This document shows, one piece after another, positions 1-64,000 of a stretch of 64,000 bases of DNA (position 1 is its first letter; the number at the start of each line of letters is the position of its first letter). The notes below the pieces were generated by a model. It was not told where the DNA came from. It ran no database searches and saw only the letters and a program-made list of their open reading frames with translations. This stretch comes from Rhodopseudomonas pseudopalustris (GTDB lineage Bacteria > Pseudomonadota > Alphaproteobacteria > Rhizobiales > Xanthobacteraceae), in assembly GCF_900110435.1 (NCBI RefSeq), contig NZ_FODT01000001.1:496001-560000 (forward strand), written 5' to 3'. The position numbers and the translations under genes are program-made.

Positions 1-685
1 TGTCCTTGAGGAACTGCTCCCGGACATTGAGGATGCCCCAGGTGTTGGCTTCAGGCTTGCGGAAGAACAGCTTCGCGCCCTCCTCGACTTCGGCCTGCGC
101 CATCATCGGATCGAGACCGGCCCAGGCGTCGACGTCGCCGCGGATCAGCGCGGCCTTGCCGTCAGCGTGCTGCAACAGCACCGGCGTGATGTCGTTCTGA
201 CTGAGCCCGGCGTCGAGCAGCGCGCGCACCAGGAAGATGTGCGGATCGGTGCCGCGCGTCACCGCGACGCGCTTGCCCTTGAGGTCGGCGACCGAGGCGA
301 TCTTGGAATCCTTGGCCGTCACCAGCGCGGTCCATTCCGGCCGCGAATAGACATAGACCGACTTGATCGGATTGCCGTTGATCCGGGCGACCAGAGCCGC
401 CGAACCGGCGGTGGAGCCGAAATCGATCGAGCCGGCATTGAGGAATTCCAGCGCCTTGTTGGAGCCGGCCGACTGCACCCAGACGACGCTGATGCCGTCC
501 TTGGCGAATTCCTTTTCGAGCAGGCCCTGCTGCTTCAGAACGATCGAGACCGGATTATAGGTCGCCCAATCGATCCGGATTTCCTTCGGCTTGTCGGCCG
601 CCGACGCCACGACAGGCAGGACGCCCGGCAGAAACGCGGCGGCGGCGATCAGCGCCGTGATGGCGCGCCGTGAGATGTTCGACAT
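1..685 (-). CDS. ABC transporter substrate-binding protein, sulfonate/nitrate/taurine type (3' part outside window)
   Basis: Periplasmic binding protein that would deliver an alkanesulfonate-, nitrate- or taurine-like ligand to an ABC importer. The frame opens with ATG at 685 behind a purine-rich GGGAGAGGGG ribosome site and stays open for 228 codons to the window edge, so the C-terminus is missing. Residues 1-28 form a Sec signal peptide ending near VASAAD. The mature part shows the SsuA/TauA pattern: a first-lobe segment IDWATYNPVSIVLKQQG, then FGSTAGSAALVARINGNPIK and DLKGKRVAVTRGTDPH, then a VDAWAGLDP ligand-pocket segment. SsuA-type family is well supported; the exact ligand is not. Permease and ATPase genes would lie to the left, outside the window. 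Confidence 0.85.
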   Translation of the reverse strand, partial: MSNISRRAITALIAAAAFLPGVLPVVASAADKPKEIRIDWATYNPVSIVLKQQGLLEKEFAKDGISVVWVQSAGSNKALEFLNAGSIDFGSTAGSAALVARINGNPIKSVYVYSRPEWTALVTAKDSKIASVADLKGKRVAVTRGTDPHIFLVRALLDAGLSQNDITPVLLQHADGKAALIRGDVDAWAGLDPMMAQAEVEEGAKLFFRKPEANTWGILNVREQFLKD

Positions 686-927
686 GGGTCCCCTCTCCCT
701 TGGTAGAATTGCTGGCGCCGGCAGGCACAACGGCGCGGCCTTGCTGATCGCGTCAAAACATATATCTTTTCAATTAGTTAGAGTGTAGCGTCAACGAGAA
801 AGAAGTTCTCGATTCGGGCGCGGCGCGGGAACGGCCTTTCCCGCGAGCGGTATAATTCAGCATGGAGCTACTGACTCCCAAACTTGTTCCGTGACAGCGC
901 AGGCGCCGTCCGATATCCGGAGTCCTC
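686..927. promoter_or_regulatory. Divergent promoter region between the binding-protein gene and glnD
   Basis: This 242-bp divergent spacer holds an AT-rich island near 755-790 that stands out from the GC-rich surroundings. An inverted repeat, CGAGAA-N5-TTCTCG, lies at 795-811. It probably carries promoters for both genes; no sigma-70 boxes could be assigned with confidence. Confidence 0.4.
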
Positions 928-3729
928 ATGGACAAAGTTGCGACACCTCCTCACCGGCCAGCCGGCGACGAACGGTTCGATACCCAGCGGATCACCGCCG
1001 AGATCGCGGTGCTGGCCGCGCAGCATGGCGGCAACGACCAGGCGTTCCGCAACGCGCTCGCGCAACTGATGAAGGCCGAGCTCGCCAAAGCGCGCGCCGA
1101 GGCCGAGGCGCAGTTGCTGCGCGATCGGCATGGCCGGCGCTGCGCCGAGCGGCTGTGCTTCGTGAAGGACGAGATCATCCGCCTGCTGTTCATGGCGGCG
1201 ACGAAGTATTTGTATAATTCGCCGACGCCGTCGAGTTCGGAGCGGATGTCGGTGGTGGCGACCGGCGGCTACGGCCGCGGACTGATGGCGCCGGAATCCG
1301 ACATCGATCTGCTGTTCATCCTACCCTACAAGCAGACCGCCTGGGGCGAGCAGGTCGCCGAGGTGGTGCTGTACTCGCTGTGGGACATCGGGCTGAAGGT
1401 CGGCCACGCCACCCGCTCGGTCGATGAATGCATCCGGCAGGCGCGGGCCGACATGACGATCCGCACCGCAATCCTCGAAACCCGCTTCCTCACCGGCGAC
1501 AAGGCGCTGTACGCCGAGTTGGTCGAACGCTTCGACAAGGAAGTGGTCGAGGGTACCGCCGCCGAATTCGTCACCGCCAAGCTCGCCGAGCGCGAGGAGC
1601 GCCATCGCCGTTCCGGCCAGTCGCGCTATCTGGTCGAGCCCAACGTCAAGGACGGCAAAGGGGGCTTACGCGATCTGCACACGCTGTTCTGGATCGCGAA
1701 GTACGTCTATCGCGTGCGCGAGACCAGTGAACTGCTCGAACGCGGCGTGTTCGATGCGATCGAATTCCGCACCTTCCGCCGTTGCGAGGATTTTCTCTGG
1801 TCGGTGCGCTGCAATCTGCACTTCCTGACCCGGCGCGCCGAAGAGCGACTGTCGTTCGACCTGCAGCGCGAGATCGGCGTGCGGCTCGGCTACACCTCGC
1901 ATCCGGGGATGCAGGATGTCGAGCGCTTCATGAAGCACTACTTCCTGATCGCCAAGGAAGTCGGCAATCTGACCGCGATCCTGTGCGCCAAGCTCGAGGA
2001 CCAGCAGGCCAAGCCGGCGCCGGCGCTGTCGCGGATGATGGCGCGGCTGCGGCCGGGCGCGACACGCCGCCGCGTGCCGGAAAGCGACGATTTCGTCATC
2101 GACAACAATCGGATCAATCTCGCGGCGCCGGACGTGTTCAAGCACGACCCGGTCAATCTGATCCGGATCTTCCGGCTGGCGCAGAAGAACAGCCTCGCCT
2201 TCCACCCCGACGCGATGCGGACGGTGACGCGGTCGCTCGCGCTGATCAACGCGCAGCTCCGCGACGATCCGGAAGCCAACCGGCTGTTCATCGAGATCCT
2301 GACCTCCGACAATTCCGAGCCGGTGCTGCGGCGGATGAACGAGACCGGCGTGCTCGGCCGTTTCATCCGCGCCTTCGGCCGCATCGTCTCGATGATGCAG
2401 TTCAACATGTACCACAGCTACACGGTGGACGAGCATCTGCTCCGCTGCGTCGGCAATCTTCAGGAGATCGAGCGCGGCGGCAATGACGAGTTCATGCTCT
2501 CCTCCGACCTGACCCGCAGGATCCGCCCCGACCATCGCGCGGTGCTGTATGTCGCGGTGCTGCTGCACGACATCGCCAAGGGCCAGCCCGAGGATCACTC
2601 CACCGCCGGCGCCAAGGTAGCGCGGCGGCTGTGTCCACGCTTCGGCTTCAACGCCGCCGACACCGAGCTGATCGCCTGGCTGATCGAAAAGCATCTGGTG
2701 ATGTCGACGGTGGCGCAGTCGCGCGATCTGTCGGATCGCAAGACGATCGAGAATTTCGCTGCCGTGGTCGAATCGGTCGAGCAGATGAAGCTGCTGACCA
2801 TCCTCACCACCGCCGACATCCGCGGCGTCGGCCCCGGCGTCTGGAACGGCTGGAAGGCGCAGCTGCTGCGCACGCTGTATTACGAGACCGAGCCGGTGCT
2901 GACCGGCGGCTTTTCAGAGGTCAACCGCGCCGAGCGCATCCGCGCCGCGCAGGCGGAGTTCCGCGCCGCCTTCACCGAATGGCCGGAAGCCGAACTCGAC
3001 GCCTATGTGGCGCGACACTACCCGGCCTATTGGCTCAAGGTCGAGCTGGCGCGCAAGCTGCGCCACGCCCGCTTCCTGCGCGCCTCCGAACAGGCCGGCA
3101 ACAAGCTCGCGGTCAATGTCGGCTTCGACGAGGCACGCGGCGTCACCGAACTGACCATTCTGGCGGTCGACCATCCCTGGTTGCTGTCGATCATCGCCGG
3201 CGCCTGCGCCTCGGCCGGCGCCAACATCGTCGACGCCCAGATCTACACCACCACCGACGGCCGGGCGCTCGACACCATTTCGATCCGCCGCGAATACGAT
3301 CGCGACGAGGACGAAGGCCGGCGAGCTACGCGGATCGGCGAGATCATCGAGGAGGTGCTGGAGGGCAAGCTGCGGCTCCCCGAGGCGGTCGCCCGCCGCG
3401 CCACCAGCAGCAAGACCAAGCTTCGCGCTTTCGTGGTCGAACCCGAAATCTCGATCAACAACAATTGGTCGGACCGCTACACCGTGATCGAGGTGTCCGG
3501 CCTCGACCGCCCCGGCCTGTTGTATCAGCTCACCACCGCGATCTCGAAGCTGAACCTCAACATCGCCTCGGCGCATGTCGCGACCTTCGGCGAGCGCGCC
3601 CGCGACGTGTTCTACGTCACAGACCTGCTCGGCGCCCAGATCACCGCGCCGACCAGGCAGGCCGCGATCAAGCGCGCTTTGGTGCATCTGCTCGCCAACG
3701 GCGACGCCGAACAGAAGCCGGCGGCGTGA
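928..3729 (+). CDS. glnD: Bifunctional [protein-PII] uridylyltransferase / uridylyl-removing enzyme GlnD
   Basis: GlnD senses glutamine and attaches or removes UMP on the PII proteins (GlnB/GlnK), setting nitrogen assimilation. The 933-residue product has the full family layout. The nucleotidyltransferase has GGYGRG at about 113-118 and SDID at 124-127. An HD uridylyl-removing domain has its HD pair at 547-548 (LLHDIAKG). Two C-terminal ACT domains start near 731 and 851, the second with VSGLDRPGLLYQLTTAI; these bind glutamine. ATG 928 is the only start that fits the spacing after the divergent promoter region, although no strong Shine-Dalgarno is visible. It is followed 139 bp later by a LysE-family gene. 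Length and motifs are typical, with nothing missing. Confidence 0.97.
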   Translation: MDKVATPPHRPAGDERFDTQRITAEIAVLAAQHGGNDQAFRNALAQLMKAELAKARAEAEAQLLRDRHGRRCAERLCFVKDEIIRLLFMAATKYLYNSPTPSSSERMSVVATGGYGRGLMAPESDIDLLFILPYKQTAWGEQVAEVVLYSLWDIGLKVGHATRSVDECIRQARADMTIRTAILETRFLTGDKALYAELVERFDKEVVEGTAAEFVTAKLAEREERHRRSGQSRYLVEPNVKDGKGGLRDLHTLFWIAKYVYRVRETSELLERGVFDAIEFRTFRRCEDFLWSVRCNLHFLTRRAEERLSFDLQREIGVRLGYTSHPGMQDVERFMKHYFLIAKEVGNLTAILCAKLEDQQAKPAPALSRMMARLRPGATRRRVPESDDFVIDNNRINLAAPDVFKHDPVNLIRIFRLAQKNSLAFHPDAMRTVTRSLALINAQLRDDPEANRLFIEILTSDNSEPVLRRMNETGVLGRFIRAFGRIVSMMQFNMYHSYTVDEHLLRCVGNLQEIERGGNDEFMLSSDLTRRIRPDHRAVLYVAVLLHDIAKGQPEDHSTAGAKVARRLCPRFGFNAADTELIAWLIEKHLVMSTVAQSRDLSDRKTIENFAAVVESVEQMKLLTILTTADIRGVGPGVWNGWKAQLLRTLYYETEPVLTGGFSEVNRAERIRAAQAEFRAAFTEWPEAELDAYVARHYPAYWLKVELARKLRHARFLRASEQAGNKLAVNVGFDEARGVTELTILAVDHPWLLSIIAGACASAGANIVDAQIYTTTDGRALDTISIRREYDRDEDEGRRATRIGEIIEEVLEGKLRLPEAVARRATSSKTKLRAFVVEPEISINNNWSDRYTVIEVSGLDRPGLLYQLTTAISKLNLNIASAHVATFGERARDVFYVTDLLGAQITAPTRQAAIKRALVHLLANGDAEQKPAA

Positions 3730-3868
3730 CGGCGCGTCCGCGGAACATCTCGACAGGCTGCGACGGACGACGCGGCCCGATCCTCCCGGTCGGCGGTGCG
3801 ACAGGATCGACGCTCAATTCCTTGACCTCGATCAACTGCGCCTCGCCGACCCGCTGGTGACTACGCAA

Positions 3869-4426
3869 ATGTCCTACGAAGCCTTCGTTCTCACATCGCT
3901 GCTGATCCTGCTGACCCCCGGCCCGACCAACACTCTTCTGGCTGCGTCGGGCGCGGCGATGGGCGTTCGCAAAGCGCTGTGGCTGGCGCTGGCCGAGGCG
4001 CTCGGCTACAGCATCGCGATCAGCCTGTTCGTCGCAGCGGCCGGTGCGCTCGAGGACGTGCCGATCGCACTGCCGCTGCTCAAGGCCGTGGCCGCAGGCT
4101 GGCTGTTGTTCTCGGCCGTGCAGCTCTGGACCCGACCAGCGACGCCCGATCGCGCGGATCAGCGCGGCGCCTTTTCGCGCGTCTGCGTGACGACGATGCT
4201 GAACCCGAAGGCGATGCTGGTCGGCACGGTGATCATCCCGGACGTGACGATCGGGCAAGCGCAAGCCGTGCTCACCTTCGTCGTTCTGTCGAGCGTCGCC
4301 GGCGCAGGCTGGATCGTCTCCGGCGCGGCGCTGCCGGCCGGCTTGCGGCGATACTCCTTCAAAAGCGCGGCCGTGATCATCGCGGCGTTCAGCTTCGCCG
4401 CGGCGGCGAGCGCCGTGCAGGGTTGA
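3869..4426 (+). CDS. LysE/RhtB-family transporter
   Basis: Predicted inner-membrane exporter of amino acids or related metabolites. The N-terminal segment carries the LysE family signature LLILLTPGPTNTLLAASGA, and several hydrophobic helices follow along the 185 residues. That is shorter than the usual 200-210, with the middle loop and last helices compressed. ATG 3869 is taken as the start; an in-frame GTG at 3857 is also possible, and neither has a good ribosome site. The gene ends next to a decayed response-regulator fragment on the other strand. The substrate cannot be told from sequence. Confidence 0.8.
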   Translation: MSYEAFVLTSLLILLTPGPTNTLLAASGAAMGVRKALWLALAEALGYSIAISLFVAAAGALEDVPIALPLLKAVAAGWLLFSAVQLWTRPATPDRADQRGAFSRVCVTTMLNPKAMLVGTVIIPDVTIGQAQAVLTFVVLSSVAGAGWIVSGAALPAGLRRYSFKSAAVIIAAFSFAAAASAVQG

Positions 4427-4585
4427 AGCCTCGAGCGGCCCGCGGTTCAGGGTGTCGACGATCTCCGTGGCGCGATAAGGCTTGCCGAAGAAGACACCGC
4501 CGCTCGGGATGCTGACGTCGGCCGAGGCGACCTGACCCGACACCAGTCGGCCGCCCGGCATCGACGGAATGGCGCTGGCCGCCAT
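4427..4585 (-). pseudogene. Response-regulator receiver remnant (C-terminal part)
   Basis: Read on the minus strand, this stretch encodes SGQVASADVSIPSGGVFFG then KPYRATEIVDTLNR. This is the beta4-alpha5 end of a CheY-like receiver, including the conserved Lys-Pro-Tyr. The phosphorylatable Asp half is absent and no stop follows, since the frame runs on antisense to the LysE gene, so it is a fragment. It lies just past the HWE kinase on the same strand, separated only by a two-hairpin repeat, and may be what is left of that kinase's partner regulator. Confidence 0.55.
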
Positions 4586-4625
4586 GTGCGAGAGCGATGG
4601 CCTCCGATCGCGATCATCTTGCGCC

Positions 4626-4727
4626 AGCGTTTTCGGGCGAAGCGGGCACCGGTTCACGTGACGAAAACGCGTCAGAACAAGAATGAGGGCTCCGGTTCTG
4701 ATTCGATCAGAACCGGAGAAGTTCTAG
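4626..4727 (+). repeat. Two-hairpin intergenic element, copy A
   Basis: About 102 bp. The first half has GCGTTTTC paired at distance with GAAAACGC; the second half is a hairpin, CCGGTTCTGAT / ATCAGAACCGG. It is the same element as at 11930, 25342, 54134 and 63221. Its right end, TTCTAG, contains the complement of the TAG stop codon of the HWE kinase (4724-4726). Confidence 0.85.
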
Positions 4728-6340
4728 GCCTGCAGCTCGGCGAGCGAGGCCGTGAACTCGACCTCCAGGCCTGAGCGATGATAGTTGAGAGCAGCGTCGC
4801 CGGTGCCGGACAGCCCCATGCCCAGAAGCCTGGAGCCGAAACCGCGGCGGGAGGGCGGGTCGATCCGGGGGCCGCCGGTTTCGTTCCAACGGAGGCGAAA
4901 CCCGGCGTCTCCATCGGTCGTCTCGACCCGCCAGGCAATCTGCACCCGGCCCAATTCGTTCGAGAGTGCGCCGTATTTCACCGCGTTGGTCGTCAGTTCG
5001 TGGAGCAGCAGCGCGAGCGACAGCGCCGCCCGCGATCCCAACGTCACCTGCTCGCCCGAAATATCGAAACGTCCGACTTCGTTGAATGTGCAGATCGCGG
5101 CATCGACGATGTTGCGGACCTGCGCGGACCTCCAGTCCTGCTGCAGCAACACGTCATGCGCCATACTCAAGGCGAGCAGCCGGTCCGAAAAGGCCTTGAC
5201 CGGCGCTTTGTCGGGAACTGACTTCAAGGTCTGCGACGCGACCGCCTGCACCAGCGCCATGGTGTTCTTCATGCGATGGCTGAGTTCGCTGTTGAGAATG
5301 CGTTGCTGCGCCTCGGCTCGAAGCCGGGACACGCCCATCTCGATCCGGTCTGCGATGTTTCGCAAATACGTCAGTGTTTCGGGCGACCAGGACCGCGGCT
5401 GCCTGGCGTGGACGATCAGCATCGCCACGGCGCGACCATGTTCGACGACCGGGATGTTGACCAGCGCCCGGATATCGAGCCTGAGCAGCGCCTCGGTGTG
5501 ACCGGCCGTGGCAGGATCGGTCGTGACGTCGGTGACCACGAGGGCCTGCCCGTTCAGCACGCCCCGCAATAGGTTCGGGCCGTAATCGGCCAGGCGATGC
5601 CGACCGGCGGCGGACACGACGCCGTCGGCCGTCCAGTCGGGCTCGACCTCGACATACTCGCCGGCCTCGTCGAACCGGCCGAACGCCGCGCGCGAGACCC
5701 CGAGCGTTTCACCGACGACCGCGGCGGCGGCGCGCGTCATTTCACTGACGCTGGTCGCATCGCGAAGCCGGTCGCCGATCTCCAGAAGACCGTTGCGGCG
5801 TATCTCGGCTTCCTTCTGTTCGGTCAGCAGCGCGTCACGTTGCGCGACAGCGTGGCGGAGCTCGAGTTGCGCGACGACCTGACGGCCGAGATTGCGCAAG
5901 GCGCTGGTTTGCGCCGCCGTCAGTCCGCCCGGCCGGGCCTTGGTATCGATCGCGCAAAGGCTGCCGAGCACATGACCATCCGCCGTTCGCAGCGGCGCTC
6001 CCGCGTAAAACCTGATGAAGGGCTGGCCCGTCACCAACGGATTGTATTTGGTGCGCTCATCGATCGTGAGGTCGGGCACCACCAGCAGATCGGGCTCGAT
6101 CAGCGCATGGGCGCACACCGAGCTGTTGAGATCGGTCTGGCACGCGTCGAATCCCACGCGCGCCTTGAACCATTGCCGGTCGTCGGTCACGAAGCTGACC
6201 AGGGCGACGGGGGTTTCGCAAATCAGCGTCGTCAACTCGACAACGTCGTCGAAGCCCCGTTCGGGCGGCGTATCGAGAATGCCGAAGCGGGATAAAGCCG
6301 CCAGCCTCTCGCGGTCGAACGTATAGTCTGGCGGTTGCAA
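4724..6340 (-). CDS. HWE-family sensor histidine kinase with two GAF domains
   Basis: Soluble two-component kinase of 538 residues with no membrane segment. It begins with a GAF domain of the type that often follows the motif RLAALSRFGILDTPPERGFD (cofactor or small-molecule sensing). A second GAF follows (about 175-325), then the HWE-type dimerisation segment ELSHRMKNTMALVQAVASQT with His355, and an HWE catalytic domain (LLLHELTTNAVKYGALS, GFGSRLL). The start is set at TTG 6340 because GGAG lies five bases upstream; the frame is open further up, but those residues are low-complexity antisense to the hybrid kinase end. The stop codon falls inside repeat copy A. The next gene upstream is a hybrid kinase on the same strand, 136 bp away. 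A response-regulator remnant lies downstream. Confidence 0.9.
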   Translation of the reverse strand: MQPPDYTFDRERLAALSRFGILDTPPERGFDDVVELTTLICETPVALVSFVTDDRQWFKARVGFDACQTDLNSSVCAHALIEPDLLVVPDLTIDERTKYNPLVTGQPFIRFYAGAPLRTADGHVLGSLCAIDTKARPGGLTAAQTSALRNLGRQVVAQLELRHAVAQRDALLTEQKEAEIRRNGLLEIGDRLRDATSVSEMTRAAAAVVGETLGVSRAAFGRFDEAGEYVEVEPDWTADGVVSAAGRHRLADYGPNLLRGVLNGQALVVTDVTTDPATAGHTEALLRLDIRALVNIPVVEHGRAVAMLIVHARQPRSWSPETLTYLRNIADRIEMGVSRLRAEAQQRILNSELSHRMKNTMALVQAVASQTLKSVPDKAPVKAFSDRLLALSMAHDVLLQQDWRSAQVRNIVDAAICTFNEVGRFDISGEQVTLGSRAALSLALLLHELTTNAVKYGALSNELGRVQIAWRVETTDGDAGFRLRWNETGGPRIDPPSRRGFGSRLLGMGLSGTGDAALNYHRSGLEVEFTASLAELQA

Positions 6341-6476
6341 CTGAGCTCCAAAGTCGACTGACGTCAGACTTTTACCTGATCCCGAGGCCGAACAAGAAGA
6401 ACTATCCGGACCGCCATCGGCCAAATCGGCGACCGAGGGACCCGCGAGGAAGCGGCGACGCCCGGGTTCCAGCGTA

Positions 6477-9215
6477 CTACGTCGGCGACGATGGCGCCTT
6501 GCCGTCCAGCGCCAGCCGCAACATTCGCGCCAGTTCGGCTCGCCGATAGGGTTTTTCAAGGAACGGCGTCCCGTCCTCGTGGCCCCCTTGCAGCCTGAGC
6601 ATGTTCCCGGTGTAGCCCGAGGTGAGCAGGACCTTGAGGTCCGGCCGATACTTGCGCAATTCGTCGGCAAGCTGGTAGCCATTGATGCTGCCCGCCAGCA
6701 TCACGTCGGTGAATAGCAGATCGAATTCGAGCTCGTCATAGACCATCGCCATCGCCTGCGCAGCCGTGGCGGCGGCATGAACGGTATAGCCGAGCGCGGC
6801 GAGATCGGTCACCACATAGCTACGCACCAGAACATCGTCTTCGATCAGCAGAATCGATTCGTGACCGCCTTGCGCCTGTTGCGGCGCCGCGGCGTCACCC
6901 GGACTGTTCTTCGGATCAGCGCTGGGCAGATAGAGCCTGATCGTGGTGCCGACGCCTTCTTCGCTGTAGATCGCGATGTGACCGCCGGACTGTTTGACGA
7001 AGCCGTAGACCATGCTGAGGCCGAGCCCGGTGCCTTCGCCGAGCGCCTTGGTGGTGAAGAACGGCTCGAACACCCGATCACGGATCGCCGCCGGAATGCC
7101 GGTTCCGGTGTCGGTGACCATCAGCACCACGTAGCGGCCGGCAGCAACCTCGTCGTTGTGGTCGGCATAGGCCTGGTCGAGGTCGATATTGCCCGCCTCC
7201 AGCAGCAGTTTGCCGCCGCCCGGCATCGCGTCGCGGGCATTGATCGCGAGATTGATCAGCGCGCCGGAGAGTTGCGACGGGTCGGCCAGCGCCGACCGCA
7301 GACCGGGCGTCGGCTCGAACGCGATCTCGATATGGGAGCCGAAGGTCGCGCGCAGCAGCCGGGCGGTTTCGTGCATCAGCGCGTTGACGTCGATGCTGCG
7401 CGGCTGCAACGGTTGCTTGCGCGCGAACGACAGCAGCCCGTTGGTCAGATCGCTGGCGCGCGACACCGCCTGATCGACCATCACGGCGACGTCCTTGAGC
7501 GCGGGCCGATCGCTCACGCCCTCGGCGAGGATCTCGATGCCGCCGGTCAGCACGGTGAGGATGTTGTTGAGATCGTGCGCGACGCCGCCGGTCAGCTGAC
7601 CGATCGCCTGCATTTTTTGCGCCTGGCGAAGTTGCCGCTCGGTTTCCTTCAACGCCGTGACGTTACGATAGACCACCACGGCGCCGTCGAACGCGCCGCT
7701 GGCGGTTTCGATCGGCCGGCCGCTGGCGGCGAGATGCACCAGTTGCGAATGGCCGACACGACGTAGCACCACGTCGAGGTTGTCGAAGCTCTCACCGCGC
7801 CGGGCGCGAGCGGACGGCGTCTCGTCGTCCGGAATCGGCGTCACGCCGTCCGGCCGGAGACCTTGGTAGTGTTGTCGCCAACGCTCCGAGCCGATCTCGG
7901 CGATATCGCCGAACAGGGCGAAGAAGGTCGGATTGGCGAACACCCGCCGGCCTTCGGCGTCCAGCATCAATACTGCATCGGCCATGCTGGCGACGATCTT
8001 GTCGAGCGCCTCCGACTTGGCGCGCAGCGCCGTGGTGGTGGTGTCGATCTCGGCGGCCATGTGCTCGAACGCGGCGGCGAGCGTCTTGGTCTCGCCGCCC
8101 AGCCCGCGCGGCATGGCGACGCGTCCGGTGCTGGCGAAATCATCGACCGCGGCGGTAATCTGCACCAACGGCTTGGCGAGCGAGCGCGACAGCAGCGCCG
8201 ACAGCAGCACCGCCACCCCCGCAGCAAACAGCGCGACGGTCACAACGGTCTGTCGCAGCGCGGTTGCCGGCGCGATGATGCGCTCGAAGGCCTCGGTCTC
8301 GATCACGCCGACGCGCAGTCTGCCGACCAGCGGCGCGATCGCGATCGCGGCGGCGACCCGCGCGCCATCGGGCGCGGTCAGAACCGTGGCGGCGCCAGGC
8401 TTGTCGCCCAGCGCCTTCGCCAGATCGGGATAGTCGTCCTGCCACTGGCCGCGTGGTCTCGACGGAATCACCCGACCGTCGAGCAGATCGAGCAGATAGG
8501 GACCGCCGGCATCGACAAAGTAAGCCTTGGTGTTGTTGTCGGGCGAGGCCCGAATCCGCTCGAAGGTCGGCCGCAGATCGAAATCGAGCACGAGCATGCC
8601 GAATGGTTCGCCCTCGGGCATCCGCAGCGGCGTTGCGATCGAGACCATCGGCGCCAGATCGTCGTCGCCGGAGTTACCGGGCCCGGCGTGAATCGGCGAG
8701 GTGTAGACCTCTCCCTCGGACAGCGCGATGGTCCGGTCGAACAGTTCCTGGCCGACCCGCTCGAGCTTGTCATCCGGCACGACCCGGATGTCGCCGCCGG
8801 GACCGCTGCGATCGACGCGAAGCAATTCGCGACCACCGTCGGCGCTGACCAGGCTGAACCTTACGATGTCGGATTTCACGCTCATCTGGCCGAGATAGGC
8901 GTCGCCAAGACGGCGGAGCCATCTCGCCTCGGTGAGATCGTCCTGTGGATCGAGGCCGCCGTTGATGCGGGCACGGACGAGGCCTTGATGAGGCGGGAAC
9001 GTCCGCGCCGCGAGGATTTCGAGTTGCAGCAGCCGGAGGATGCCGTCGAAAGCTCCGAGCCGCGCCTCGGCCCGGTCAGCCAGACGCGTGAGCCCGGCCG
9101 GCACCACCGCACGACCGACATTGTAGTAGGTCAGAATGCCGACCGCTGCGACCGCGCACAGCACCAGCGTCGTCATCACCAAGGTCAGACGCATCGACAA
9201 ACGCATGCGTCGCAT
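6477..9215 (-). CDS. Membrane-bound hybrid sensor histidine kinase (HAMP-PAS-HisKA-HATPase-REC)
   Basis: A 912-residue inner-membrane sensor. The order is a transmembrane helix at about 10-30, a periplasmic Cache-like sensor, a second helix near 315-340, HAMP, a PAS domain, a HisKA box [20 protein letters not shown] with His547, and a catalytic domain ([34 protein letters not shown]). A C-terminal receiver has phospho-acceptor Asp837 (LLFTDVM) and the conserved [11 protein letters not shown]. This layout suggests phosphorelay to a separate phosphotransfer protein, none of which is nearby. The signal is unknown. It and the downstream HWE kinase may be co-transcribed. Start ATG 9215 precedes [13 protein letters not shown], a typical positive N-region before the first helix. 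Confidence 0.92.
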
Positions 9216-9351
9216 CTCCCGCCGATTGAAGCTTAATCGGCATGTCGCAGACTAACCGACAGCCGCACCGCGCGCTACCGAATCAAGCCGCGATAGCCGA
9301 TGGTTCGGCCCCGTCGCGGCAAGCGGATTGCGCGCCTGCCGCGTTTCGAAA

Positions 9352-9780
9352 TCACTCCGGAATCTGGCCGAAGCCCTCGCCCACCGGAATCGGTTTCAGC
9401 CGGATCAGCCGGGAATCCTCGACTGCGGCCTGGCGATGCTTGACCGCCTCGCGATATACCGGATCGCGGATCATCTCGACGAAGGCCGACACGCCCGGAT
9501 ATTCCGCGATGAAGACGTGGTCCCACCTCTCCTGCTGGGGACCGATCAGCATCAGTTCGAACGCGCCCTGCCAGACCACCCTGCCGCCCAGGCGCGAGAA
9601 CACCGGCAGCGAGTCACGTCCATAGGCCGCATAGGCTTCCGCGCCGGTCGCCTCGCGGCCATCGGGATAGCTGGCGCGCGGCTTCAACCGCACCAGATTG
9701 AGCATATGGATCGGGCCGTCGCGATCATTCTCGCGAAACTGCGCGAATAATTCCTTGGTCGGATCGATATGCCCGGTCAT
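9352..9780 (-). CDS. DUF1330 domain-containing protein
   Basis: A 142-residue cytoplasmic protein with the dimeric alpha-beta barrel DUF1330 pattern: GPIHMLNLVRLKPRASYP near the start, a central GGRVVWQGAFELMLIGPQ strand, and VFIAEYPGVSAFVEMIRDPVYREAVKHR near the end. The family has no settled enzymatic role. ATG 9780 has a weak purine-rich upstream site (AGGGGCGGGGA). It stands alone between the hybrid kinase and a divergently read binding-protein gene. Confidence 0.85.
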   Translation of the reverse strand: MTGHIDPTKELFAQFRENDRDGPIHMLNLVRLKPRASYPDGREATGAEAYAAYGRDSLPVFSRLGGRVVWQGAFELMLIGPQQERWDHVFIAEYPGVSAFVEMIRDPVYREAVKHRQAAVEDSRLIRLKPIPVGEGFGQIPE

Positions 9781-10055
9781 TCCCCGCCCCTTGTGTTCTG
9801 TTCGGTGTTGCCTGTGCCACTATCACGCAACCGGCGCAGTGTCTTCAATCGGAAGTCCGTAGTGAACGCCACTGCCGAAACCTTCGTCGCACGGCTCTTC
9901 GCCAATCTTGCATGAGCATGGTTGCACTGCACGCGCGGGTCGAAGTGCGAACGATATGCACGGCGCCATTGCCAGAGCTCAGGCGCTGATCCACACTCCC
10001 TGCTAACGGCGGCTCGCAGAAGACCGCCGGTCACGAGCTAGGGAGTCAACCATCG
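9781..10055. promoter_or_regulatory. Divergent intergenic region upstream of the LivK-like gene
   Basis: This 275-bp region separates two divergently read genes, so it should hold both promoters. A GAGCTAGGGAGTC ribosome-site area lies just before ATG 10056. No confident promoter boxes, repeats or open frames were seen. Confidence 0.3.
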
Positions 10056-11276
10056 ATGAAGAGCCTGTATCGGGCCGCAGCCGCGGCTGTAGCTGCAATC
10101 GCTCTCACAGCCGCGCCCGCCGCGGCACAGAAGAAATACGACACCGGCGCCACCGACACCGAAATCAAGATCGGCCAGACCGTGCCGTTCTCCGGTCCCG
10201 CTTCGGCCTATGCCGGTATCGGCAAAACCCAGGCCGCCTATATGCGGATGATCAACGATTCCGGCGGAATCAATGGCCGCAAGATCAACCTCATTCAATA
10301 TGACGACGCCTATTCGCCGCCCAAGGCGGTCGAGCAGGTGCGCAAGCTGGTCGAAGGCGACGAGGTTCTGCTGACCTTCCAGATCATCGGGACGCCGTCG
10401 AACGCCGCGGTGCAGAAATATCTCAACGGCAAGAAGGTGCCGCAGCTGCTCGCCTCGACCGGCGCGACCCGCTTCACCGATCCGAAGAGTTTTCCCTGGA
10501 CGATGGGCTACAACCCGAACTACCAGACCGAAGCCCGGATCTATGCGCGCTACATCCTTAAGAACCACCCCAATGCCAAGATCGGCATCATGTACCAGAA
10601 CGACGACCTGGGGCGTGATTACCTCGCCGGGCTGAAGGCGGGACTCGGCGACAAGGCCGCCGCGATGATCGTGGCGGAGACCTCCTACGAACTGTCCGAC
10701 CCGACCGTCGACTCGCAGATCGTCAAGCTCAAGGCCGCCGGCGTCGACCTCTTCTTCAACGCCTCGACGCCGAAATTCGCCGCGCAGGCGATCAAGAAGG
10801 TCGCCGATCTCGACTGGCGGCCGATCCACATTCTCGACATCAACGCGAGCCCGGTGTCCTCGACGCTGAAACCGGCGGGCCTCGACATCTCCAAGGGCAT
10901 CATCAGCGTCAACTACGGCAAGGACCCGGCCGACCCGCAATGGAAGGACGATCCCGGCGTCGCGAAATATCTCGCCTTCATGGACAAGTACTATCCGGAG
11001 GGTGACAAGATGTCGACGATCAACACCTACGGCTACTCGACCGCGCAATTGCTGGTCACCATCCTGAAGCAATGCGGCGACGACCTCACCCGCGACAACG
11101 TCATGAAACAGGCGGCGAATCTCAAGAACGTGACCGGCGACCTGTCGCTGCCCGGCATGGTGATCAACACCTCGCCGACCGATTATCGCATCAACAAGCA
11201 GCTTCAGATGATGAAGTTCAACGGCGAGCGCTGGGAGCTGTTCGGCCAGATCATCGAAGACGACCAAGCGATGTAA
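10056..11276 (+). CDS. ABC transporter substrate-binding protein, branched-chain amino acid (LivK) type
   Basis: Periplasmic type I binding protein of 406 residues. Residues 1-24 are a signal peptide cut after APAAAQ. The mature part shows the LivK/Leu-Ile-Val family course: IKIGQTVPFSGPASAYAGIG, INDSGGINGRKINLIQYDD, the second-lobe IGIMYQNDDLGRDYLAGLK and, near the end, the YGYSTAQLLVTILKQCGDDL segment. The likely ligand is an amino acid, amide, aromatic acid or similar metabolite. No liv-type permease or ATPase gene is next to it, so it is an orphan binding protein that must use a transporter encoded elsewhere. It is followed by a 10-bp stem hairpin. Confidence 0.92.
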   Translation: MKSLYRAAAAAVAAIALTAAPAAAQKKYDTGATDTEIKIGQTVPFSGPASAYAGIGKTQAAYMRMINDSGGINGRKINLIQYDDAYSPPKAVEQVRKLVEGDEVLLTFQIIGTPSNAAVQKYLNGKKVPQLLASTGATRFTDPKSFPWTMGYNPNYQTEARIYARYILKNHPNAKIGIMYQNDDLGRDYLAGLKAGLGDKAAAMIVAETSYELSDPTVDSQIVKLKAAGVDLFFNASTPKFAAQAIKKVADLDWRPIHILDINASPVSSTLKPAGLDISKGIISVNYGKDPADPQWKDDPGVAKYLAFMDKYYPEGDKMSTINTYGYSTAQLLVTILKQCGDDLTRDNVMKQAANLKNVTGDLSLPGMVINTSPTDYRINKQLQMMKFNGERWELFGQIIEDDQAM

Positions 11277-11301
11277 ATCACGCTCATCGACATTGAACCG
11301 G

Positions 11302-11343
11302 TTCCCGGGCGACAAGCGCCATTGAAAGCTGCGCGCCCGGGAA
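11302..11343 (+). terminator. Candidate terminator hairpin after the LivK-like gene
   Basis: TTCCCGGGCG and CGCCCGGGAA form a perfect 10-bp stem around a 22-base loop, 25 bp after the stop codon. There is no T-run, so intrinsic termination is uncertain; it may serve mRNA 3' end stability. Confidence 0.4.
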
Positions 11344-11693
11344 TTCCACTGCGTTCGCGACCTGCCGGACGCCGATCGAAGCAAAAGCCTAGTCGGCTCC
11401 GGCGCGCGAGACTTCTCATCTGATTCGCAACTAATCGCTCGCGCGGCGGATCGAGCCTGGCGTTGCGCCGTCTCATCGGGATGCACCTGGTAGTTTGCAC
11501 AGGCTGTCGCGAGGACGTCGCGCAACTAATCGGTAACCAGATCGGCAGTGTTGATCGTTGGTTCGAGCAACGCGCGCGTCACTTCGTTCAAAACGCGACA
11601 GACAGACTGCAACGAATCGGAGTCGAATGGCGAGGTGGCGAATATGACCGGATGCGCGTGACGTCGGGAGCGCCGCAGCGCGGCGAGAGCACG
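11344..11693. other. Intergenic stretch, no gene seen
   Basis: About 350 bp between the LivK-like gene's hairpin and the 68-residue gene. Frames are open in places on the plus strand from 11463, but codon use is unlike a gene and no ribosome site is visible. It presumably contains the promoter of the small downstream gene. Confidence 0.4.
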
Positions 11694-11900
11694 ATGAGAA
11701 CAGAATCCAATCGCTATTTCACCATCGAGCAGCTCGAAGAGCTCGCAGTTGCGAAATACATCGAGGCAGCGCTGATGCCCGAGGGCGGCGAGCGCGAGGA
11801 ACTGCTGCAGGAGGCCAAGCGCTTCGCCAGCCGCGCAAGGATGAAAAGCTGGCTGATGGGCGAAATCGGCATCACCCCGCCCCGCCGCGAATATCACTGA
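11694..11900 (+). CDS. Small conserved-type hypothetical protein (68 aa)
   Basis: Not recognised. The short product is soluble and mostly helical (IEQLEELAVAKYIEAALMPE, then EREELLQEAKRFASRARMKS) and ends TPPRREYH. ATG 11694 follows GGCGAGAG about three bases upstream. The frame is open upstream to 11463, but residues before Met look non-coding. It is followed 29 bp later by a diverged copy of the two-hairpin repeat. Codon use (G/C in third positions) supports a real gene. Confidence 0.6.
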   Translation: MRTESNRYFTIEQLEELAVAKYIEAALMPEGGEREELLQEAKRFASRARMKSWLMGEIGITPPRREYH

Positions 11901-11929
11901 GTCCGGACTTTGGCGGTTTCGAGCCGATA

Positions 11930-12022
11930 GCGGTTTCGAGCGAAGCGGATACCGGTTCGCGTCGAGAAAACGCGTCGAAACATCAGGTTAGATCTTCGGT
12001 TCCAATTCAATCACACCCGGAA
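11930..12022 (+). repeat. Two-hairpin intergenic element, copy B (diverged)
   Basis: The first half matches the other copies closely (GGTTTCGAGCGAAGCGGATA, GAGAAAACGCGTC). The second hairpin is decayed: TTCGGTTCCAATTCAATCA replaces the GGTTCTGATTCTATCAGAACC type. It is the oldest-looking of the five copies. Confidence 0.65.
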
Positions 12023-12044
12023 GCCTGCCAGCTTCGTCCCGGCG

Positions 12045-12296
12045 TCAGTCCCACGGGAACGCACTGACTTCGCGCTGCAGCCTGTCCATTGCGATCATCA
12101 CCGCGGCGCCGGCGAATTCGCGGCTGGCTTGGCCGGGATCGACCGAGGCAACCTTCCAGTTGGCGCCGTTATTGTCCTCGTCCGGCTCGCAGGGGCGGAT
12201 GCGGATGGCCTCGACCTTGCCGCAATGACGCTGCTGACGGACGTCCTGAAGCAACAGGGCCTCGATCTCCTCGGCGGTCTTCTGCATCCGGTTCAT
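12045..12296 (-). CDS. Hypothetical protein (83 aa)
   Basis: Not recognised. The product starts MNRMQKTAEEIEALLLQDVR and ends LQREVSAFPWD; it is soluble, with two cysteines (RHCGKVEAIRIRPCEPDED) and one likely amphipathic helix at each end. ATG 12296 is preceded by GAGAG at suitable distance; the frame is open further upstream but without coding character. It is divergent from the penicillin-binding protein gene, with about 190 bp between. The acidic CEPDEDNNGANW segment suggests a short beta-type domain. Function cannot be inferred. Confidence 0.6.
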   Translation of the reverse strand: MNRMQKTAEEIEALLLQDVRQQRHCGKVEAIRIRPCEPDEDNNGANWKVASVDPGQASREFAGAAVMIAMDRLQREVSAFPWD

Positions 12297-12430
12297 TGGC
12301 GGCTCTCGTTGTTGGCAAGTTTGCCGGCGATCTATCGCAGGCGGCTGCAAAGGCCGTTTGAGATGCCTCAAACGCGGCGCTATTGACGACAATCGCCGGC
12401 ACGATGGAACCCGGCTTTAACCATCGCTTT

Positions 12431-12449
12431 ACCGGGCTTTAAACCCGGT
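12431..12449. promoter_or_regulatory. Inverted repeat in the divergent region before the PBP gene
   Basis: ACCGGG and CCCGGT flank an AT-rich CTTTAAA core. The CCGG-CTTTAA half is seen again about 20 bp upstream. It could be an operator or a promoter-region palindrome between two divergent genes; no regulator is suggested by sequence alone. Confidence 0.25.
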
Positions 12450-12487
12450 CCGCTACGGTCGCGCATCGGTCGGCGTGAGCGTTGCGG

Positions 12488-14650
12488 ATGGCGTTGGGCA
12501 AGAAGAAAGCCGGCGAACGGCGGGAGCCGAAATTCGGCTTTGCTGAATCGCTCGCCCATTTGCGCCTCGGACCGCAGGACCGGGTCAGCGTCGCGGACGA
12601 TGACAGGCCGAAAAAACCCAAGGCTCAGGCCGGCAAATCCGGCGGCGGCGGGCGCGGCAAGTCCCGCGGCAAATCGCGTAAAAAGGGCGGCCTGCGCAGC
12701 CTCGTGACCCGGACAGTATACTGGACCGCGGTCGCCGGCATCTGGGCGGTGCTGGCGGTGGTCGGAATCATGGTCTGGGTGGGCGCGCATCTGCCGCCGA
12801 TCCAGTCGCTGGAAATCCCCAAGCGCCCGCCGACCATCACCATCGTGGGCGCAGACGGCAGCCAGCTTGCGGTGCGCGGCGAGATGGCCGGCACCAATGT
12901 GTCGCTGAAGGATCTGCCGCCTTATCTGCCGAAGGCGTTCATCGCGATCGAGGACCGGCGGTTCTATTCGCATTTCGGCGTCGACCCCATGGGCATCGCG
13001 CGCGCCGCGGTCGCCAACGTCATGCATCGCGGCGTGTCGCAGGGCGGCTCGACCCTGACCCAGCAGCTCGCCAAGAACCTGTTCCTGACCCAGGACCGCA
13101 CCCTGACGCGCAAGCTGCAGGAGGTCGAACTGGCGCTGTGGCTGGAGCGCAAGCACGCCAAGGCCGAGATTCTCGAACTGTATCTCAACCGGGTGTATTT
13201 CGGCTCCGGCGCTTATGGGGTCGAAGCCGCGGCGCGGAAATATTTCGGCAAATCGGCGAAGGAGGTCTCGCTGGTCGAGGCGGCGATGCTCGCGGGCCTC
13301 GTCAAATCGCCGTCGCGGCTGGCGCCGAACCGCAATCCCGAGGGCGCCGAAAAGCGCGCCCAGCTCGTCCTCGCCGCGATGGCGGAGGCCGATTTCATCA
13401 CCGACAAGCAGGCCCGGGCCGCGATCGCCAATCCGGTCTACACGGTGGCGCCGACCGGCGCCGGCACCCTCAATTACGTCGCCGACTGGATCGGCGAGGT
13501 GCTCGACGATCTGGTCGGGCAGATCGATCAGTCGATCGTGGTCGAGACGTCGATCGATCCGAAGCTGCAGACCGAAGCCGAAGCCGCGATCATCGACGAA
13601 CTCGCGGCCAAGAGCGTGAAGTTCAAAGTCTCGCAGGGCGCGCTGGTGGCGATGACGCCGGACGGCGCGGTGCGGGCGATGATCGGCGGCCGGAACTACG
13701 CCGACAGCCAGTTCAACCGCGCCGTCACCGCCAAGCGGCAGCCGGGCTCGGCGTTCAAGCCGTTCGTGTATCTCACCGCGATCGAGGCCGGGTTGACGCC
13801 GGACACGATCCGGCAGGACGCGCCGCTCGACCTCAAGGGCTGGCGGCCCGAGAACTATACGCATGAGTATTTCGGCGCCGTGACGCTGACGCAGGGGTTG
13901 GCGATGTCGCTCAACACCGTCGCGGTGCGGCTCGGGCTCGAAGTCGGGCCGAAGAACGTGGTGCGCACCGCGCATCGCCTCGGCATCGCCTCGAAGCTCG
14001 ACGCCAATCCGTCGATCGCGCTCGGCACCTCGGAAGTCTCGCTGGCCGAACTGGTCGGCGCCTATGCGCCGTTCGCCAATGGCGGACTGATGGCGTCGCC
14101 GCATGTCGTCACCCGGATTCGCACCGCGAGCGGCAACAAGCTGCTTTATGCGCGGCCGAGCGATCCGCCGAGCCGCGTCGTCGATGCCCGCGCGGTGGCG
14201 ATGATGAACACCATGATGCAGGAGACGCTGCAATCGGGCACCGGGCGCAAGGCCGATCTGCCGGGCTGGAGCGCCGCCGGCAAGACCGGCACCAGCCAGG
14301 ATTTCCGCGACGCCTGGTTCATCGGCTACACCTCGACGCTGATCACCGGGGTCTGGCTTGGCAATGACGACAACTCGCCGACCAAGAAGGCGACCGGCGG
14401 CGGCCTGCCAGTCGACGTCTGGACCCGCTTCATGCGCGCGGCCCTGCAGGGCGCCGCGCCACAACCGCTGCCGGGCGGCTGGGTCGAAGCGCCGGCGACG
14501 ATCGCTCAGTCGGGACCGCGCGGCGAAACACAGGTCATGAACGTCGCGCCTCCGAGCGGACGCGCTCCCCAACCGACCCGAGCCAACGTGCGCCCCGAAG
14601 CGGACACCGGGTTGGATGGCTGGCTGATGGATCGGCTGTTCGGACGGTAG
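12488..14650 (+). CDS. Class A penicillin-binding protein (PBP1A/1B family, transglycosylase-transpeptidase)
   Basis: Bifunctional murein synthase that polymerises glycan strands from lipid II and cross-links peptides; single-pass inner-membrane protein with periplasmic domains. A Lys/Arg/Gly-rich cytoplasmic stretch (about 35-75) precedes a membrane helix at about 80-100. The glycosyltransferase 51 domain shows EDRRFYSHFGVDP, GGSTLTQQLAKNLFL and RKLQEVELALWLERK. The transpeptidase has Ser421 in SAFK, a SLN motif (MSLNTVAVR) and Lys599 in KTGT. All catalytic motifs are present in 720 residues. ATG 12488 is used; an in-frame TTG at 12482 is possible. The C-terminus is a Pro/Arg-rich tail (APQPTRANVRP). 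Single-gene unit. Confidence 0.95.
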   Translation: MALGKKKAGERREPKFGFAESLAHLRLGPQDRVSVADDDRPKKPKAQAGKSGGGGRGKSRGKSRKKGGLRSLVTRTVYWTAVAGIWAVLAVVGIMVWVGAHLPPIQSLEIPKRPPTITIVGADGSQLAVRGEMAGTNVSLKDLPPYLPKAFIAIEDRRFYSHFGVDPMGIARAAVANVMHRGVSQGGSTLTQQLAKNLFLTQDRTLTRKLQEVELALWLERKHAKAEILELYLNRVYFGSGAYGVEAAARKYFGKSAKEVSLVEAAMLAGLVKSPSRLAPNRNPEGAEKRAQLVLAAMAEADFITDKQARAAIANPVYTVAPTGAGTLNYVADWIGEVLDDLVGQIDQSIVVETSIDPKLQTEAEAAIIDELAAKSVKFKVSQGALVAMTPDGAVRAMIGGRNYADSQFNRAVTAKRQPGSAFKPFVYLTAIEAGLTPDTIRQDAPLDLKGWRPENYTHEYFGAVTLTQGLAMSLNTVAVRLGLEVGPKNVVRTAHRLGIASKLDANPSIALGTSEVSLAELVGAYAPFANGGLMASPHVVTRIRTASGNKLLYARPSDPPSRVVDARAVAMMNTMMQETLQSGTGRKADLPGWSAAGKTGTSQDFRDAWFIGYTSTLITGVWLGNDDNSPTKKATGGGLPVDVWTRFMRAALQGAAPQPLPGGWVEAPATIAQSGPRGETQVMNVAPPSGRAPQPTRANVRPEADTGLDGWLMDRLFGR

Positions 14651-14978
14651 GCCAAGCTGCGAGCGACCCGCGAAAGGCGTTCGCTCAGGTCGCAGAACAC
14701 GTCATCGCTGTTCAACCGGCATGATTCCCGACACTTCGGACCGGGATGATTGTCGACAGTTTTTGGTCCGCGTGTTCCGGTGCGTAGCACAGCCCGTCTC
14801 GGGGCGAAGCGCAGCGGCGGTTGCGCCGCCCACTCCAAGACCACACCAAGAACAGAAGCACGGCGCCCGCGCCGGCCGCGGCAGGGCTCCCTCTCCCGCT
14901 TGCGGGGGAGGGCTGGGGTGGGGGAAGCCGCGGGCAATGCGCTCGCGTGTCACCGAGAACGCAGATCGCGCGCGCAGC
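14651..14978. other. Intergenic region with one C-rich/G-rich palindrome
   Basis: A 328-bp stretch between convergent genes. Besides the palindrome at 14887-14924, no gene or RNA was recognised. It would be expected to contain terminators for both genes, but no T-tailed hairpin was found. Confidence 0.4.
14887..14924 (+). repeat. REP-like palindrome (single copy)
   Basis: CCCTCTCCCGC-TT-GCGGGGGAGGG followed by the tail CTGGGGTGGGGG. This is the family of which fifteen arms occur in this window; here it is a single arm without its mirror partner. Confidence 0.85.
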
Positions 14979-15731
14979 TCAGTCGCTGATGCCGTAGCGG
15001 TGCAGGTCGTTGCCGTGGGTATCGAGCCAGGTCTTGGCGCGCTCCATATGCGGGCAGACCTTGCCGACCACCCGCCAGAACCGGGCGGAGTGGTTCATCT
15101 CGACGAGGTGGGCAACTTCGTGCGCGGCCAGATAGTCGAGCACATAAGGCGGCGCGAGGATCAGCCGCCACGAGAACGACAACGATCCCGCCGAGGTGCA
15201 CGAGCCCCACCGGCTCGACTGGTCGCGGATCGACAGCCGCGTCACCTTGACGCCGAGTTCTGGGGCATAGCGATCGCAGGCCTTCTGCAGATCGTGACGG
15301 GCCTCGCGCTTGAGGAAATCGTGGACGCGCCGATCAATGTGCTCGGCGTCGCCGGCGACGCAAATGATCCGTTCGCCGGAATCGCGGGTCTCGGTCCATA
15401 CCGTGCCGCGGCCGGTGCGATGAACGATCTTGTGGTCGTGACCTCGCAGCGGCACGAGCGTACCGGGCTGGAACGGCGCCGCCTTCGGCAGACGCCCGAG
15501 ACGCGCCGCGATCCACGCGCCATGGCGCTGCGCGAAGTCCTTGGCGTCGGTGAGCGTGCCGCGCGGCGGCATCGTCAGGATCGCTTCACGATCGCTCGGA
15601 TGAATCCGCAGCGTGTAGCGCGTCGCACGGCGATGGCGCCTGATGCGAACGGCGAAAAACTGCGAGCCGTGACGAACGGCGATGGTCGACGGCTCGGTCG
15701 GCCGTCGATAGAGAAGTGCGCGGAAGGCCAT
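14979..15731 (-). CDS. YgjP/SprT-like zinc metallopeptidase (M48/DUF45 type)
   Basis: Predicted cytoplasmic zinc metalloprotein of 250 residues. The C-terminal half has the YgjP/WLM-type course: DQSSRWGSCTSAGSLSFSWR, then LDYLAAHEVAHLVEMNHSAR with the HExxH zinc site and a downstream His, then FWRVVGKVCPHME. The N-terminal half is a beta-rich domain typical of this family. Physiological substrate unknown. The start ATG 15731 gives MAFRALLYRRP; an upstream ATG adds 28 residues of poor coding quality. Stands alone, convergent with the PBP gene. Confidence 0.88.
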   Translation of the reverse strand: MAFRALLYRRPTEPSTIAVRHGSQFFAVRIRRHRRATRYTLRIHPSDREAILTMPPRGTLTDAKDFAQRHGAWIAARLGRLPKAAPFQPGTLVPLRGHDHKIVHRTGRGTVWTETRDSGERIICVAGDAEHIDRRVHDFLKREARHDLQKACDRYAPELGVKVTRLSIRDQSSRWGSCTSAGSLSFSWRLILAPPYVLDYLAAHEVAHLVEMNHSARFWRVVGKVCPHMERAKTWLDTHGNDLHRYGISD

Positions 15732-16071
15732 TTCTGCAGATCCGGACAACAGGAGGTGCCCTGGAGTCTGCCATATCCGCCGCCATTGGAAGCGCTCGGC
15801 GCAAAAACAAATCATTTGCCCAATATACAGGGTGATCGCGCTTCGATCCCCCTAGTGGATGGGCCTCGGAACCTGATTTTTTAGCGAATTTAGATTCAAA
15901 TTTATTACTTGAATCGTGACTCAGTACTCATTCGTTGGGAACCCGGTGAATCCGGATTCCCACAATCCCTATAGCGACTGACTGATTGCGCTTCCTTTTG
16001 ATTCAACAACGCAAACCAGCATCGCCGCGATGACGATCCCCAATCCGCGATGATGATCGCGGCGTGACGAG
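15732..16071. other. Intergenic region with inverted repeats
   Basis: 340 bp upstream of the metallopeptidase and downstream of phaZ. An AT-rich island holds GATTCAA-N9-TTGAATC (15893-15915). A perfect 12-bp palindrome GAATCCGGATTC lies at 15948-15959. A weak hairpin, GCCGCGAT / ATCGCGGC, near 16023-16064 may end the phaZ message. No gene seen. Confidence 0.4.
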
Positions 16072-17397
16072 TTACTCCGCAGCGGTCGCGCGCGCGCCGC
16101 TCGCCGACGACAGCATGAAATCCGAAATACGCGGCACGATTTCCGAACGGAACCGCGAGCCGTTGAACACGCCGTAATGTCCGACGCCCTTCTGCACGTA
16201 GTGCACGCGTCGCTCGTCCGGAATCGAAGTGCACAGCGTATGCGTCGCTTCGGTCTGTCCGAGACCGGAGATGTCGTCGTTCTCGCCTTCGACGGTCATC
16301 AGCGCGACGCGCTTGATCTTCGACGGCTCGACCAGCTTGCCGCGATGGGTCATCTCGCCCTTCGGCAATGCGTGCTTCACGAACACCAGATCGACGGTCT
16401 GCAGGTAGAACTCCGCAGTCAGGTCCATCACCGCGAGATATTCATCGTAGAATTCGCGGTGCTTGTCGGCGAGGTCGCCGTCGCCCTGGACCAGATGATT
16501 GAACAGGTTCTTGTGCGCGTCCATGTGGCGATCGAGATTCATGCTGATGAAGCCGTTGAGCTGCAGGAATCCCGGATAGACGTCGCGCATCACGCCCGGA
16601 TGCGGGAACGGCACCTTGGTGATGACGTGGGAGCGGAACCAGTCGATGCCCTTTTCGGCGGCGAGGTTGTTGACCGATGTCGGATTGCGCCGGGTGTCGA
16701 TCGGACCGCCCATCAGCGTCATCGACAGCGGCACGAACGGATCGTCGTTGGCCTCCATCACCGACACCGCGGCGAGCACCGGCACCGACGGCTGGCACAC
16801 GGCGACGACGTGGACGTTCCCGCCCAGCGTCTGCAGCATCTCGATGACGTAATCGACATAATCGTCGAGATCGAACCGGCCGGCGGCGACCGGCACCATC
16901 CGGGCGTCGGTCCAGTCGGTGATGTAGACCTCGTGGGTCGGCAGGAAAGCTTCCACCGTGCCGCGCAGCAGCGTCGCGTAGTGGCCCGACATCGGCGCCA
17001 CGATCAGCACCCGCGGCTGCGGATGGCGCAGCGGGTGTTCCAGCTTGCGTTCGAAATACAGCAGGCGGCAGAACGGCTTTTCCCAGACGTTGTGGATTTC
17101 GATCGGCACGCGCATGCCGTTGACCTCGGTGTCGTCGAGGCCCCATTCCGGCTTGCCGTAACGGCGCGTGGTGCGCTCGAACACTTCGCAGGCGGCGGCG
17201 ATCGATTTGCCCAGATCGGTGTGGGACCAGGGATTCAGCGGGTTCTTGAACATCAACCGCGCCGCATCCGACATCGCCCGCGCCGGATTGAGCGAGGCAT
17301 GGGCGAGTTCGTAGAACCAGTACATCGGCGTGGTCATCGCCGGACTAACTTCCGCCGGCATCTCCGGCGGACGACCAAATTCACCAATCACCGGCAT
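16072..17397 (-). CDS. phaZ: Intracellular polyhydroxyalkanoate (PHB) depolymerase
   Basis: Mobilises stored polyhydroxybutyrate inside the cell. The 441 residues match the intracellular PhaZ family from MYWFYELAHASLNPAR onward. The alpha/beta-hydrolase nucleophile is Cys201 in VAVCQPSVP, not Ser, with Asp374 (GENDDISG) and His407 (GVGHYGVFNG). This spacing matches the Cys-Asp-His triad described for the Ralstonia eutropha enzyme (C183-D355-H388). There is no signal peptide, consistent with a cytoplasmic granule enzyme. ATG 17397 follows GGGA; an internal ATG (MTTPMYW) is an alternative start. A palindrome upstream at 17499-17517 is a candidate operator. Confidence 0.93.
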   Translation of the reverse strand: MPVIGEFGRPPEMPAEVSPAMTTPMYWFYELAHASLNPARAMSDAARLMFKNPLNPWSHTDLGKSIAAACEVFERTTRRYGKPEWGLDDTEVNGMRVPIEIHNVWEKPFCRLLYFERKLEHPLRHPQPRVLIVAPMSGHYATLLRGTVEAFLPTHEVYITDWTDARMVPVAAGRFDLDDYVDYVIEMLQTLGGNVHVVAVCQPSVPVLAAVSVMEANDDPFVPLSMTLMGGPIDTRRNPTSVNNLAAEKGIDWFRSHVITKVPFPHPGVMRDVYPGFLQLNGFISMNLDRHMDAHKNLFNHLVQGDGDLADKHREFYDEYLAVMDLTAEFYLQTVDLVFVKHALPKGEMTHRGKLVEPSKIKRVALMTVEGENDDISGLGQTEATHTLCTSIPDERRVHYVQKGVGHYGVFNGSRFRSEIVPRISDFMLSSASGARATAAE

Positions 17398-17986
17398 AGT
17401 ATTTGTCCCTTGGGCTCTTCTTGCGCCGCAACATAGTGGCTGCTGAGTAGGGGTGCGTCAATCCGTACATCGAATGATCGGCCTGAACTTTGACCCTGAT
17501 CACTAAAATGTAGTGATGATCGGCGTTTCTCCGCGGCGCCGAGCACTGGCGGCGAGCCCGAAAACGCCAGCACAACCCGCCACCTGCAGCATGATCCCTA
17601 AGAGGGGACACCGGTTTTCGGAGAACGCCATGCGCAAACTAGCTGCTCGCCTCCATTGAACATTACGGCCGTTGTTGCGTCGAAGAAGTCTCTTACGATA
17701 CAGATCCCGCCATGACGAACACGCCCGCTCGGCGATGCCCGCTACACGCCCGACAAGCAGGCCCTCGCCGCTTCGCACGTCGCTTCGCCAAGGCGTTGCG
17801 ACCGTCAGAGCCTCCCAGGATCACGGCTTCGCCAAGCCGCACCGCACGCGCCCGGCCTCGATCGAGCGCCAGCCGCCTTGCGTAGTAGCGCCTCCCAGGG
17901 TCGCCGCGCCGACCCGCGCGCGATCGGCGATGATCTCTTTGCCGGCCGCGCGCCTTCCATTCACCCTGTCGTTCCAAGGGCAAGAC
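17398..17986. promoter_or_regulatory. Long divergent region between phaZ and a methyltransferase gene
   Basis: 589 bp with no convincing gene. Frames are open on both strands, but none has a ribosome site with coding-like composition. It contains the inverted repeat ATCACTA-N5-TAGTGAT at 17499-17517, about 100 bp before the phaZ start, a plausible regulator site. A reading frame on the minus strand (17503-17778) has a hydrophobic end and is noted as doubtful. Confidence 0.4.
17499..17517. promoter_or_regulatory. Palindrome upstream of phaZ, candidate operator
   Basis: Perfect 7-bp arms, ATCACTA and TAGTGAT, with a 5-bp AAATG spacer, in an AT-richer stretch of the divergent region upstream of phaZ. 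Size and symmetry suit a dimeric helix-turn-helix regulator. The regulator is unknown. Confidence 0.35.
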
Positions 17987-18742
17987 ATGCACAATCGGTA
18001 CGGAAAACTCGCGTCCTGGGTCTACAATCTGGACAAGCCGGTCGGCCGGTCATTCGGCGACGTGGAATTTTATCGGCAACGTCTGGAAGACGTTGACGGC
18101 CCCGTGCTGGAGCCCGCCGTCGGCAACGGCCGGATTCTCGTCCCGCTGCTCGAAGCCGGCCTCCGGATCGAAGGCTTCGATGCCTCCGATGAGATGCTCG
18201 GCTATTGCCGCGATGAGTGCGGGAAACGCCATCTCTCCGCGGGCTTGACCCGGCAGAGGTTCGACGATTTCTCCTACGACACGCGTTTCGCCGCGATCAT
18301 CATGCCGGCAGGATCGTTTCAGTTGATCACCGACGCAGCTTCGGCTGCCGCCGTGCTGAAGCGATTCCATGATCATTTGGCTCCGCAAGGGAGATTGATC
18401 ATCGACCTCGATCCGATCGGCGGCTTCCTCGGCGCTTCCGGCTCGATTCGTTCGTGGGCGACCGACGACGGCGACCTGCTGACCTTGACCGATCATCGGG
18501 TCGAAACCGACTTCATCGCGCAGACGACGCTGTCCCACCTTCGCTATGAGCATTGGCAGGACGGCAGCCTGACCCGAACCGAGCTCGATCTGTTCAAGCT
18601 GCGCTGGTGGGGCGTCAACGAGTTTTCGCTCGCGTTGCAGGCTGCCGGCTTCAGCGACGTTCAGGTCTCGGGCAATTACCAGCACGGACGCGCGCCGCAA
18701 CCGGGCGACGACATCATCAGCTTCGAGGCGCGCCGGGCATAA
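17987..18742 (+). CDS. SAM-dependent methyltransferase, class I
   Basis: Cytoplasmic class I methyltransferase, 251 residues. The AdoMet site is visible: motif I as VLEPAVGNGRILVPLLEAG, the acidic ribose-binding residue in IEGFDASDEMLGYCR, a motif near AAIIMPAGSFQLITD, and LAPQGRLIIDLDP. The LEPAVGNGRILVPLLE variant groups it with methyltransferases of unassigned substrate. ATG 17987 follows AAGGG about six bases upstream; the frame is open further upstream without coding character. It converges on the ABC permease, with 49 bp between stop codons. Substrate unknown. Confidence 0.88.
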   Translation: MHNRYGKLASWVYNLDKPVGRSFGDVEFYRQRLEDVDGPVLEPAVGNGRILVPLLEAGLRIEGFDASDEMLGYCRDECGKRHLSAGLTRQRFDDFSYDTRFAAIIMPAGSFQLITDAASAAAVLKRFHDHLAPQGRLIIDLDPIGGFLGASGSIRSWATDDGDLLTLTDHRVETDFIAQTTLSHLRYEHWQDGSLTRTELDLFKLRWWGVNEFSLALQAAGFSDVQVSGNYQHGRAPQPGDDIISFEARRA

Positions 18743-18791
18743 ACGCCTTCGCCCTCACCATGAACCGGCGCTGACGCCCGCCGCGAACGCC

Positions 18792-19622
18792 CTATTCGCC
18801 GGTCTGGATCAATGATCCGTGCCGGCGCGCGCTGTTCAGCATCACCAGGAAGCTGATGAAGGCGGCGGCGAACAGCACTGCGTTGAGCCCCAGCGACCAC
18901 AGCATCAGGTCGACGCGGAACTGATGCTCCATCAGCAGCGCGCGCATCCCCTCGAACACATAGGTCGGCGGCAGCGTCCAGGCGACCAGTTGCAGCCAAT
19001 GCGGCAGCACCGACACCGGATAGTACACGCAAGCGAGCGGCATCACGCCGAACATCAGCGTCCAGACGATGCTCTCGGCGCCGAGCCCGTTGCGCAGCAC
19101 CAGCCCCGATACGAAGATGCCGAGCGCCCAGCTGGTGAAGATCAGGTTGCAGAAGAATGCAATCAACGGAAGCCCGAAGCCGAGCAGATTGAAATCGAAG
19201 AAGATCATCGCCAGCAGCGTCATCGGCACGATGCCGATCGCCAGCCGGATCAGGCTCATGATCATCAGCGACGCCAGGAATTCGATCGGCTTCAGCGGGC
19301 TCATCATCAGGTTGCCGAGGTTGCGCGCCCACATCTCCTCGAGGAACGAGATCGAAAAGCCGAGCTGACCGCGGAACAGGATGTCCCACAGGATCACCGC
19401 GCCGATCAGCGTGCCGCCGGCGCGGGCGAAGAACCCGGCGTTCTGCGCGATGTAGCTCTGCAGAAATCCCCAGGTGATGATCTGCAGCGCCGGCCAGTAC
19501 ACAAGTTCCAGCAACCGCGGCCACGACGACAGCAGCAGGTACCAATAGCGCAACACCATCGCTTCGATCCGGTGCCAGGCGATGCCGTGACCGAGTTCGA
19601 GGCTGTTGATCAGGCTTCTCAT
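18792..19622 (-). CDS. ABC-2 type transporter permease
   Basis: Six-helix inner-membrane permease (276 residues) that pairs with the ATPase encoded just upstream. The ABC-2 family is seen in helices LLELVYWPALQIITWGFLQ, the amphipathic link EEMWARNLGNLMMSPLKPIE, and the VYYPVSVLPHWLQLVAWTLPP connection before the last loop. The start ATG 19622 overlaps the ATPase stop (ATGA), so the two are translationally coupled. Export substrate could be a polysaccharide, lipid or drug; sequence does not tell. Confidence 0.9.
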   Translation of the reverse strand: MRSLINSLELGHGIAWHRIEAMVLRYWYLLLSSWPRLLELVYWPALQIITWGFLQSYIAQNAGFFARAGGTLIGAVILWDILFRGQLGFSISFLEEMWARNLGNLMMSPLKPIEFLASLMIMSLIRLAIGIVPMTLLAMIFFDFNLLGFGLPLIAFFCNLIFTSWALGIFVSGLVLRNGLGAESIVWTLMFGVMPLACVYYPVSVLPHWLQLVAWTLPPTYVFEGMRALLMEHQFRVDLMLWSLGLNAVLFAAAFISFLVMLNSARRHGSLIQTGE

Positions 19623-20413
19623 CGGCCGCTCCCGGCGGCGCGGCCGCGGGCGACGTCGAGAAACACCTCTTCGAGCGTCGCGCGGTTGTAGCGCGCCATG
19701 ATCGCCGAGGGGCTGTCGTCGTCCTCGATCCGGCCGCGCTTCATGATGATCACGCGGTCGCACAGCCGCTCGACCTCGAGCATATTGTGCGAGGCGAGCA
19801 GGATCGAGGCGCCGTGCTGCTTGCGATAGGTTTCGAGATGCGAGCGGATCCAGTCGGCGGTGTCGGGATCGAGCGAGGCGGTCGGCTCGTCGAGCAGCAG
19901 CAGTTCGGGACGGTTGATCAGCGCCTTGGCCAGCGCGACGCGAGTCTTCTGCCCCGCCGAGAGCTTGCCGCTGGCGCGATCGAGGAATTCGCCGAGGTCG
20001 AGATCGGCGGCAAGTTCGGCGATCCGCCCGGGCAGATCCTTCACCGCATAGAGCTTGCCGAACACAATGAGATTCTGCCGCACCGTCAGCCGCGACGGCA
20101 TGTCGACGTAAGGGCTCTCGAAATTGATCCGGCCGAGCACATCGGCGCGACGTTCCGGCATCTCATGGCCGAGCACCCGGACGCGGCCCGAGCTCGGCAG
20201 CACCAGCCCCATGATCATGGATATCGTGGTGGTCTTGCCGGCGCCGTTGCCGCCGAGCAGCCCGGTGATGCTGGCGCGCGGGACGCGGAACGAGATATCG
20301 TCGACCGCGCGCGTGGTCTTGTAGACCTTGACCAGATGCGCGACTTCGATCGCCGCGGCGGCAGGCGCGTCGGTTGCGGGCGGTGCGGGCCTTGATGCGA
20401 TCTCGAGGGTCAT
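19619..20413 (-). CDS. ABC transporter ATP-binding protein (ABC-2 exporter)
   Basis: Soluble ATPase subunit, 264 residues, driving the partner permease. Walker A is GGNGAGKTTT, the signature is LSAGQKTRVALAKAL, Walker B is ELLLLDEPTASLDPD, and the switch His is in LLASHNMLE. The ABC-2/CcmA-like class fits the RAVDDISFRVPRASITGLLG opening. ATG 20413 is chosen because the long upstream frame would run into regS on the other strand. It is divergent from regS with only about 110 bp between starts, so the two promoters must be back-to-back. The 3' end overlaps the permease start by four bases. Confidence 0.93.
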   Translation of the reverse strand: MTLEIASRPAPPATDAPAAAAIEVAHLVKVYKTTRAVDDISFRVPRASITGLLGGNGAGKTTTISMIMGLVLPSSGRVRVLGHEMPERRADVLGRINFESPYVDMPSRLTVRQNLIVFGKLYAVKDLPGRIAELAADLDLGEFLDRASGKLSAGQKTRVALAKALINRPELLLLDEPTASLDPDTADWIRSHLETYRKQHGASILLASHNMLEVERLCDRVIIMKRGRIEDDDSPSAIMARYNRATLEEVFLDVARGRAAGSGR

Positions 20414-20522
20414 GACAGCGGCTTTTCTGACGATTGCGGCGGGACTGCGCAAGCCGTTGCGGCGGACGTCCGCGACCTCGGCGTGAATTGTGAACGCACG
20501 CGACGGCTTGTAGTGTCCATCC

Positions 20523-21845
20523 ATGTCCGACGATCAGAATTCTTCCGATTTCCGCCATCCGCGCCGCCACGTCCGGCTCGACACCATTCTCCGGCTGCGC
20601 TGGCTCGCGGCGCTGGGCCAGATCTCCGCGATCTTCATCGTCGCCCAGGGCCTCGAATTCGACTTCGCGGTGCTGCCCTGCCTCGCCATCGTCGCCGCCT
20701 CGGCGGTGGTCAATCTCGGGCTGCAGATCGCTTTCAATCCGATGCAGCGGATGGAACCGATCTATGCGGCGCTGCTGCTGGCGCTGAACATCGCCGAGCT
20801 CGCGGGCCTGCTGTATTTCACCGGCGGCCTGCAGAACCCGTTCGCGTTCCTGTTCCTCGGCCCGGTGCTGATCGCCGCCACCGCGCTGCCGACCCGGTTT
20901 ACGATTTCGCTCGGCATCCTCGCCGCCAGTTGCGCGGCGCTGCTCGGCTACGCCCACCAGCCGCTGCCCTGGGCCGGCGAAGAAGCGGTCCAGCTGCCGG
21001 AGATCTATTTGATCGGGGTCTGGCTCTCGATCCTGCTCGCGATCGGCGTCACCAGCGTCTACACCTTCCAGGTCACCGAAGAGGCGCGCAAGCTCGCCGA
21101 TGCGCTGTCGGCGACCGAGCTGGTGCTGGAACGCGAGCAGCATCTCACCCAGATCGACGGGATGGCCGCCGCCGCCGCGCACGAACTCGGCACGCCGCTG
21201 TCGACCATCTTCCTGATCTCGCGCGAACTCGAGAAGTCGGCGCCGCCGGAGATGGTCGGCGATCTGCGGACGTTGCGCGAACAGGCGCAGCGCTGCCGCG
21301 AAATCCTCGCCAAGATCTCGCACCTCAACGCCGCCGGCGCGCCGTTCGACCAGATGCCGCTCTCGACGCTGATCGAGGAGGCCGTGGCCCCGCACCGCGA
21401 TTTCGGCGTCGCGATCAAAATCCGCGTCGCGGTCTCCGGCGTCAGCGAGCCGGTGGTGATGCGCAACCCGGCGATCCTCTACGGAATCGGCAATATTCTG
21501 GAGAATGCGGTCGATTTCGCCCGCGAGACGGTCGAGGTGAACGCCTGGTGGAATGCCGACACCGTCCAGATCATGATCTCGGACGACGGCCCGGGCATCA
21601 AACCGGACCTCTTGAAGCGGATCGGCGAGCCCTATCTGTCCCGCCGCCGGCACCCCGACGACGCCCACACCGAACGGTCCGGGCTCGGCTTGGGCGTGTT
21701 CATCGCTCGTACGCTGCTGGAGCGGACCGGCGCCAAAGTGTCGTTTCGCAACAAGCTGTTTCCCGACCACGGCGCCGTGGTCCAGCTCACCTGGCCCCGC
21801 AACCGTTTCGAAAATTCGGAAATCCCCGCCGTCGCAGAGGCTTGA
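20523..21845 (+). CDS. regS: Redox-responsive sensor histidine kinase, RegB/PrrB/RegS family
   Basis: Membrane sensor of the RegBA/PrrBA/ActSR/RegSR global redox system, which in photosynthetic and rhizobial alphaproteobacteria controls photosynthesis, CO2 and nitrogen fixation and respiration genes. The 440 residues have about six membrane helices (25-185) with the heptapeptide GGLQNPF at 101-107, reported as quinone-binding in RegB. The H-box is GMAAAAAHELGTPLSTI with His220. Cys258 (RCREIL) is 38 residues later, matching the redox-active Cys265 of R. capsulatus RegB (His225). The catalytic end has DDGPGIKPD and LGLGVFIART. ATG 20523; no strong ribosome site. The cognate regulator gene follows after 102 bp. 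Confidence 0.94.
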   Translation: MSDDQNSSDFRHPRRHVRLDTILRLRWLAALGQISAIFIVAQGLEFDFAVLPCLAIVAASAVVNLGLQIAFNPMQRMEPIYAALLLALNIAELAGLLYFTGGLQNPFAFLFLGPVLIAATALPTRFTISLGILAASCAALLGYAHQPLPWAGEEAVQLPEIYLIGVWLSILLAIGVTSVYTFQVTEEARKLADALSATELVLEREQHLTQIDGMAAAAAHELGTPLSTIFLISRELEKSAPPEMVGDLRTLREQAQRCREILAKISHLNAAGAPFDQMPLSTLIEEAVAPHRDFGVAIKIRVAVSGVSEPVVMRNPAILYGIGNILENAVDFARETVEVNAWWNADTVQIMISDDGPGIKPDLLKRIGEPYLSRRRHPDDAHTERSGLGLGVFIARTLLERTGAKVSFRNKLFPDHGAVVQLTWPRNRFENSEIPAVAEA

Positions 21846-21947
21846 GGTCGGTTTGAGGGGCGCGCGGTCCGGTCGCAGGCCGCCCCCTTGGCAGCGCGGC
21901 GCCCGGTCGCCATATCTTACGCGTCGACGCTCAGGAGATCCCGCGCC

Positions 21948-22502
21948 GTGAACGCCATTCCCGAATTGAACGACTTGACCGATCGCTCGCTGCTGATCGT
22001 GGAGGACGACAAGCCGTTCCTCGAGCGGCTATCGCGGGCGATGGAGACCCGCGGCTTCGCCGTGACGTCCTGCGACAGCGTGTCCAGCGGCCTCGCCCAG
22101 ATCGGCAAGGCGGCCCCGGCCTTCGCGGTGGTCGATTTGCGGCTCGGCGACGGTAACGGCCTCGATGTGGTCTCGGCGCTGAAGCGCGAGCGCCCCGATG
22201 CGCGCGCCATCGTGCTGACCGGCTACGGCAACATCGCCACCGCGGTCACCGCGGTAAAGATGGGCGCGGTCGACTATCTGTCGAAGCCGGCGGATGCCGA
22301 CGACGTCGTCGCCGCCCTGCTGGCGAGCGGCACCGAGAAATCCGAACTGCCGAACAATCCGATGTCGGCCGACCGCGTGCGCTGGGAGCACATTCAGCGG
22401 ATCTACGAGATGTGCAACCGCAACGTCTCGGAAACCGCGCGCCGCCTCAACATGCACCGCCGCACCCTGCAGCGAATTCTGGCCAAGCGCGCGCCGCGCT
22501 GA
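21948..22502 (+). CDS. regR: Response regulator, RegA/PrrA/RegR family
   Basis: Cytoplasmic DNA-binding partner of the upstream kinase. The 184 residues equal the family's length. A receiver has acidic pocket VEDDKPF, phospho-acceptor Asp63 (VVDLRLGDGNGL), a conserved Thr in VLTGYGNIATAV and Lys in LSKPADADDV. A short linker leads to the Fis-type helix-turn-helix VSETARRLNMHRRTLQRILA that is nearly invariant in RegA homologues. The start is GTG 21948 with AGGAG ten bases upstream; it yields MNAIPELNDLTDRSLL. It sits directly after regS in the same direction; palindromic repeats begin 36 bp after the stop. Confidence 0.95.
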   Translation: MNAIPELNDLTDRSLLIVEDDKPFLERLSRAMETRGFAVTSCDSVSSGLAQIGKAAPAFAVVDLRLGDGNGLDVVSALKRERPDARAIVLTGYGNIATAVTAVKMGAVDYLSKPADADDVVAALLASGTEKSELPNNPMSADRVRWEHIQRIYEMCNRNVSETARRLNMHRRTLQRILAKRAPR

Positions 22503-22537
22503 GGCGATCGCTTCAACCTCTCCCCTGGCAGGGCGCA

Positions 22538-22670
22538 ACCTCTCCCGCTTGCGGGGAAGGTCGGATCGCGCCAGCGATCCGGGTGGGGGAAAGCATCTCC
22601 GAACAACGCCGGCTCACTGCTCGGGTCGCCCTCTCCCCAGCCCTCTCCCGCGAGCGGGAGAGGGGCGCGC
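22538..22670. repeat. REP-like palindrome pair (plus then minus orientation)
   Basis: The first arm, CTCTCCCGC-TT-GCGGGGAAGG, continues with a GGATCGC...GCGATCC inverted extension and a GGGTGGGGG tail. The second arm (22627-22670) is its mirror type, beginning CCCTCTCCCCAGCCCTCTCCCGC. It fills most of the gap between regR and mmcB, which converge on it. Confidence 0.8.
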
Positions 22671-22691
22671 GCTGCGGCGCTCGGAAATGCC

Positions 22692-23171
22692 TTACCCGTC
22701 CCCAAAACCCTGCGGATCGCTCAAACGGTTGAGCCGCTGCGCCGCGGCGAGCGCGAAGCGCAGCATCATCAGCTTGCGGGTCGGCGCGGGCAATTTGTGC
22801 TCGGGCGCCTCGCAATGCATGTGCGCGCCATAGCCGTCGGCGACGATCAGTCCGGTATCGGCGGGAAAGATCTCGCACGGCAGATCCTGCGTGAAGGCGA
22901 AGAACAGCCGGTCGCAATGCGCGCGATAGTCCGGCCATTTCTGATCCGCGCGAAGATCCTCCACCGACGATTTGATCTCGACGATCCAGATCTCGCCGCG
23001 CTCATTGAGCGCCACCAGATCGGCGCGGCGTCCCGACGGCAGCGGCAATTCGCTGACGCAGGCGAATCCCAGCGAGCGCAGCAGCCGGCTGGCGCCGCGC
23101 GCCACTTTCAGGGCGGTTTCCGACTGCCGCAGATCCGGCGGCAAAACCATGTGAACGGCATTCGATTCCAT
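22692..23171 (-). CDS. mmcB: MmcB-family DNA repair protein
   Basis: Predicted PD-(D/E)xK-fold nuclease-like protein of 159 residues. The active-site pattern is visible: ADLVALNERGEIWIVEIKSS gives the Asp and the Glu-x-Lys. The rest (RADQKWPDYRAHCDRLFFA, then FPADTGLIVADGYGAHM) matches the MmcB family, named for mitomycin C resistance in Caulobacter. The start ATG 23171 (MESNAVHMVL) is used; ATG 23180 is equally possible as ribosome sites are poor. No LexA-type box was recognised upstream. It converges on regR across a palindrome pair. Confidence 0.87.
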   Translation of the reverse strand: MESNAVHMVLPPDLRQSETALKVARGASRLLRSLGFACVSELPLPSGRRADLVALNERGEIWIVEIKSSVEDLRADQKWPDYRAHCDRLFFAFTQDLPCEIFPADTGLIVADGYGAHMHCEAPEHKLPAPTRKLMMLRFALAAAQRLNRLSDPQGFGDG

Positions 23172-23322
23172 CGCGACCAAGTCTAGCCGATTTCGACGCG
23201 GGTCCCCAAGCGGCTCCGCGCGCGAAATCCGGCCGCAGAATCATCGCCGCAAACGCCGCAATCGGCGACGCGCGGCGATGCCTTGAAACGCGGGCTCTGG
23301 CGGGGCAGTTGGAGACGATCGA

Positions 23323-24441
23323 ATGAAAAGCATCACAATGTTACGGGCGCTGGCCTTCGCGGCGCTGATCGCGCCGCTGGCGATCCCCTCCGCCGCGCGC
23401 GCGCGGCCGGCGGTCGAGGTCGCCTTCGTGCTCGACACCACCGGGTCGATGAGCGGATTGATCGAAGGCGCCAAGCGCAAGATCTGGTCGATCGCGACCG
23501 CGATCGTCGACAGCAATCCGGGCGCCGATATCCGGATGGGGCTGGTGGCGTATCGCGACATCGGCGACGACTACGTCACCCGCAACGTCGAGCTGACGCC
23601 TGATATTCAGGATCTCTACGCGCGGCTGCTCGAATTGCAGGCGCGCGGCGGCGGCGACTGGCCGGAGAGCGTCAACGAGGCGCTCGACGTCGCAGTCAAC
23701 AAGCTGCGCTGGAGCAAGGACGGCGACACCCGCCGCATCGTGTTCCTGGTCGGCGACGCGCCGCCGCATATGGACTACGCTCAGGACACCAAATATCCGA
23801 CCACGTTGTCGGTGGCGCGGCAGAAGGACATCATCGTCAACGCGGTGCAGGCGGGTGCTGCGCGCGACACCGAACGGGTGTGGCACGAGATCGCCGACGG
23901 CGGTCGCGGCCGCTACATCCCGATCCCGCAGGACGGCGGCCAGATCGTGGTGATCGAGACGCCCTACGACCAGGATATCATCATCCTGCAGAACCGGATC
24001 AATGGCACCGTGATCCCCTACGGCCCGGCGCCGTTGCAGAAGCGCACCGAGGAGCAGACCCGGCAATTGTCGAAGGTTGCAGCCGCAGCGCCGGCCGCGG
24101 CCTCCGACATGGCGAGCTACATCAACAAGCGGGCCCGCACCTCGTCGGAGGCCGTCACCGGCGGCGGCGATCTCGTCAGCGACGTGATGGCCGGGCGGCA
24201 GAAACTCGATCAGGTCAAGGACGAGGAACTGCCCGACAACCTGCGCGCCCTGCCGGCGGAGCAGCGCACCGCCAAAATCGAAGCTGAAATGAACCAACGC
24301 AAGGCGCTGAACGAGAAACTCGCCACGCTGGTGAAACAACGCGACGCCTATCTGTTTGCCCAGCGCGACAAGCAGCCCAAACAAGCCTCATCCTTCGACC
24401 GCGAAGTCGAAGCGACGCTGAAGGCGCAGCTGAAGCGGTAG
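23323..24441 (+). CDS. Secreted von Willebrand factor A domain protein
   Basis: Exported protein, 372 residues. A Sec signal peptide (about 1-27) is followed at once by a vWA domain with a MIDAS-like metal site: FVLDTTGSMSGLIEG (a DxTxS variant of DxSxS), a Thr/Asp region in VAYRDIGDDYVTR and IVFLVGDAPPHMD. The second half (250-372) is helical and charged, with heptad-like segments such as EEQTRQLSKVAA and AEMNQRKALNEKLATLVKQR. Binding partner unknown. The start is ATG 23323 with GGAG about nine bases upstream. Stands alone, followed by a GTCAT-type repeat. Confidence 0.88.
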   Translation: MKSITMLRALAFAALIAPLAIPSAARARPAVEVAFVLDTTGSMSGLIEGAKRKIWSIATAIVDSNPGADIRMGLVAYRDIGDDYVTRNVELTPDIQDLYARLLELQARGGGDWPESVNEALDVAVNKLRWSKDGDTRRIVFLVGDAPPHMDYAQDTKYPTTLSVARQKDIIVNAVQAGAARDTERVWHEIADGGRGRYIPIPQDGGQIVVIETPYDQDIIILQNRINGTVIPYGPAPLQKRTEEQTRQLSKVAAAAPAAASDMASYINKRARTSSEAVTGGGDLVSDVMAGRQKLDQVKDEELPDNLRALPAEQRTAKIEAEMNQRKALNEKLATLVKQRDAYLFAQRDKQPKQASSFDREVEATLKAQLKR

Positions 24442-24486
24442 CGCCGCCGGAGGCGCAGTGCACTGACCGCGCCTTCCTCAACCAAC

Positions 24487-24595
24487 GTCGTCCCCGCGAA
24501 AGCGGGGACCCAGTATCCCCGAGCGTCCGCGGCAGTTCACGACAGCTCCAACGGGCGCCCTGGATACTGGATCGCCCGGTCGAGCCGGGCGATGA
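24487..24595. repeat. GTC-bounded inverted intergenic element
   Basis: The outer hairpin GTCCCCGC-GAAA-GCGGGGAC lies at 24490-24509. A mirror pair, CCAGTATCC and GGATACTGG, lies inside, and a closing hairpin, ATCGCCCGG / CCGGGCGAT, at 24571-24593 ends in GATGAC. The architecture equals that of the elements at 40676 and 61644. Confidence 0.75.
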
Positions 24596-24659
24596 CGGGG
24601 GTGGAGTTTGTGGCCCCCGCGATTTTGACTTGGCCATTCCGGCAGGGCATTGTCGGGGC

Positions 24660-25328
24660 ATGAGCACGCAATCCGACACCAAAACCAAAGCCGGCGCGGC
24701 GATCATTCCGGTCACGCCGTTTCAGCAGAACTGCACATTGTTGTGGTGCGAGGCCACCCGCAAGGCGGTGGTGGTCGATCCCGGCGGAGACGTCCCGGAG
24801 ATTCTGGCTGCGATCGAGAAGACCGGCGTCAGCGTCGAGAAAATCTGGCTGACCCACGGTCATATCGATCACGTCGGCGGCGCCGCCGAACTGAGCGACG
24901 CTCTCGGGGTTCAGATCGAAGGTCCGCATCGGGACGACCTTTTCCTGCTGGAAAACGTCGTCAATAGCGGCCGCAGCTTCGGCATCGGCGGCGTCCGCGA
25001 CGTCACCCCGGATCGCTGGCTCGACCACGGCGACAGCGTCAGCGTCGGCGAACTGACTTTCCAGATTCTGCACTGCCCCGGCCATTCGCCGGGCAGCGTG
25101 GTGTTCTTCAACGATGCGATCCGGTTCGCGCTGGTCGGCGACGTGCTGTTCGCGGGCTCGGTCGGCCGCACCGACCTGCCCGGCGGCAACCATGCGACGC
25201 TGATCAGTTCGATCACCGACAGGCTGCTGCCGCTCGGCGACGACGTCGGCTTCATCTGCGGCCACGGCGCGGGCTCGAGCTTCGGTCAGGAACGCCTGAC
25301 CAATCCGTTCCTGAACGGCGCAATGTAA
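24660..25328 (+). CDS. MBL-fold metallo-hydrolase (glyoxalase II-like)
   Basis: Cytoplasmic metallo-beta-lactamase-fold hydrolase, 222 residues. The zinc site is complete: THGHIDHVGG, then HCPGHSPGSVVF, then VGDVLFAGSVGRTDLPGG and CGHGAGSSFGQE. It belongs to the YcbL/GloB2-like group of short glyoxalase II-related enzymes that open thioesters such as S-lactoylglutathione; whether that is its substrate here is inference. The start ATG 24660 follows GGGG closely; an upstream in-frame start (24630) lacks a site. A two-hairpin repeat copy follows 13 bp after the stop. Confidence 0.9.
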   Translation: MSTQSDTKTKAGAAIIPVTPFQQNCTLLWCEATRKAVVVDPGGDVPEILAAIEKTGVSVEKIWLTHGHIDHVGGAAELSDALGVQIEGPHRDDLFLLENVVNSGRSFGIGGVRDVTPDRWLDHGDSVSVGELTFQILHCPGHSPGSVVFFNDAIRFALVGDVLFAGSVGRTDLPGGNHATLISSITDRLLPLGDDVGFICGHGAGSSFGQERLTNPFLNGAM

Positions 25329-25341
25329 CGCCTCGGCGACG

Positions 25342-25444
25342 CTAGGCTTTTCCGGTTCTGATAGAATCAGAACCGGAGCTCTAACTTTCTGTTCTGACGC
25401 GTTTTCTTCACGCAAACCGGTACCCACTTCGCTCGAAGACGCTA
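25342..25444 (-). repeat. Two-hairpin intergenic element, copy C
   Basis: Reads in reverse orientation to copies A, B, D and E: first the CCGGTTCTGAT / ATCAGAACCGG hairpin, then GACGCGTTTTC and GAAGACGCT. It is well conserved, so a recent copy, between the MBL gene and the AraC promoter region. Confidence 0.85.
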
Positions 25445-25797
25445 TAGGCGTGATCGGCGCCTGGCGTCATCGGAGCTTGGCGTTCGCTCTCGGGTCTTTG
25501 CGACCTCTTCATAACAAATCAGTTCGCACCGCGAACCACTGCGCCATCCGAACCTTTGGTTCGCGGCTGCGGCTGCGTTTGTGACGTAGTCGACCTCGGC
25601 GCCAGACAGACAACCGCTCAGAACTGTGCAATTCAGCACAGATCAGGGCAATAGACGCCGGATGACGCCCGACATATCATCTGTTTCTGATATTTTATTA
25701 TCCAATGAGCTAAACGAATTATCAGTTCTGATCTGTTATCAGTTTCGACAACGTACGACAGATCCGAACGATCTTTCGGCAAGAGGCGGTAGTCGGG
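25445..25797 (+). promoter_or_regulatory. AT-rich upstream region of the AraC regulator with direct repeats
   Basis: 353 bp, no gene seen. From 25670 to 25750 base composition drops sharply to AT-rich, unlike the rest of the window. Two direct copies of TTATCAGTT lie at 25719-25727 and 25736-25744, 17 bp apart, with TTTCTGATATTTTATTATCC just before. The layout suits tandem AraC-type binding sites for autoregulation; this is inference. Confidence 0.4.
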
Positions 25798-26787
25798 ATG
25801 ACAGTCGAGCTCCTCAGCGAACCTCTCAGCGAATTCCGCGCATTGGATACGTCCGACCCTGTCGAGCTCGCGCAGGCGCTGTGGACGGTCTACGGCGTCC
25901 GCCATTTCGAAGCGCCCCCCGCGGGACACTTCCGCATCCGCGGTAATTTCATACAACTCCAGGACATCGCGCTCGGCTTCACCTCCGGCCACGCGCCCTT
26001 GACCGTCGACTTTCCCGAGGCCGATTTCGCGCGCTTGCAAATCGGGCTGGCGGGTCAAGCGAGCACCCGCAGCGCGGGCGTCACGACGGCGGTCGACAGC
26101 CGGCAGGGCTGCATCACCTCGCCGGGGCGCACGGCCCGCACCGAGTTCGGCGAGACCTACGAGCAGCTGCTGCTCCGGGTGAAGAATGGCGCGCTCGAGC
26201 GCAAGCTCAGCGCCCTGCTCGGCACCAAGCCGAAGCGCACGATCGAATTCGAGCCGGCGGCGACCAACGATTTGCCACAGGCGGCCAATCTGCGCCGCAT
26301 GATCGCGTTCGTAAGCAGCCAGATCAATTCGCCGTCGGCGCCGTTGCCGGCCCTGGTCCTCGCCGAATTGCAGGACGCCATTACGCTGCTGTTGCTGTCC
26401 ACCTACCGGCATAATTTCAGCCGATTCCTCGAAGCTGACTCGCCAACCGCCGCGCCAAAACATGTTCGCAAGATCGAGGAGTACATCGAGGCGAACTGGA
26501 TGAAGCCGATCACCATCGAAACCTTGGTCGATCTCACCGGTATCAGCGCGCGCGGCGTCTTCAAGACGTTCCAGCGCAATCGCGGCTATTCGCCGATGGC
26601 TTTCGCCAAGCAGGTTCGGCTGCAACACGCCCGCGCAATGCTGACCCAGGGGCGAACGCAAACCACCGTGACGGCTGCCGCCTTCGCCTGCGGCTTCGCC
26701 AATCTCGGCCACTTCGCCAAGGACTATCGCGAATTGTTCGGAGAGCGCCCCTCGGAAACGCTCGGGCGATCCAGCACGTCGCTCTGA
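25798..26787 (+). CDS. AraC-family transcriptional regulator
   Basis: Cytoplasmic transcription factor of 329 residues. Residues about 1-200 resemble the AraC-binding-like sensing domain of the AraC/ToxT type. Residues 225-325 form the double helix-turn-helix: VRKIEEYIEANWMKPITIE, LVDLTGISARGVFKTFQRNR, then VTAAAFACGFANLGHFAKDY and ELFGERPSETL, all diagnostic. ATG 25798 is used, with no clear ribosome site. It lies downstream of an AT-rich region with direct repeats and converges with a DUF1236 gene. The effector and target genes are unknown; no obvious catabolic operon is next to it. Confidence 0.9.
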   Translation: MTVELLSEPLSEFRALDTSDPVELAQALWTVYGVRHFEAPPAGHFRIRGNFIQLQDIALGFTSGHAPLTVDFPEADFARLQIGLAGQASTRSAGVTTAVDSRQGCITSPGRTARTEFGETYEQLLLRVKNGALERKLSALLGTKPKRTIEFEPAATNDLPQAANLRRMIAFVSSQINSPSAPLPALVLAELQDAITLLLLSTYRHNFSRFLEADSPTAAPKHVRKIEEYIEANWMKPITIETLVDLTGISARGVFKTFQRNRGYSPMAFAKQVRLQHARAMLTQGRTQTTVTAAAFACGFANLGHFAKDYRELFGERPSETLGRSSTSL

Positions 26788-26817
26788 CGTGACATCGGTA
26801 TCGGCCGGCAAGACGAA

Positions 26818-26844
26818 GCGGGCCGCCCGATAGGGGCGACCCGC
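26818..26844. terminator. Candidate shared terminator between convergent genes
   Basis: GCGGGCCGCCC and GGGCGACCCGC form an imperfect 11-bp stem with a short loop, between the ends of the AraC gene (26787) and the DUF1236 gene (26895). No T-run on either strand, so efficiency is uncertain. Confidence 0.4.
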
Positions 26845-26894
26845 GCGCTTGGTCGATATCGTCGTCAGGCTTTACGCGGTGACGCGACGATCCG

Positions 26895-27314
26895 TTACTC
26901 GATGATCTCGACGATTCGACGGGTGCGCGGCTCGACCAGAACGGTGCGGCCGTTGACCACCGTGTAGCGATAATCGCGCGCTGCGCTGAACTGATCCGGA
27001 ACCTCGTAGTACGTCACGCCGTCGGCAGGCAACACGGCGCCGACGCGAACGTCTTCGCGATAGGAGTAGGACGGACGGCGCTGATCGACCACATAGCTGC
27101 GGAAGCGCGGACGATCGTCGACGCCGAGGATGCCGGCGACTCCGCCAACGACACCGCCGATGGTAGCCCCGACGACCGCACCGACCGGACCGGCCGCGCG
27201 CTCGCCCTCACGCGCGCCGCGCTCGACGCCACCCGGGACGCCCTGGGCGTTGACGATTGAAGGCGTGGCAAGTGACAGAACGACGACAGCGGCGCCGGCA
27301 AAACGATTCATCAT
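26895..27314 (-). CDS. DUF1236 domain-containing exported protein
   Basis: Small envelope protein, 139 residues. A signal peptide at 1-23 ends near VNAQG. A Gly/Val-rich segment (GAVVGATIGGVVGGVAGIL, about 47-65) could be a second hydrophobic or glycine-zipper stretch. The C-terminus is the DUF1236 module, ending RYTVVNGRTVLVEPRTRRIV; VLPADGVTYYEVP precedes it. DUF1236 proteins are common and often multicopy in Rhizobiales, of unknown function. The first ATG (27314) has GGAG seven bases upstream. Confidence 0.9.
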   Translation of the reverse strand: MMNRFAGAAVVVLSLATPSIVNAQGVPGGVERGAREGERAAGPVGAVVGATIGGVVGGVAGILGVDDRPRFRSYVVDQRRPSYSYREDVRVGAVLPADGVTYYEVPDQFSAARDYRYTVVNGRTVLVEPRTRRIVEIIE

Positions 27315-27504
27315 GATTAAACTCCAATTCGGGAAAGGTGCATGACAAGTCGCCGCGGGGGAATCAGTTCCGCCGAAGAGGCAGCCCCCGATCTCGCAGC
27401 TCCGATGAATGGAGTTTCAACTGTCGACGCCTTCGAGCACGCGGTAGCCCTGATCCGCACCGTTCCGACGGAAACTCCGCCGCTGCCGCCGTTCGGAACC
27501 GTCG

Positions 27505-27520
27505 GCCGGCCTCGGCCGGC
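27505..27520 (-). terminator. Candidate hairpin after the PHB esterase gene
   Basis: A perfect GCCGGCC / GGCCGGC stem with a 2-base loop, 23 bp beyond the esterase stop codon on its strand. No T-run follows; the assignment as a terminator is tentative. Confidence 0.3.
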
Positions 27521-27543
27521 TTCCTTGCGACACCCGGCAGTGA

Positions 27544-28728
27544 TTACTTCATCAATCCGGCCGCCGTCAGCGCGCGGGTGATCACCGCGTTGACGTCGAA
27601 GCCGCGGCGACGATCGCGTGGCGGTTCCTGAGTCCGGCGCGCGCCGGCTGCAGCGCGCGGTTTGGATTGGCCGGCCTTCGGCTCGGCAGCGGCAGCAGCC
27701 GCGGCGCGATCGGGTCTGGCTGCGGGTTGGCGCACCGATTTCGGCTGATGAACCTGTGCGGTGAGGCCGAAGAATTCGGCGATGTGAAACGACGACGAAA
27801 TCCCCGTTTCGAGCAGATACGCGCCGGCGACGCCGAAATGCTCATCATTGGCGCGGCCGAGCGGCGTGCCATGCGCCATGTCGGTGATGGTGTAGGACTC
27901 CACCGCCGTTTCGCCGCTGGAGTTCCACCAGATCCGGTGCGGGAAGCCATCGATCTTGCGCTGCGCCATCGGCGCCTCCGGCAAGCCGTGCAGATCCAGC
28001 CATTGTCTCACCAGCGCGTCGGCATTGCCGGAATCGACGGTGCGATCGGCGCTGCCGTGCCAAACCGACAGTTTCGGCCAGGGTCCGCGATGCGACGATG
28101 CCTGGCGCACGAGATCGCCGAGCTGATGCGCGGAATGCGGCGACGCATGACGCATCTCCTTCAGCGCCTGCCGCACCGTGCCGGCGACCCCGTAGGGCAA
28201 GCCGGCGATCACCGCGCCGCCGGCGAACACGTCCGGATAGGTCGCGAGCATCGCCGCGGTCATCGCCCCGCCGGCCGACAGCCCGGTCACGAAGATCCTT
28301 GCCCGGTCGATCTGATGGGTCCGCGCGAGGTGCTCGACCATCTGCCGGATCGAGCCGGCTTCGCCATGGCCGCGCCGGATGTCGTCGGGGACAAACCAGT
28401 TGAAGCACAGATTGGGATTGTTGGCCCGCGTCTGCTCGGGCATCAGCAGCGCAAAGCCGTAGCGCTCCGCCAGCGTCGACCAGCCGGCGCCGACATCGTA
28501 GCCGGTGGCGGTCTGGGTGCAGCCATGCAGAACGACCACAAGGGGAATGCGCTGCGACAATCCCTCGGGGATGAACGACAGCATCCGCAGCTGTCCCGGA
28601 TTGTCGCCGAAATCGGTGGTCTCGGTCAGCGGGCTGGCATCGCCGGCGCCGGAGCCAGCGCCCAAGCTACTGAGACCGTTGAATTTTCGGAGATGGGCGA
28701 GGAAGTCGATGGTATTTTTAAGGGACAC
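27544..28728 (-). CDS. PHB depolymerase family esterase (LpqC-like alpha/beta hydrolase)
   Basis: Alpha/beta hydrolase of the poly(3-hydroxybutyrate) depolymerase/feruloyl-esterase-like family, 394 residues. Seen: oxyanion segment PLVVVLHGCTQTATGYDVGA, nucleophile elbow VTGLSAGGAM (GLSAG), and later acid/His candidates in SVWHGSADRTVDSGN and ITDMAHGTPLG. The C-terminal 60 residues are an Ala/Arg/Pro-rich tail (RAAAAAAAEPKAGQSKPRA) without enzyme homology. GTG 28728 is chosen as start because AGGAG lies five bases upstream and gives the family-typical MSLKNTIDFLAHLRKF; an upstream ATG at 28764 adds 12 residues. No signal peptide is evident at this start. Natural substrate uncertain. Confidence 0.87.
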   Translation of the reverse strand: MSLKNTIDFLAHLRKFNGLSSLGAGSGAGDASPLTETTDFGDNPGQLRMLSFIPEGLSQRIPLVVVLHGCTQTATGYDVGAGWSTLAERYGFALLMPEQTRANNPNLCFNWFVPDDIRRGHGEAGSIRQMVEHLARTHQIDRARIFVTGLSAGGAMTAAMLATYPDVFAGGAVIAGLPYGVAGTVRQALKEMRHASPHSAHQLGDLVRQASSHRGPWPKLSVWHGSADRTVDSGNADALVRQWLDLHGLPEAPMAQRKIDGFPHRIWWNSSGETAVESYTITDMAHGTPLGRANDEHFGVAGAYLLETGISSSFHIAEFFGLTAQVHQPKSVRQPAARPDRAAAAAAAEPKAGQSKPRAAAGARRTQEPPRDRRRGFDVNAVITRALTAAGLMK

Positions 28729-28882
28729 GGCAGCTCCTGATCCTTCAGCCCGGTTGAGCGGCATATAGTTGTTGCACTGCAATATGAAATGGGCCGGGCG
28801 GTATTTTGGATTCTGCTGCGCCCATGCCGCGCTGACATCGATCAGGACAGCCCTCGTCCGGAGCCGGGACCAAGCCACACGC

Positions 28883-28913
28883 AAAAAAGCCTGCGCGCCG
28901 ATCAGCGCGCAGG
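28883..28913 (-). terminator. Rho-independent terminator of the MXKDX-repeat gene
   Basis: On the minus strand, CCTGCGCGC and GCGCGCAGG form a 9-bp GC stem with a 6-base loop, followed by CTTTTTT. It lies 30 bp beyond the stop codon. One of the two clearest intrinsic terminators in the window. Confidence 0.85.
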
Positions 28914-28942
28914 AAGCGAGGAAGCAGCCGATCGGAGATCGC

Positions 28943-29188
28943 TTACTTCTCCATATTGTTCATCTTGTCGGACTTCATGCTCTTCTTGGTGGCCTTGGCC
29001 TTCGAGCTCTTGGACATGCCGGTGGTGGTCTTCTTCATCCCGGGGTCGGACATCCCGCCCTTCGACATGCCGTCGTTCATCTTCATCGAATCCTGCGGTG
29101 CGGGACCGGTGGTCTGGGCGGCCGCCTGACCGATCGGCAGGCCGCCGATCGCGGCCGAGCAAATCGCGGCGAGAACAATCTTCTTCAT
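28943..29188 (-). CDS. Pentapeptide MXKDX repeat protein, secreted
   Basis: 81-residue exported protein. A signal peptide (MKKIVLAAICSAAIGGL through QAAAQ) is followed by a Met/Lys/Ser/Gly-rich mature part with degenerate pentapeptide units such as DSMKMNDGMSKGGMSDPGMK. The end is strongly basic (SSKAKATKKSMKSDKM). The MXKDX repeat family is found in the envelope of many proteobacteria without known function; methionine-rich composition makes metal binding conceivable, but that is inference. ATG 29188 has an excellent AAGGAG site. The gene has its own strong terminator. Confidence 0.82.
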   Translation of the reverse strand: MKKIVLAAICSAAIGGLPIGQAAAQTTGPAPQDSMKMNDGMSKGGMSDPGMKKTTTGMSKSSKAKATKKSMKSDKMNNMEK

Positions 29189-29303
29189 CTCACGCTCCTT
29201 TTGCGTTGAACGTGACTTAACGACGCATCGAGATGGAATGTTCCTGTCGCAGGTGCGCAATCGTACGGTTCGTCCGCCCGCGAGATTCAAACGCGCCCGA
29301 CCA

Positions 29304-30692
29304 TCAAAGCGCACCGAGGAAATGCAGCGCAAACCCCGCGGATGCGCAGATCAGCAGCACCGTCGCGGTGCCCATCCTGAAACCGAACACCGCCACGATC
29401 GCGAGTGCCGACAGCAACGCCGCCGATGGGTTGATGCTCGACAGCACCGGCAGCTCCAAAGTGAGTCCCGCCACCGACAGCTTCCGCACCTCGCGGAAGA
29501 TGGTGTGAATGGCGAACCAGAGCGCGAGGTTGAGCATGACGCCGACCACCGCCGCGGTGATCGCTGCGAGCGCCGCCGACAGCGCCGCATTGCCGCGCAG
29601 CCGTTCGACATAGGGCGCGCCGAGAAAGATCCAGAGGAAGCACGGCGCGAAGGTGACCCAGGTGGTGAGCAGACCGCCGAGCGCGCCTGCGACCAGCGGC
29701 GGCAGCGCGCCCGGCATTCGAAACGCCGCAACGAAGCCGACGAATTGCAACACCATGATCAGCGGCCCGGGCGTGGTCTCCGCCATGCCGAGTCCATCGA
29801 GCATCTCGCCGGGCTTGAGCCAGCCATAGTGATCGACGGCGAGTTGCGCCACATAAGCGAGCACCGCATAGGCGCCGCCGAATGTCACCAGCGCCATCTT
29901 GGAGAAGAACACCGCGAGCTGACTGAAGACATTGTCAGGGCCGAGCCCGATCAGCAGCGCCGCGACCGGCGTCAGCCACAGCACCAGCCACACCAGCGCA
30001 ACGCGCAGCGCTCCGCCCGGCGTGCCGCCGGCCGCCGTCACCGCGTCGACCCGAGCGCCGTGATCATGGCTCGCGACCGCCGCCGTCGATGATGTCGGCG
30101 AACTGAAGCCTGCGAGGCCGGCGCGGCTGCCGATCCAGCCGATCAGGCCCGCGCCGAGCACGATCAGCGGAAACGGCACGTCGAACACGAAGATCGCCAG
30201 CAGTGCGAGGGCGGCGAGCGCGCGCATCGCACTGGTCTTCAGTGCGCGGGCGCCGACCCGCGACACCGCCTGCAGCACGATCGCCAGCACCGCCGCCTTC
30301 AGGCCGAAGAACAACGCCGCGACGATGCCGAGCTGGCCGAACGACACGTAGATGACGCTGAGCGCCATGATCGCGAGCGCGCCCGGCAGGATGAACAATC
30401 CGCCGGCGATCAGCCCGCCCCGCGTGCCGTGCATCAGCCAGCCGAGATAGGTGGCGAGCTGCTGCGCCTCCGGCCCGGGCAGCAACATGCAGTAGTTGAG
30501 CGCATGGAGAAACCGCTCCTCGGAGACCCAGCGCTTTTCGTCGACCACGATCCGATGCATCACCGCGATCTGGCCGGCCGGGCCGCCGAACGACAGCAGC
30601 GCGATCTTCGCCCAAGCGGAGGTGGCCTCCGCAAGCGAGACGCCGGGAGCGGCCGAATCGGTCGTGCGTGGCTGCGAAGCGCTACTGCTCAA
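29304..30692 (-). CDS. chrA: Chromate efflux transporter, two-domain CHR family
   Basis: Inner-membrane anion transporter (462 residues) expected to export chromate. Both CHR halves are seen: the first with KIALLSFGGPAGQIAVMHR and ALNYCMLLPGPEAQQLATYLG, the second with KMALVTFGGAYAVLAYVAQ and GLGMAETTPGPLIMVLQFVG. The PGP motifs and about ten or more helices are as in long-chain ChrA proteins. The start is taken as TTG 30692, which overlaps the stop of the upstream coiled-coil gene in the sequence TTGA. An ATG further up lies inside that gene. The overlap implies translational coupling. There is no chrB regulator nearby. Confidence 0.9.
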   Translation of the reverse strand: MSSSASQPRTTDSAAPGVSLAEATSAWAKIALLSFGGPAGQIAVMHRIVVDEKRWVSEERFLHALNYCMLLPGPEAQQLATYLGWLMHGTRGGLIAGGLFILPGALAIMALSVIYVSFGQLGIVAALFFGLKAAVLAIVLQAVSRVGARALKTSAMRALAALALLAIFVFDVPFPLIVLGAGLIGWIGSRAGLAGFSSPTSSTAAVASHDHGARVDAVTAAGGTPGGALRVALVWLVLWLTPVAALLIGLGPDNVFSQLAVFFSKMALVTFGGAYAVLAYVAQLAVDHYGWLKPGEMLDGLGMAETTPGPLIMVLQFVGFVAAFRMPGALPPLVAGALGGLLTTWVTFAPCFLWIFLGAPYVERLRGNAALSAALAAITAAVVGVMLNLALWFAIHTIFREVRKLSVAGLTLELPVLSSINPSAALLSALAIVAVFGFRMGTATVLLICASAGFALHFLGAL

Positions 30693-31300
30693 GCGCTCGT
30701 CGCCGTGCTGCGCCGGCCGGGCTCTGCCGCGAGCGTCTGATCGATCACGCAGATGCTGACCTCGCACATCGCGACCGAGACGAGGTCGCCGCCGCGCTGG
30801 AACTCTCCGGCCAGCGCCGCAAGCTGCGTCTGCAACAGCCGCAGCGTCTGCATCGGGACGATGACGTGGGTCGGGCCGATGGCGGCGAGCCGTGCCCGCA
30901 GTCGGCGCAACTCGGCGTCGGCCTCCGCCAAACGCGATTCGGCGCGCGCGATCCGCCCGGTCAGGTCGGCTCGCTCGACGGCGAAGCTGTGCTGGGCGCA
31001 GACGAACTTGTCCTGCAGATCGGCCAGCGCCTCCGCATGAGGCGCCAATTCCTGCCGGGCCGCCATCGCCTCGGCTTCGGCGCGACGGCGCAGCGCCAGA
31101 TTGTCGGCGTTATCAGCGGTTTGCTGGTGCAGCAACGCCTCGGTCTGGCGGACGCGATCGATCAGTTCGTCGATCAGGCCGGCGGCGTGGCGCAGATAGC
31201 TGGCGCTCTGGCCGACCGCGACCAGCTCGGAAAACCGCCGCAGGAATTTCGCGGTGTCCTGTTCGCTCGGAGATTCGGGCAGCAACTGGGGTCTGCTCAT
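30689..31300 (-). CDS. Coiled-coil hypothetical protein coupled to chrA
   Basis: Not recognised. The 203-residue soluble protein is almost wholly helical. Residues 35-155 have long heptad-type stretches rich in Ala, Arg, Glu and Leu (LRRRAEAEAMAARQELAPHA, RIARAESRLAEADAELRR), ending in a hydrophobic patch VIVPMQTLRLLQTQLAALAG and a Cys-containing VSVAMCEVSICVIDQ. ATG 31300 is used. Its stop overlaps the TTG start of chrA, so the two form an operon. The family and role are unknown; a partner or regulator of the transporter is possible but only inferred from coupling. Confidence 0.75.
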   Translation of the reverse strand: MSRPQLLPESPSEQDTAKFLRRFSELVAVGQSASYLRHAAGLIDELIDRVRQTEALLHQQTADNADNLALRRRAEAEAMAARQELAPHAEALADLQDKFVCAQHSFAVERADLTGRIARAESRLAEADAELRRLRARLAAIGPTHVIVPMQTLRLLQTQLAALAGEFQRGGDLVSVAMCEVSICVIDQTLAAEPGRRSTATSA

Positions 31301-31484
31301 GCAGATCGCCGGGCAAGTGCGAGAGGGAGAACGCGGCGGACGCGCGACTCAGCGTAGCGTCAAGCTAACAACGAAGTGATGCAGCCTCAACGATCTCCTT
31401 CCCGGCACAGCACGTCCGCTGTTTTCCGGCGGCGACTTCGAATCATCCATCACGACGGCCGTACAGCCCAAGTGCCCAGGACAG

Positions 31485-31516
31485 GCTCAAGCGCTCAAGT
31501 GCTCAATTGCTCAATT
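31485..31516. repeat. Four tandem octamers GCTCAANN
   Basis: Four consecutive 8-bp units: GCTCAAGC, GCTCAAGT, GCTCAATT, GCTCAATT. The last one includes the stop codon of the YARHG gene (31511-31513, minus strand). Slippage here would change the 3' end or distance to downstream signals. Confidence 0.75.
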
Positions 31517-31834
31517 GCAGCCGAATCGTCGCTCCATCGCTTTGATCTCGGCGATCCGGTCGCGGACGTTGACCGACAGAGGCACGTCGCCCTCGTAGTC
31601 ATACGAGCAGCCGCGATTGCCGAAATAGCCGATCGCGCGCGACGTCTTGAAGCAGTAGCCGGCCTCCTTGTAGTAGCTGTTGCGCTCCACCCATAGCGCC
31701 TGACAGCTCTGGGCGCTGACCGGCGAGGTCGTCACGCCGGCGCCGGCGATCACCAGGCACGCAACGGCGATCAAGCGCGACCGCAAGATGAGCCCGGGCA
31801 AGCCGGCCCGGTCGGGTGCGGATCTGCTGGCCAT
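31511..31834 (-). CDS. YARHG domain-containing exported protein
   Basis: Small exported protein, 107 residues, with an uncleaved or cleaved signal segment (LILRSRLIAVACLVIAGAG, cut near VSAQS). The mature part is a single YARHG module, with SCQALWVERNSYYKEAGYCF, FKTSRAIGYFGNRGCSYDYE, and ending MERRFGCN. Four cysteines are spaced to form two disulfides. YARHG is an extracellular domain of unknown function in many alphaproteobacteria. ATG 31834 is selected because AAGGA lies eight bases upstream (ATG 31840 would be too close). Read opposite to the DUF2269 gene. Confidence 0.85.
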   Translation of the reverse strand: MASRSAPDRAGLPGLILRSRLIAVACLVIAGAGVTTSPVSAQSCQALWVERNSYYKEAGYCFKTSRAIGYFGNRGCSYDYEGDVPLSVNVRDRIAEIKAMERRFGCN

Positions 31835-32084
31835 CGTCATCGTCCTTTCCGTTTGCTGGTTCGTCGACCGGCGCAGCCACGCGCGGCCTCCGGAAGGCTG
31901 AGACGGCGGCGGTCGCCGATCCTTGATCGGGAACAATTCGTGGGGAACAGGAAAACCGGCGTGTCCGGTCGGGTGACCAAGGTCGATTTGACAATCGCCC
32001 GGAAAACCCCGAGCAAAACCCGCCCATCGCGAATGGTGGCCCGGCCGCGCCGGCGCTGCCGGCTGACCCGGACCGGAGTGAGTT
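31835..32084. other. Divergent intergenic region, nothing distinct seen
   Basis: 250 bp between the YARHG gene and the DUF2269 gene; should carry both promoters. No open frame with coding character, repeat or hairpin of note apart from short GC-rich imperfect repeats. Confidence 0.3.
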
Positions 32085-32558
32085 GTGTCTGACACGATGT
32101 ACGACGTCTTCAAATTCCTCCACGTTGTCGGCGTGGTCGTGCTGGTCGGCAACGTCACGATCACCGCGTTCTGGAAGGCCTTCTCCGATCTCACCCGCGA
32201 TCCGAAGATCGTCGCCCACGCCCAGCGCGGCGTCACCGTGTCGGATCTCATCTTCACCTTGCTCGGCATCGTGCTGGTGATGGTCGGCGGCTATGGCGCG
32301 GCGATCGTCAAGGACGTCCCGCTGTTTTCCTCGTTCTGGCTGGTCGCCGGGCAGATCCTGTTCGCCATCTCCGGAATGATGTGGCTCGGCATCCTGGTCC
32401 CGCTGCAGATCCGGCAGGCGCGGCTCGCCCGCAGCTTCGCCGACGGCAGCGAAATCCCGGAGCGCTACTGGCGCGACACCCGGACCTGGCTGATCTGGGG
32501 CATCATCGCCACGGTGCCGCTGGTCGCCGCGATCTTCGTGATGGTGGTGAAGTTCTGA
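32085..32558 (+). CDS. DUF2269-family integral membrane protein
   Basis: Four-helix inner-membrane protein, 157 residues. Helix 1, [20 protein letters not shown], contains a His; helix 2 is [19 protein letters not shown]; helix 3 is [19 protein letters not shown]; and helix 4 is [20 protein letters not shown]. The pattern fits the DUF2269 family of predicted membrane proteins, some with a heme-compatible His in helix 1. GTG 32085 with GGAG six bases upstream sets the start. First gene of a three-gene run with DUF2867 and a hypothetical; spacing to the next start is 32 bp. Confidence 0.83.
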
Positions 32559-32590
32559 CGGCCCAGGCCGCTGGCGGAAAGGGATTCCCG

Positions 32591-33064
32591 ATGCCCGTCG
32601 AACAGATCGCGCCCGTGGTCGATCGCGAGGCGCTGCTGCCCGGCGCGCAATTCATCGACGCCTACAGCGTCACGATCGGCGACAATGCGCTCGACGCCCG
32701 CGAGGCCGCGACCCGGATGGTCGAGCACGGGCCGCGCTGGATCGGCACGCTGATGCGGCTGCGCAATATCGTGGTGACGCCGTTCGGACTGAAGACCCCG
32801 GCGCCCGGCGGATCGGCGCGCGGCGACCGCATCGGCTCCTTTCCGGTGCTGAGCGAAACCCCGACCCGGATCGTCGCCGGCTTCGACGACAGCCATCTCG
32901 ACTTCCGTATCGTGGTCGATGTCGTGGACGGCGCGGCCGGCCGCCGCGTCATCGCCTCGACATTGGTGCTGACACATAATCGGCTCGGCCGGACCTATCT
33001 GGCGGCCATCATGCCGTTTCACCGCCTCGTGGTGCGCGCGATGCTCGGTCGGGTTGCGCAATGA
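32591..33064 (+). CDS. DUF2867 domain-containing protein
   Basis: 157-residue soluble protein with the DUF2867 course: [40 protein letters not shown], then [12 protein letters not shown] and a conserved end [21 protein letters not shown]2867 has a SRPBCC-like ligand-pocket fold by family knowledge and is often fused to or near membrane or redox proteins; its ligand is unknown. ATG 32591 has AAGGGA upstream. The stop overlaps the next start (ATGA), showing translational coupling. The arginine-rich stretch [15 protein letters not shown] is unusual and probably a loop. Confidence 0.82.
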
Positions 33065-33609
33065 AGCGGCGGCGGAACTTCGGGGGACGCCGACGGTTGC
33101 CGAAGGTGGACGGCGAAACCAACCATAACGGCGGCCTGTCCGCCCCGGACGAGAAGACGGCGGCGCTGGCGCGCGCCTTCGACAGCGCGTGGGAACGGTT
33201 CATCGCGACCGAGGGCGCCGAAGCCGACACCGATGCCAACCGCAAACGGCTGGCGTCGAAGATCGTGGCGCTGTCGCGCGCCGGCGAGGCCGATGAAGAC
33301 AGGCTGGCGCAGTCCGGCTTGATCCATCTGTCGGTGCTGGCCGAGGCCGCGCGTCTCGGCAGCCAGCCGCCAGCGCCCATTGACGGAATCGGCACATCAC
33401 AGCAGGCGACGCACGCGCAGGCGTTCAGCCCGCAGACCGTCGCGGCGATGTCGGCGGCGCTCGAGCAATGCGTCGAAACGCTGCCGCTGCAGACGCCGTC
33501 GAGCGCACTGCAATTCCTGTCCGCTCGAATTCTCGAACAGGCCTCGCGCGGCGAGCAGGATCCGGAGCGGCTCAGCCGCCACGCGCTGGAAGCCCTGCGC
33601 AACCGCTGA
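33061..33609 (+). CDS. Hypothetical protein, coupled to DUF2867 gene
   Basis: Not recognised. The 182 residues start basic ([15 protein letters not shown]) and then form two helical segments, [20 protein letters not shown] and [15 protein letters not shown], and a C-terminal helical part with [20 protein letters not shown]. It overlaps the DUF2867 stop by four bases (ATGA). The arrangement DUF2269-DUF2867-this gene suggests one operon; function unclear. Confidence 0.65.
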
Positions 33610-33682
33610 GCCGCCCTATGATCGCGATCGCGCGCAGCAGGCGCCGGTTCGCGTCAGGACATCAGGAGAACAAGCCGGAGCT

Positions 33683-34798
33683 TCAGACTGCGGCAGGCGT
33701 CTCGACAACGGGGCGGGCCGCCCATTCCGCCACCCGCATTTCGAGGTCGCGGAAATTCTGGGTCAACTGCTCCATCGCAAAACCGAGCGCGAAGAACCGC
33801 TCCGCCTGCTCGCCGGACAGATCGCGCGTCAGCCCGTCTTGGCGCACCGTCTGGACTTCGGCCGCATAGGCGTCGAGCGCCGACGACACCGCCCGCAGCG
33901 GCGGCGGCGCGCGGCGATCGCGCAGCGCCGAAGCGCTGGCCGCCAGATGCAGCGTCGCGGCGGCCCGGAACGAATCGAGGCACGGGCCGAGCCGTTGCTG
34001 CAACGGCGGCGGCAACGGCGCAGCAACGGCGCGGCCGACCATCACCAGATCGTGCCGAAGCCGGAGCAGGGTGCGGATCAGCGGCGCCATCTGCGGTCCG
34101 CGCGACAGGCCGGTGGCGCGCTCATGCTCGGCCTCGTCGCCGATCTCGTTGAGCGTCACCAAAGCGGCGCCGATGCCGTCCTGCAGCCGGTGCAGCGCGT
34201 CGTTGTCGAGGCCGCGAATCAGGCCGGCGAGCAATTCGCCGAGCGCGACCGCCATCAGATCGAGCGCCTGCGCAGCGGCGCCGAGCGCCTGCGCCTGCGC
34301 CCGCGACGGCAGCACCAGGAACGACACCAGCAGACCGACCAGGGCGCCGACCGTGACTTCCAGCACCCGGTCGATCGCCGAATCCAGCGGCGACACCTGC
34401 GTCATGGTCGGCACCAGCAGCACGATGATCGCGGTGACGGTGGCGACGTTGAGGTTCGGCTTGATCGCCGACAGCAGCGCCAGCGGCGCCACCGCCAGCG
34501 CCAGCACGCCGAGCAGCGCGAGTTCGCTGGAATGCGGCACCAGAATGGTGATGGCGCCGCCATAGATCGCGCCGCCGATGGTCCCGACCAGATAATCGAA
34601 CGCGATCTTGACCGACCGGCCGACGCTGAGCTGGGTGACGATGATCGCGGTCAGCACCGCCCAGAGCGGCAGCCGCAGATGCAGCGCCTGCGCCGCCGCG
34701 AGCGCCAGCAGCGCGCCGAGCGTGATGCGCAGCGCCAGCCCCCATTGCGGCCGGCGCGGTCGCCAATGTGCGGGATATCGAGACCAGAAGCGCTTCAT
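33683..34798 (-). CDS. FUSC-family membrane protein (aromatic acid exporter-like)
   Basis: Inner-membrane protein, 371 residues. Five or six hydrophobic helices occupy about 18-165 (LALRITLGALLALAAAQALH, LPLWAVLTAIIVTQLSVG, then GVLALAVAPLALLSAIK), a FUSC/ArAE-type membrane module. The rest (170-371) is a cytoplasmic helical domain rich in Leu/Arg, ending RDLEMRVAEWAARPVVETP. The family includes aromatic carboxylate efflux (AaeB) and MdtO-type proteins. The start ATG 34798 follows a weak site. Divergent from the MmgE/PrpD gene with about 170 bp between. Substrate unknown. Confidence 0.85.
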   Translation of the reverse strand: MKRFWSRYPAHWRPRRPQWGLALRITLGALLALAAAQALHLRLPLWAVLTAIIVTQLSVGRSVKIAFDYLVGTIGGAIYGGAITILVPHSSELALLGVLALAVAPLALLSAIKPNLNVATVTAIIVLLVPTMTQVSPLDSAIDRVLEVTVGALVGLLVSFLVLPSRAQAQALGAAAQALDLMAVALGELLAGLIRGLDNDALHRLQDGIGAALVTLNEIGDEAEHERATGLSRGPQMAPLIRTLLRLRHDLVMVGRAVAAPLPPPLQQRLGPCLDSFRAAATLHLAASASALRDRRAPPPLRAVSSALDAYAAEVQTVRQDGLTRDLSGEQAERFFALGFAMEQLTQNFRDLEMRVAEWAARPVVETPAAV

Positions 34799-34966
34799 GA
34801 GGGTGATCGGAATCGGTTGTTTCGATGGATGTCGTTGGACGTCGCACAGAGCATAGCGGCGGTTGCGGTGCAAATCGGGCACGACCGCATCCCCGCTTTG
34901 CAGCCGCACGGCTTGAACGACACCTGTTCCCCGCCTAGTTTGCCGCGCAAAATAACTGGAGCCCCC

Positions 34967-36340
34967 ATGGCCAACGAAACCGCCACGCTCGCCGGCTACG
35001 TCGCCGCGCTTCGCTTCGAGGATATTCCGCAGGACGTGCTGGCGCGGGCCAAGGTGCTGACCCTCGATTTCCTCGGCAGCGCGATCCGCGCCCGCCGCGA
35101 GGCCGAATCGACGCCGTCGCTGCTGGCGATGCTGCAGGCTTTGTCGCTCGACGGCGACGGCGCGGCCACGGTGTTCGGCGACGCCAAGCGCTGGACTCCC
35201 GCGATGGCGGCGCTGCTCAACGGCGCGCTCGGCCATTCGCTGGATTTCGACGACACCCATGCGGATTCCTCGCTGCATCCGTCGGCGCCGGTGGTGCCCG
35301 CCGCCTTCGCGGTCGGCGAACTGGTCGGCGCATCGGGCCGCGAGGTGCTCACCGCGATCGTCGCCGGCTATGAAGTGTGCTGCCGGCTCGGCAATGCGCT
35401 CGACCCGACCTCGCATTATGCGCGCGGCTTCCACCCGACCGCCACCGCCGGCGCCTATGGCGCGGCGGCCGCGGCGGCCAAGCTGTTCGGCCTGACCCAG
35501 GACCAGATCGTCGCAGCGTTCGGCGTCTCCGGCAGCCAGGCCGCCGGCTCGCTGCAATTCCTGGTCAATGGCGCCTGGAACAAGCGCTATCAGGTCGGCG
35601 CTGCGGCGATGAACGGCGTGATCGCAGCGACGCTGGCGAAGAACGATTTCATCGGCGCGACCGAATCCGTCGAGGGCATTCACGGCCTCTTGGTCGGCTA
35701 CACCGACACGCCGCATCATGACAAAGCGGTCGCCGATCTCGGCCGCGTCTACGAGACCATGAAGATCGGCGTGAAGCCGTATCCGAGCTGCCGCTACACC
35801 CACGCCGCGATCGATGCGCTGATCGCGATGCGCCGCGAACACAATCTGACGCCGGACCAGGTCAGGCGCGTCGAAATCGGGCTGCATCGCAACGGCATCA
35901 CCCTGACCGGCGACGCCGCGACCAAGCGGCATCCGTCGTCGATCGTCGGCGGCCAGTTCTCGATGTTCTTCACCGGCGCGCTCGCGCTCGAGCAGGGCAG
36001 CTTCGGCTGGGACGATTACACGCGGCTCGGCGATCCGGCGATCGACGCCCTCGCCGACAGATTCGACGTGGTCCAGGACGCCCGGCTCGAAGGCAAGACC
36101 CACCCGTTCGGCGCGCGCGTCTCGATCACCACCGACGACGGCGTCCACGAACGGATCTATGCCGATCCATCCGGCGAACCGAACGCGTTCCCGACCGATC
36201 AGGCGATGGCGCAGAAGTTCCTGCAGCTCGCCCGCCCGGTGCTCGACGGCCGCGCGCAACAATTCGCGGATGCGATCCTGACGCTGGAGCGGTTCGATCG
36301 GGTGGCGACCGCAACGGCGCTTGGCCAACCCGCAAGCTGA
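34967..36340 (+). CDS. MmgE/PrpD family protein
   Basis: Cytoplasmic, 457 residues, in the 2-methylcitrate dehydratase/cis-aconitate decarboxylase superfamily. Seen: KVLTLDFLGSAIRARRE near the start, GHSLDFDDTHADSSLHPSAP (with catalytic Asp and His), GYEVCCRLGNAL, HPTATAGAYGAAAAAAKL, and VKPYPSCRYTHAAIDAL. Family members are isomerases or dehydratases of citrate-type acids; sequence divergence from PrpD and the absence of prpB/prpC nearby mean the true substrate is open. ATG 34967 has GGAG five bases upstream. It is a single-gene unit ahead of the PAS protein. Confidence 0.9.
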   Translation: MANETATLAGYVAALRFEDIPQDVLARAKVLTLDFLGSAIRARREAESTPSLLAMLQALSLDGDGAATVFGDAKRWTPAMAALLNGALGHSLDFDDTHADSSLHPSAPVVPAAFAVGELVGASGREVLTAIVAGYEVCCRLGNALDPTSHYARGFHPTATAGAYGAAAAAAKLFGLTQDQIVAAFGVSGSQAAGSLQFLVNGAWNKRYQVGAAAMNGVIAATLAKNDFIGATESVEGIHGLLVGYTDTPHHDKAVADLGRVYETMKIGVKPYPSCRYTHAAIDALIAMRREHNLTPDQVRRVEIGLHRNGITLTGDAATKRHPSSIVGGQFSMFFTGALALEQGSFGWDDYTRLGDPAIDALADRFDVVQDARLEGKTHPFGARVSITTDDGVHERIYADPSGEPNAFPTDQAMAQKFLQLARPVLDGRAQQFADAILTLERFDRVATATALGQPAS

Positions 36341-36408
36341 GGTATTGACTTACTTCTTTTCGGGAGTAGCTATGGCCCCTGGCGGCAACACGCGCGGGGA
36401 GCGGGCCC

Positions 36409-37017
36409 ATGCAGCGTTTCGTCTGCGAACAGAATATTCTGCATTTTCAGAAACTTCTCGACGGGCCGACCGACGCGACGCTGCGCCGGACATTGCTGAC
36501 CCTGCTGTCGTCCGCCAAACGCGAGCTTGCGCTGCTCAATTCCCACACCTCGGGCGCCGATCTGTCGCCCGCGTTGTCCCGCCGCAAACACACCGGCGAC
36601 CTCGAATCGGTGCTCAGGCAACTCCGGCCCAGCTTCGAAACATCCGCACATCCCTACATGCTGATCCATCCAGGCCCGGGACTGAAGATCATCGACATCA
36701 ACGCCGCCTTTAGCCGCGCCACCTTCTCGGATCGCCGCGATATTGTCGGCAGACAGCTGTTCGAGGTGTTTCCCGACAACCCGGCGATCGGGACCGCCGA
36801 CGGCGTCAGCAATCTGTACGCATCGCTGCGCACCGTGGTCGAAACCGGCCAGCCGCACGCGATGATCGTGCAGCGCTACGACGTTCGCAATCGCACCGGC
36901 AATTTCATCGAGCGCTACTGGCAGCCGATCAACACGCCGGTTCACGATTCCGGCGAACGACTGATCTGCCTGTTGCATCATGTCGAGGATGTCACCGCCG
37001 AAGTGCTGGCGAACTAG
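36409..37017 (+). CDS. PAS-domain protein (202 aa)
   Basis: Small cytoplasmic protein. An N-terminal helical segment (1-55; QNILHFQKLLDGPTDATLRR, LLSSAKRELALLNS) precedes a PAS domain (about 75-195) with HPYMLIHPGPGLKIIDINAA, IVGRQLFEVFPDNP and RYWQPINTPVHDSGERLICL. No output domain is visible, so it must act by binding a partner. The ligand is unknown. The start ATG 36409 has GGGGAG eight bases upstream. A possible promoter with TTGACT at about 36347 is nearby. Confidence 0.8.
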   Translation: MQRFVCEQNILHFQKLLDGPTDATLRRTLLTLLSSAKRELALLNSHTSGADLSPALSRRKHTGDLESVLRQLRPSFETSAHPYMLIHPGPGLKIIDINAAFSRATFSDRRDIVGRQLFEVFPDNPAIGTADGVSNLYASLRTVVETGQPHAMIVQRYDVRNRTGNFIERYWQPINTPVHDSGERLICLLHHVEDVTAEVLAN

Positions 37018-37037
37018 ACATCCCGTTGGCCCTCTGA

Positions 37038-37082
37038 ATCGTCATCCTGAGGCGTACGCCGAGGGCGGGCCTCGAAGGATGC
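37038..37082. repeat. GTCATCCTGAGG-type intergenic element
   Basis: CGTCATCCTGAGGCG...GGGCCTCGAAGGATG: an inverted element with the outer ends CATCCT / AGGATG. The same family is seen at 41716 and 54262. Confidence 0.65.
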
Positions 37083-37287
37083 GGCGGCCAAATGCCCCGC
37101 GATTACTTGCGGCCGCATCACCAATCCATCGCGCGCCGCAGCGACCCGCCGGTCCGATCACGAAGCCGTGGCGAAACCTTCCGCGACCTTACGCGTCTGG
37201 AACAGGTCGCGTGGAGTCTCTATGATTTCCACCGCAGCTCGCGGTCCGCGCGCGACAAAATTCAAATCGAAGCCAGGGGAGACATCC
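37083..37287. other. Upstream region of the malonyl-CoA decarboxylase gene
   Basis: About 200 bp after the GTCATCC element. The frame of the decarboxylase is open back to 37168, but Met37288 has the better ribosome site. No further feature was recognised. Confidence 0.3.
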
Positions 37288-38706
37288 ATGCCGTCAGCGA
37301 GCGTCGATCGCGCGTCGGAGATTCTCGGCGGGCTGCTCACCAGCCTCACCGAACGCGGCCGCAATCTGTTCCGATCGAGCGGCGACCAGCCGAAGACCAA
37401 AGAGGAGCTGATCGCGCTCGGCGAGGCGCTGCTGTCCCGTCGCGGCGAGGCCACCGGCGTCGCGATGGCGAGTTCGCTGCTATCAGGTTACGACGGCGCC
37501 ACCGACGAGGATCAGCTCGGCTTCCTCGATGCGCTCGCCGAACATTTCGGGCCGGACCTCGCGCAGCTCACCGCGGCCGTCGAGGCGTTTCATGTCAGCG
37601 GCGCGTCGGCGGACGCAGCCGGACAATTGCTCAAGGCCGCCGAGCCGCGCCGGCAGGAGCTGATCCGTCGCCTCAATCTCGCGCCGGGCGGCACCGCGTC
37701 GCTGGTGCAGATGCGCGAGACGGTGCTGTCGCATCTACGCGACCATCCGCAGCTCAAGCATGTCGACGATGATTTCGTGCATCTGTTCACCTCGTGGTTC
37801 AATCGCGGCTTTCTGGTGCTGCAGCGGATCGACTGGAATACGCCGGCCAACATTCTCGAAAAGATCATTCGCTACGAGCAGGTCCACGCCATCCATAATT
37901 GGGACGATCTGCGCGCGCGGCTCGCCCCGGCGGACCGGCGCTGCTACGGCTTCTTCCATCCGCAGCTCGTCGACGAGCCGCTGATCTTCGTCGAGGTGGC
38001 GCTGACGCTCGACCGGCCCGCGGCGATCGCGCCGCTGCTCGATCTCGGTCGCGAACCGATCGCCGCCAGGTCGGCGACCACCGCGGTGTTCTACTCGATC
38101 TCCAACACCCAGAAGGGTCTCGCCGGAATTTCCTTCGGCAACTTCCTGATCAAACAGGTGGTCGAGGAGATCAAGCGCGAGCTCCCCAATGTGCAGAGCT
38201 TCGTCACGCTGTCGCCGGTGCCGGGCTTCGCCAAATGGCTGAAGCGCGAACGCGCCGCGGACGAGTCGGCATTGCTCGACGACACCGCGCGCGCGGCGCT
38301 CGAGGTGCTGGATACGCCGGACTGGTTCGATCAGCCGGAGCTCGCCGAGCAGATCAGGCCGATCATGCTGCCGCTCGCGGCCGCTTACTTCCTGCAGGCC
38401 AAGAACCCGCGCGGCCAGCCGCAGGATCCGGTGGCGCGGTTCCATCTCGGCAACGGCGCGCGGCTGGAGAGCCTGAACTTCCTCGGCGACCGCTCGCCGA
38501 ACGGGATGCGGCAATCCCATGGCCTGATGGTGAACTATCTCTACGCGCTCGGCGAGATCGAGGACAATCACGAGGCCTTCGTCGAACGCGGCCAGGTCGC
38601 CGCCGCCTCGGCGGTGCGGCGGCAATTGCCGTCGAAGCCGCTGTCGAGCGAGCCGCGCAAGAGCAACGGCGCCGCCAGACGCGACGGCGCGCAGACCCCG
38701 GCGTGA
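37288..38706 (+). CDS. Malonyl-CoA decarboxylase
   Basis: Splits malonyl-CoA to acetyl-CoA and CO2; cytoplasmic. The 472 residues show the two-part MCD layout: an N-terminal helical domain (about 25-145; ALAEHFGPDLAQLTAAVEAF, LRRLNLAPGGTASLVQMRE) and a GNAT-like C-terminal catalytic domain with CYGFFHPQLVDEPLIFVEVAL, TTAVFYSISNTQKGLAGISF and MRQSHGLMVNYLYALGEIED, carrying the catalytic Ser, His and Tyr region. GGGGAG six bases before ATG 37288 sets the start. No matB (malonyl-CoA synthetase) is nearby, so it is not in a malonate-utilisation operon. Confidence 0.92.
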   Translation: MPSASVDRASEILGGLLTSLTERGRNLFRSSGDQPKTKEELIALGEALLSRRGEATGVAMASSLLSGYDGATDEDQLGFLDALAEHFGPDLAQLTAAVEAFHVSGASADAAGQLLKAAEPRRQELIRRLNLAPGGTASLVQMRETVLSHLRDHPQLKHVDDDFVHLFTSWFNRGFLVLQRIDWNTPANILEKIIRYEQVHAIHNWDDLRARLAPADRRCYGFFHPQLVDEPLIFVEVALTLDRPAAIAPLLDLGREPIAARSATTAVFYSISNTQKGLAGISFGNFLIKQVVEEIKRELPNVQSFVTLSPVPGFAKWLKRERAADESALLDDTARAALEVLDTPDWFDQPELAEQIRPIMLPLAAAYFLQAKNPRGQPQDPVARFHLGNGARLESLNFLGDRSPNGMRQSHGLMVNYLYALGEIEDNHEAFVERGQVAAASAVRRQLPSKPLSSEPRKSNGAARRDGAQTPA

Positions 38707-38755
38707 CGCCCAGACCGGCGAACGATTGAAGCTTTTACATTCGGGAGACGCGACC

Positions 38756-39673
38756 ATGAGCTGGATGCCCACTGACGACCCGTTGCTCGGCGACCCGAAA
38801 ACCTGCGACGCGCTCGAACTGATCATCGTGCCGCGCACCCGCGATCTCGGCGACGGCTTCGCGGTGCGCCGCGCGCTGCCGCACGGCAAGCGGCAGATGG
38901 TCGGGCCGTTCATCTTCTTCGATCATTTCGGCCCGGTGCAGTTCATTCCCGGAAAGGGCATGGACGTGCGGCCGCATCCGCATATCGGCCTTTCCACCGT
39001 CACCTATCTGTTCGACGGCACGATCATGCATCGCGACAGCGAGGGCAACATCCAGGAGATCGCGCCCGGCGCGATGAACCTGATGACCGCCGGCCGCGGC
39101 ATCGCGCATTCCGAACGCACCCCCGAAATGCAGCGCCGCGACGGCCAGTCGATGCTCGGCCTGCAGAGCTGGATCGCGCTGCCGGCCGGCTCCGAGGAGA
39201 TCGCGCCGTCGTTCCAGCACTTCGCCGCCGCGACGCTGCCGACCGTGACCGACACCGGCTTCACCGCACGGGTGATCGCAGGCAACGCCTTCGGCGAGGC
39301 CTCGCCGGTGACGATGGTGTCGCCGTGGTTCTACGTCGAGGTCAACGCCCGCGCCGGCGCCACCGTGCCGCTCGATCCCGACCACGAGGAGCGCGCGATC
39401 TACCTCGTCGACGGCGAGATCGAAATCGCCGGCGACCGCCACAGCGGCCCCAGCCTGCTGATCTTCCGCCCCGGCGACCGCATCACCGTCCGGGTCGTGA
39501 CCGACACACGGATGATGTTTCTCGGCGGCGGCGCGCTGGAAGGACCGCGCCATATCTGGTGGAATTTCGTCTCCTCCAGCAAGGAGCGGATCGAACAGGC
39601 CAAACAGGACTGGAAAACCGGCCGTTTCGCCGCTGTTCCGGACGAGAGCGAGTTCATTCCGCTGCCGGAATGA
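38756..39673 (+). CDS. Pirin family protein
   Basis: Cytoplasmic bicupin, 305 residues. The first cupin shows RPHPHIGLSTVTYLFDGTIMH with the metal-binding His residues and a Glu later; the second half has IYLVDGEIEIAGDRHSGPSL. Family members bind iron; some act on flavonoids (quercetin 2,3-dioxygenase activity), others bind regulators. Residues SWIALPAGSEEIAPSFQH form the connecting segment, as usual. ATG 38756 has GGGAG eight bases upstream. Lies between the decarboxylase and purC in the same direction with 49 and 68 bp gaps, but separate transcription is likely. Confidence 0.9.
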   Translation: MSWMPTDDPLLGDPKTCDALELIIVPRTRDLGDGFAVRRALPHGKRQMVGPFIFFDHFGPVQFIPGKGMDVRPHPHIGLSTVTYLFDGTIMHRDSEGNIQEIAPGAMNLMTAGRGIAHSERTPEMQRRDGQSMLGLQSWIALPAGSEEIAPSFQHFAAATLPTVTDTGFTARVIAGNAFGEASPVTMVSPWFYVEVNARAGATVPLDPDHEERAIYLVDGEIEIAGDRHSGPSLLIFRPGDRITVRVVTDTRMMFLGGGALEGPRHIWWNFVSSSKERIEQAKQDWKTGRFAAVPDESEFIPLPE

Positions 39674-39741
39674 TACACTCTCGGCTTGGTTCGTTCGCGC
39701 CGCCGGTCCACCGGCGGACGCCTGTTGCCTGAAAGACCGCC

Positions 39742-40659
39742 ATGACCACGATGCTGACGAGCGACCTGCCCCTGAACAAGATCGGGCGCGGCAAGGTGCG
39801 CGACATCTACGCCGTCGACGACGAGCGGCTGCTGCTCGTCACCACCGACCGGATCAGCGCGTTCGACGTGGTGATGGACGAGACCATTCCGATGAAGGGC
39901 GCGGTGCTGACCCAGATCAGCGCCTGGTGGTTCGATCAGCTCGGCGGCGTGGTGCCGCACCATATGATCAGCGCCGACGCCGCCGAGATCATCGACGCCG
40001 TCCCGGCGCTGAAGGATCATCGCGCCGCGCTCGCCGGGCGGGCGATGCTGTGCCGGCGCACCACGGTGTTTCCGATCGAATGCGTGATCCGCGGCTACAT
40101 CACCGGCTCGGCCTGGAAGGAATACGCCGCCTCCGGCACGCTGGCCGGCGAGACGCTGCCGGCCGGCCTGCAGGAGAGCGAGCGCCTCGCGCCGCCGATC
40201 TTCTCACCGGCGACCAAGGCCGAGACCGGCCATGACGAGAACATCACCATCGCCCGGATGCGCGAGATCGTCGGCGACGAGACCGCCTATACGCTCGAGA
40301 GCATGACCCGCGCGGTCTACACCCAGGGCGAGGCGATCGCCCGCGAGCAGGGCATCATCATCGCCGACACCAAATTCGAATTCGGCCGCGATGCAAATGG
40401 CCGGATCATCCTGATCGACGAGGTGATGACGCCGGATAGTTCGCGGTTCTGGGCCGCCGACAGCTACGCGCCGGGCCGGTCGCAGCCGTCGTTCGACAAG
40501 CAGCCGCTGCGCGACTATCTCGACGCCGAACGCCGCGCCGGCCGCTGGAATGGCGAAGCGCCGCCGCCGAAGCTGCCGGCCGAGGTGGTCGCCGCGACCA
40601 GCGCCCGCTATCTCGACGCCTATCGCCGGTTGACGGGGACTGATCTGGTGGTGAAGTAA
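39742..40659 (+). CDS. purC: Phosphoribosylaminoimidazole-succinocarboxamide synthase
   Basis: SAICAR synthetase of purine synthesis: joins aspartate to CAIR with ATP. The 305 residues belong to the longer, yeast-like PurC form rather than the 240-residue form. Seen: [80 protein letters not shown] and [17 protein letters not shown] 39742 is used. No other pur gene is adjacent, so it is a dispersed purine gene; a GTCAT-type repeat follows. Confidence 0.96.
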
Positions 40660-40675
40660 CAGCTTCCGTCATCCC

Positions 40676-40815
40676 GGGGCGCGCGAAGCGCGAGCCCGGG
40701 ATCCATACCCCCCTGGCGTCGCGGCCAGGCACGACGACTCGACACAAGTGCATCACCATCAGCACTGGGAATATGGATTCCGGGCCTGCGCCCTGCGGGC
40801 GCATCCCGGAATGAC
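40676..40815. repeat. GTCAT-bounded inverted intergenic element
   Basis: Starts GTCATCCCGGGGCGCGCGAA and ends CGCATCCCGGAATGAC; nested hairpins near both ends (GCGCGCGAAGCGCG, TGCGCCCTGCGGGCGCA) and an inner ATCCATA / TATGGAT pair. Same layout as 24487 and 61644. Confidence 0.7.
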
Positions 40816-40906
40816 AACCGAGGGGGCTGCCTTTTACAATGATCAAGGCTGGCTGCCGAGCCGCAGCTGATATCCCCCCTGACCTCGCAAGACGATGGAG
40901 TTTCCG

Positions 40907-41689
40907 ATGCCCCAGAACACGGTGTTGATCGAACGCGAAGGCCCGGTGACGATCATCTCGATCAACCGGCCGGAGCGCCGCAACGCGGTCGACGGCGCCA
41001 CCGCGCAGAAGCTGTTCGACGCGTTCCTCGCCTTCGACGCCGACGAGACCGCCTCGGTCGCGGTGTTCACCGGGGCCGGCGGCAGCTTCTGCGCCGGCGC
41101 CGACCTCAAGGCGGTGGCGGCGGGCGACATCGAGAAGAAGCGCGAGATCGCCGGCCACAACACCATCGCGCCGATGGGTCCGAGCCGGCTGCGGCTGTCG
41201 AAGCCGGTGATCGCCGCGATCGAGGGCTATGCGGTGGCCGGCGGGCTCGAACTGGCGCTGTGGGCGGACATGCGCGTCGCCGCCGAGGACGCCACCTTCG
41301 GCGTGTTCTGCCGCCGCTTCGGCGTGCCGCTGATCGATCTCGGCACCATCCGGTTGCCGCGGCTGATCGGCCATTCGCAGGCGATGGACATGATCCTCAC
41401 CGGCCGCCCGGTCTCCGGCATCGAGGCGCACCGGATGGGCCTCGCCAACCGCCTGGTCCATCGCGGCGAGGCGGCGCTGCACGCCATTACGCTGGCCAAG
41501 GAGATCGCCAAATTCCCGCAGGCCTGCATGCGCGCCGACCGGCTGTCGGCGCTGCAGCAATGGGACATGCCGGAAGAAGACGCGATCATGAACGAGATGC
41601 GCGGCGGCCTGCAGGTGATCGCCAGCGGCGAAACCCTGTCCGGCGCCGAACGCTTCACCGCCGGCGAAGGCCGCCACGGCAAGTTCTGA
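40907..41689 (+). CDS. Enoyl-CoA hydratase/isomerase family protein (crotonase)
   Basis: Cytoplasmic crotonase-fold enzyme, 260 residues. CoA-binding and oxyanion-hole residues are in AGGSFCAGADLKAVAAG and AIEGYAVAGGLELALWADMR; the family end is the helical MNEMRGGLQVIASGETL. The position that is usually catalytic Glu falls in the GVPLIDLGTIRLPRLIG segment, where the canonical Glu is not obvious, so it may be an isomerase, dehydratase or non-hydratase member. ATG 40907 has GGAG six bases upstream (ATG 40895 is out of reach of it). Not in a beta-oxidation operon. Confidence 0.88.
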   Translation: MPQNTVLIEREGPVTIISINRPERRNAVDGATAQKLFDAFLAFDADETASVAVFTGAGGSFCAGADLKAVAAGDIEKKREIAGHNTIAPMGPSRLRLSKPVIAAIEGYAVAGGLELALWADMRVAAEDATFGVFCRRFGVPLIDLGTIRLPRLIGHSQAMDMILTGRPVSGIEAHRMGLANRLVHRGEAALHAITLAKEIAKFPQACMRADRLSALQQWDMPEEDAIMNEMRGGLQVIASGETLSGAERFTAGEGRHGKF

Positions 41690-41715
41690 CGGCGCGGGTC
41701 GGCCACAAGTACCCC

Positions 41716-41757
41716 GTCATGCTGAGGCGCCGCCGCGCAGCGGCGGCCTCGAAGCAT
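41716..41757. repeat. GTCATGCTGAGG-type intergenic element
   Basis: GTCATGCTGAGGCGCCGCCGC and GCGGCGGCCTCGAAGCAT form a hairpin element between the crotonase gene and radC, which converge here. Same family as 37038 and 54262. Confidence 0.65.
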
Positions 41758-41791
41758 CGGCCGCAAGTAACGATCCGAACGACGCGCCTCC

Positions 41792-42511
41792 TCAGATCAG
41801 CTTCAGCCCCTTCAAACTGGCGTGGCCGTTCTTGCCGACGATGATGTGATCGTGCACGGAGACGCCGAGCGGTTCGGCGATCGCGACGATCGTCCGGGTC
41901 ATCTGGATGTCGGCCTGCGACGGCGTCGGATCGCCCGAAGGGTGGTTGTGCACCATGATCACCGCCGTCGCCGACAGTTCCAGCGCGCGCTTGACGATCT
42001 CGCGCGGATACACCGGCGTATGATCGACGGTGCCGACCTGCTGCAATTCGTCGGCGATCAGCTGATTGCGCTTGTCGAGAAACAGGATGCGGAATTGCTC
42101 CTTGTCGGCGAACGCCATCGTGGTGCGGCAGTAATCGATCACCGCCGACCATGACGACAGCACGGTGCGGCTCTTGACCTGCCCCTTGGTGACGCGCGCC
42201 GCCGCCGCCGCGACCAGCTTGATCTCGGTGATCGCCGCCTCGCCGAGCCCTGAGACTTCGCGCAGCCGCGGCTCGGGTGCGTGCATCGTTTCGGCGAACG
42301 AGCCGAATCGCGCGATCAGCGCCTTCGCCAGCGGCTTGACGTCGCGGCGCGGCAGCGCGCGGAACAGCACCATCTCGAGCAGTTCATAGTCCGACAGCGC
42401 GTCGGCGCCGGCCTCGCGAAAGCGCTCGCGCAGCCGCTCGCGATGGCCGTGATAATGCGGCGCCTCGGCGAAGCCGCTCTGGCCCAATTGCTCGTCGCTG
42501 TTTGCTGGCAT
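41792..42511 (-). CDS. radC: RadC family protein (JAB/MPN domain)
   Basis: 239 residues: a UvrC/RuvA-like helix-hairpin-helix stretch ([20 protein letters not shown], then [19 protein letters not shown]) and a JAMM metalloprotease-like domain with the motif [17 protein letters not shown]. The named role in DNA repair is historic; the biochemical role of RadC remains unsettled by family knowledge. ATG 42511 (MPANSDEQ) is preferred; a TTG 57 bases upstream would add a poorly conserved N-terminus. In related genomes radC often neighbours map; here map is 3.6 kb away. Confidence 0.9.
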
Positions 42512-42613
42512 ACCCGCGCCGCGCTTGCTGATCAGCCTCAACCATGCCGTGCGCCACGCCTTTTGCAACCGGAAATACGCCGTGGTCCAACAACCAGGAC
42601 AGTCAATCCGCGG

Positions 42614-42648
42614 GCCGAAGCCGGCTCGTCGGCGAGCCGGGCTTCGGC
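42614..42648 (-). terminator. Candidate strong hairpin after the chemoreceptor gene
   Basis: GCCGAAGCCGGCTCG and CGAGCCGGGCTTCGGC make a near-perfect 15-bp stem with one bulged base, directly beyond the stop codon of the methyl-accepting protein on its strand. GC-rich and without a T-run. Confidence 0.5.
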
Positions 42649-42649
42649 G

Positions 42650-44458
42650 CTATGCGGCGCGCACTGAATCGAGGAACCTGCCGACTTCCTGCTTCAGCCG
42701 ATTGCTGTCGTTCGACAGCGACTGCGCCGCCGAGAGCACATGTGACGAGGCCGATCCCGTTTCGCTGGCGCCGTTCTGAACATCGGCGATATTGGAGCTG
42801 ACCCGCTGGGTGCCTTGCGCGGCCTGCTGAACATTGCGGGAGATTTCCAGCGTCGCGGCGCCCTGTTCTTCCACGGCGGAGGCGATCGTCGCCGAGATTT
42901 CCGACAGTCTCTCGATGGTGCCGCTGATCTCCTTGATGGCTCCGACCGATTCCTGGGTCGCGGCCTGGATGCCGCTGATCTGCTGGCCGATATCGCCGGT
43001 CGCCTTCGCGGTCTGCTCCGCGAGCGCCTTCACCTCGGAAGCGACCACGGCGAAACCCCGTCCGGCCTCTCCGGCGCGCGCGGCCTCGATGGTGGCGTTG
43101 AGCGCCAGCAGGTTGGTCTGCCCGGCGATGGTGTTGATCAGCTCGACCACGTCGCCGATGCGGGCGGCCGCCTTCGACAATTCGCCGACCCGGTCGTTGG
43201 TCCTGCGCGCCTGATCGACTGCCTCGCTCGCCATCCGCGCCGAATCTTGCACCTGCCGGCTGATCTCGTTGACTGAAGCGCTCAGTTCCTCCGTCGCCGA
43301 CGCCACCGACTGCACGTTGGTCGAGGCCTCCTCCGATGCCGCCGCGACCAATGTGGCGAGTTGCTGAGCCCTCGTGGCCGTCGACGTCAGTTTGCCGGCC
43401 GACGACTCCAGTTCGCTCGAGGCCGACGAGACGGTATCGATGATGCGGCCGACGGCGCCTTCGAAATCGTCGGCGAGCTTGTGGGTGTCTTTCCGACGCT
43501 GCGACGCAGCGATCTGATCCTGCTTCAGCAGCGCCTCCGCCTCGGCTTGGCCCTTTTCCTCCGCCTTGACCTTGAAGCGCTCGACCGCGCGCGCCACTTC
43601 GCCGAGTTCGTTGCGGGCGTCGAGGCCCGGCAGCGCCACGTTGAAGTCGCCTTCGGCCAGCTTGTTCATGGAGACGCTGAGCGAGCGCAATGGCCGGGCG
43701 ATGCCGCGCAGCATGACCCAGCCGATCACCAGCGCGCTGACCAGCAACAGCCCCAGGAACACGATCGACACGGTGCGATAGAGCGCAGCCTTGGCCTCTG
43801 CGATCGCCACATTGGCGCCGGTACGGCGGTCGAGCAGCACGAAGAATTCGTCGATCGGCGCCATGATCTGCGCCTTGTACTTGTGGTAGTCGGCTGAATG
43901 CACCAGCTCGCGCGCCATTGCGGTGTCCGGCGCGCCGGTCTTTGTGAACTTGCCGTCACGGTCCTCGAACCTGCCTTTCACCGCGTTCATTGCGATGGTC
44001 TCGAGCTTGATCAGTTCATTGGAGTTGTTCTGGGCCTGTTTCAGCTTGCCGAACTCCTCCGCGGAGAATCCGCCCCGTTCCATCAGTTGCTGCAGCGAGG
44101 CGTTCACGCCATCGGGGCGCGGTTTGCGACCGTCGGCCGCCATGAAATCCCAATAGATGCGCTGATATTGATCGGGCCGCGGCTTCTCGCCATTGCGGAT
44201 GGCGAGCACGTCCCAATACTGCTGTTCGAATTTGGCGTCGCCGGTCACGACATAAGTGCGCACCAGGCGCGTCAGGTCATCGGAACTCTGCCGAAGTTCG
44301 TCGGCCAGCAGATAGGATTGATAGCGCGACGTTTGCGCTTCGGAGATTTCGCCCTGCGCCCCCTGATAGAGGAAGAACGACGACAAATTGAGGAAGACGA
44401 TCAACGCCAGCCCGAGGAAAACCGCAACCGACAGCGCTCTGATTGAAACCCGGGCCAT
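42650..44458 (-). CDS. Methyl-accepting chemotaxis protein
   Basis: Transmembrane chemoreceptor, 602 residues. Helix 1 is at about 8-29 ([19 protein letters not shown]), followed by a periplasmic region to about 225, helix 2 ([19 protein letters not shown]), HAMP ([18 protein letters not shown]) and a long cytoplasmic coiled coil. The signalling tip is [20 protein letters not shown] followed by [16 protein letters not shown]. The periplasmic sensor is helical and of no family I can name. Start ATG 44458 has GGGGAG upstream. No che genes are nearby; it is an orphan receptor. Its ligand is unknown. Confidence 0.93.
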
Positions 44459-44491
44459 TTTCTCTCCCCAACTGACCGTTCGCCAGCCCAC

Positions 44492-44849
44492 CGGGTCTAA
44501 GTCGGCTTGGTGAAGTTTCTGCTACCAACGCCGGCGGCACTGATGCTACGCAACGAACCTCGTAGTACTACTTAGCGGCAATCAGTCGGCGTGATCGCGA
44601 TGAGTTGGCGCAGATGAATGCGACCACTGACAACCGGCAGATGAACGGCGCCGGCCAGTTTCCGAAGCCACGGCGGATCTGAAGGTCCGCGAGGTTCCGG
44701 CAATGGGTTCCCGAACTGGTCGGGCGAGCGAGTCGTCGCCGCTTCGCGGTTGTTACGAAGCAGCCGGGAACCAATTCGGGTCCCTGCGCTTGAGTCCGCT
44801 TCGTCAGGTTCCGCGTATGTCGCGTCGTGTGTCAGTGGAGTAGGCGTCA
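44492..44849. promoter_or_regulatory. Divergent promoter region between chemoreceptor and ku
   Basis: 358 bp with no convincing gene. Two symmetric motifs lie near 44546-44571: CTACG-N10-CGTAG and the perfect palindrome GTAGTACTAC (44562-44571), about 90 bp before the chemoreceptor start. A GTGGAGTAGG stretch serves as ribosome site for ku. Confidence 0.35.
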
Positions 44850-45836
44850 ATGGCCCCCCGCGCCAATTGGAAAGGCTTTTTGCGGCTTTCGCTGGTGACC
44901 TGTCCGGTGGCGCTGTTTCCCGCCACCTCGGACGCTGAGAAGATCAGCTTCAACCAGATCAACCGCAAGACCGGCAACCGGATCAAATACACCAAGGTCG
45001 ACGCCGACACCGGCGAGGAGGTCTCCTCCGACGACATCATGAAGGGCTACAAGGTCGATACCGACAGCTACATCGAGATCACCAAGGATGAGCTCGATGC
45101 GATCGCGCTGGAATCGACCCGGACGATCGAGATCGATCAGTTCGTGCCGAAATCGGAAATCGACGATCTGTACCTGGTGCGACCGTACTACATCGTCCCC
45201 GATGGCAAGGTCGGACACGACGCCTATGCGGTGATCCGCGAGACCATCCGCACGATGGACCGGGTGGCGCTGGCGCGGGTGGTGCTGACCAATCGCGAGC
45301 ATGTCATCGCGCTGGAGGCCCGCGACAACGGCCTGATGGGGATGCTGCTGCGCTATCCCTACGAGGTGCGCGACGCGTCCGAGTATTTCGACGACATCCA
45401 GGACGTCAAGATCACCAAGGACATGCTCGACCTCGCCCGTCACATCGTCGAACAGAGGTCCGGCCATTTCGAGCCCGACAAATTCGAGGATCACTACGAG
45501 GCCGCACTGACCGAACTGATCAACCAGAAGCGCAACGGCCAGCCGATCGCCCCCAAGGCGCGCCCGCGCGGCGACAATGTCGTCGACCTGATGGACGCGC
45601 TGCGCAAGAGTCTCGGCGGCGCCAAGCCCGCACCGGCGGCCGGGAAAGCCGCCTCTGCCGAGAAGCCCGCCGCAAAACCCGCCAGAACGAAAAAGCGCAA
45701 GACCGCTCCCAACCAAAAGGAAATGCTGCTCCCGATCAGCGGCGCCAAATCCGCCGCCGCAAAGCAAGACGCCGGCAAGGCCAAGAAGCCCGCGCGCAGT
45801 TCGACAGCGAGTAGCAAGGCGCGGAAAACGGGATAG
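44850..45836 (+). CDS. ku: Bacterial Ku, DNA end-binding protein
   Basis: Homodimeric ring that binds DNA double-strand breaks for non-homologous end joining. The core Ku domain spans about 1-255: WKGFLRLSLVTCPVALFPAT, INRKTGNRIKYTKVDADTGE, LVRPYYIVPDGKVGHDAYAV, MGMLLRYPYEVRDASEYFDD and DHYEAALTELINQKRNG. The C-terminal 70 residues are a Lys/Ala/Pro-rich low-complexity tail (KPARTKKRKTAPNQKEM), known to aid DNA binding in some bacterial Ku proteins. ATG 44850. LigD, the usual partner, is not in this window; whether elsewhere is unknown. Confidence 0.96.
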   Translation: MAPRANWKGFLRLSLVTCPVALFPATSDAEKISFNQINRKTGNRIKYTKVDADTGEEVSSDDIMKGYKVDTDSYIEITKDELDAIALESTRTIEIDQFVPKSEIDDLYLVRPYYIVPDGKVGHDAYAVIRETIRTMDRVALARVVLTNREHVIALEARDNGLMGMLLRYPYEVRDASEYFDDIQDVKITKDMLDLARHIVEQRSGHFEPDKFEDHYEAALTELINQKRNGQPIAPKARPRGDNVVDLMDALRKSLGGAKPAPAAGKAASAEKPAAKPARTKKRKTAPNQKEMLLPISGAKSAAAKQDAGKAKKPARSSTASSKARKTG

Positions 45837-45871
45837 TTCTTACGCTCTCCCAAAAACTTCAGTGCTTGGGT

Positions 45872-46020
45872 CGCCACCACCCCAACCCTCCCCCGCAGGC
45901 GGGAGAGGGAGTCCGGCCGGATGCGCGGCAGGCTTCATCGGCTGGAAGCGATCCACCACAATTTCCCCAAGCACAACGCGCCCCCTCTCCCGCTTGCGGG
46001 GGAGGGCTGGGGTGGGGGAA
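45872..46020. repeat. REP-like palindrome pair (minus then plus)
   Basis: Left arm 45872-45911 in mirror form (CCACCCCAACCCTCCCCCGC...GCGGGAGAGGGA), right arm 45980-46020 in direct form (CCCTCTCCCGC-TT-GCGGGGGAGGG), 68 bp apart. It lies between the convergent ku and map genes. Confidence 0.85.
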
Positions 46021-46107
46021 ACCGCGGGCAGTGAGCGCGTGTCGCACACAGGCACGGCGCGCCGCGGCTTTGTCCAAGCTACGGCTGACGCGAGCGACGC
46101 GCGCCGC

Positions 46108-46932
46108 TCAGCCCTGCAATGGCGGCTTGTCGAGGCCCTTCGGCGACAGCGTGAAGATCTCGCAGCCGTCGGCGGTGACGCCGATCGAGTGCTCGAACTG
46201 CGCCGACAGCGAGCGATCGCGGGTCACCGCGGTCCAGCCGTCGGACAGGATCTTCACGTAAGGCTTACCGAGATTGATCATCGGCTCGATGGTGAAGAAC
46301 ATGCCGGGCTTCAGCACCGCGCCCTGCCCCGGGCTGCCGACATGGATGATGTTCGGCTCGTCGTGGAACAGCCGGCCGAGGCCGTGGCCACAGAAGTCGC
46401 GCACCACGCTCATCTGCTGCGGCTCGACGAAGCTCTGGATCGCATGGCCGATGTCGCCGGTGGTGGCGCCGGGCTTGACCGCGGCGATGCCGCGCATCAG
46501 CGACTCGTAGGTGACCTCGATCAGCCGCTCGGCTTTGCGGGCGATCGGACCGATCGGATACATCCGGCTGGAATCGCCGTACCAGCCGTCGACGATCATC
46601 GTCACGTCGACATTGACGATGTCGCCTTCCTTCAGCGGCCGGTCGCCCGGAAGGCCGTGGCAGACCACGTGGTTGATCGAGGTGCAGGTCGAATAGCGAT
46701 AGCCGCGATACATCAACGTCGCCGGAAAGGCGCCGTGGCTGAAGGCGAAATCACGGACGAAATCGTCGATCAGCGAGGTCGGCACGCCGGGTTTGACGAT
46801 ATCGACCAGCTCGTCGAGGCATTGCGCCACGATTTGCCCGGCTTTGCGCATTCCGGCAAAGCCGGCGGCGCCGTGCAATTTGATCTGCCCGGTTTTGCGC
46901 AGGGAGGTTTCGGAGGCGTCCACGTAGCTCAT
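46108..46932 (-). CDS. map: Methionine aminopeptidase type I
   Basis: Removes the initiator Met; cytoplasmic metalloenzyme, 274 residues. Seen: GMRKAGQIVAQCLDELVDIV, TCTSINHVVCHGLPGDRPL with the substrate-binding His, NVDVTMIVDGWYGDSSRMY with the two metal-binding Asp residues, and FCGHGLGRLFHDEP (metal His) and MFFTIEPMINLGKPY (Glu). A third metal Glu is in QFEHSIGVTADGCEIF. ATG 46932, MSYVDASE. It is oriented with the MscS-type channel gene upstream, about 98 bp between. Confidence 0.96.
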   Translation of the reverse strand: MSYVDASETSLRKTGQIKLHGAAGFAGMRKAGQIVAQCLDELVDIVKPGVPTSLIDDFVRDFAFSHGAFPATLMYRGYRYSTCTSINHVVCHGLPGDRPLKEGDIVNVDVTMIVDGWYGDSSRMYPIGPIARKAERLIEVTYESLMRGIAAVKPGATTGDIGHAIQSFVEPQQMSVVRDFCGHGLGRLFHDEPNIIHVGSPGQGAVLKPGMFFTIEPMINLGKPYVKILSDGWTAVTRDRSLSAQFEHSIGVTADGCEIFTLSPKGLDKPPLQG

Positions 46933-47029
46933 CGGGCTGGTCTGGTTCGGGAAAACGGAGGATTTGAGGCCAATCTAGTCATCGCAGCGTTTCGCGCAAG
47001 CGAATGCAGGGCCGATCGGCAAAGAAGGC

Positions 47030-48343
47030 TCATTGCGGCACCTCGACGATGGTCTCGGCCGGCAGCGCGCCGTTGCGAACCCGGATTTCCCGCACCGGGT
47101 ATGGAACACCGATGCCCTCGCGCTTGAAAGCGTCCCACAGCCCGAGCATCGCCTCGCTCTTGACGCCGTCCATGCCGTCGGGCTCTCCGATCCAGAAAGT
47201 CAGCGCGAACTTCATGCCCGTTTCGGTGAATTCGGTCAGGATACAGCCCGGGGACTTGGCCTTCGACGCGCGCGGCACCGCGGCGGCGACGTCGATCGCG
47301 AGCCGGCAGACGGTACGCGGATCGGCGTCGTAATTGGTCGCAAAGGCGACCTTCACCAGTGTGTTCTTGTCCGTATAGGTCCAGTTGACCACCTTTTGGG
47401 TGATCAAGTCCTCGTTCGGGATCAGGAATTCGCGGCCGTCGCCGGCGGCGACCGAGATGTAGCGAGTGTTCATCGCGCTGATCCTGCCGGAATTGTCGCC
47501 GATGGTGACGAGATCGCCCGGCTTCACCGATTTGTCGACGAGCAGGATCACGCCGGAGATGAAATTGGCGAAGATCTTCTGCAGGCCGAAGCCGATGCCG
47601 ACGCCGACCGCGCCGGAGAACACCGCCAGCGCCTGCAGATTGATGCCGACCGCGCTCATCGTCAGCGCGATCGCGGCGGCCATCAGGCCGATCCGCATCA
47701 GCTTGATCAGCAGCACCTGGATCGACGGAGTGAGATCGCGCGACTGGTTGATCCGGCCTTCGAAGAAGTTGCTGGCGATACTGGCGAGCCACAGCGCGAT
47801 CGCCAGCAGCACGCCGAGCTTGAGGATCAAGAACGGCGACAGCCGCAGCTCGCCGATCACGATCGCGACCGAATCCAGCGCGTCGAGCACGGGAAACAAC
47901 TGCCCGATGATGCTGAGCGCCGCCACGCACCACGCCGATAGCGACACCACGCGGATCAGGAACGGGTTGCGCAGAATGCTGGTGACCAGCCGGATCATCA
48001 ACCAGGCCAGCGCCAGCTTGGACGAAACGCCGATCAGATAGCTGCGGCTCGGCCAGGTCATCTGCAGCATCGCCAGCCGCACCGCGATCACCACCAGCGC
48101 GAAGATCGCGGTCCAGGCGCTGTCGATTACCACCCGCAGGAACATCCGCAGCGGCGCCGGCCACCCCATCGTCAGCGTGGTCATGTCGACCCGCGCCTTG
48201 ATCAGCGCGCCGCCGCCGAGCCCGATGCCGAGCGCGGCGAGGATCATGCCGAGCTGGGCATAGAACCACGGGGAGGTGATTTCGGCGCCGACCGAACTCG
48301 CGGCCGCCAGCAGCGCCTCATAAGCCTGGGTGAGATCGATCAT
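47030..48343 (-). CDS. Mechanosensitive ion channel, MscS family
   Basis: Inner-membrane channel, 437 residues. Four or five helices in the first 230, then the pore helix TM3 with its Gly/Ala-rich ALAVFSGAVGVGIGFGLQKI and the beta-domain ISGVILLVDKSVKPGDLVTI, SAMNTRYISVAAGDGREFLI and PNEDLITQKVVNWTYTDKN. The C-terminal alpha-beta domain continues to the end. The start ATG 48343 (MIDLTQAYEALLAAAS) is used; the open frame upstream covers repeats. It would release osmolytes on hypo-osmotic shock. Confidence 0.92.
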   Translation of the reverse strand: MIDLTQAYEALLAAASSVGAEITSPWFYAQLGMILAALGIGLGGGALIKARVDMTTLTMGWPAPLRMFLRVVIDSAWTAIFALVVIAVRLAMLQMTWPSRSYLIGVSSKLALAWLMIRLVTSILRNPFLIRVVSLSAWCVAALSIIGQLFPVLDALDSVAIVIGELRLSPFLILKLGVLLAIALWLASIASNFFEGRINQSRDLTPSIQVLLIKLMRIGLMAAAIALTMSAVGINLQALAVFSGAVGVGIGFGLQKIFANFISGVILLVDKSVKPGDLVTIGDNSGRISAMNTRYISVAAGDGREFLIPNEDLITQKVVNWTYTDKNTLVKVAFATNYDADPRTVCRLAIDVAAAVPRASKAKSPGCILTEFTETGMKFALTFWIGEPDGMDGVKSEAMLGLWDAFKREGIGVPYPVREIRVRNGALPAETIVEVPQ

Positions 48344-48420
48344 GGACGGTGCCGCGCTCCGGGGATTGCGACTTCTCTTAGCGGCCGGCCGGGATTTCGG
48401 CCAGCAGCTCGGAGCCCGGC

Positions 48421-48599
48421 GCGCCCTCACCCCAGCCCTCTCCGCAAGCGGGAGAGGGAGCGCGCTGTGTGGGCTGCGACGCTGTGCGTTCTTTCTGATC
48501 TGGTAAGGGCACTGCATCTGCGGTGCGTTCGGGCACTTCGTTGCCCCGGCCGCGGCCAAACTCCCTCTCCCGCTTGCGGGGGAGGGTTGGGGTGGGGGC
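48421..48599. repeat. REP-like palindrome pair (minus then plus)
   Basis: Left arm 48421-48460 (CCCTCACCCCAGCCCTCTCCGC, GCGGGAGAGGGAGCGCGCTG) and right arm 48561-48599 (CTCCCTCTCCCGC-TT-GCGGGGGAGGG, then TTGGGGTGGGGG), about 100 bp apart. The pair sits in the divergent region upstream of the MscS gene and the antiporter gene. Confidence 0.85.
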
Positions 48600-48759
48600 T
48601 CGCGGGCACTGCGTTGGTTCGAGCCTAACTGTCGTCTCGGCTGAGCGATCGACAATCGCATGACCGGAATTGATCACCCTGCCGAGAATGCGGTTGGCGA
48701 TGCAGCAATGACGGCGATAAGGATGCGACAGCGGTGATTTGCTCGTTTACACAGAGGCG

Positions 48760-50550
48760 ATGGATTCTCTCGACACGGTCAGCATAACGATCCTGCTCGG
48801 CGCGATCCTGGTGATGGCGGGCATCCTGTCGAGCCTGCTGGCGCTGCGTTTCGGCGCGCCGTTGCTGCTGGTGTTCCTCGTGCTCGGTATGCTGGCCGGC
48901 GAGGCCGGGCCCGGCGGTCTGAGGTTCGACGATCTCAGCACCACCTATCTGGTCGGCTCGGTCGCGCTGGCGCTGATCCTGTTCGACGGCGGGCTGCGCA
49001 CGCGATTCCAGACCATCAAGGCGGTGCTGGCGCCGTCGATGGGGCTGGCGACGGTCGGCGTGCTGCTGACGGCGCTGATCACCGCGCCGGTCGCCCATTA
49101 CGCGCTCGATCTGAGCTGGACCGAGGCGCTGCTCGCCGGCGCCGTCGTGGCCTCGACCGACGCCGCCGCGGTGTTCCTGCTGGTGCATTCGCAGGGGCTG
49201 CGGCTGCGGCCCCGCGTCGGCGCGACGCTGGAGGTGGAATCCGGCACCAACGATCCGTTTGCGGTGTTTCTGACGCTGATGCTGGTCGAGCTGATCACCC
49301 GCGGCGGCAGCACGATCTGGTACGTGATGTTCGAGTTCGTCCGCGAAGCCGCGCTCGGCACGGTGATCGGCGTGGTCGGCGGCCGCGCCGTGGTGATGGC
49401 GCTGAACCGGGTGGCGCTGCCACAGGGGCTGCACGCGCCGTTCGTCACCACTGCCGCGCTGGTGGTGTTCGGCGCCGCGCAGATGCTGCACGCATCGGGC
49501 TTTCTCGCGGTCTATCTCGCCGGCATGATCATCGGCAATCAGCCGACCCGCGCGCACAATTCCGTGGTGGCTTTTCTCGACGCCGCGACCTGGCTGGCGC
49601 AGATCGTGATGTTCGTGCTGCTCGGCCTGCTGGTGTCGCCGCAGCGGCTGATGATGAGCATCGGGCCGGCGGTGCTGGTGGCGCTGGCGCTGATGCTGGT
49701 GGCGCGGCCGGTCGCCGTGTTCCTGTGTCTGGCGCCGTTCCGCTTCAACTGGCGGGAACGCCTGTTCATCGCCTGGGTCGGACTGCGCGGCGCGGTCGCG
49801 ATCTTCCTCGCCTCGATCCCGATGATGGTCGGGCTGCCGAAGGCGCATCTGTATTTCGACGTCGCCTTCGTGGTGGTGATCATCTCGCTGCTGCTGCAGG
49901 GCTGGACGCTCGGGCCGGCGGCGCGAAAGCTGCACATCGCGCTGCAACGCACCGACCGCGGCCCGCGCCGTATCGAACTCGATCTGCCCGGCCAGCTCGA
50001 GCAACAGCTTGTCGGCTATGCGGTGCGGCCGAAAAGCCTGTTCCTGCGCCGCGGCCTGGTCCCGTCCTGGTCGAAGCCGACGCTGGTGATCCGCGACGAG
50101 CGCATCCTGACGCCGGAGGAGGCCGATCCGGTCGCGGCCGGCGATTACGTCTATCTGCTGGCCCCGCCGGAAAAGGCTGAGGCGCTCGACCGCTTCTTCG
50201 TCGACATGCCGCCCTCGACTGCGCCCGATCCGCATCTGCTCGGCGATTTCGTCGTGCCCGGCGAGACCACGCTCGGCGATCTCGCCGCCGCCTACGGGGT
50301 GAGCGTGCGGGCCGGCGAAGAAGCGCTGACGCTGGCGGATTATTTCGACATCCATCTCGACCGCGCGCCGACCGTCAATGCCACGGTGGCGCTGGATTCG
50401 ATCGTGCTGGTGGCGCGCAGCCTCGGCGGCGGCCGGGTCAATGTGGTCGGCCTGCGGCTGCCGGAAGACGACGACGCGCCGCCGCCGACGCGCGTTCAAA
50501 AGGCCCGGCGCAAGCTGTCCAAGGTGTGGTCGACGCTGTCGGGGGTGTGA
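48760..50550 (+). CDS. Potassium/proton antiporter, CPA1/NhaP2 (CvrA) family
   Basis: Inner-membrane cation/proton exchanger, 596 residues. About 12 helices in residues 1-395, with the CPA1 signatures DGGLRTRFQTIKAVL, VASTDAAAVFLL (Thr-Asp pair), and LEVESGTNDPFAVFLTL (the Asn-Asp pair conserved in electroneutral exchangers). The cytosolic tail (about 415-570) has RCK/TrkA-C-like and CorC-like parts, as in NhaP2 proteins. ATG 48760 (MDSLDTV) is used; a start 21 bases upstream (48739) is also possible. Its stop codon TGA is directly next to the mepA stop on the other strand. Confidence 0.92.
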   Translation: MDSLDTVSITILLGAILVMAGILSSLLALRFGAPLLLVFLVLGMLAGEAGPGGLRFDDLSTTYLVGSVALALILFDGGLRTRFQTIKAVLAPSMGLATVGVLLTALITAPVAHYALDLSWTEALLAGAVVASTDAAAVFLLVHSQGLRLRPRVGATLEVESGTNDPFAVFLTLMLVELITRGGSTIWYVMFEFVREAALGTVIGVVGGRAVVMALNRVALPQGLHAPFVTTAALVVFGAAQMLHASGFLAVYLAGMIIGNQPTRAHNSVVAFLDAATWLAQIVMFVLLGLLVSPQRLMMSIGPAVLVALALMLVARPVAVFLCLAPFRFNWRERLFIAWVGLRGAVAIFLASIPMMVGLPKAHLYFDVAFVVVIISLLLQGWTLGPAARKLHIALQRTDRGPRRIELDLPGQLEQQLVGYAVRPKSLFLRRGLVPSWSKPTLVIRDERILTPEEADPVAAGDYVYLLAPPEKAEALDRFFVDMPPSTAPDPHLLGDFVVPGETTLGDLAAAYGVSVRAGEEALTLADYFDIHLDRAPTVNATVALDSIVLVARSLGGGRVNVVGLRLPEDDDAPPPTRVQKARRKLSKVWSTLSGV

Positions 50551-51543
50551 TCAGTCCGGCTTCTGGTCCGGCGCGTTCAGCACCGCGCGGCATTCCGCCG
50601 GCAGGTCGGCGAGCGTCATCGGCTTCCTCGGCTTGGGCGGCTCCTTCGGCGGCTTCGGATGCAGCACCGCGTCCGAGAACCAATAATCGAGATCGGCGCC
50701 GCAGCCCTCGCCTTGCGGCGGTTCGGGCTGCGCCTCGCAGCCGATGGCGCCGGGCGGGCATTTGATCCGGATGTGGAAGTGATAGTCGTGGCCGTACATC
50801 GGCCGCACCTTGTTCAGCCAGCCGCGGTCGCCTTTGGCCTCGCGGCACAGCGCCTTCTTGATCGCGGCATTGACGAAGATGCGCTCGACCGCGGGCTCCT
50901 GCGCGGCGGCGCGGATCACCCGGTGATGCGTCGGCGTCCAGGCAGCGGGATCGATATCGAGCCGGTCGCGCCGCACCATCATCACCGCGGACATCTCCTC
51001 GCGCTCGTTGCGCGACAATTGCCGGTTCGGCATCGGCGTCAGCCAGATGTCGGCGTCGAGCCCGACCTGATGGCTGGCGTGGCCGGTCAGCATCGGCCCG
51101 CCGCGCGGCTGCGACATGTCGCCGACCAGAATGCCGGGCCAGCCGGCCTCGCTGTTCGCCCGCTTCGACAGCCGCTCGACCAGCGCCACCAGCGGCGGAT
51201 AGGCCCAATAGCGGTTGCGCGACAGCCGCATCACCTGCCAGGTGGCGCCGGTCAGCGGCAGCGCCTCGCCGCCGGCGAGGCAGCCCCTGGCGTAGAATCC
51301 GATCGGCCGCGCCGGCAGCGCCGCCGGCAGATAGCGCCGGGCGAACAGCTCGCGCGCGGCGAGCTCGGGATCATTCGGATTGGCGAGCGGCGGCAGCGGC
51401 CTCGGATTGACCGTGCCCTTGTCCTGCGCCCACGCGGCCGCAGCCGAGGCGCTGAGCAGCGCGGCGGCAAGCAACCATCGGGCGGGAATCGATCGGCGAC
51501 GCATCGCCATCCTATAGCTGAATCGGCCGGTCAAATCAGCCAT
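50551..51543 (-). CDS. mepA: Penicillin-insensitive murein endopeptidase MepA
   Basis: Periplasmic zinc DD-endopeptidase that cleaves peptidoglycan cross-links; 330 residues. The signal sequence is ARWLLAAALLSASAAAAW, cut near WAQDK. The metal centre shows in GHASHQVGLDADIWLTP (His and Asp) and YGHDYHFHIRIKCP (His). Paired cysteines (RGCLAGGE, KCPPGAIGCE) fit known LAS-type enzymes. A 40-residue Pro/Lys tail with PKPPKEPPKPRKP is an addition. Start 51543 is chosen since GGAGG is four bases upstream; ATG 51504 with AGGA is an alternative. The stop codon abuts that of the antiporter gene with no gap (TGATCA). Confidence 0.94.
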   Translation of the reverse strand: MADLTGRFSYRMAMRRRSIPARWLLAAALLSASAAAAWAQDKGTVNPRPLPPLANPNDPELAARELFARRYLPAALPARPIGFYARGCLAGGEALPLTGATWQVMRLSRNRYWAYPPLVALVERLSKRANSEAGWPGILVGDMSQPRGGPMLTGHASHQVGLDADIWLTPMPNRQLSRNEREEMSAVMMVRRDRLDIDPAAWTPTHHRVIRAAAQEPAVERIFVNAAIKKALCREAKGDRGWLNKVRPMYGHDYHFHIRIKCPPGAIGCEAQPEPPQGEGCGADLDYWFSDAVLHPKPPKEPPKPRKPMTLADLPAECRAVLNAPDQKPD

Positions 51544-51907
51544 GCGACCTCCAGGCGATCAGCGCGGCCATCGGTCTCACGAAGGGGCGCAAGCAAAGCC
51601 TGCATATGATACCGTGCTGGCACCCTCCGTTAACTTGAAACTAACCAGTTGCACAGGTGGCGCAATTTCGGGCTGAAACGCCCCCTGCGCCTCTCCGTTG
51701 CGCAATAGCCGTGCAGCACGCATTCTGACACCTGCGAACACCCGCCTGAAGTTTGCAAATCGCTGCGAAGCGTCCTGCACTGCCTTGTTTACAGGCAGGC
51801 CCACCCGACACGCAGCGACATCTGACAATGTCGGTCAAAACGCTACACATTTCATTCAGACACATCTTGCACAACCGGTTCGCAGATCGCGTGTGGGGCG
51901 TGGGGAA
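51544..51907. promoter_or_regulatory. Divergent region between mepA and the PAS-GGDEF-EAL gene
   Basis: 364 bp, no convincing gene; the plus-strand frame of the diguanylate-type gene is open back to 51698 but lacks coding character before ATG 51908. Short AT-rich pockets around 51610-51640 may hold promoters. Nothing else seen. Confidence 0.35.
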
Positions 51908-54136
51908 ATGCCGCAAATTCGGCTGAAGGCGAACAAGACCTCGAAAAGGTGCGCGGGCGCAGCGGTCCGGAAGCGCCGCCGCGCCGTGCGGAAAGGCCCC
52001 GGACCATCAACCGTTCCGAAACGGCCGGTGCGCGCGGGCCTGGCCGCCGAGCGTGAGCGCGCCGTCGCGCAGGCGCTGGCCGAGGCGCGCAAATCGCATG
52101 AGCGGCTGCGCGAGGCGATCGACCTCGTACCGCAGGGAATCGTGTTTCTCGATTCCGAAGGCCGCTACATTCTGTGGAACAAGCGCTACGCCGAGATCTA
52201 CAAGGCCAGCGCCGATATGTTCAAACCCGGCGCGCGGTTTCAGGACACGCTCCGGGTCGGCATCGCGCGCGGCGACTATCCGGAGGCGATCGGCCGCGAG
52301 GACGACTGGATCGCCGAGCGGATGCAGCGGATGTTTCATCCGAGCCACAGCCACGAGCAGATTCTCGCCGACGGCCGCTGCATCCAGATCGAGGAATGCA
52401 CCACCTCCGACGGCGGCGTGATCGGCCTGCGCGTCGACATCACCGAGCTCAAGCAGCGCGAAGCGTCGTTCCGGCTGATGTTCGACAGCAATCCGGTGCC
52501 GATGATCGTCTGCGCGCTGCGGGACGAACGCATCCTCGCGGTCAACGACGCTGCGGTCGCGCATTACGGCTATTCGTCCGTCGAATTCGCCCAGCTGACG
52601 CTCCGCCGCCTGCAGGCGTTCGAGTCCGATCTGCCCTGGGCCGGCGATCACACCGACGACGAGCGCGCGGCGCGAACCTGGAAGCACGTCAAGGCCGACG
52701 GTTCGCTGATCGATCTGGCGATCTATTCGCGGCAGCTCACCTATAACGGCGAGCCGGCGGTGCTGCTGGCGCTGATGGACATCACCGAACGCAAGCGCGC
52801 CGAGATGCGGCTGGCATTCATGACGCATCACGACGGGCTGACCGGGCTGCCGAACCGCAATCTGCTGCGCAAGCGGCTCGACGAATTGCTGGTCCACACC
52901 CGGCGCGCCAGCGACAAGATCGCGGCGCTGTTCATCGGCATCGACCATTTCAAGGCGGTCAACGACACGCTGGGCCACGCGATCGGCGACAAGCTGTTGC
53001 GCGGCGTCGCGCGGCGGCTGCGCTCGACATTGCGTGAGGAGGACCTGCTGGCGCGGCTCAACTCCGATGAGTTCGCGGTGGTGCAGACCGGGATCAGGCG
53101 GCCGCAGGAGATCACGCTGCTCGCCAAGCGGCTGCTGAACGCGATCGCCGAGCCGTATCTGCTCGACGGCCATTCGGTGGTGGCCGGCGCCAGCATCGGC
53201 ATCGCAGTCGCGCCGGTCGACGGCGACGATTCGGAAAAGCTGCTGATGAACGCCGACATGGCGCTGTCGCGCGCCAAGAACGACTCACGCGGCAGCTTCA
53301 GCTTTTTCGAGCCGGGGATGGACGCCCGCGCCCAGGCCCGTCGCAAGATCGAGACCGAGCTGCGCACCGCGCTGCGCAACGAGGTGCTGCGCCCCTATTA
53401 TCAGCCGCTGGTAGAGCTCTCGAGCGGCCGGATTTCCGGCTGCGAGGCGCTGGTGCGCTGGCCGCATCCGGACCGTGGCATGATCTCGCCGGCGGAATTC
53501 ATCCCGGTCGCCGAAGACACCGGCCTGATCAACGCGATCGGCGCGCAGGTGCTGCGCCAGGCCTGCCTCGACGCCTCGCGCTGGCCCGGCGACATCCGGG
53601 TCGCGGTCAATCTGTCGCCGCTGCAGTTCAGGGTCGGCAATCTGATGGCGACGGTGATGGACGCGCTGAAATACGCCGGCCTGCCGCCGCATCGGCTCGA
53701 AATCGAGATCACCGAGACGCTGCTGCTGGAGAAGAGCAGTCAGGTGATCGCCACGCTGCACGCGCTGCGCGCGCTCGGCGTCCGCATCTCGATGGACGAT
53801 TTCGGCACCGGCTATTCGAGCCTGAGCTATCTGCGTAGCTTCCCGTTCGACAAGATCAAGATCGATCAGTCGTTCGTACGCGACCTGTGCAACAATCGCG
53901 AGGCTCAGGCGATCGTCCGCGCGATCATCAGCCTCGGCATGGGGCTCGGCGTCACCATCACGGCCGAAGGCGTCGAGACCGAAGCCGAATTGAGCTGGCT
54001 GCGCGCCGAAGGCTGCCACGAGGCGCAAGGCTTCCTGTTCAGCGCCGCGCGGCCGAACGAGGAGATCAAGGGGCTGCTCGATCTGCAACAATCCGCCGTG
54101 CCCGACCAGCAATTCGCCGCCGCCCGCGTCGCTTAG
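51908..54136 (+). CDS. PAS-PAS-GGDEF-EAL cyclic-di-GMP protein with degenerate GGDEF
   Basis: Cytoplasmic signalling protein, 742 residues. An Arg/Lys-rich N-terminus and coiled coil lead into two PAS domains (about 68-180 and 190-300), each followed by DITE(L/R)K. The GGDEF domain keeps LTGLPNRNLL and IDHFKAVNDTLGHAIGDKLL, but the active-site GGDEF is Asn-Ser-Asp-Glu-Phe at 385-389, so cyclase activity is unlikely. The EAL domain is complete: Glu513 in CEALVRW, NLSPLQF, EITETLLL, DDFGTGYSSL, KIKIDQSF and TAEGVET, so it should hydrolyse c-di-GMP. ATG 51908 has GGGG upstream. The TAG stop is the first three bases of repeat copy D. Confidence 0.93.
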   Translation: MPQIRLKANKTSKRCAGAAVRKRRRAVRKGPGPSTVPKRPVRAGLAAERERAVAQALAEARKSHERLREAIDLVPQGIVFLDSEGRYILWNKRYAEIYKASADMFKPGARFQDTLRVGIARGDYPEAIGREDDWIAERMQRMFHPSHSHEQILADGRCIQIEECTTSDGGVIGLRVDITELKQREASFRLMFDSNPVPMIVCALRDERILAVNDAAVAHYGYSSVEFAQLTLRRLQAFESDLPWAGDHTDDERAARTWKHVKADGSLIDLAIYSRQLTYNGEPAVLLALMDITERKRAEMRLAFMTHHDGLTGLPNRNLLRKRLDELLVHTRRASDKIAALFIGIDHFKAVNDTLGHAIGDKLLRGVARRLRSTLREEDLLARLNSDEFAVVQTGIRRPQEITLLAKRLLNAIAEPYLLDGHSVVAGASIGIAVAPVDGDDSEKLLMNADMALSRAKNDSRGSFSFFEPGMDARAQARRKIETELRTALRNEVLRPYYQPLVELSSGRISGCEALVRWPHPDRGMISPAEFIPVAEDTGLINAIGAQVLRQACLDASRWPGDIRVAVNLSPLQFRVGNLMATVMDALKYAGLPPHRLEIEITETLLLEKSSQVIATLHALRALGVRISMDDFGTGYSSLSYLRSFPFDKIKIDQSFVRDLCNNREAQAIVRAIISLGMGLGVTITAEGVETEAELSWLRAEGCHEAQGFLFSAARPNEEIKGLLDLQQSAVPDQQFAAARVA

Positions 54137-54239
54137 AGCGTTTTCGAGCGAAGTGGATACCGGTTCGCGTGAAGAAAACGCGTCAGAACAAAAAGTTAGA
54201 GCTCCGGTTCTGATTCTATCAGAACCGGAAAAGCTCTAG
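54134..54239 (+). repeat. Two-hairpin intergenic element, copy D
   Basis: Full copy, 106 bp: TAGAGCGTTTTCGAGCG at the left and AAAAGCTCTAG at the right form a terminal inverted repeat. Inside are GCGTTTTC / GAAAACGC and a long CCGGTTCTGAT / ATCAGAACCGG hairpin. It begins at the stop codon of the EAL gene. Confidence 0.9.
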
Positions 54240-54261
54240 CAGCCCGGCGAACCAGGCGGCC

Positions 54262-54300
54262 CATCCTTCGAGGCTCGCTGCGCTCGCACCCCAGGATGAC
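54262..54300. repeat. CATCCT...AGGATGAC-type intergenic element
   Basis: CATCCTTCGAGGCTCGCTGC then GCTCGCACCCCAGGATGAC: the mirror of the GTCATCCTGAGG family seen at 37038 and 41716; a second partial CAGGATGAC end is at 54321-54329. Confidence 0.6.
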
Positions 54301-54319
54301 GGAGAGCGCCTTGCGAAGC

Positions 54320-55264
54320 TCAGGATGACGCTTCGAGGGGCGCGAGCGTGCGGGGCTCTGGATGTTGCCAGTGCGTGCGGCTCATGATCACGGCCGGCGC
54401 CTGATTTGCGCCGCCCATTGCCGGCGCTTCCGCGTCAATCGTTTCAGGAGCGAACGACGACGCATTTTCCAGGTCGTCTTGAAACGTGTTGAACGGGCCC
54501 GCCACCTCCGCGAGCGGCTTCTGCTTGTCGGCCCAATGCAGCGACGTGTAGTCGAAGCCGTTGATGATGGTCGGCTTGACCACTTCGAAATAGGGCGAGA
54601 TGTCGAAGTCGCGCGGCATGTACAGCGACGAATCGCGGATGTGCAGGATCTCGCGGCGCGCCTTGCGGCTGCCGGCGCGGGTGATCTTCGGCAGGATCGG
54701 ATAGCGCACCGAGTCGAACGCCTGCGCGATCAGCGCCGAGCAGATGATCTTGGTCGGATCGCCGGAGCCGAGCGCGATCATCCGCCGGCGCCAGCGTTGC
54801 GGCACCGGCAGCGGAACCAGATAGCGCATCAGATCGATGATGTTCTTGGTGTCGTAGCCGAAGCCGATCCGGTTGATCGCGTAGCGGCACACCGTATGGC
54901 GGTCCTCGTGGGACAGGCCGACCGGGCGACAGATTCGGGTGTGATAGCTCAGATGCCGCGACAGCGGCGACGAGGAGACGCCCTCGCCGATATTGGCCTC
55001 GATCAGCACATGCGGCTCGCCGTCGGGCTCGGTCGCGCCGTCGATCGGCCCGACATACAGCGCGGCGTGCGACCAGGTCGACTGCGTGAGGTATTTGATG
55101 ATGCCGGAGATCCGCGCATTGCCTTCGACCAGCAGCACGTCGCCGGGCTGCATGATGCTGCGCAGGTGATCAGGATCGCTCGGCGTGAACGGCTCGTAGC
55201 CCGGCTCTTCCTTTTGCAGGTAGTTGGCAATGACCTTGCCGATGGCATCGAGCACAACGCCCAT
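54320..55264 (-). CDS. Permuted NlpC/P60 (YiiX/YaeF-like) cysteine hydrolase
   Basis: 314 residues; predicted papain-like hydrolase with circularly permuted order, as in the YaeF/YiiX group. The early segment has TQSTWSHAALYVGPIDGA with the catalytic His; the nucleophile Cys follows much later in IICSALIAQAFDSVRYPI. A Gln/Asp-lined region (MQPGDVLLVEGNARISGIIK) precedes the His. There is no classical signal peptide (MGVVLDAIGKVIANYL is amphipathic), so location is uncertain. The tail from 270 is disordered (SFAPETIDAEAPAMGGANQA). Likely acts on cell-wall or lipid amide bonds; inference. Confidence 0.82.
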   Translation of the reverse strand: MGVVLDAIGKVIANYLQKEEPGYEPFTPSDPDHLRSIMQPGDVLLVEGNARISGIIKYLTQSTWSHAALYVGPIDGATEPDGEPHVLIEANIGEGVSSSPLSRHLSYHTRICRPVGLSHEDRHTVCRYAINRIGFGYDTKNIIDLMRYLVPLPVPQRWRRRMIALGSGDPTKIICSALIAQAFDSVRYPILPKITRAGSRKARREILHIRDSSLYMPRDFDISPYFEVVKPTIINGFDYTSLHWADKQKPLAEVAGPFNTFQDDLENASSFAPETIDAEAPAMGGANQAPAVIMSRTHWQHPEPRTLAPLEASS

Positions 55265-55601
55265 CTGTTCACTCCCCGCGGCATCGAAACGCTGCTGTTG
55301 CCCGGTTCATGATTGTCGAGAGCCGTTGCAATTTAGTTCATTGGCTTGCGGGCGAGCACACCATTGCTTCACCATGACCGTTGCCGCGCCGCGGCGATTG
55401 CGGCAAGTTGCCGGGCAGAGCTCAGCGTCCCATGGCGGCGCTCAGCGGCCACGGCGCAATGCGAAACATCCAGGAGTCCAAGGTTTTGCCGAGCTTTGCG
55501 GCTACACGGAACATCGCGTGGCGACGGCAGACGCGGTGGTGCGACGCCCGGTCGTTCCAGGATCGCCGGGCCTGCGCGCAAAAGTCTTCGGAAACCATGC
55601 C
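55265..55601. other. Upstream region of the amine-oxidase-like gene, no gene assigned
   Basis: 337 bp between a divergent NlpC/P60-type gene and the flavoprotein gene. The flavoprotein frame is open upstream to 55224, but the sequence there lacks a signal peptide and coding bias, so it is taken as leader plus promoters. AT-richer pocket near 55320-55345. Confidence 0.35.
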
Positions 55602-57026
55602 ATGACAATCTCCCGACGCAGCCTGCTCGGCGCCGCCGCCGGCCTCGTAGTCCTACCAGCGTTCGCTTCGCGCGCCTTCGCGGCGCTGCCGCGCGAGGTC
55701 GATGTCGTCGTGGTCGGCGCCGGCGCCGCCGGCATCGCGGCGGCGCGGCGGATCGTGGCGGCGGGCCGCAAGGTGATCGTGGTCGAGGCCGGCGCGCAGG
55801 CCGGCGGCCGCTGTCTCACCGACCCCGACGGCTTCGATGCGCCGTTCGATCGCGGCGCGCGCTGGCTGCACAATCCGGACAGCAATCCGATCATCCGGCT
55901 GGCGCGCAGCGTCGGCGTCGACATCGTGCCGGCGCCGCCGGGCCAGAAGATCCGGATCGGCCGCCGCAACGCGCGGGCGCGCGAGACCGAGGACTATCTG
56001 GCGACGCTGGTACGCGCCAGCCGCGCGATCGACGACGCCGCGCGCGGCAAGGTCGACGTCGCCAGCGCCGCGGCGCTGCCGAACGATCTCGGCGATTGGG
56101 GCGCGACCATCGCATTCGTGCTCGGCCCGCATGTCAGCGGCAAGGATCTCAAGGAGCTGTCGGCGCTGGACGAATCGCGGGCGCCGGACCGCAACGCGCT
56201 GAGCGGCGCGCGGCAGGGACTCGGCACGCTGCTGTCGCGGCTGGCCGCGCCGCTGCCGCTGGCGCTGTCGACCCCGGTCACCCGGATCGTCTGGAACGGC
56301 CGCGACACCGGCGTCGAGACCGCATCGGGCCGGATCACCGCGCGCGCGGTGATCCTCACCGCCTCGACCAATGTGCTGGCCTCCGGCGCGATCAAGTTCA
56401 CGCCGGAGCTGCCGAAGCGTCAGCTCGACGCTGCCGCCAAACTCGGGCTCGGCAGCTACGACCGCATCGCGCTGCAGTTCAAGGGCAACCCGCTCGGCCT
56501 GTCCCGCGACGAGGTGATCGTCGAGCAGAGCAACAGCGCGCGCACCGCGGCGCTCTACGCCAATATCAACGGCTCGTCGCTGTGCACCGTCGATATCGGC
56601 GGTGCGTTCGGGCGGGATCTGTCGGCGCAGGGCGAAGCGGCGATGCAGGCGTTCGCGCTGGAATGGCTCGGCAAGCTGTTCGGCAGCGACATCACCGCTG
56701 CGGTCGAACGCAAGGCCGCGACGCGCTGGAACGCGTCGCCCTTCGTGCTGGGTGCGATGTCGGCGGCGGCGCCCGGCGGCCAGCCGTCGCGCAAGGTGCT
56801 GGCCGAGCCGCTCGGCAATCTGTTCATCGCCGGCGAAGCGACCAGCGAAACGCTGTGGGGCACCGTGCAGGGCGCCTGGGAGTCCGGCGACCGCGCCGCC
56901 GAGGCCGCCTTGAAGCGGATCGGCGCGCTGAAGTCCGACGAGCCCGCCAAGCCGGAGCGCAAGCCGAAGAAACGCCGCACCTACGAAGCCACCGGCGCAG
57001 CCGAGCAATGGCCGGGACTACGGTAG
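55602..57026 (+). CDS. Tat-exported FAD-dependent amine oxidase-like oxidoreductase
   Basis: Flavoprotein of 474 residues exported folded through the Tat pathway: the N-terminus MTISRRSLLGAAAGLVVLPA has the twin Arg motif SRRSLL and a hydrophobic stretch ending near AFAAL. The FAD site is complete: VVVVGAGAAGIAAARRI then IVVEAGAQAGGRCLT (GG motif) and the C-terminal NLFIAGEATSETLWGTVQGA. The layout is that of flavin monoamine oxidases. The substrate pocket is divergent. A Lys/Arg/Pro tail (KPERKPKKRRTYEATG) follows. Start ATG 55602. No partner gene is evident; pheT follows convergently after a palindrome pair. Confidence 0.9.
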   Translation: MTISRRSLLGAAAGLVVLPAFASRAFAALPREVDVVVVGAGAAGIAAARRIVAAGRKVIVVEAGAQAGGRCLTDPDGFDAPFDRGARWLHNPDSNPIIRLARSVGVDIVPAPPGQKIRIGRRNARARETEDYLATLVRASRAIDDAARGKVDVASAAALPNDLGDWGATIAFVLGPHVSGKDLKELSALDESRAPDRNALSGARQGLGTLLSRLAAPLPLALSTPVTRIVWNGRDTGVETASGRITARAVILTASTNVLASGAIKFTPELPKRQLDAAAKLGLGSYDRIALQFKGNPLGLSRDEVIVEQSNSARTAALYANINGSSLCTVDIGGAFGRDLSAQGEAAMQAFALEWLGKLFGSDITAAVERKAATRWNASPFVLGAMSAAAPGGQPSRKVLAEPLGNLFIAGEATSETLWGTVQGAWESGDRAAEAALKRIGALKSDEPAKPERKPKKRRTYEATGAAEQWPGLR

Positions 57027-57072
57027 ACGCGCAGCGCCGCGCTCACGCGCAACAATTACTCACTGCCCGCGA

Positions 57073-57208
57073 GCCCCCACCCCACCCTCCCCCGCAAGCG
57101 GGAGAGGGAGCGCGCTGTGCGTGTTGCTAATCGGGAGGATGAACGGGATCGCCTCGACGATCGCGGCAGAACTCCCTCTCCCGCTTGCGGGGGAGGGTGG
57201 GGTGGGGG
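57073..57208. repeat. REP-like palindrome pair (minus then plus)
   Basis: Left arm 57073-57112 (CCCCACCCCACCCTCCCCCGC...GGAGAGGGAGCGCG), right arm 57171-57208 (CTCCCTCTCCCGC-TT-GCGGGGGAGGG, then TGGGGTGGGGG), 58 bp between. It lies between the convergent flavoprotein gene and pheT. Confidence 0.85.
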
Positions 57209-57254
57209 CGCGACGCGAGCACTGCGACCGTAAGCGCGACCCACTCGCGACGAA

Positions 57255-59669
57255 CTATCCGCGCAGCACGCCGCCGGTTTTCTTCGTCACCTCGGCGACG
57301 ATCTTCGCACCGACCGCGTCGATCTCCTGATCGGTCATGGTCTTGTCGCGCGGCTGCAGCGTCACTGCGATCGCCACCGACTTCTTGTCGGGATCGACGC
57401 CCTTGCCTTCGTAGACGTCGAACACGACGACCGAGCTGATCAGCTTCTTGTCGATGCTCTGCGCGGCGCGGACGATGTCGGCGGCCTGAACCTTGCGGTC
57501 GACGATGAAGGCGAAGTCGCGCGACACCGGCTGGAATGCGGACAGCTCCAGCGACGGCTTGGCGCGGGTCGGCCGCTGCTTGGCGGCGGGGATGTTGTCG
57601 AGGATCACTTCGAACCCGACCAGCGGGCCGTCGGCGTGCAACTGCTCGAGCACGCGCGGATGCAGTTCGCCGAAGTAACCAAGCACGTTCTGCGGCCCGA
57701 TCTGGATCGCGCCGGAGCGGCCGGGATGCAGCCAGGCCGGCAGCGCCTTGCCGGTCGCGATCTGCAGGCCCGCCATCGGCGCGCCGGCGGCGGCGAGCAC
57801 CGCGAAGGCATCGGCCTTGGCGTCGAGCGCGGAGGCCGGCGCCGAGCCGGACCAGTGCCGGCCGAGCCCGTTCGATGAGGCGACGCCGCGACGCACGCCG
57901 CTCGCCGCGACGAACTGATCCTGCGGCCGGTCGCCCTTGAAGATCTGCCCGACCTCGAACAGCGCCAGATCAGGCGTGCCGCGATCGGCGTTGGCCTGCG
58001 CTGCGGCGACGAGGCCCGGCAGCAGGCTCGGCCGCATGTCGGACAGATCCGACGCGATCGGATTGGCCAGCGCCAGTTCAGGCTGGCCGCCGCCGAAGGC
58101 TTCGGCGCTGGGCTTGGCGATGAACGACCAGGTCACCGCCTCGGTCAGGCCGCGCGCGGCCAGCGCACGCTTGGCGCGGCGGGTGCGGGTCTGGATCGGC
58201 GTCAGCACCGGCTTACGCGGCGCGTCGCCGCGCTCGAACGGCGTCATCGGCACCTTGTCGACGCCGACGATGCGGACGATTTCCTCGACGATGTCGGCCT
58301 TGCCGTGCACGTCGCTGCGCCACGACGGCGCCGCCACCTTCACCACCGCGCCCTGGCCTGCGACCATGAAGCCGAGATGGGTGAGGATGCGCCGCGCCTC
58401 GGCGAGCGGCACGTCGATGCCGGCGAGCCGCTTCACCTCGGACAGCGGGAAGTCGATGATGCGATCTTCGCCGAACGTCCTGCCGACGACCACCATCTCG
58501 GACGGCGTGCCGCCGCAGAATTCGATCACCAGCCGGGTCGCGAGATCCAGCCCCGGCACCATGAAGGCCGGATCGACGCCGCGCTCGAAGCGATAGCGCG
58601 CGTCGGTGTTGATGCCGAGCTTGCGGCCCGATTGCGCGATGTTGATCTCGTTCCACAGCGCCGATTCGATCAGCACGTCGGTGGTCTCGGCCGAGCAGCC
58701 GGAGGCTTCGCCGCCCATGATGCCGGCGAGCGATTCGACGCCGTGATCATCGGCGATCACGCAGACGCCCGGGTCGAGATTGTAGTTACGCCCGTCGAGC
58801 GCCAGCAGCGTCTCGCCGTCCCTGGCGCGGCGCACCACGAGATTGCCCTTCACCTTGGCGGCGTCGAACACGTGCAGCGGCCGCGACCGGTCGAAGGTCA
58901 GGAAGTTGGTGATATCGACCAGCGCGTTGATCGGGCGCAGCCCGATCGCGGTCAGTCGCTTTTGCAGCCATTCCGGCGACGGGCCGTTCTTGACGCCGCG
59001 CACCAGCCGCAGCGCGAAGCCGGGGCAGAGCTTGTCGTCCTCGACGCTCACTTGCACCGGGCAGGGGAATTCGCCCTTGATCGGCTTGATGCCGGACTCT
59101 TTCAGCTTGCCCATATCGGCGGCGGCGAGATCGCGCGCGATGCCGTGGACGCCGGCGCAATCCTGCCGGTTCGGCGTCAGATTGATGTCGAGCACCGGAT
59201 CGCCGAGCCCGGCCCACTCCGCATAGGCCTTGCCGATCGGCGCATCCGCCGGCAATTCCATGATGCCGTCATGATCCTCGGAGATCTGCAACTCGGCGGC
59301 CGAGCACAACATGCCGCGGCTCTCGACGCCGCGGATATTGCCGACGCCGAGCGTGATGTTCTTGCCCGGAATGAAGGTGCCGGGCGGCGAGAACACCGTG
59401 ATCAGCCCGGCCCGCGCATTCGGTGCGCCGCACACCACCTGCACGGGCGCGCCGCCATCGCCGGTGTCGACGCTGCAGACCTGCAGCTTGTCGGCGTTGG
59501 GATGCTTCTCGGCGCTGAGCACCCGCGCAATCGTAAACGGCGCCAGGGCCTTGGCCTTGTCGGTGATGTCCTCGACCTCGAGCCCGATCATGGTGAGCTT
59601 GTCGGCGAGCGCGGTGAGCGTCTCGTCGGTGTCGAGATGATCCTTCAGCCAGGAGAGGGTGAGTTTCAT
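57255..59669 (-). CDS. pheT: Phenylalanyl-tRNA synthetase beta subunit
   Basis: Beta subunit of the alpha2-beta2 enzyme that charges tRNA-Phe; 804 residues. Seen in order: [20 protein letters not shown]; a tRNA-binding B1/OB part ([40 protein letters not shown]); the B3/B4 editing region ([20 protein letters not shown]); a B5 part ([20 protein letters not shown]); and the C-terminal anticodon-type domain ending [23 protein letters not shown] 59669 is the right start by homology, though the frame is open upstream. Normally it directly follows pheS; here 869 bp with a DUF559 gene and repeats separate them. Confidence 0.97.
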
Positions 59670-59733
59670 GGGTTGTGACTTCCGTCTGGCGCTGTGCTGG
59701 CGTCGTGCTGAATGCTGAAGCTGCGACAAGCGT

Positions 59734-59927
59734 CGCCCTCACCCCAACCCTCTCCCGCAAGCGGGCGAGGGGGCGCGTCGTGCCGGATGGAGGGGCCGCG
59801 TGTCATGCTGTTAGTCCGCATCGCCCGCCGCAGGGCGCTGCTTGGAATCGATCTGTTCAGGGCGCTGCTTCGCCGCGCGCTTGGCGCGCTCCCTCTCCCG
59901 CTTGCGGGGGAGGGTTGGGGTGGGGGC
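59734..59927. repeat. REP-like palindrome pair (minus then plus), downstream side of DUF559 gene
   Basis: Left arm 59734-59775 (CCCTCACCCCAACCCTCTCCCGC, GCGGGCGAGGGGGCGCG), right arm 59889-59927 (CTCCCTCTCCCGC-TT-GCGGGGGAGGG, then TTGGGGTGGGGGCAC). The right arm lies inside the 3' end of the DUF559 reading frame; the stop codon (59811) lies between the arms. Confidence 0.87.
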
Positions 59928-60302
59928 ACTTGCCGCAAGCTCAGCAGCGATGCTCTGCAACACCCCGTCGCGATTACTCATCACCTCGGCATTGCTGAAC
60001 CGAATAATCCGAAATCCGCGCGCCTCGATCGCCGCCGTGCGCGACGCATCAGCGGGTTCGCCGGCGTCGGAAAAATGCTGGCCGCCGTCGAGCTCGACGA
60101 CGAGCTTGACCGAATGGCACGCGAAATCCGCGATGAAAGGTCCGATCGGCACCTGGCGGCGAAACGAGAAACCGTTGAGCTGCTTGTCGCGCAGCGCCGA
60201 CCACATCAGCCGCTCGGCGTCGGTCGATGTCTTGCGCAACTCGCGCGCATGGCGGCGCAGGCTCGGAGATACTTTCCAGCTCGGCTGCTTCGGATCGTCC
60301 AT
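59811..60302 (-). CDS. DUF559 endonuclease-domain protein between pheS and pheT
   Basis: 163-residue protein with the Vsr/MTES-related DUF559 nuclease core: ARELRKTSTDAERLMWSALR, FSFRRQVPIGPFIADFACHS, VKLVVELDGGQHFSDAG and FRIIRFSNAEVMSNRDGVLQ. The Asp (IADF), Glu (VELDGGQH) and Gln-x-His pattern are those of the PD-(D/E)xK superfamily. The C-terminal 40 residues (TPTLPRKRERERAKRAAKQR) are a translated palindrome repeat arm, not family sequence. ATG 60302 follows ACGGAGCTTGCG. One repeat pair overlaps the 3' end and another begins about 20 bp upstream of the start. Same strand as pheS-pheT, so it is probably co-transcribed. Confidence 0.85.
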   Translation of the reverse strand: MDDPKQPSWKVSPSLRRHARELRKTSTDAERLMWSALRDKQLNGFSFRRQVPIGPFIADFACHSVKLVVELDGGQHFSDAGEPADASRTAAIEARGFRIIRFSNAEVMSNRDGVLQSIAAELAASAPTPTLPRKRERERAKRAAKQRPEQIDSKQRPAAGDAD

Positions 60303-60322
60303 CGCAAGCTCCGTGCCCGTGT

Positions 60323-60502
60323 CGCCCTCACCCCAACCCTCTCCCGCAGGCGGGAGAGGGAGCGCGTCGTGCGGCGATGAGAGGGCTTTCATCATCTCAA
60401 CGACAAATCTTATTCAACGAACGGCGCCTGCACTTAAGCGAATAGTCGCCACAGCCGCTGCCTGCCCCCTCTCCCGCTTGCGGGAGAGGGCCGGGGTGAG
60501 GG
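60323..60502. repeat. REP-like palindrome pair (minus then plus), upstream side of DUF559 gene
   Basis: Left arm 60323-60364 (GCCCTCACCCCAACCCTCTCCCGC, GCGGGAGAGGGAGCGCG), right arm 60465-60502 (CCCCTCTCCCGC-TT-GCGGGAGAGGGCCGGGGTGAGGG), 100 bp apart. The left arm begins 21 bp upstream of the DUF559 start codon; the right arm ends 37 bp from the pheS stop. Confidence 0.87.
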
Positions 60503-60538
60503 CACTTGCCCCACGCACAGCGCCCGAATGCGCCAAAC

Positions 60539-61621
60539 TCACGAACTCAATCCCCCCGCCAGCGACGGGATATCCAGCGGCTTGAAGCCGTAGTGAGTGA
60601 GCCAGCGCGAATCGGCTTCGAACAATTGCCGCAGATCGCTCATGCCGTATTTCAGCATGGCGATGCGGTCGATGCCCATGCCCCAGGCGAAGCCCTGATA
60701 CACTTCCGGATCGATGCCGCAGGCGGTCAGCACGTTGGGGTGGACCATGCCGCAGCCGAGAATCTCCAGCCAGTCCTCGCCCTCGCCGAAGCGGATCTCA
60801 CCATTGCCGCGGCGGCACTGGATGTCGACTTCCAGCGACGGCTCGGTGAACGGGAAGAACGACGGCCGGAACCGCATGTTGACGTTGTCGACCTCGAAGA
60901 ACGCCTTGCAGAACTCCGCGAGGATCCATTTCAGATGGCCGAGATGGCTGCCCTTGTCGATGACGAGGCCTTCGACCTGATGGAATTGCGGCGTATGCGT
61001 CGCGTCCGAGTCGATCCGATAGGTGCGGCCCGGACAGATCACCCGGATCGGCGGCTTCTGCGACAACATCGTGCGCACCTGCACCGGCGAGGTGTGGGTC
61101 CGCAGCAGCATCCGCGAGCCGTCTTGCTTCGGATTGAAGAAGAAGGTGTCGTGCATCTCGCGGGCCGGATGGCCCTCGGGGAAGTTCAGCCGGGTGAAGT
61201 TGTTGTCGTCGGTCTCGATGTCCGGACCTTCGGCGATCGCAAAGCCCATATCGGCGAAGATCGCGGTGAGTTCGTCCCAGACCTGGCTGAGCGGATGAAT
61301 CCGGCCCTGCTCCGCCAGCGGCTCACGCAGCGGCAGCGTGACGTCGATGGTTTCGGCGGCGAGCTTGGCGTCGAGCGCTGCGGCCTTGAGCAGATCGCGC
61401 CGCGCGGTCAGCGCCTGCGTGACCGCCTCCTTGGCGAGGTTGATCGCCGCGCCTTCGGTCTTGCGCTGCTCGGGGTCCATCTTGCCGAGCGTCGCGAGCA
61501 ACGCCGAGATCGAGCCCTTCTTGCCGAGCGCGCCGACACGCACCGCTTCGAGCGCGGCTTCGTCGGACGAAGCGGCGATATCGGCGAGGATCTGGGTTTG
61601 CAGGTTTTCGAGATTGGACAT
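60539..61621 (-). CDS. pheS: Phenylalanyl-tRNA synthetase alpha subunit
   Basis: Catalytic subunit of phenylalanyl-tRNA synthetase, 360 residues, class II fold. An N-terminal coiled coil (about 1-95) precedes the class II motifs: motif 1 near [20 protein letters not shown], motif 2 with [12 protein letters not shown] and [20 protein letters not shown], and motif 3 at [15 protein letters not shown]. Phe-pocket residues are in [18 protein letters not shown] 61621 ([16 protein letters not shown]) has GAGGGGA about nine bases upstream. Length is standard. The gap to rplT on the same strand is 143 bp and is largely filled by a GTCAT-type element. Confidence 0.98.
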
Positions 61622-61643
61622 GAGCCGCCGTTCCCCTCAAGAA

Positions 61644-61718
61644 GTCATGCCCGGGCTTGACCCGGGCATCCATCGCTTCTCGAAAATGATGGATCGCCGG
61701 ATCAAGTCCGGCGATGAC
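61644..61718. repeat. GTCAT-bounded inverted intergenic element
   Basis: GTCATGCCCGGGCTTGACCC then GGGCATCCATCG, mirrored by GATGGATCGCCGG and CCGGCGATGAC. Same layout as 24487 and 40676. Lies between rplT and pheS, transcribed in the same direction, so it would be in the mRNA if they form one operon. Confidence 0.75.
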
Positions 61719-61764
61719 GGTCAACCTTGTATCAACCTCAGGCTGCTCATGCAGCCTTGCAGCC

Positions 61765-62124
61765 TCAGGCCGCGAGCGAGGCCTTGGCCTTCTCGGCGAT
61801 CGCCTGGAACGCCGCCGGTTCGGTGATCGCCAGATCCGACAGCACCTTGCGATCGACGATCACGCCGGATTTGGCGAGGCCGTTGATGAACACGCTGTAG
61901 GTCATGCCGAGCGGACGCACCGCGGCGTTGATGCGCTGGATCCACAGCGCGCGGAACGTCCGCTTCTTGCGCTTGCGATCCCGGAACGCGTATTGGCCGG
62001 CCTTGTCGACCGCAGCCTTGGCGGCGCGGATCGTATTCTTGCGGCGGCCACGGAAACCCTTGGCGAGCTTGTAGACCTTCTTATGCTTGGCGTGAGCCGT
62101 CACACCGCGTTTGACGCGAGCCAT
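61765..62124 (-). CDS. rplT: 50S ribosomal protein L20
   Basis: 119 residues, standard L20: [60 protein letters not shown] and [18 protein letters not shown]. It binds 23S rRNA early in 50S assembly; in enterobacteria it represses its own operon, which is not testable here. AAGGAG lies about six bases before ATG 62124. The gap to rpmI is 87 bp on the same strand. Confidence 0.98.
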
Positions 62125-62211
62125 GACTGATCTCCTTCATCTGAATTGGGTTTGGTTGGCCGCGCGGACGCGGCCCGATGAGGTTGCCGCGCAAATGCGC
62201 GGCGTGAACGG

Positions 62212-62412
62212 TCAGGCGTTCGGCAAGAAATACTTCTTGATGTTGTCGCCGTCGGTCTTGAAGATCACGCGCGTCCCGCGAAGCTGACGGATCTGCTTCT
62301 TCGTGCGCTTGATCATGCCGTGGCGCTTGCCGCGCTGGGCGGACATCACCTTGCCGGTGGCGGTTACCTTGAAGCGCTTTTTAGCGCCCGATTTGGTCTT
62401 CAGCTTGGGCAT
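62212..62412 (-). CDS. rpmI: 50S ribosomal protein L35
   Basis: 66 residues, standard L35: [20 protein letters not shown] then [25 protein letters not shown] eight bases upstream of ATG 62412. First gene of the rpmI-rplT run here. In most bacteria infC is directly upstream; here infC is 1.15 kb further and separated by a gene on the opposite strand, so rpmI needs its own promoter in 62413-62775. Confidence 0.98.
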
Positions 62413-62775
62413 TTAGCTCTCCTGTGCCACGCGCAATCTGCGCCCGAGGGGCGCTGCGCCGGCTGAAATTGCTCGTTAGAGCGTTGAAGTTGCTCGACTT
62501 ATTCCTCGCGGAACAAATCGGCAGGGAACACCGCCACGGCAGCCCTTGATCAGCCGGGCGATGAAGGCTGCGCTTATGGCAGAGCGGAGCCGGATTGGCA
62601 ACGCATAACGCCGGCCGGCGCTGATGTCCGGCCGCCAGCCGGCGCGACCGACCCAAAATAAGCTCGATGCAGGTTCATTCGGCGCGTATCGTCGTCGCAG
62701 ATCCAGGCGACGCGTCACCGGATTCGCACCGGGCCGACATCAGCCGGTCGCGGGCTTCTGCTTTGGGAGACCCCT
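62413..62775. promoter_or_regulatory. Divergent promoter region between rpmI and a secreted-protein gene
   Basis: 363 bp without a convincing gene. It must hold the rpmI promoter and leader and the promoter of the plus-strand gene. AT-richer pockets lie near 62465-62515 (TTGAAGTTGCTCGACTTATTC). No clear L20-type autoregulatory structure was recognised. Confidence 0.4.
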
Positions 62776-63201
62776 ATGAACGCCCCTGCCCGTTCCCATG
62801 CGAGACGGTTCTTCCCCGGCATCACCCGGACCGGCCTGCTCGCCGCGGCCGCCCTGCTGGCGGCGCTCGTCGCCGCGTCGGGCGACGCCGAGGCGGCGAA
62901 GCGCCGGGCCGGCGGCAATTTCGACGGCGTCTGGAACGTGGTGTTCGCCACCCGCGCGGGCAATTGCGGCCCGACCTACAACGCGCCGTTCGCCGTGCAG
63001 GGCCGCCGCGTCTCCTCGGCCGGTGGCGGCAAGGTCACCGGCGGCATCACCGGCGGCGGCAACGTCGCGGTCAGGCTTTCGGTCGGCGCCTCGGTCGCCA
63101 ATGGTCGCGGTCGCCTCGCCGGCAATTCCGGCACCGGCACCTGGAGCGGCCTGATCGAGGGCGACCGCTGCAGCGGCACCTGGCAGGCGACGCGCGGGTA
63201 G
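62776..63201 (+). CDS. Small secreted glycine-rich protein, unknown function
   Basis: 141 residues; residues 1-40 are a signal peptide (TGLLAAAALLAALVAASGDA, cut near AEAAK). The mature part is a compact Gly-rich beta domain: FDGVWNVVFATRAGNCGPTY, VTGGITGGGNVAVRLSVGAS, NSGTGTWSGLIEGDRCSGTW. Two cysteines (NCGP and RCSG) may form a disulfide. The FDGxW...GNCxPTY start and the CSGTWxA end match small exported proteins I have seen described only as hypothetical in Rhizobiales. ATG 62776 follows GGGAGACCCCT. Lies between rpmI and infC on the opposite strand. Confidence 0.75.
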   Translation: MNAPARSHARRFFPGITRTGLLAAAALLAALVAASGDAEAAKRRAGGNFDGVWNVVFATRAGNCGPTYNAPFAVQGRRVSSAGGGKVTGGITGGGNVAVRLSVGASVANGRGRLAGNSGTGTWSGLIEGDRCSGTWQATRG

Positions 63202-63220
63202 TTGCGGTTAGCGTGAAGCG

Positions 63221-63325
63221 AGAGCGTTTTCGAGCGAAGTGGAAACCGGTTCGCGTTAAGAAAACGCGTCAGAACAAAAAGTTAGAGCTCCGGTTCTGAT
63301 TCTGTCAGAACCGAAAAAGCTCGAG
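63221..63325 (+). repeat. Two-hairpin intergenic element, copy E
   Basis: AGAGCGTTTTCGAGCGAAGT to AAAAGCTCGAG; the first hairpin is GCGTTTTC/AAAACGC and the second CCGGTTCTGAT / GTCAGAACCG, with two changes in the right arm compared to copy D. Begins 20 bp after the secreted-protein stop. Confidence 0.85.
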
Positions 63326-63341
63326 CGCTGCGACCTGCGGC

Positions 63342-63468
63342 TTCCCCCACCCCAACCCTCCCCCGCAAGCGGGAGAGGGAGCGCGCCGCGCTTGGTGAGA
63401 AGCACTGCCTTTCCCCGCTTGCTGCAGACCCCCTCTCCCGCGTGCGGGAGAGGGCTGGGGTGAGGGCG
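63342..63468. repeat. REP-like palindrome pair (minus then plus)
   Basis: Left arm 63342-63382 (CCCCCACCCCAACCCTCCCCCGC, GCGGGAGAGGGAGCGCG), right arm 63428-63468 (CCCCCTCTCCCGC-GT-GCGGGAGAGGGCTGGGGTGAGGG), 45 bp apart. Adjoins repeat copy E and the infC terminator. Confidence 0.85.
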
Positions 63469-63493
63469 ACGCAGACACTGAGCCGCAATCCCC

Positions 63494-63527
63494 AAAAGAA
63501 AAGGCCCGCCAGATCATCTGACGGGCC
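63494..63527 (-). terminator. Rho-independent terminator of infC
   Basis: On the minus strand, GGCCCG-CAGAT and ATCTG-CGGGCC pair in a 25-base hairpin with one mismatch, followed by TTTTCTTTTGG. It lies 38 bp past the infC stop codon and cuts infC transcription before it could reach rpmI. Confidence 0.88.
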
Positions 63528-63564
63528 ACACGCGTACTCAAATGTAAAACGGGCTTGCTGCGCC

Positions 63565-64000
<436 letters not shown>

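Follow-up and report, generated by a model that had tools for sequence, protein, structure and literature searches.

A small nuclease gene of the DUF559 family lies between pheS and pheT in Rhodopseudomonas pseudopalustris, enclosed on both sides by inverted copies of a short palindromic repeat. The cassette, like its frame, is real and not peculiar to this locus. There is good support for regarding it as a mobile unit whose ends are the palindromes, and in the simplest reading the DUF559 protein would drive its spread. The DUF559 gene and its framing units probably constitute a single selfish mobile cassette, with the units as its ends and with a mechanism that we infer. Such mobility agrees with the alternative alleles found at its sites, with gene-less relatives and with one comparison of copy numbers. 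The recurring package of gene and hairpins, together with its gene-less copies, suggests an undescribed small mobile element that parallels REP-RAYT. With it, a second and unrelated family of nucleases would have a defined candidate substrate and DUF559 a role, and the different interruptions of operons such as pheST and glyQS in sister genomes would be explained.

The locus between pheS and pheT and its enzyme

The three genes of the locus lie on the reverse strand of the window, by which we mean the whole 64-kb stretch of DNA that was analysed. The upstream neighbour is pheS (60539–61621; PF01409 and PF02912) and the downstream neighbour is pheT (57255–59669; PF03483, PF17759, PF03147, PF01588 and PF03484), whose ORF extends to 59729 with a likely ATG at 59669. 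From the end of pheS at 60539 and this probable start, 869 bp separate the two genes, the spacing given in an earlier note on this DNA. The DUF559 gene occupies 59811–60302, with its likely ATG at 60302 (PF04480, E 1.6e-36, residues 47–153 of 194). Its mechanical ORF runs from 59811 to 60395, and the part upstream of 60302 is translated palindrome. The Pfam domain stops at residue 153 of the 194 in this ORF, and the 41 residues beyond it start near translated repeat; the earlier note had described the last 40 residues as read from a palindrome arm.

Repeat units stand on both sides of the gene. The upstream (5′) unit (60324–60373, reverse strand) combines a palindrome at 60337–60360 with a G-rich tail that, as read on the gene strand, faces the gene. 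It is the inverted partner (88%) of the downstream (3′) unit (59878–59927, forward strand), which consists of a palindrome at 59891–59914 and the tail TTGGGGTGGGGG, likewise facing the gene. An outer unit on the pheS side (60464–60503, forward strand) forms a head-to-head doublet with 60324–60363, the arms being 90% complementary; its counterpart on the pheT side (59735–59777, reverse strand) forms another with 59885–59927 (91%). The inner units point their G-rich tails toward the DUF559 gene, and the outer units turn each side into a doublet. CCCTCTCCCGCnnGCGGGAGAGGG palindromes with 0 or 1 mismatch lie at 59748–59771, 59891–59914, 60337–60360 and 60467–60490. The earlier note had described a head-to-head palindrome pair on each side of the gene and a start codon 21 bp from one of them. 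These coordinates bear it out, with the ATG at 60302 about 21 bp from the unit that starts at 60324.

The palindrome is frequent in the window. Allowing up to 3 mismatches, the CCCTCTCCCGCnnGCGGGAGAGGG palindrome occurs 13 times in the 64 kb, against 0 in 100 shuffles. The doublets that flank the DUF559 gene resemble the window's four other doublets (45886–46006, 48436–48586, 57085–57197, which is just past pheT, and 63356–63454), and lone palindromes of the same type lie on the forward strand at 14889–14912 and 22641–22664. The whole genome (5.27 Mb) holds 87 window-type palindromes at up to 3 mismatches, so that the 13 between 14889 and 63454 form one cluster; further clusters are seen elsewhere in the genome among the matches listed.

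The order of elements within a unit is a C-rich arm, a short loop, a G-rich arm, 2–3 bases or a second hairpin, and a G-rich tail. The tail resembles the second arm of the hairpin and is usually directed toward the gene. Across the genus, all 40 distinct segments with a second hairpin fold below the mean of their shuffles (for 37, no more than 4% of the shuffles reach so low a value), and the stems differ in sequence between segments while the fold is kept. When four units were folded as DNA, the palindromes folded, with weak z scores of −2.0, −1.2 and −1.2 for the units that have no second hairpin and −5.2 for the fourth.

The protein resembles small nucleases. Twelve positions are invariant among 53 relatives, including E61, D90, E101 and D103, and H107 is kept in at least 90%; we take E61, D90, E101, D103 and H107 to correspond to the EDxHD motif. 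A structure model of the protein is confident over most of the domain. Among solved structures it comes nearest to NGO0050 (Z 16.6), followed by the homing endonuclease I-Bth0305I (Z 11.9) and then Vsr (Z 9.8 and 9.5), with the PD-(D/E)xK transposition protein TnsA as a distant fold match (Z 6.5); absence of a family from this comparison list does not exclude it. The profile search found only NGO0050 (E 4.6e-38) and I-Bth0305I (E 6.4e-4), and not Vsr. Both the catalytic fold and the active-site residues of the EDxHD homing endonucleases are thus present. Judged from the model, the DUF559 protein is probably a small single-domain nuclease of the Vsr and EDxHD-homing-endonuclease group, a shared fold being no proof of function. 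DUF559 is not known to be a transposase.

Framing of DUF559 genes in Rhodopseudomonas

The R. pseudopalustris genome (G000) contains four PF04480 matches. Three are short genes, located between pheS and pheT, glyQ and glyS, and pdhC and lpdA (neighbours other than pheS and pheT were named by eye from translations). Each stands within a frame of inverted palindromes, and the palindrome variant differs from one gene to the next. The fourth is a 447-residue frame with no palindrome frame. Sixteen Rhodopseudomonas genomes together gave 88 PF04480 matches, of which 61 short and 11 long-type genes entered the comparison; the other 16, set aside, were weak or partial or lay in long frames. To score framing, the 250 upstream and 350 downstream bases of the domain were compared for an inverted repeat between them.

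By this measure, 58 of the 61 short DUF559 genes have a two-sided inverted repeat scoring at least 25. The exceptions are L051, where the left unit is still present, L061 and L062. None of the 11 long-type genes is framed (best score 11), nor is any of 30 GNAT genes from the same genomes (best score 13), and only 1 of 2,560 gene-sized windows in 400 kb of the related genome G008 reaches 20. The earlier note had asked whether DUF559 genes lie closer to these palindromes than other genes do; on these counts they do, by a wide margin, and the opposite outcome, no greater proximity than for random genes, is not what the controls give. Within the genus, clustering by flanks places the layout in 11 site groups; one of them, siteK, lies at a contig end and probably corresponds to ugpB/ugpA.

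Three smaller observations belong here. The sole control window in G008 to score at least 20 (L232:14200–14900) holds two facing inverted elements that by eye resemble cobalamin riboswitches. A long DUF559 protein (frame of about 400–450 residues; L004, L063–L072) also occurs in the genus; with no frame at any of the 11 loci examined, it seems to form a family apart. At the gltD site, the diverged copies L061 and L062 are without a frame and the related copy L058 is framed, as would be expected of decaying elements.

The frames have a polarity. At the 58 genus loci with full flanks, a motif of four G-runs stands on the coding strand upstream of the gene in 48 and its complement downstream in 49, against 12 and 16 for the reverse polarity; it occurs at 0 of 30 GNAT loci and 0 of 11 long-type DUF559 loci. 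These are motif counts only, and the formation of a G-quadruplex at the four G-runs would be speculation. The polarity bears on a reading without mobility, in which a Vsr-like repair gene would be insulated within operons by palindromes that serve as terminators or as mRNA-stabilising hairpins. Cassettes do lie at several sites between same-strand, same-direction genes (named by eye). Caulobacter VsrA, a DUF559 protein described as Vsr-like, is reported to be connected with a solitary cytosine methyltransferase and is tied to DNA damage when that methyltransferase is missing, in the accessible part of a paper that there makes no mention of palindromes or transposition (PMC12907096). Inverted copies with one polarity are nonetheless unexpected of ordinary terminators, as are gene-less copies of near-constant length with a shared core and several alleles per site (see next section). 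Because the flanks are inverted copies with polarity, we set the plain-terminator reading aside, and we consider a host function of this kind very improbable.

Variation between sites and copies without the gene

Comparison of the same sites among the 16 genomes supports the preferred reading, a mobile cassette that ends in its palindromes. The gap between pheS and pheT holds a cassette in 14 of them, including one (G001) with an unrelated DUF559. Comparing this spacing in relatives, as the earlier note had proposed, yields an empty site in G003, where the two genes overlap by ATGA, and a different ORF in G005 (L180; 208 residues, no such palindrome). The gap between pdhC and lpdA is more varied still, with a cassette in 5 genomes, a lone full unit in 4, a single palindrome in 2, a gap of 14–15 bp in 2 and another ORF in 3 (L206, L211 and L213; 126–227 residues, without such palindromes). 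Both gaps look like insertion hotspots, since cassette-free genomes carry another single ORF there. Two unrelated cassettes occupy the glyQ/glyS gap; 5 of 8 genomes with one cassette keep a trace resembling the other, and the reverse holds for 2 of 5. A Fic-like gene (by eye) lies directly upstream of glyS in G001 and G003 (L195 and L197), in place of glyQ and the cassette.

Cassettes at different sites can be related. The copies at dnaN/recF nest beside those at pdhC/lpdA in the protein tree (support 91/84) and have the same palindrome, which we read as a sign of spread between sites. The DUF559 proteins otherwise group by site, so most inheritance within the genus looks vertical. In three pairs of sister lineages, chosen for comparison after the tree was seen, the nearest repeat is that of the sister in 5 of 6 cases. 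A Mantel test of repeat against protein was not significant for the 12 lineages of the genus (r 0.06, p 0.37); the wide set of 102 loci gave r 0.33 (p 0.002), a value confounded by host relatedness. No target-site duplication was recognisable in the filled and empty pairs, which differ in their flanks or by a whole palindrome, and in the G001/G003 pair at pheS/pheT additional sequence lies beside the cassette.

These alleles also speak to a reading in which the palindromes came first, as an independent REP family, and offered safe, cuttable landing sites to an invading homing-type DUF559 gene. Leaving DUF559-like proteins aside, the closest relative of solved structure is a homing endonuclease, and some related genomes have a lone unit or a single palindrome where others hold a cassette or a gene-less element; such lone-palindrome alleles could be either ancestral or derived. 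Against it, sister cassettes at different sites have the same or related ends in the 5 of 6 comparisons above. Furthermore, the palindromes behave as the ends of an element rather than as a split target, because both are inverted copies with tails mostly toward the gene. We consider invasion of older palindromes unlikely and favour palindromes that belong to the cassette.

The same ends occur without the gene. Repeat type D forms inverted pairs at a near-constant 119–126 bp, against 450 for the cassette. A gene-less element of 140–147 bp was found in 22 copies (at least two of which are one locus in two genomes) that have the cassette's ends, a shared core and differing 20-base flanks; no piece of the DUF559 gene is recognisable in the core. 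Where G006 and G011 hold the whole 144-bp gene-less element, G000 has exactly one palindrome (L386), with flanks 87–94% identical. This pair (C) is the only clean filled/unfilled comparison, pairs A, B, D and E having unlike flanks on at least one side.

Copy number gives a mixed picture. Where its DUF559 is present (13 genomes), the type-A repeat, which is that of the window, numbers 34–140 copies; in the three genomes that lack this gene it numbers 25, 3 and 0 (p 0.0018 in a one-sided rank test). These genomes do not count as independent, since two of the three low ones look closely related; their pheS stretches are 97.4% identical and both genomes are about 4.1 Mb. Type-D copy number is unrelated to its DUF559 (p 0.19), with 73, 45, 17, 12 and 9 copies in genomes that have the gene and 32, 29, 26, 25, 19, 14, 13, 6, 4, 1 and 0 in those that do not. 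The proposal that DUF559 spreads the palindromes, made in the earlier note, would fit the type-A counts and finds no support in type D or in the genus Mantel test.

The type-D counts are what one would look for if some other enzyme, a transposase or the replication machinery, moved the palindromes and DUF559 were a passenger or guard. Gene-less elements outnumber cassettes in G008, with 16 type-D pairs readable among the matches listed against one type-D cassette, and type-D copies persist in genomes without a type-D DUF559. Against this reading, a search for Y1 transposases (PF01797, E ≤ 0.001), the one transposase family covered, gave no match in 10 of the 16 genomes, including G000 and G008, which carry the palindromes all the same, and a RAYT as mobiliser was set aside for the genomes with no PF01797 match. 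The seven Y1 loci of the genus (L238–L244, one of them under the Pfam cut-off) have frame scores of 19–33 and a GTAG beside the stem in 7 of 7; they show an apparent REP-RAYT layout by the same measurement, so the DUF559 frame is a different repeat. Finally, 864 kb of sequence, partly chosen for its gene-less elements, contains three neighbouring inward pairs 200–3,000 bp apart. One of these is the DUF559 pair (423 bp) and the others span 2.4 and 2.9 kb, the latter across pheS. We regard a passenger role for DUF559 as quite improbable, less credible than the invasion of older palindromes, and retain DUF559 as the likelier driver of its own cassette.

Relation to known systems and breadth beyond the genus

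The cassette is most readily compared with REP-RAYT systems. As in those, a small nuclease gene lies inside inverted short palindromes that are also dispersed as singles and doublets, these dispersed copies being non-autonomous, and has gene-less relatives. Unlike in those, the framed gene encodes PF04480, a PD-(D/E)xK, Vsr-like protein, and not a Y1 transposase (PF01797), and the DUF559 units read by eye have no GTAG beside their stems. The claim of a REP-DUF559 cassette distinct from REP-RAYT, advanced in the earlier note, is strongly supported by the framing counts and by a genome with no Y1 match. REP palindromes are widespread among bacteria. Of two REP super-families, only the GTAG kind is reported with a dedicated transposase, and the CGTC REPs of alphaproteobacteria, including R. 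palustris, are reported without one, in the accessible part of PMC3733652. The window palindromes likewise are short and alphaproteobacterial, and a CGTC is present a few bases past the palindrome. Their stems are longer than those of the CGTC REPs, GC-rich and start with CC, whereas the same part of PMC3733652 describes stems of 8–9 bp with AT in the first two positions.

Other systems share single features. The DUF559 protein resembles the EDxHD homing endonuclease I-Bth0305I in fold and profile, and homing endonucleases of this kind are described as selfish genes in what was available of PMC3943268. I-Bth0305I has added DNA-binding regions, according to that partial text, and its solved chain is named as a mobile intron protein; the DUF559 protein here is by comparison an almost bare catalytic domain, encoded between genes and with palindromic ends. 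With Vsr, the very-short-patch repair endonuclease that nicks T:G mismatches and partners a cytosine methyltransferase, it shares the fold alone, and it differs in having several copies per genome, inverted-repeat frames and varying sites. The gene-less copies resemble bacterial MITEs in their length of 140–147 bp, inverted ends and shared core, and differ in that their ends match those of a DUF559 cassette. Terminal inverted repeats, the mark of an insertion sequence, are present, and DUF559 is the sole framed gene seen in the element. A repeated, recombining genomic segment with a DUF559 gene is also reported from Legionella; unlike the cassette here, it holds a transposase as well, in the portion of PMC12308824 that could be consulted. 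A literature search that reached few subscription papers found no link between DUF559 and palindromes; of the 14 papers it found to name DUF559, none deals with REP palindromes in its title or the start of its abstract, and the accessible parts of PMC12907096, PMC12308824, PMC3733652, PMC5082802 and PMC3943268 contain no description of this system.

How such a cassette might move can be outlined. The DUF559 nuclease would nick or cut a palindrome that has been extruded into a hairpin or cruciform. The break would then be repaired by the host or replicated through, and in this process the cassette, or a gene-less element that shares its ends, would be copied into either another palindrome or a new intergenic site. 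Homing by repair is our preferred guess for the copying route. Deletion between matching arms could account for the lone units and single palindromes, and any reading of a given site as gain or as loss would be conjectural.

Framed DUF559 genes extend beyond Rhodopseudomonas. PF04480 occurs in 54 of 144 genomes in a sample of the Alphaproteobacteria. Among the 67 loci of this class sample with full flanks, 34 score at least 20 with their own flanks, compared with 16 of 670 pairings of flanks from different loci. An order and phylum sample gave 19 of 46 loci at this score (11 of 26 and 8 of 20), 7 of its 12 same-order loci falling below it. In named genomes the fraction was 49 of 75, from the best 80 of 547 matches, 75 of which had enough flank; one locus in this set (L291) duplicates a genus locus. 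Framed loci among these best 80 of 547 come from Nitrospira, Binatia, Rokubacteria, Desulfobacterales, Dehalococcoidia and Alcanivorax. Depending on the sample, 35–59% of DUF559 loci outside the genus score under 20. Polarity is also weaker there, with upstream G against C in 31 versus 17 of the 67 class-sample loci, 16 versus 10 of 46 in the order and phylum sample, and 47 versus 20 of 75 among the best 80 of 547 named-genome matches.

It is tempting to go further and propose that DUF559 cassettes are a categorically new, phylum-spanning minimal mobile element, in which a bare Vsr/EDxHD-type nuclease of about 110 residues acts on ends made of a hairpin and a G-rich tail, homes to palindromes through host repair and needs no transposase, and which is the engine of a substantial fraction of CCCTCTCCC-type palindromes where RAYTs are absent from the bacteria. 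We hold this wider proposal only tentatively, as a serious possibility that we would stop short of calling probable.

Relatives of the window's DUF559 domain are found on plasmids. A phage origin was considered and rejected, with a relative in only 2 of 50,697 phage records. Forty-five plasmid records contain one, and the four stretches scored gave frame scores of 20 (Deinococcus), 24 (Azospirillum), 102 (Sinorhizobium) and 13 (a cyanobacterium). On pSymB of Sinorhizobium meliloti, the DUF559 gene (L374:1800–2500) has an inverted frame of 114 bases and adjoins an ISRm16 transposase gene.
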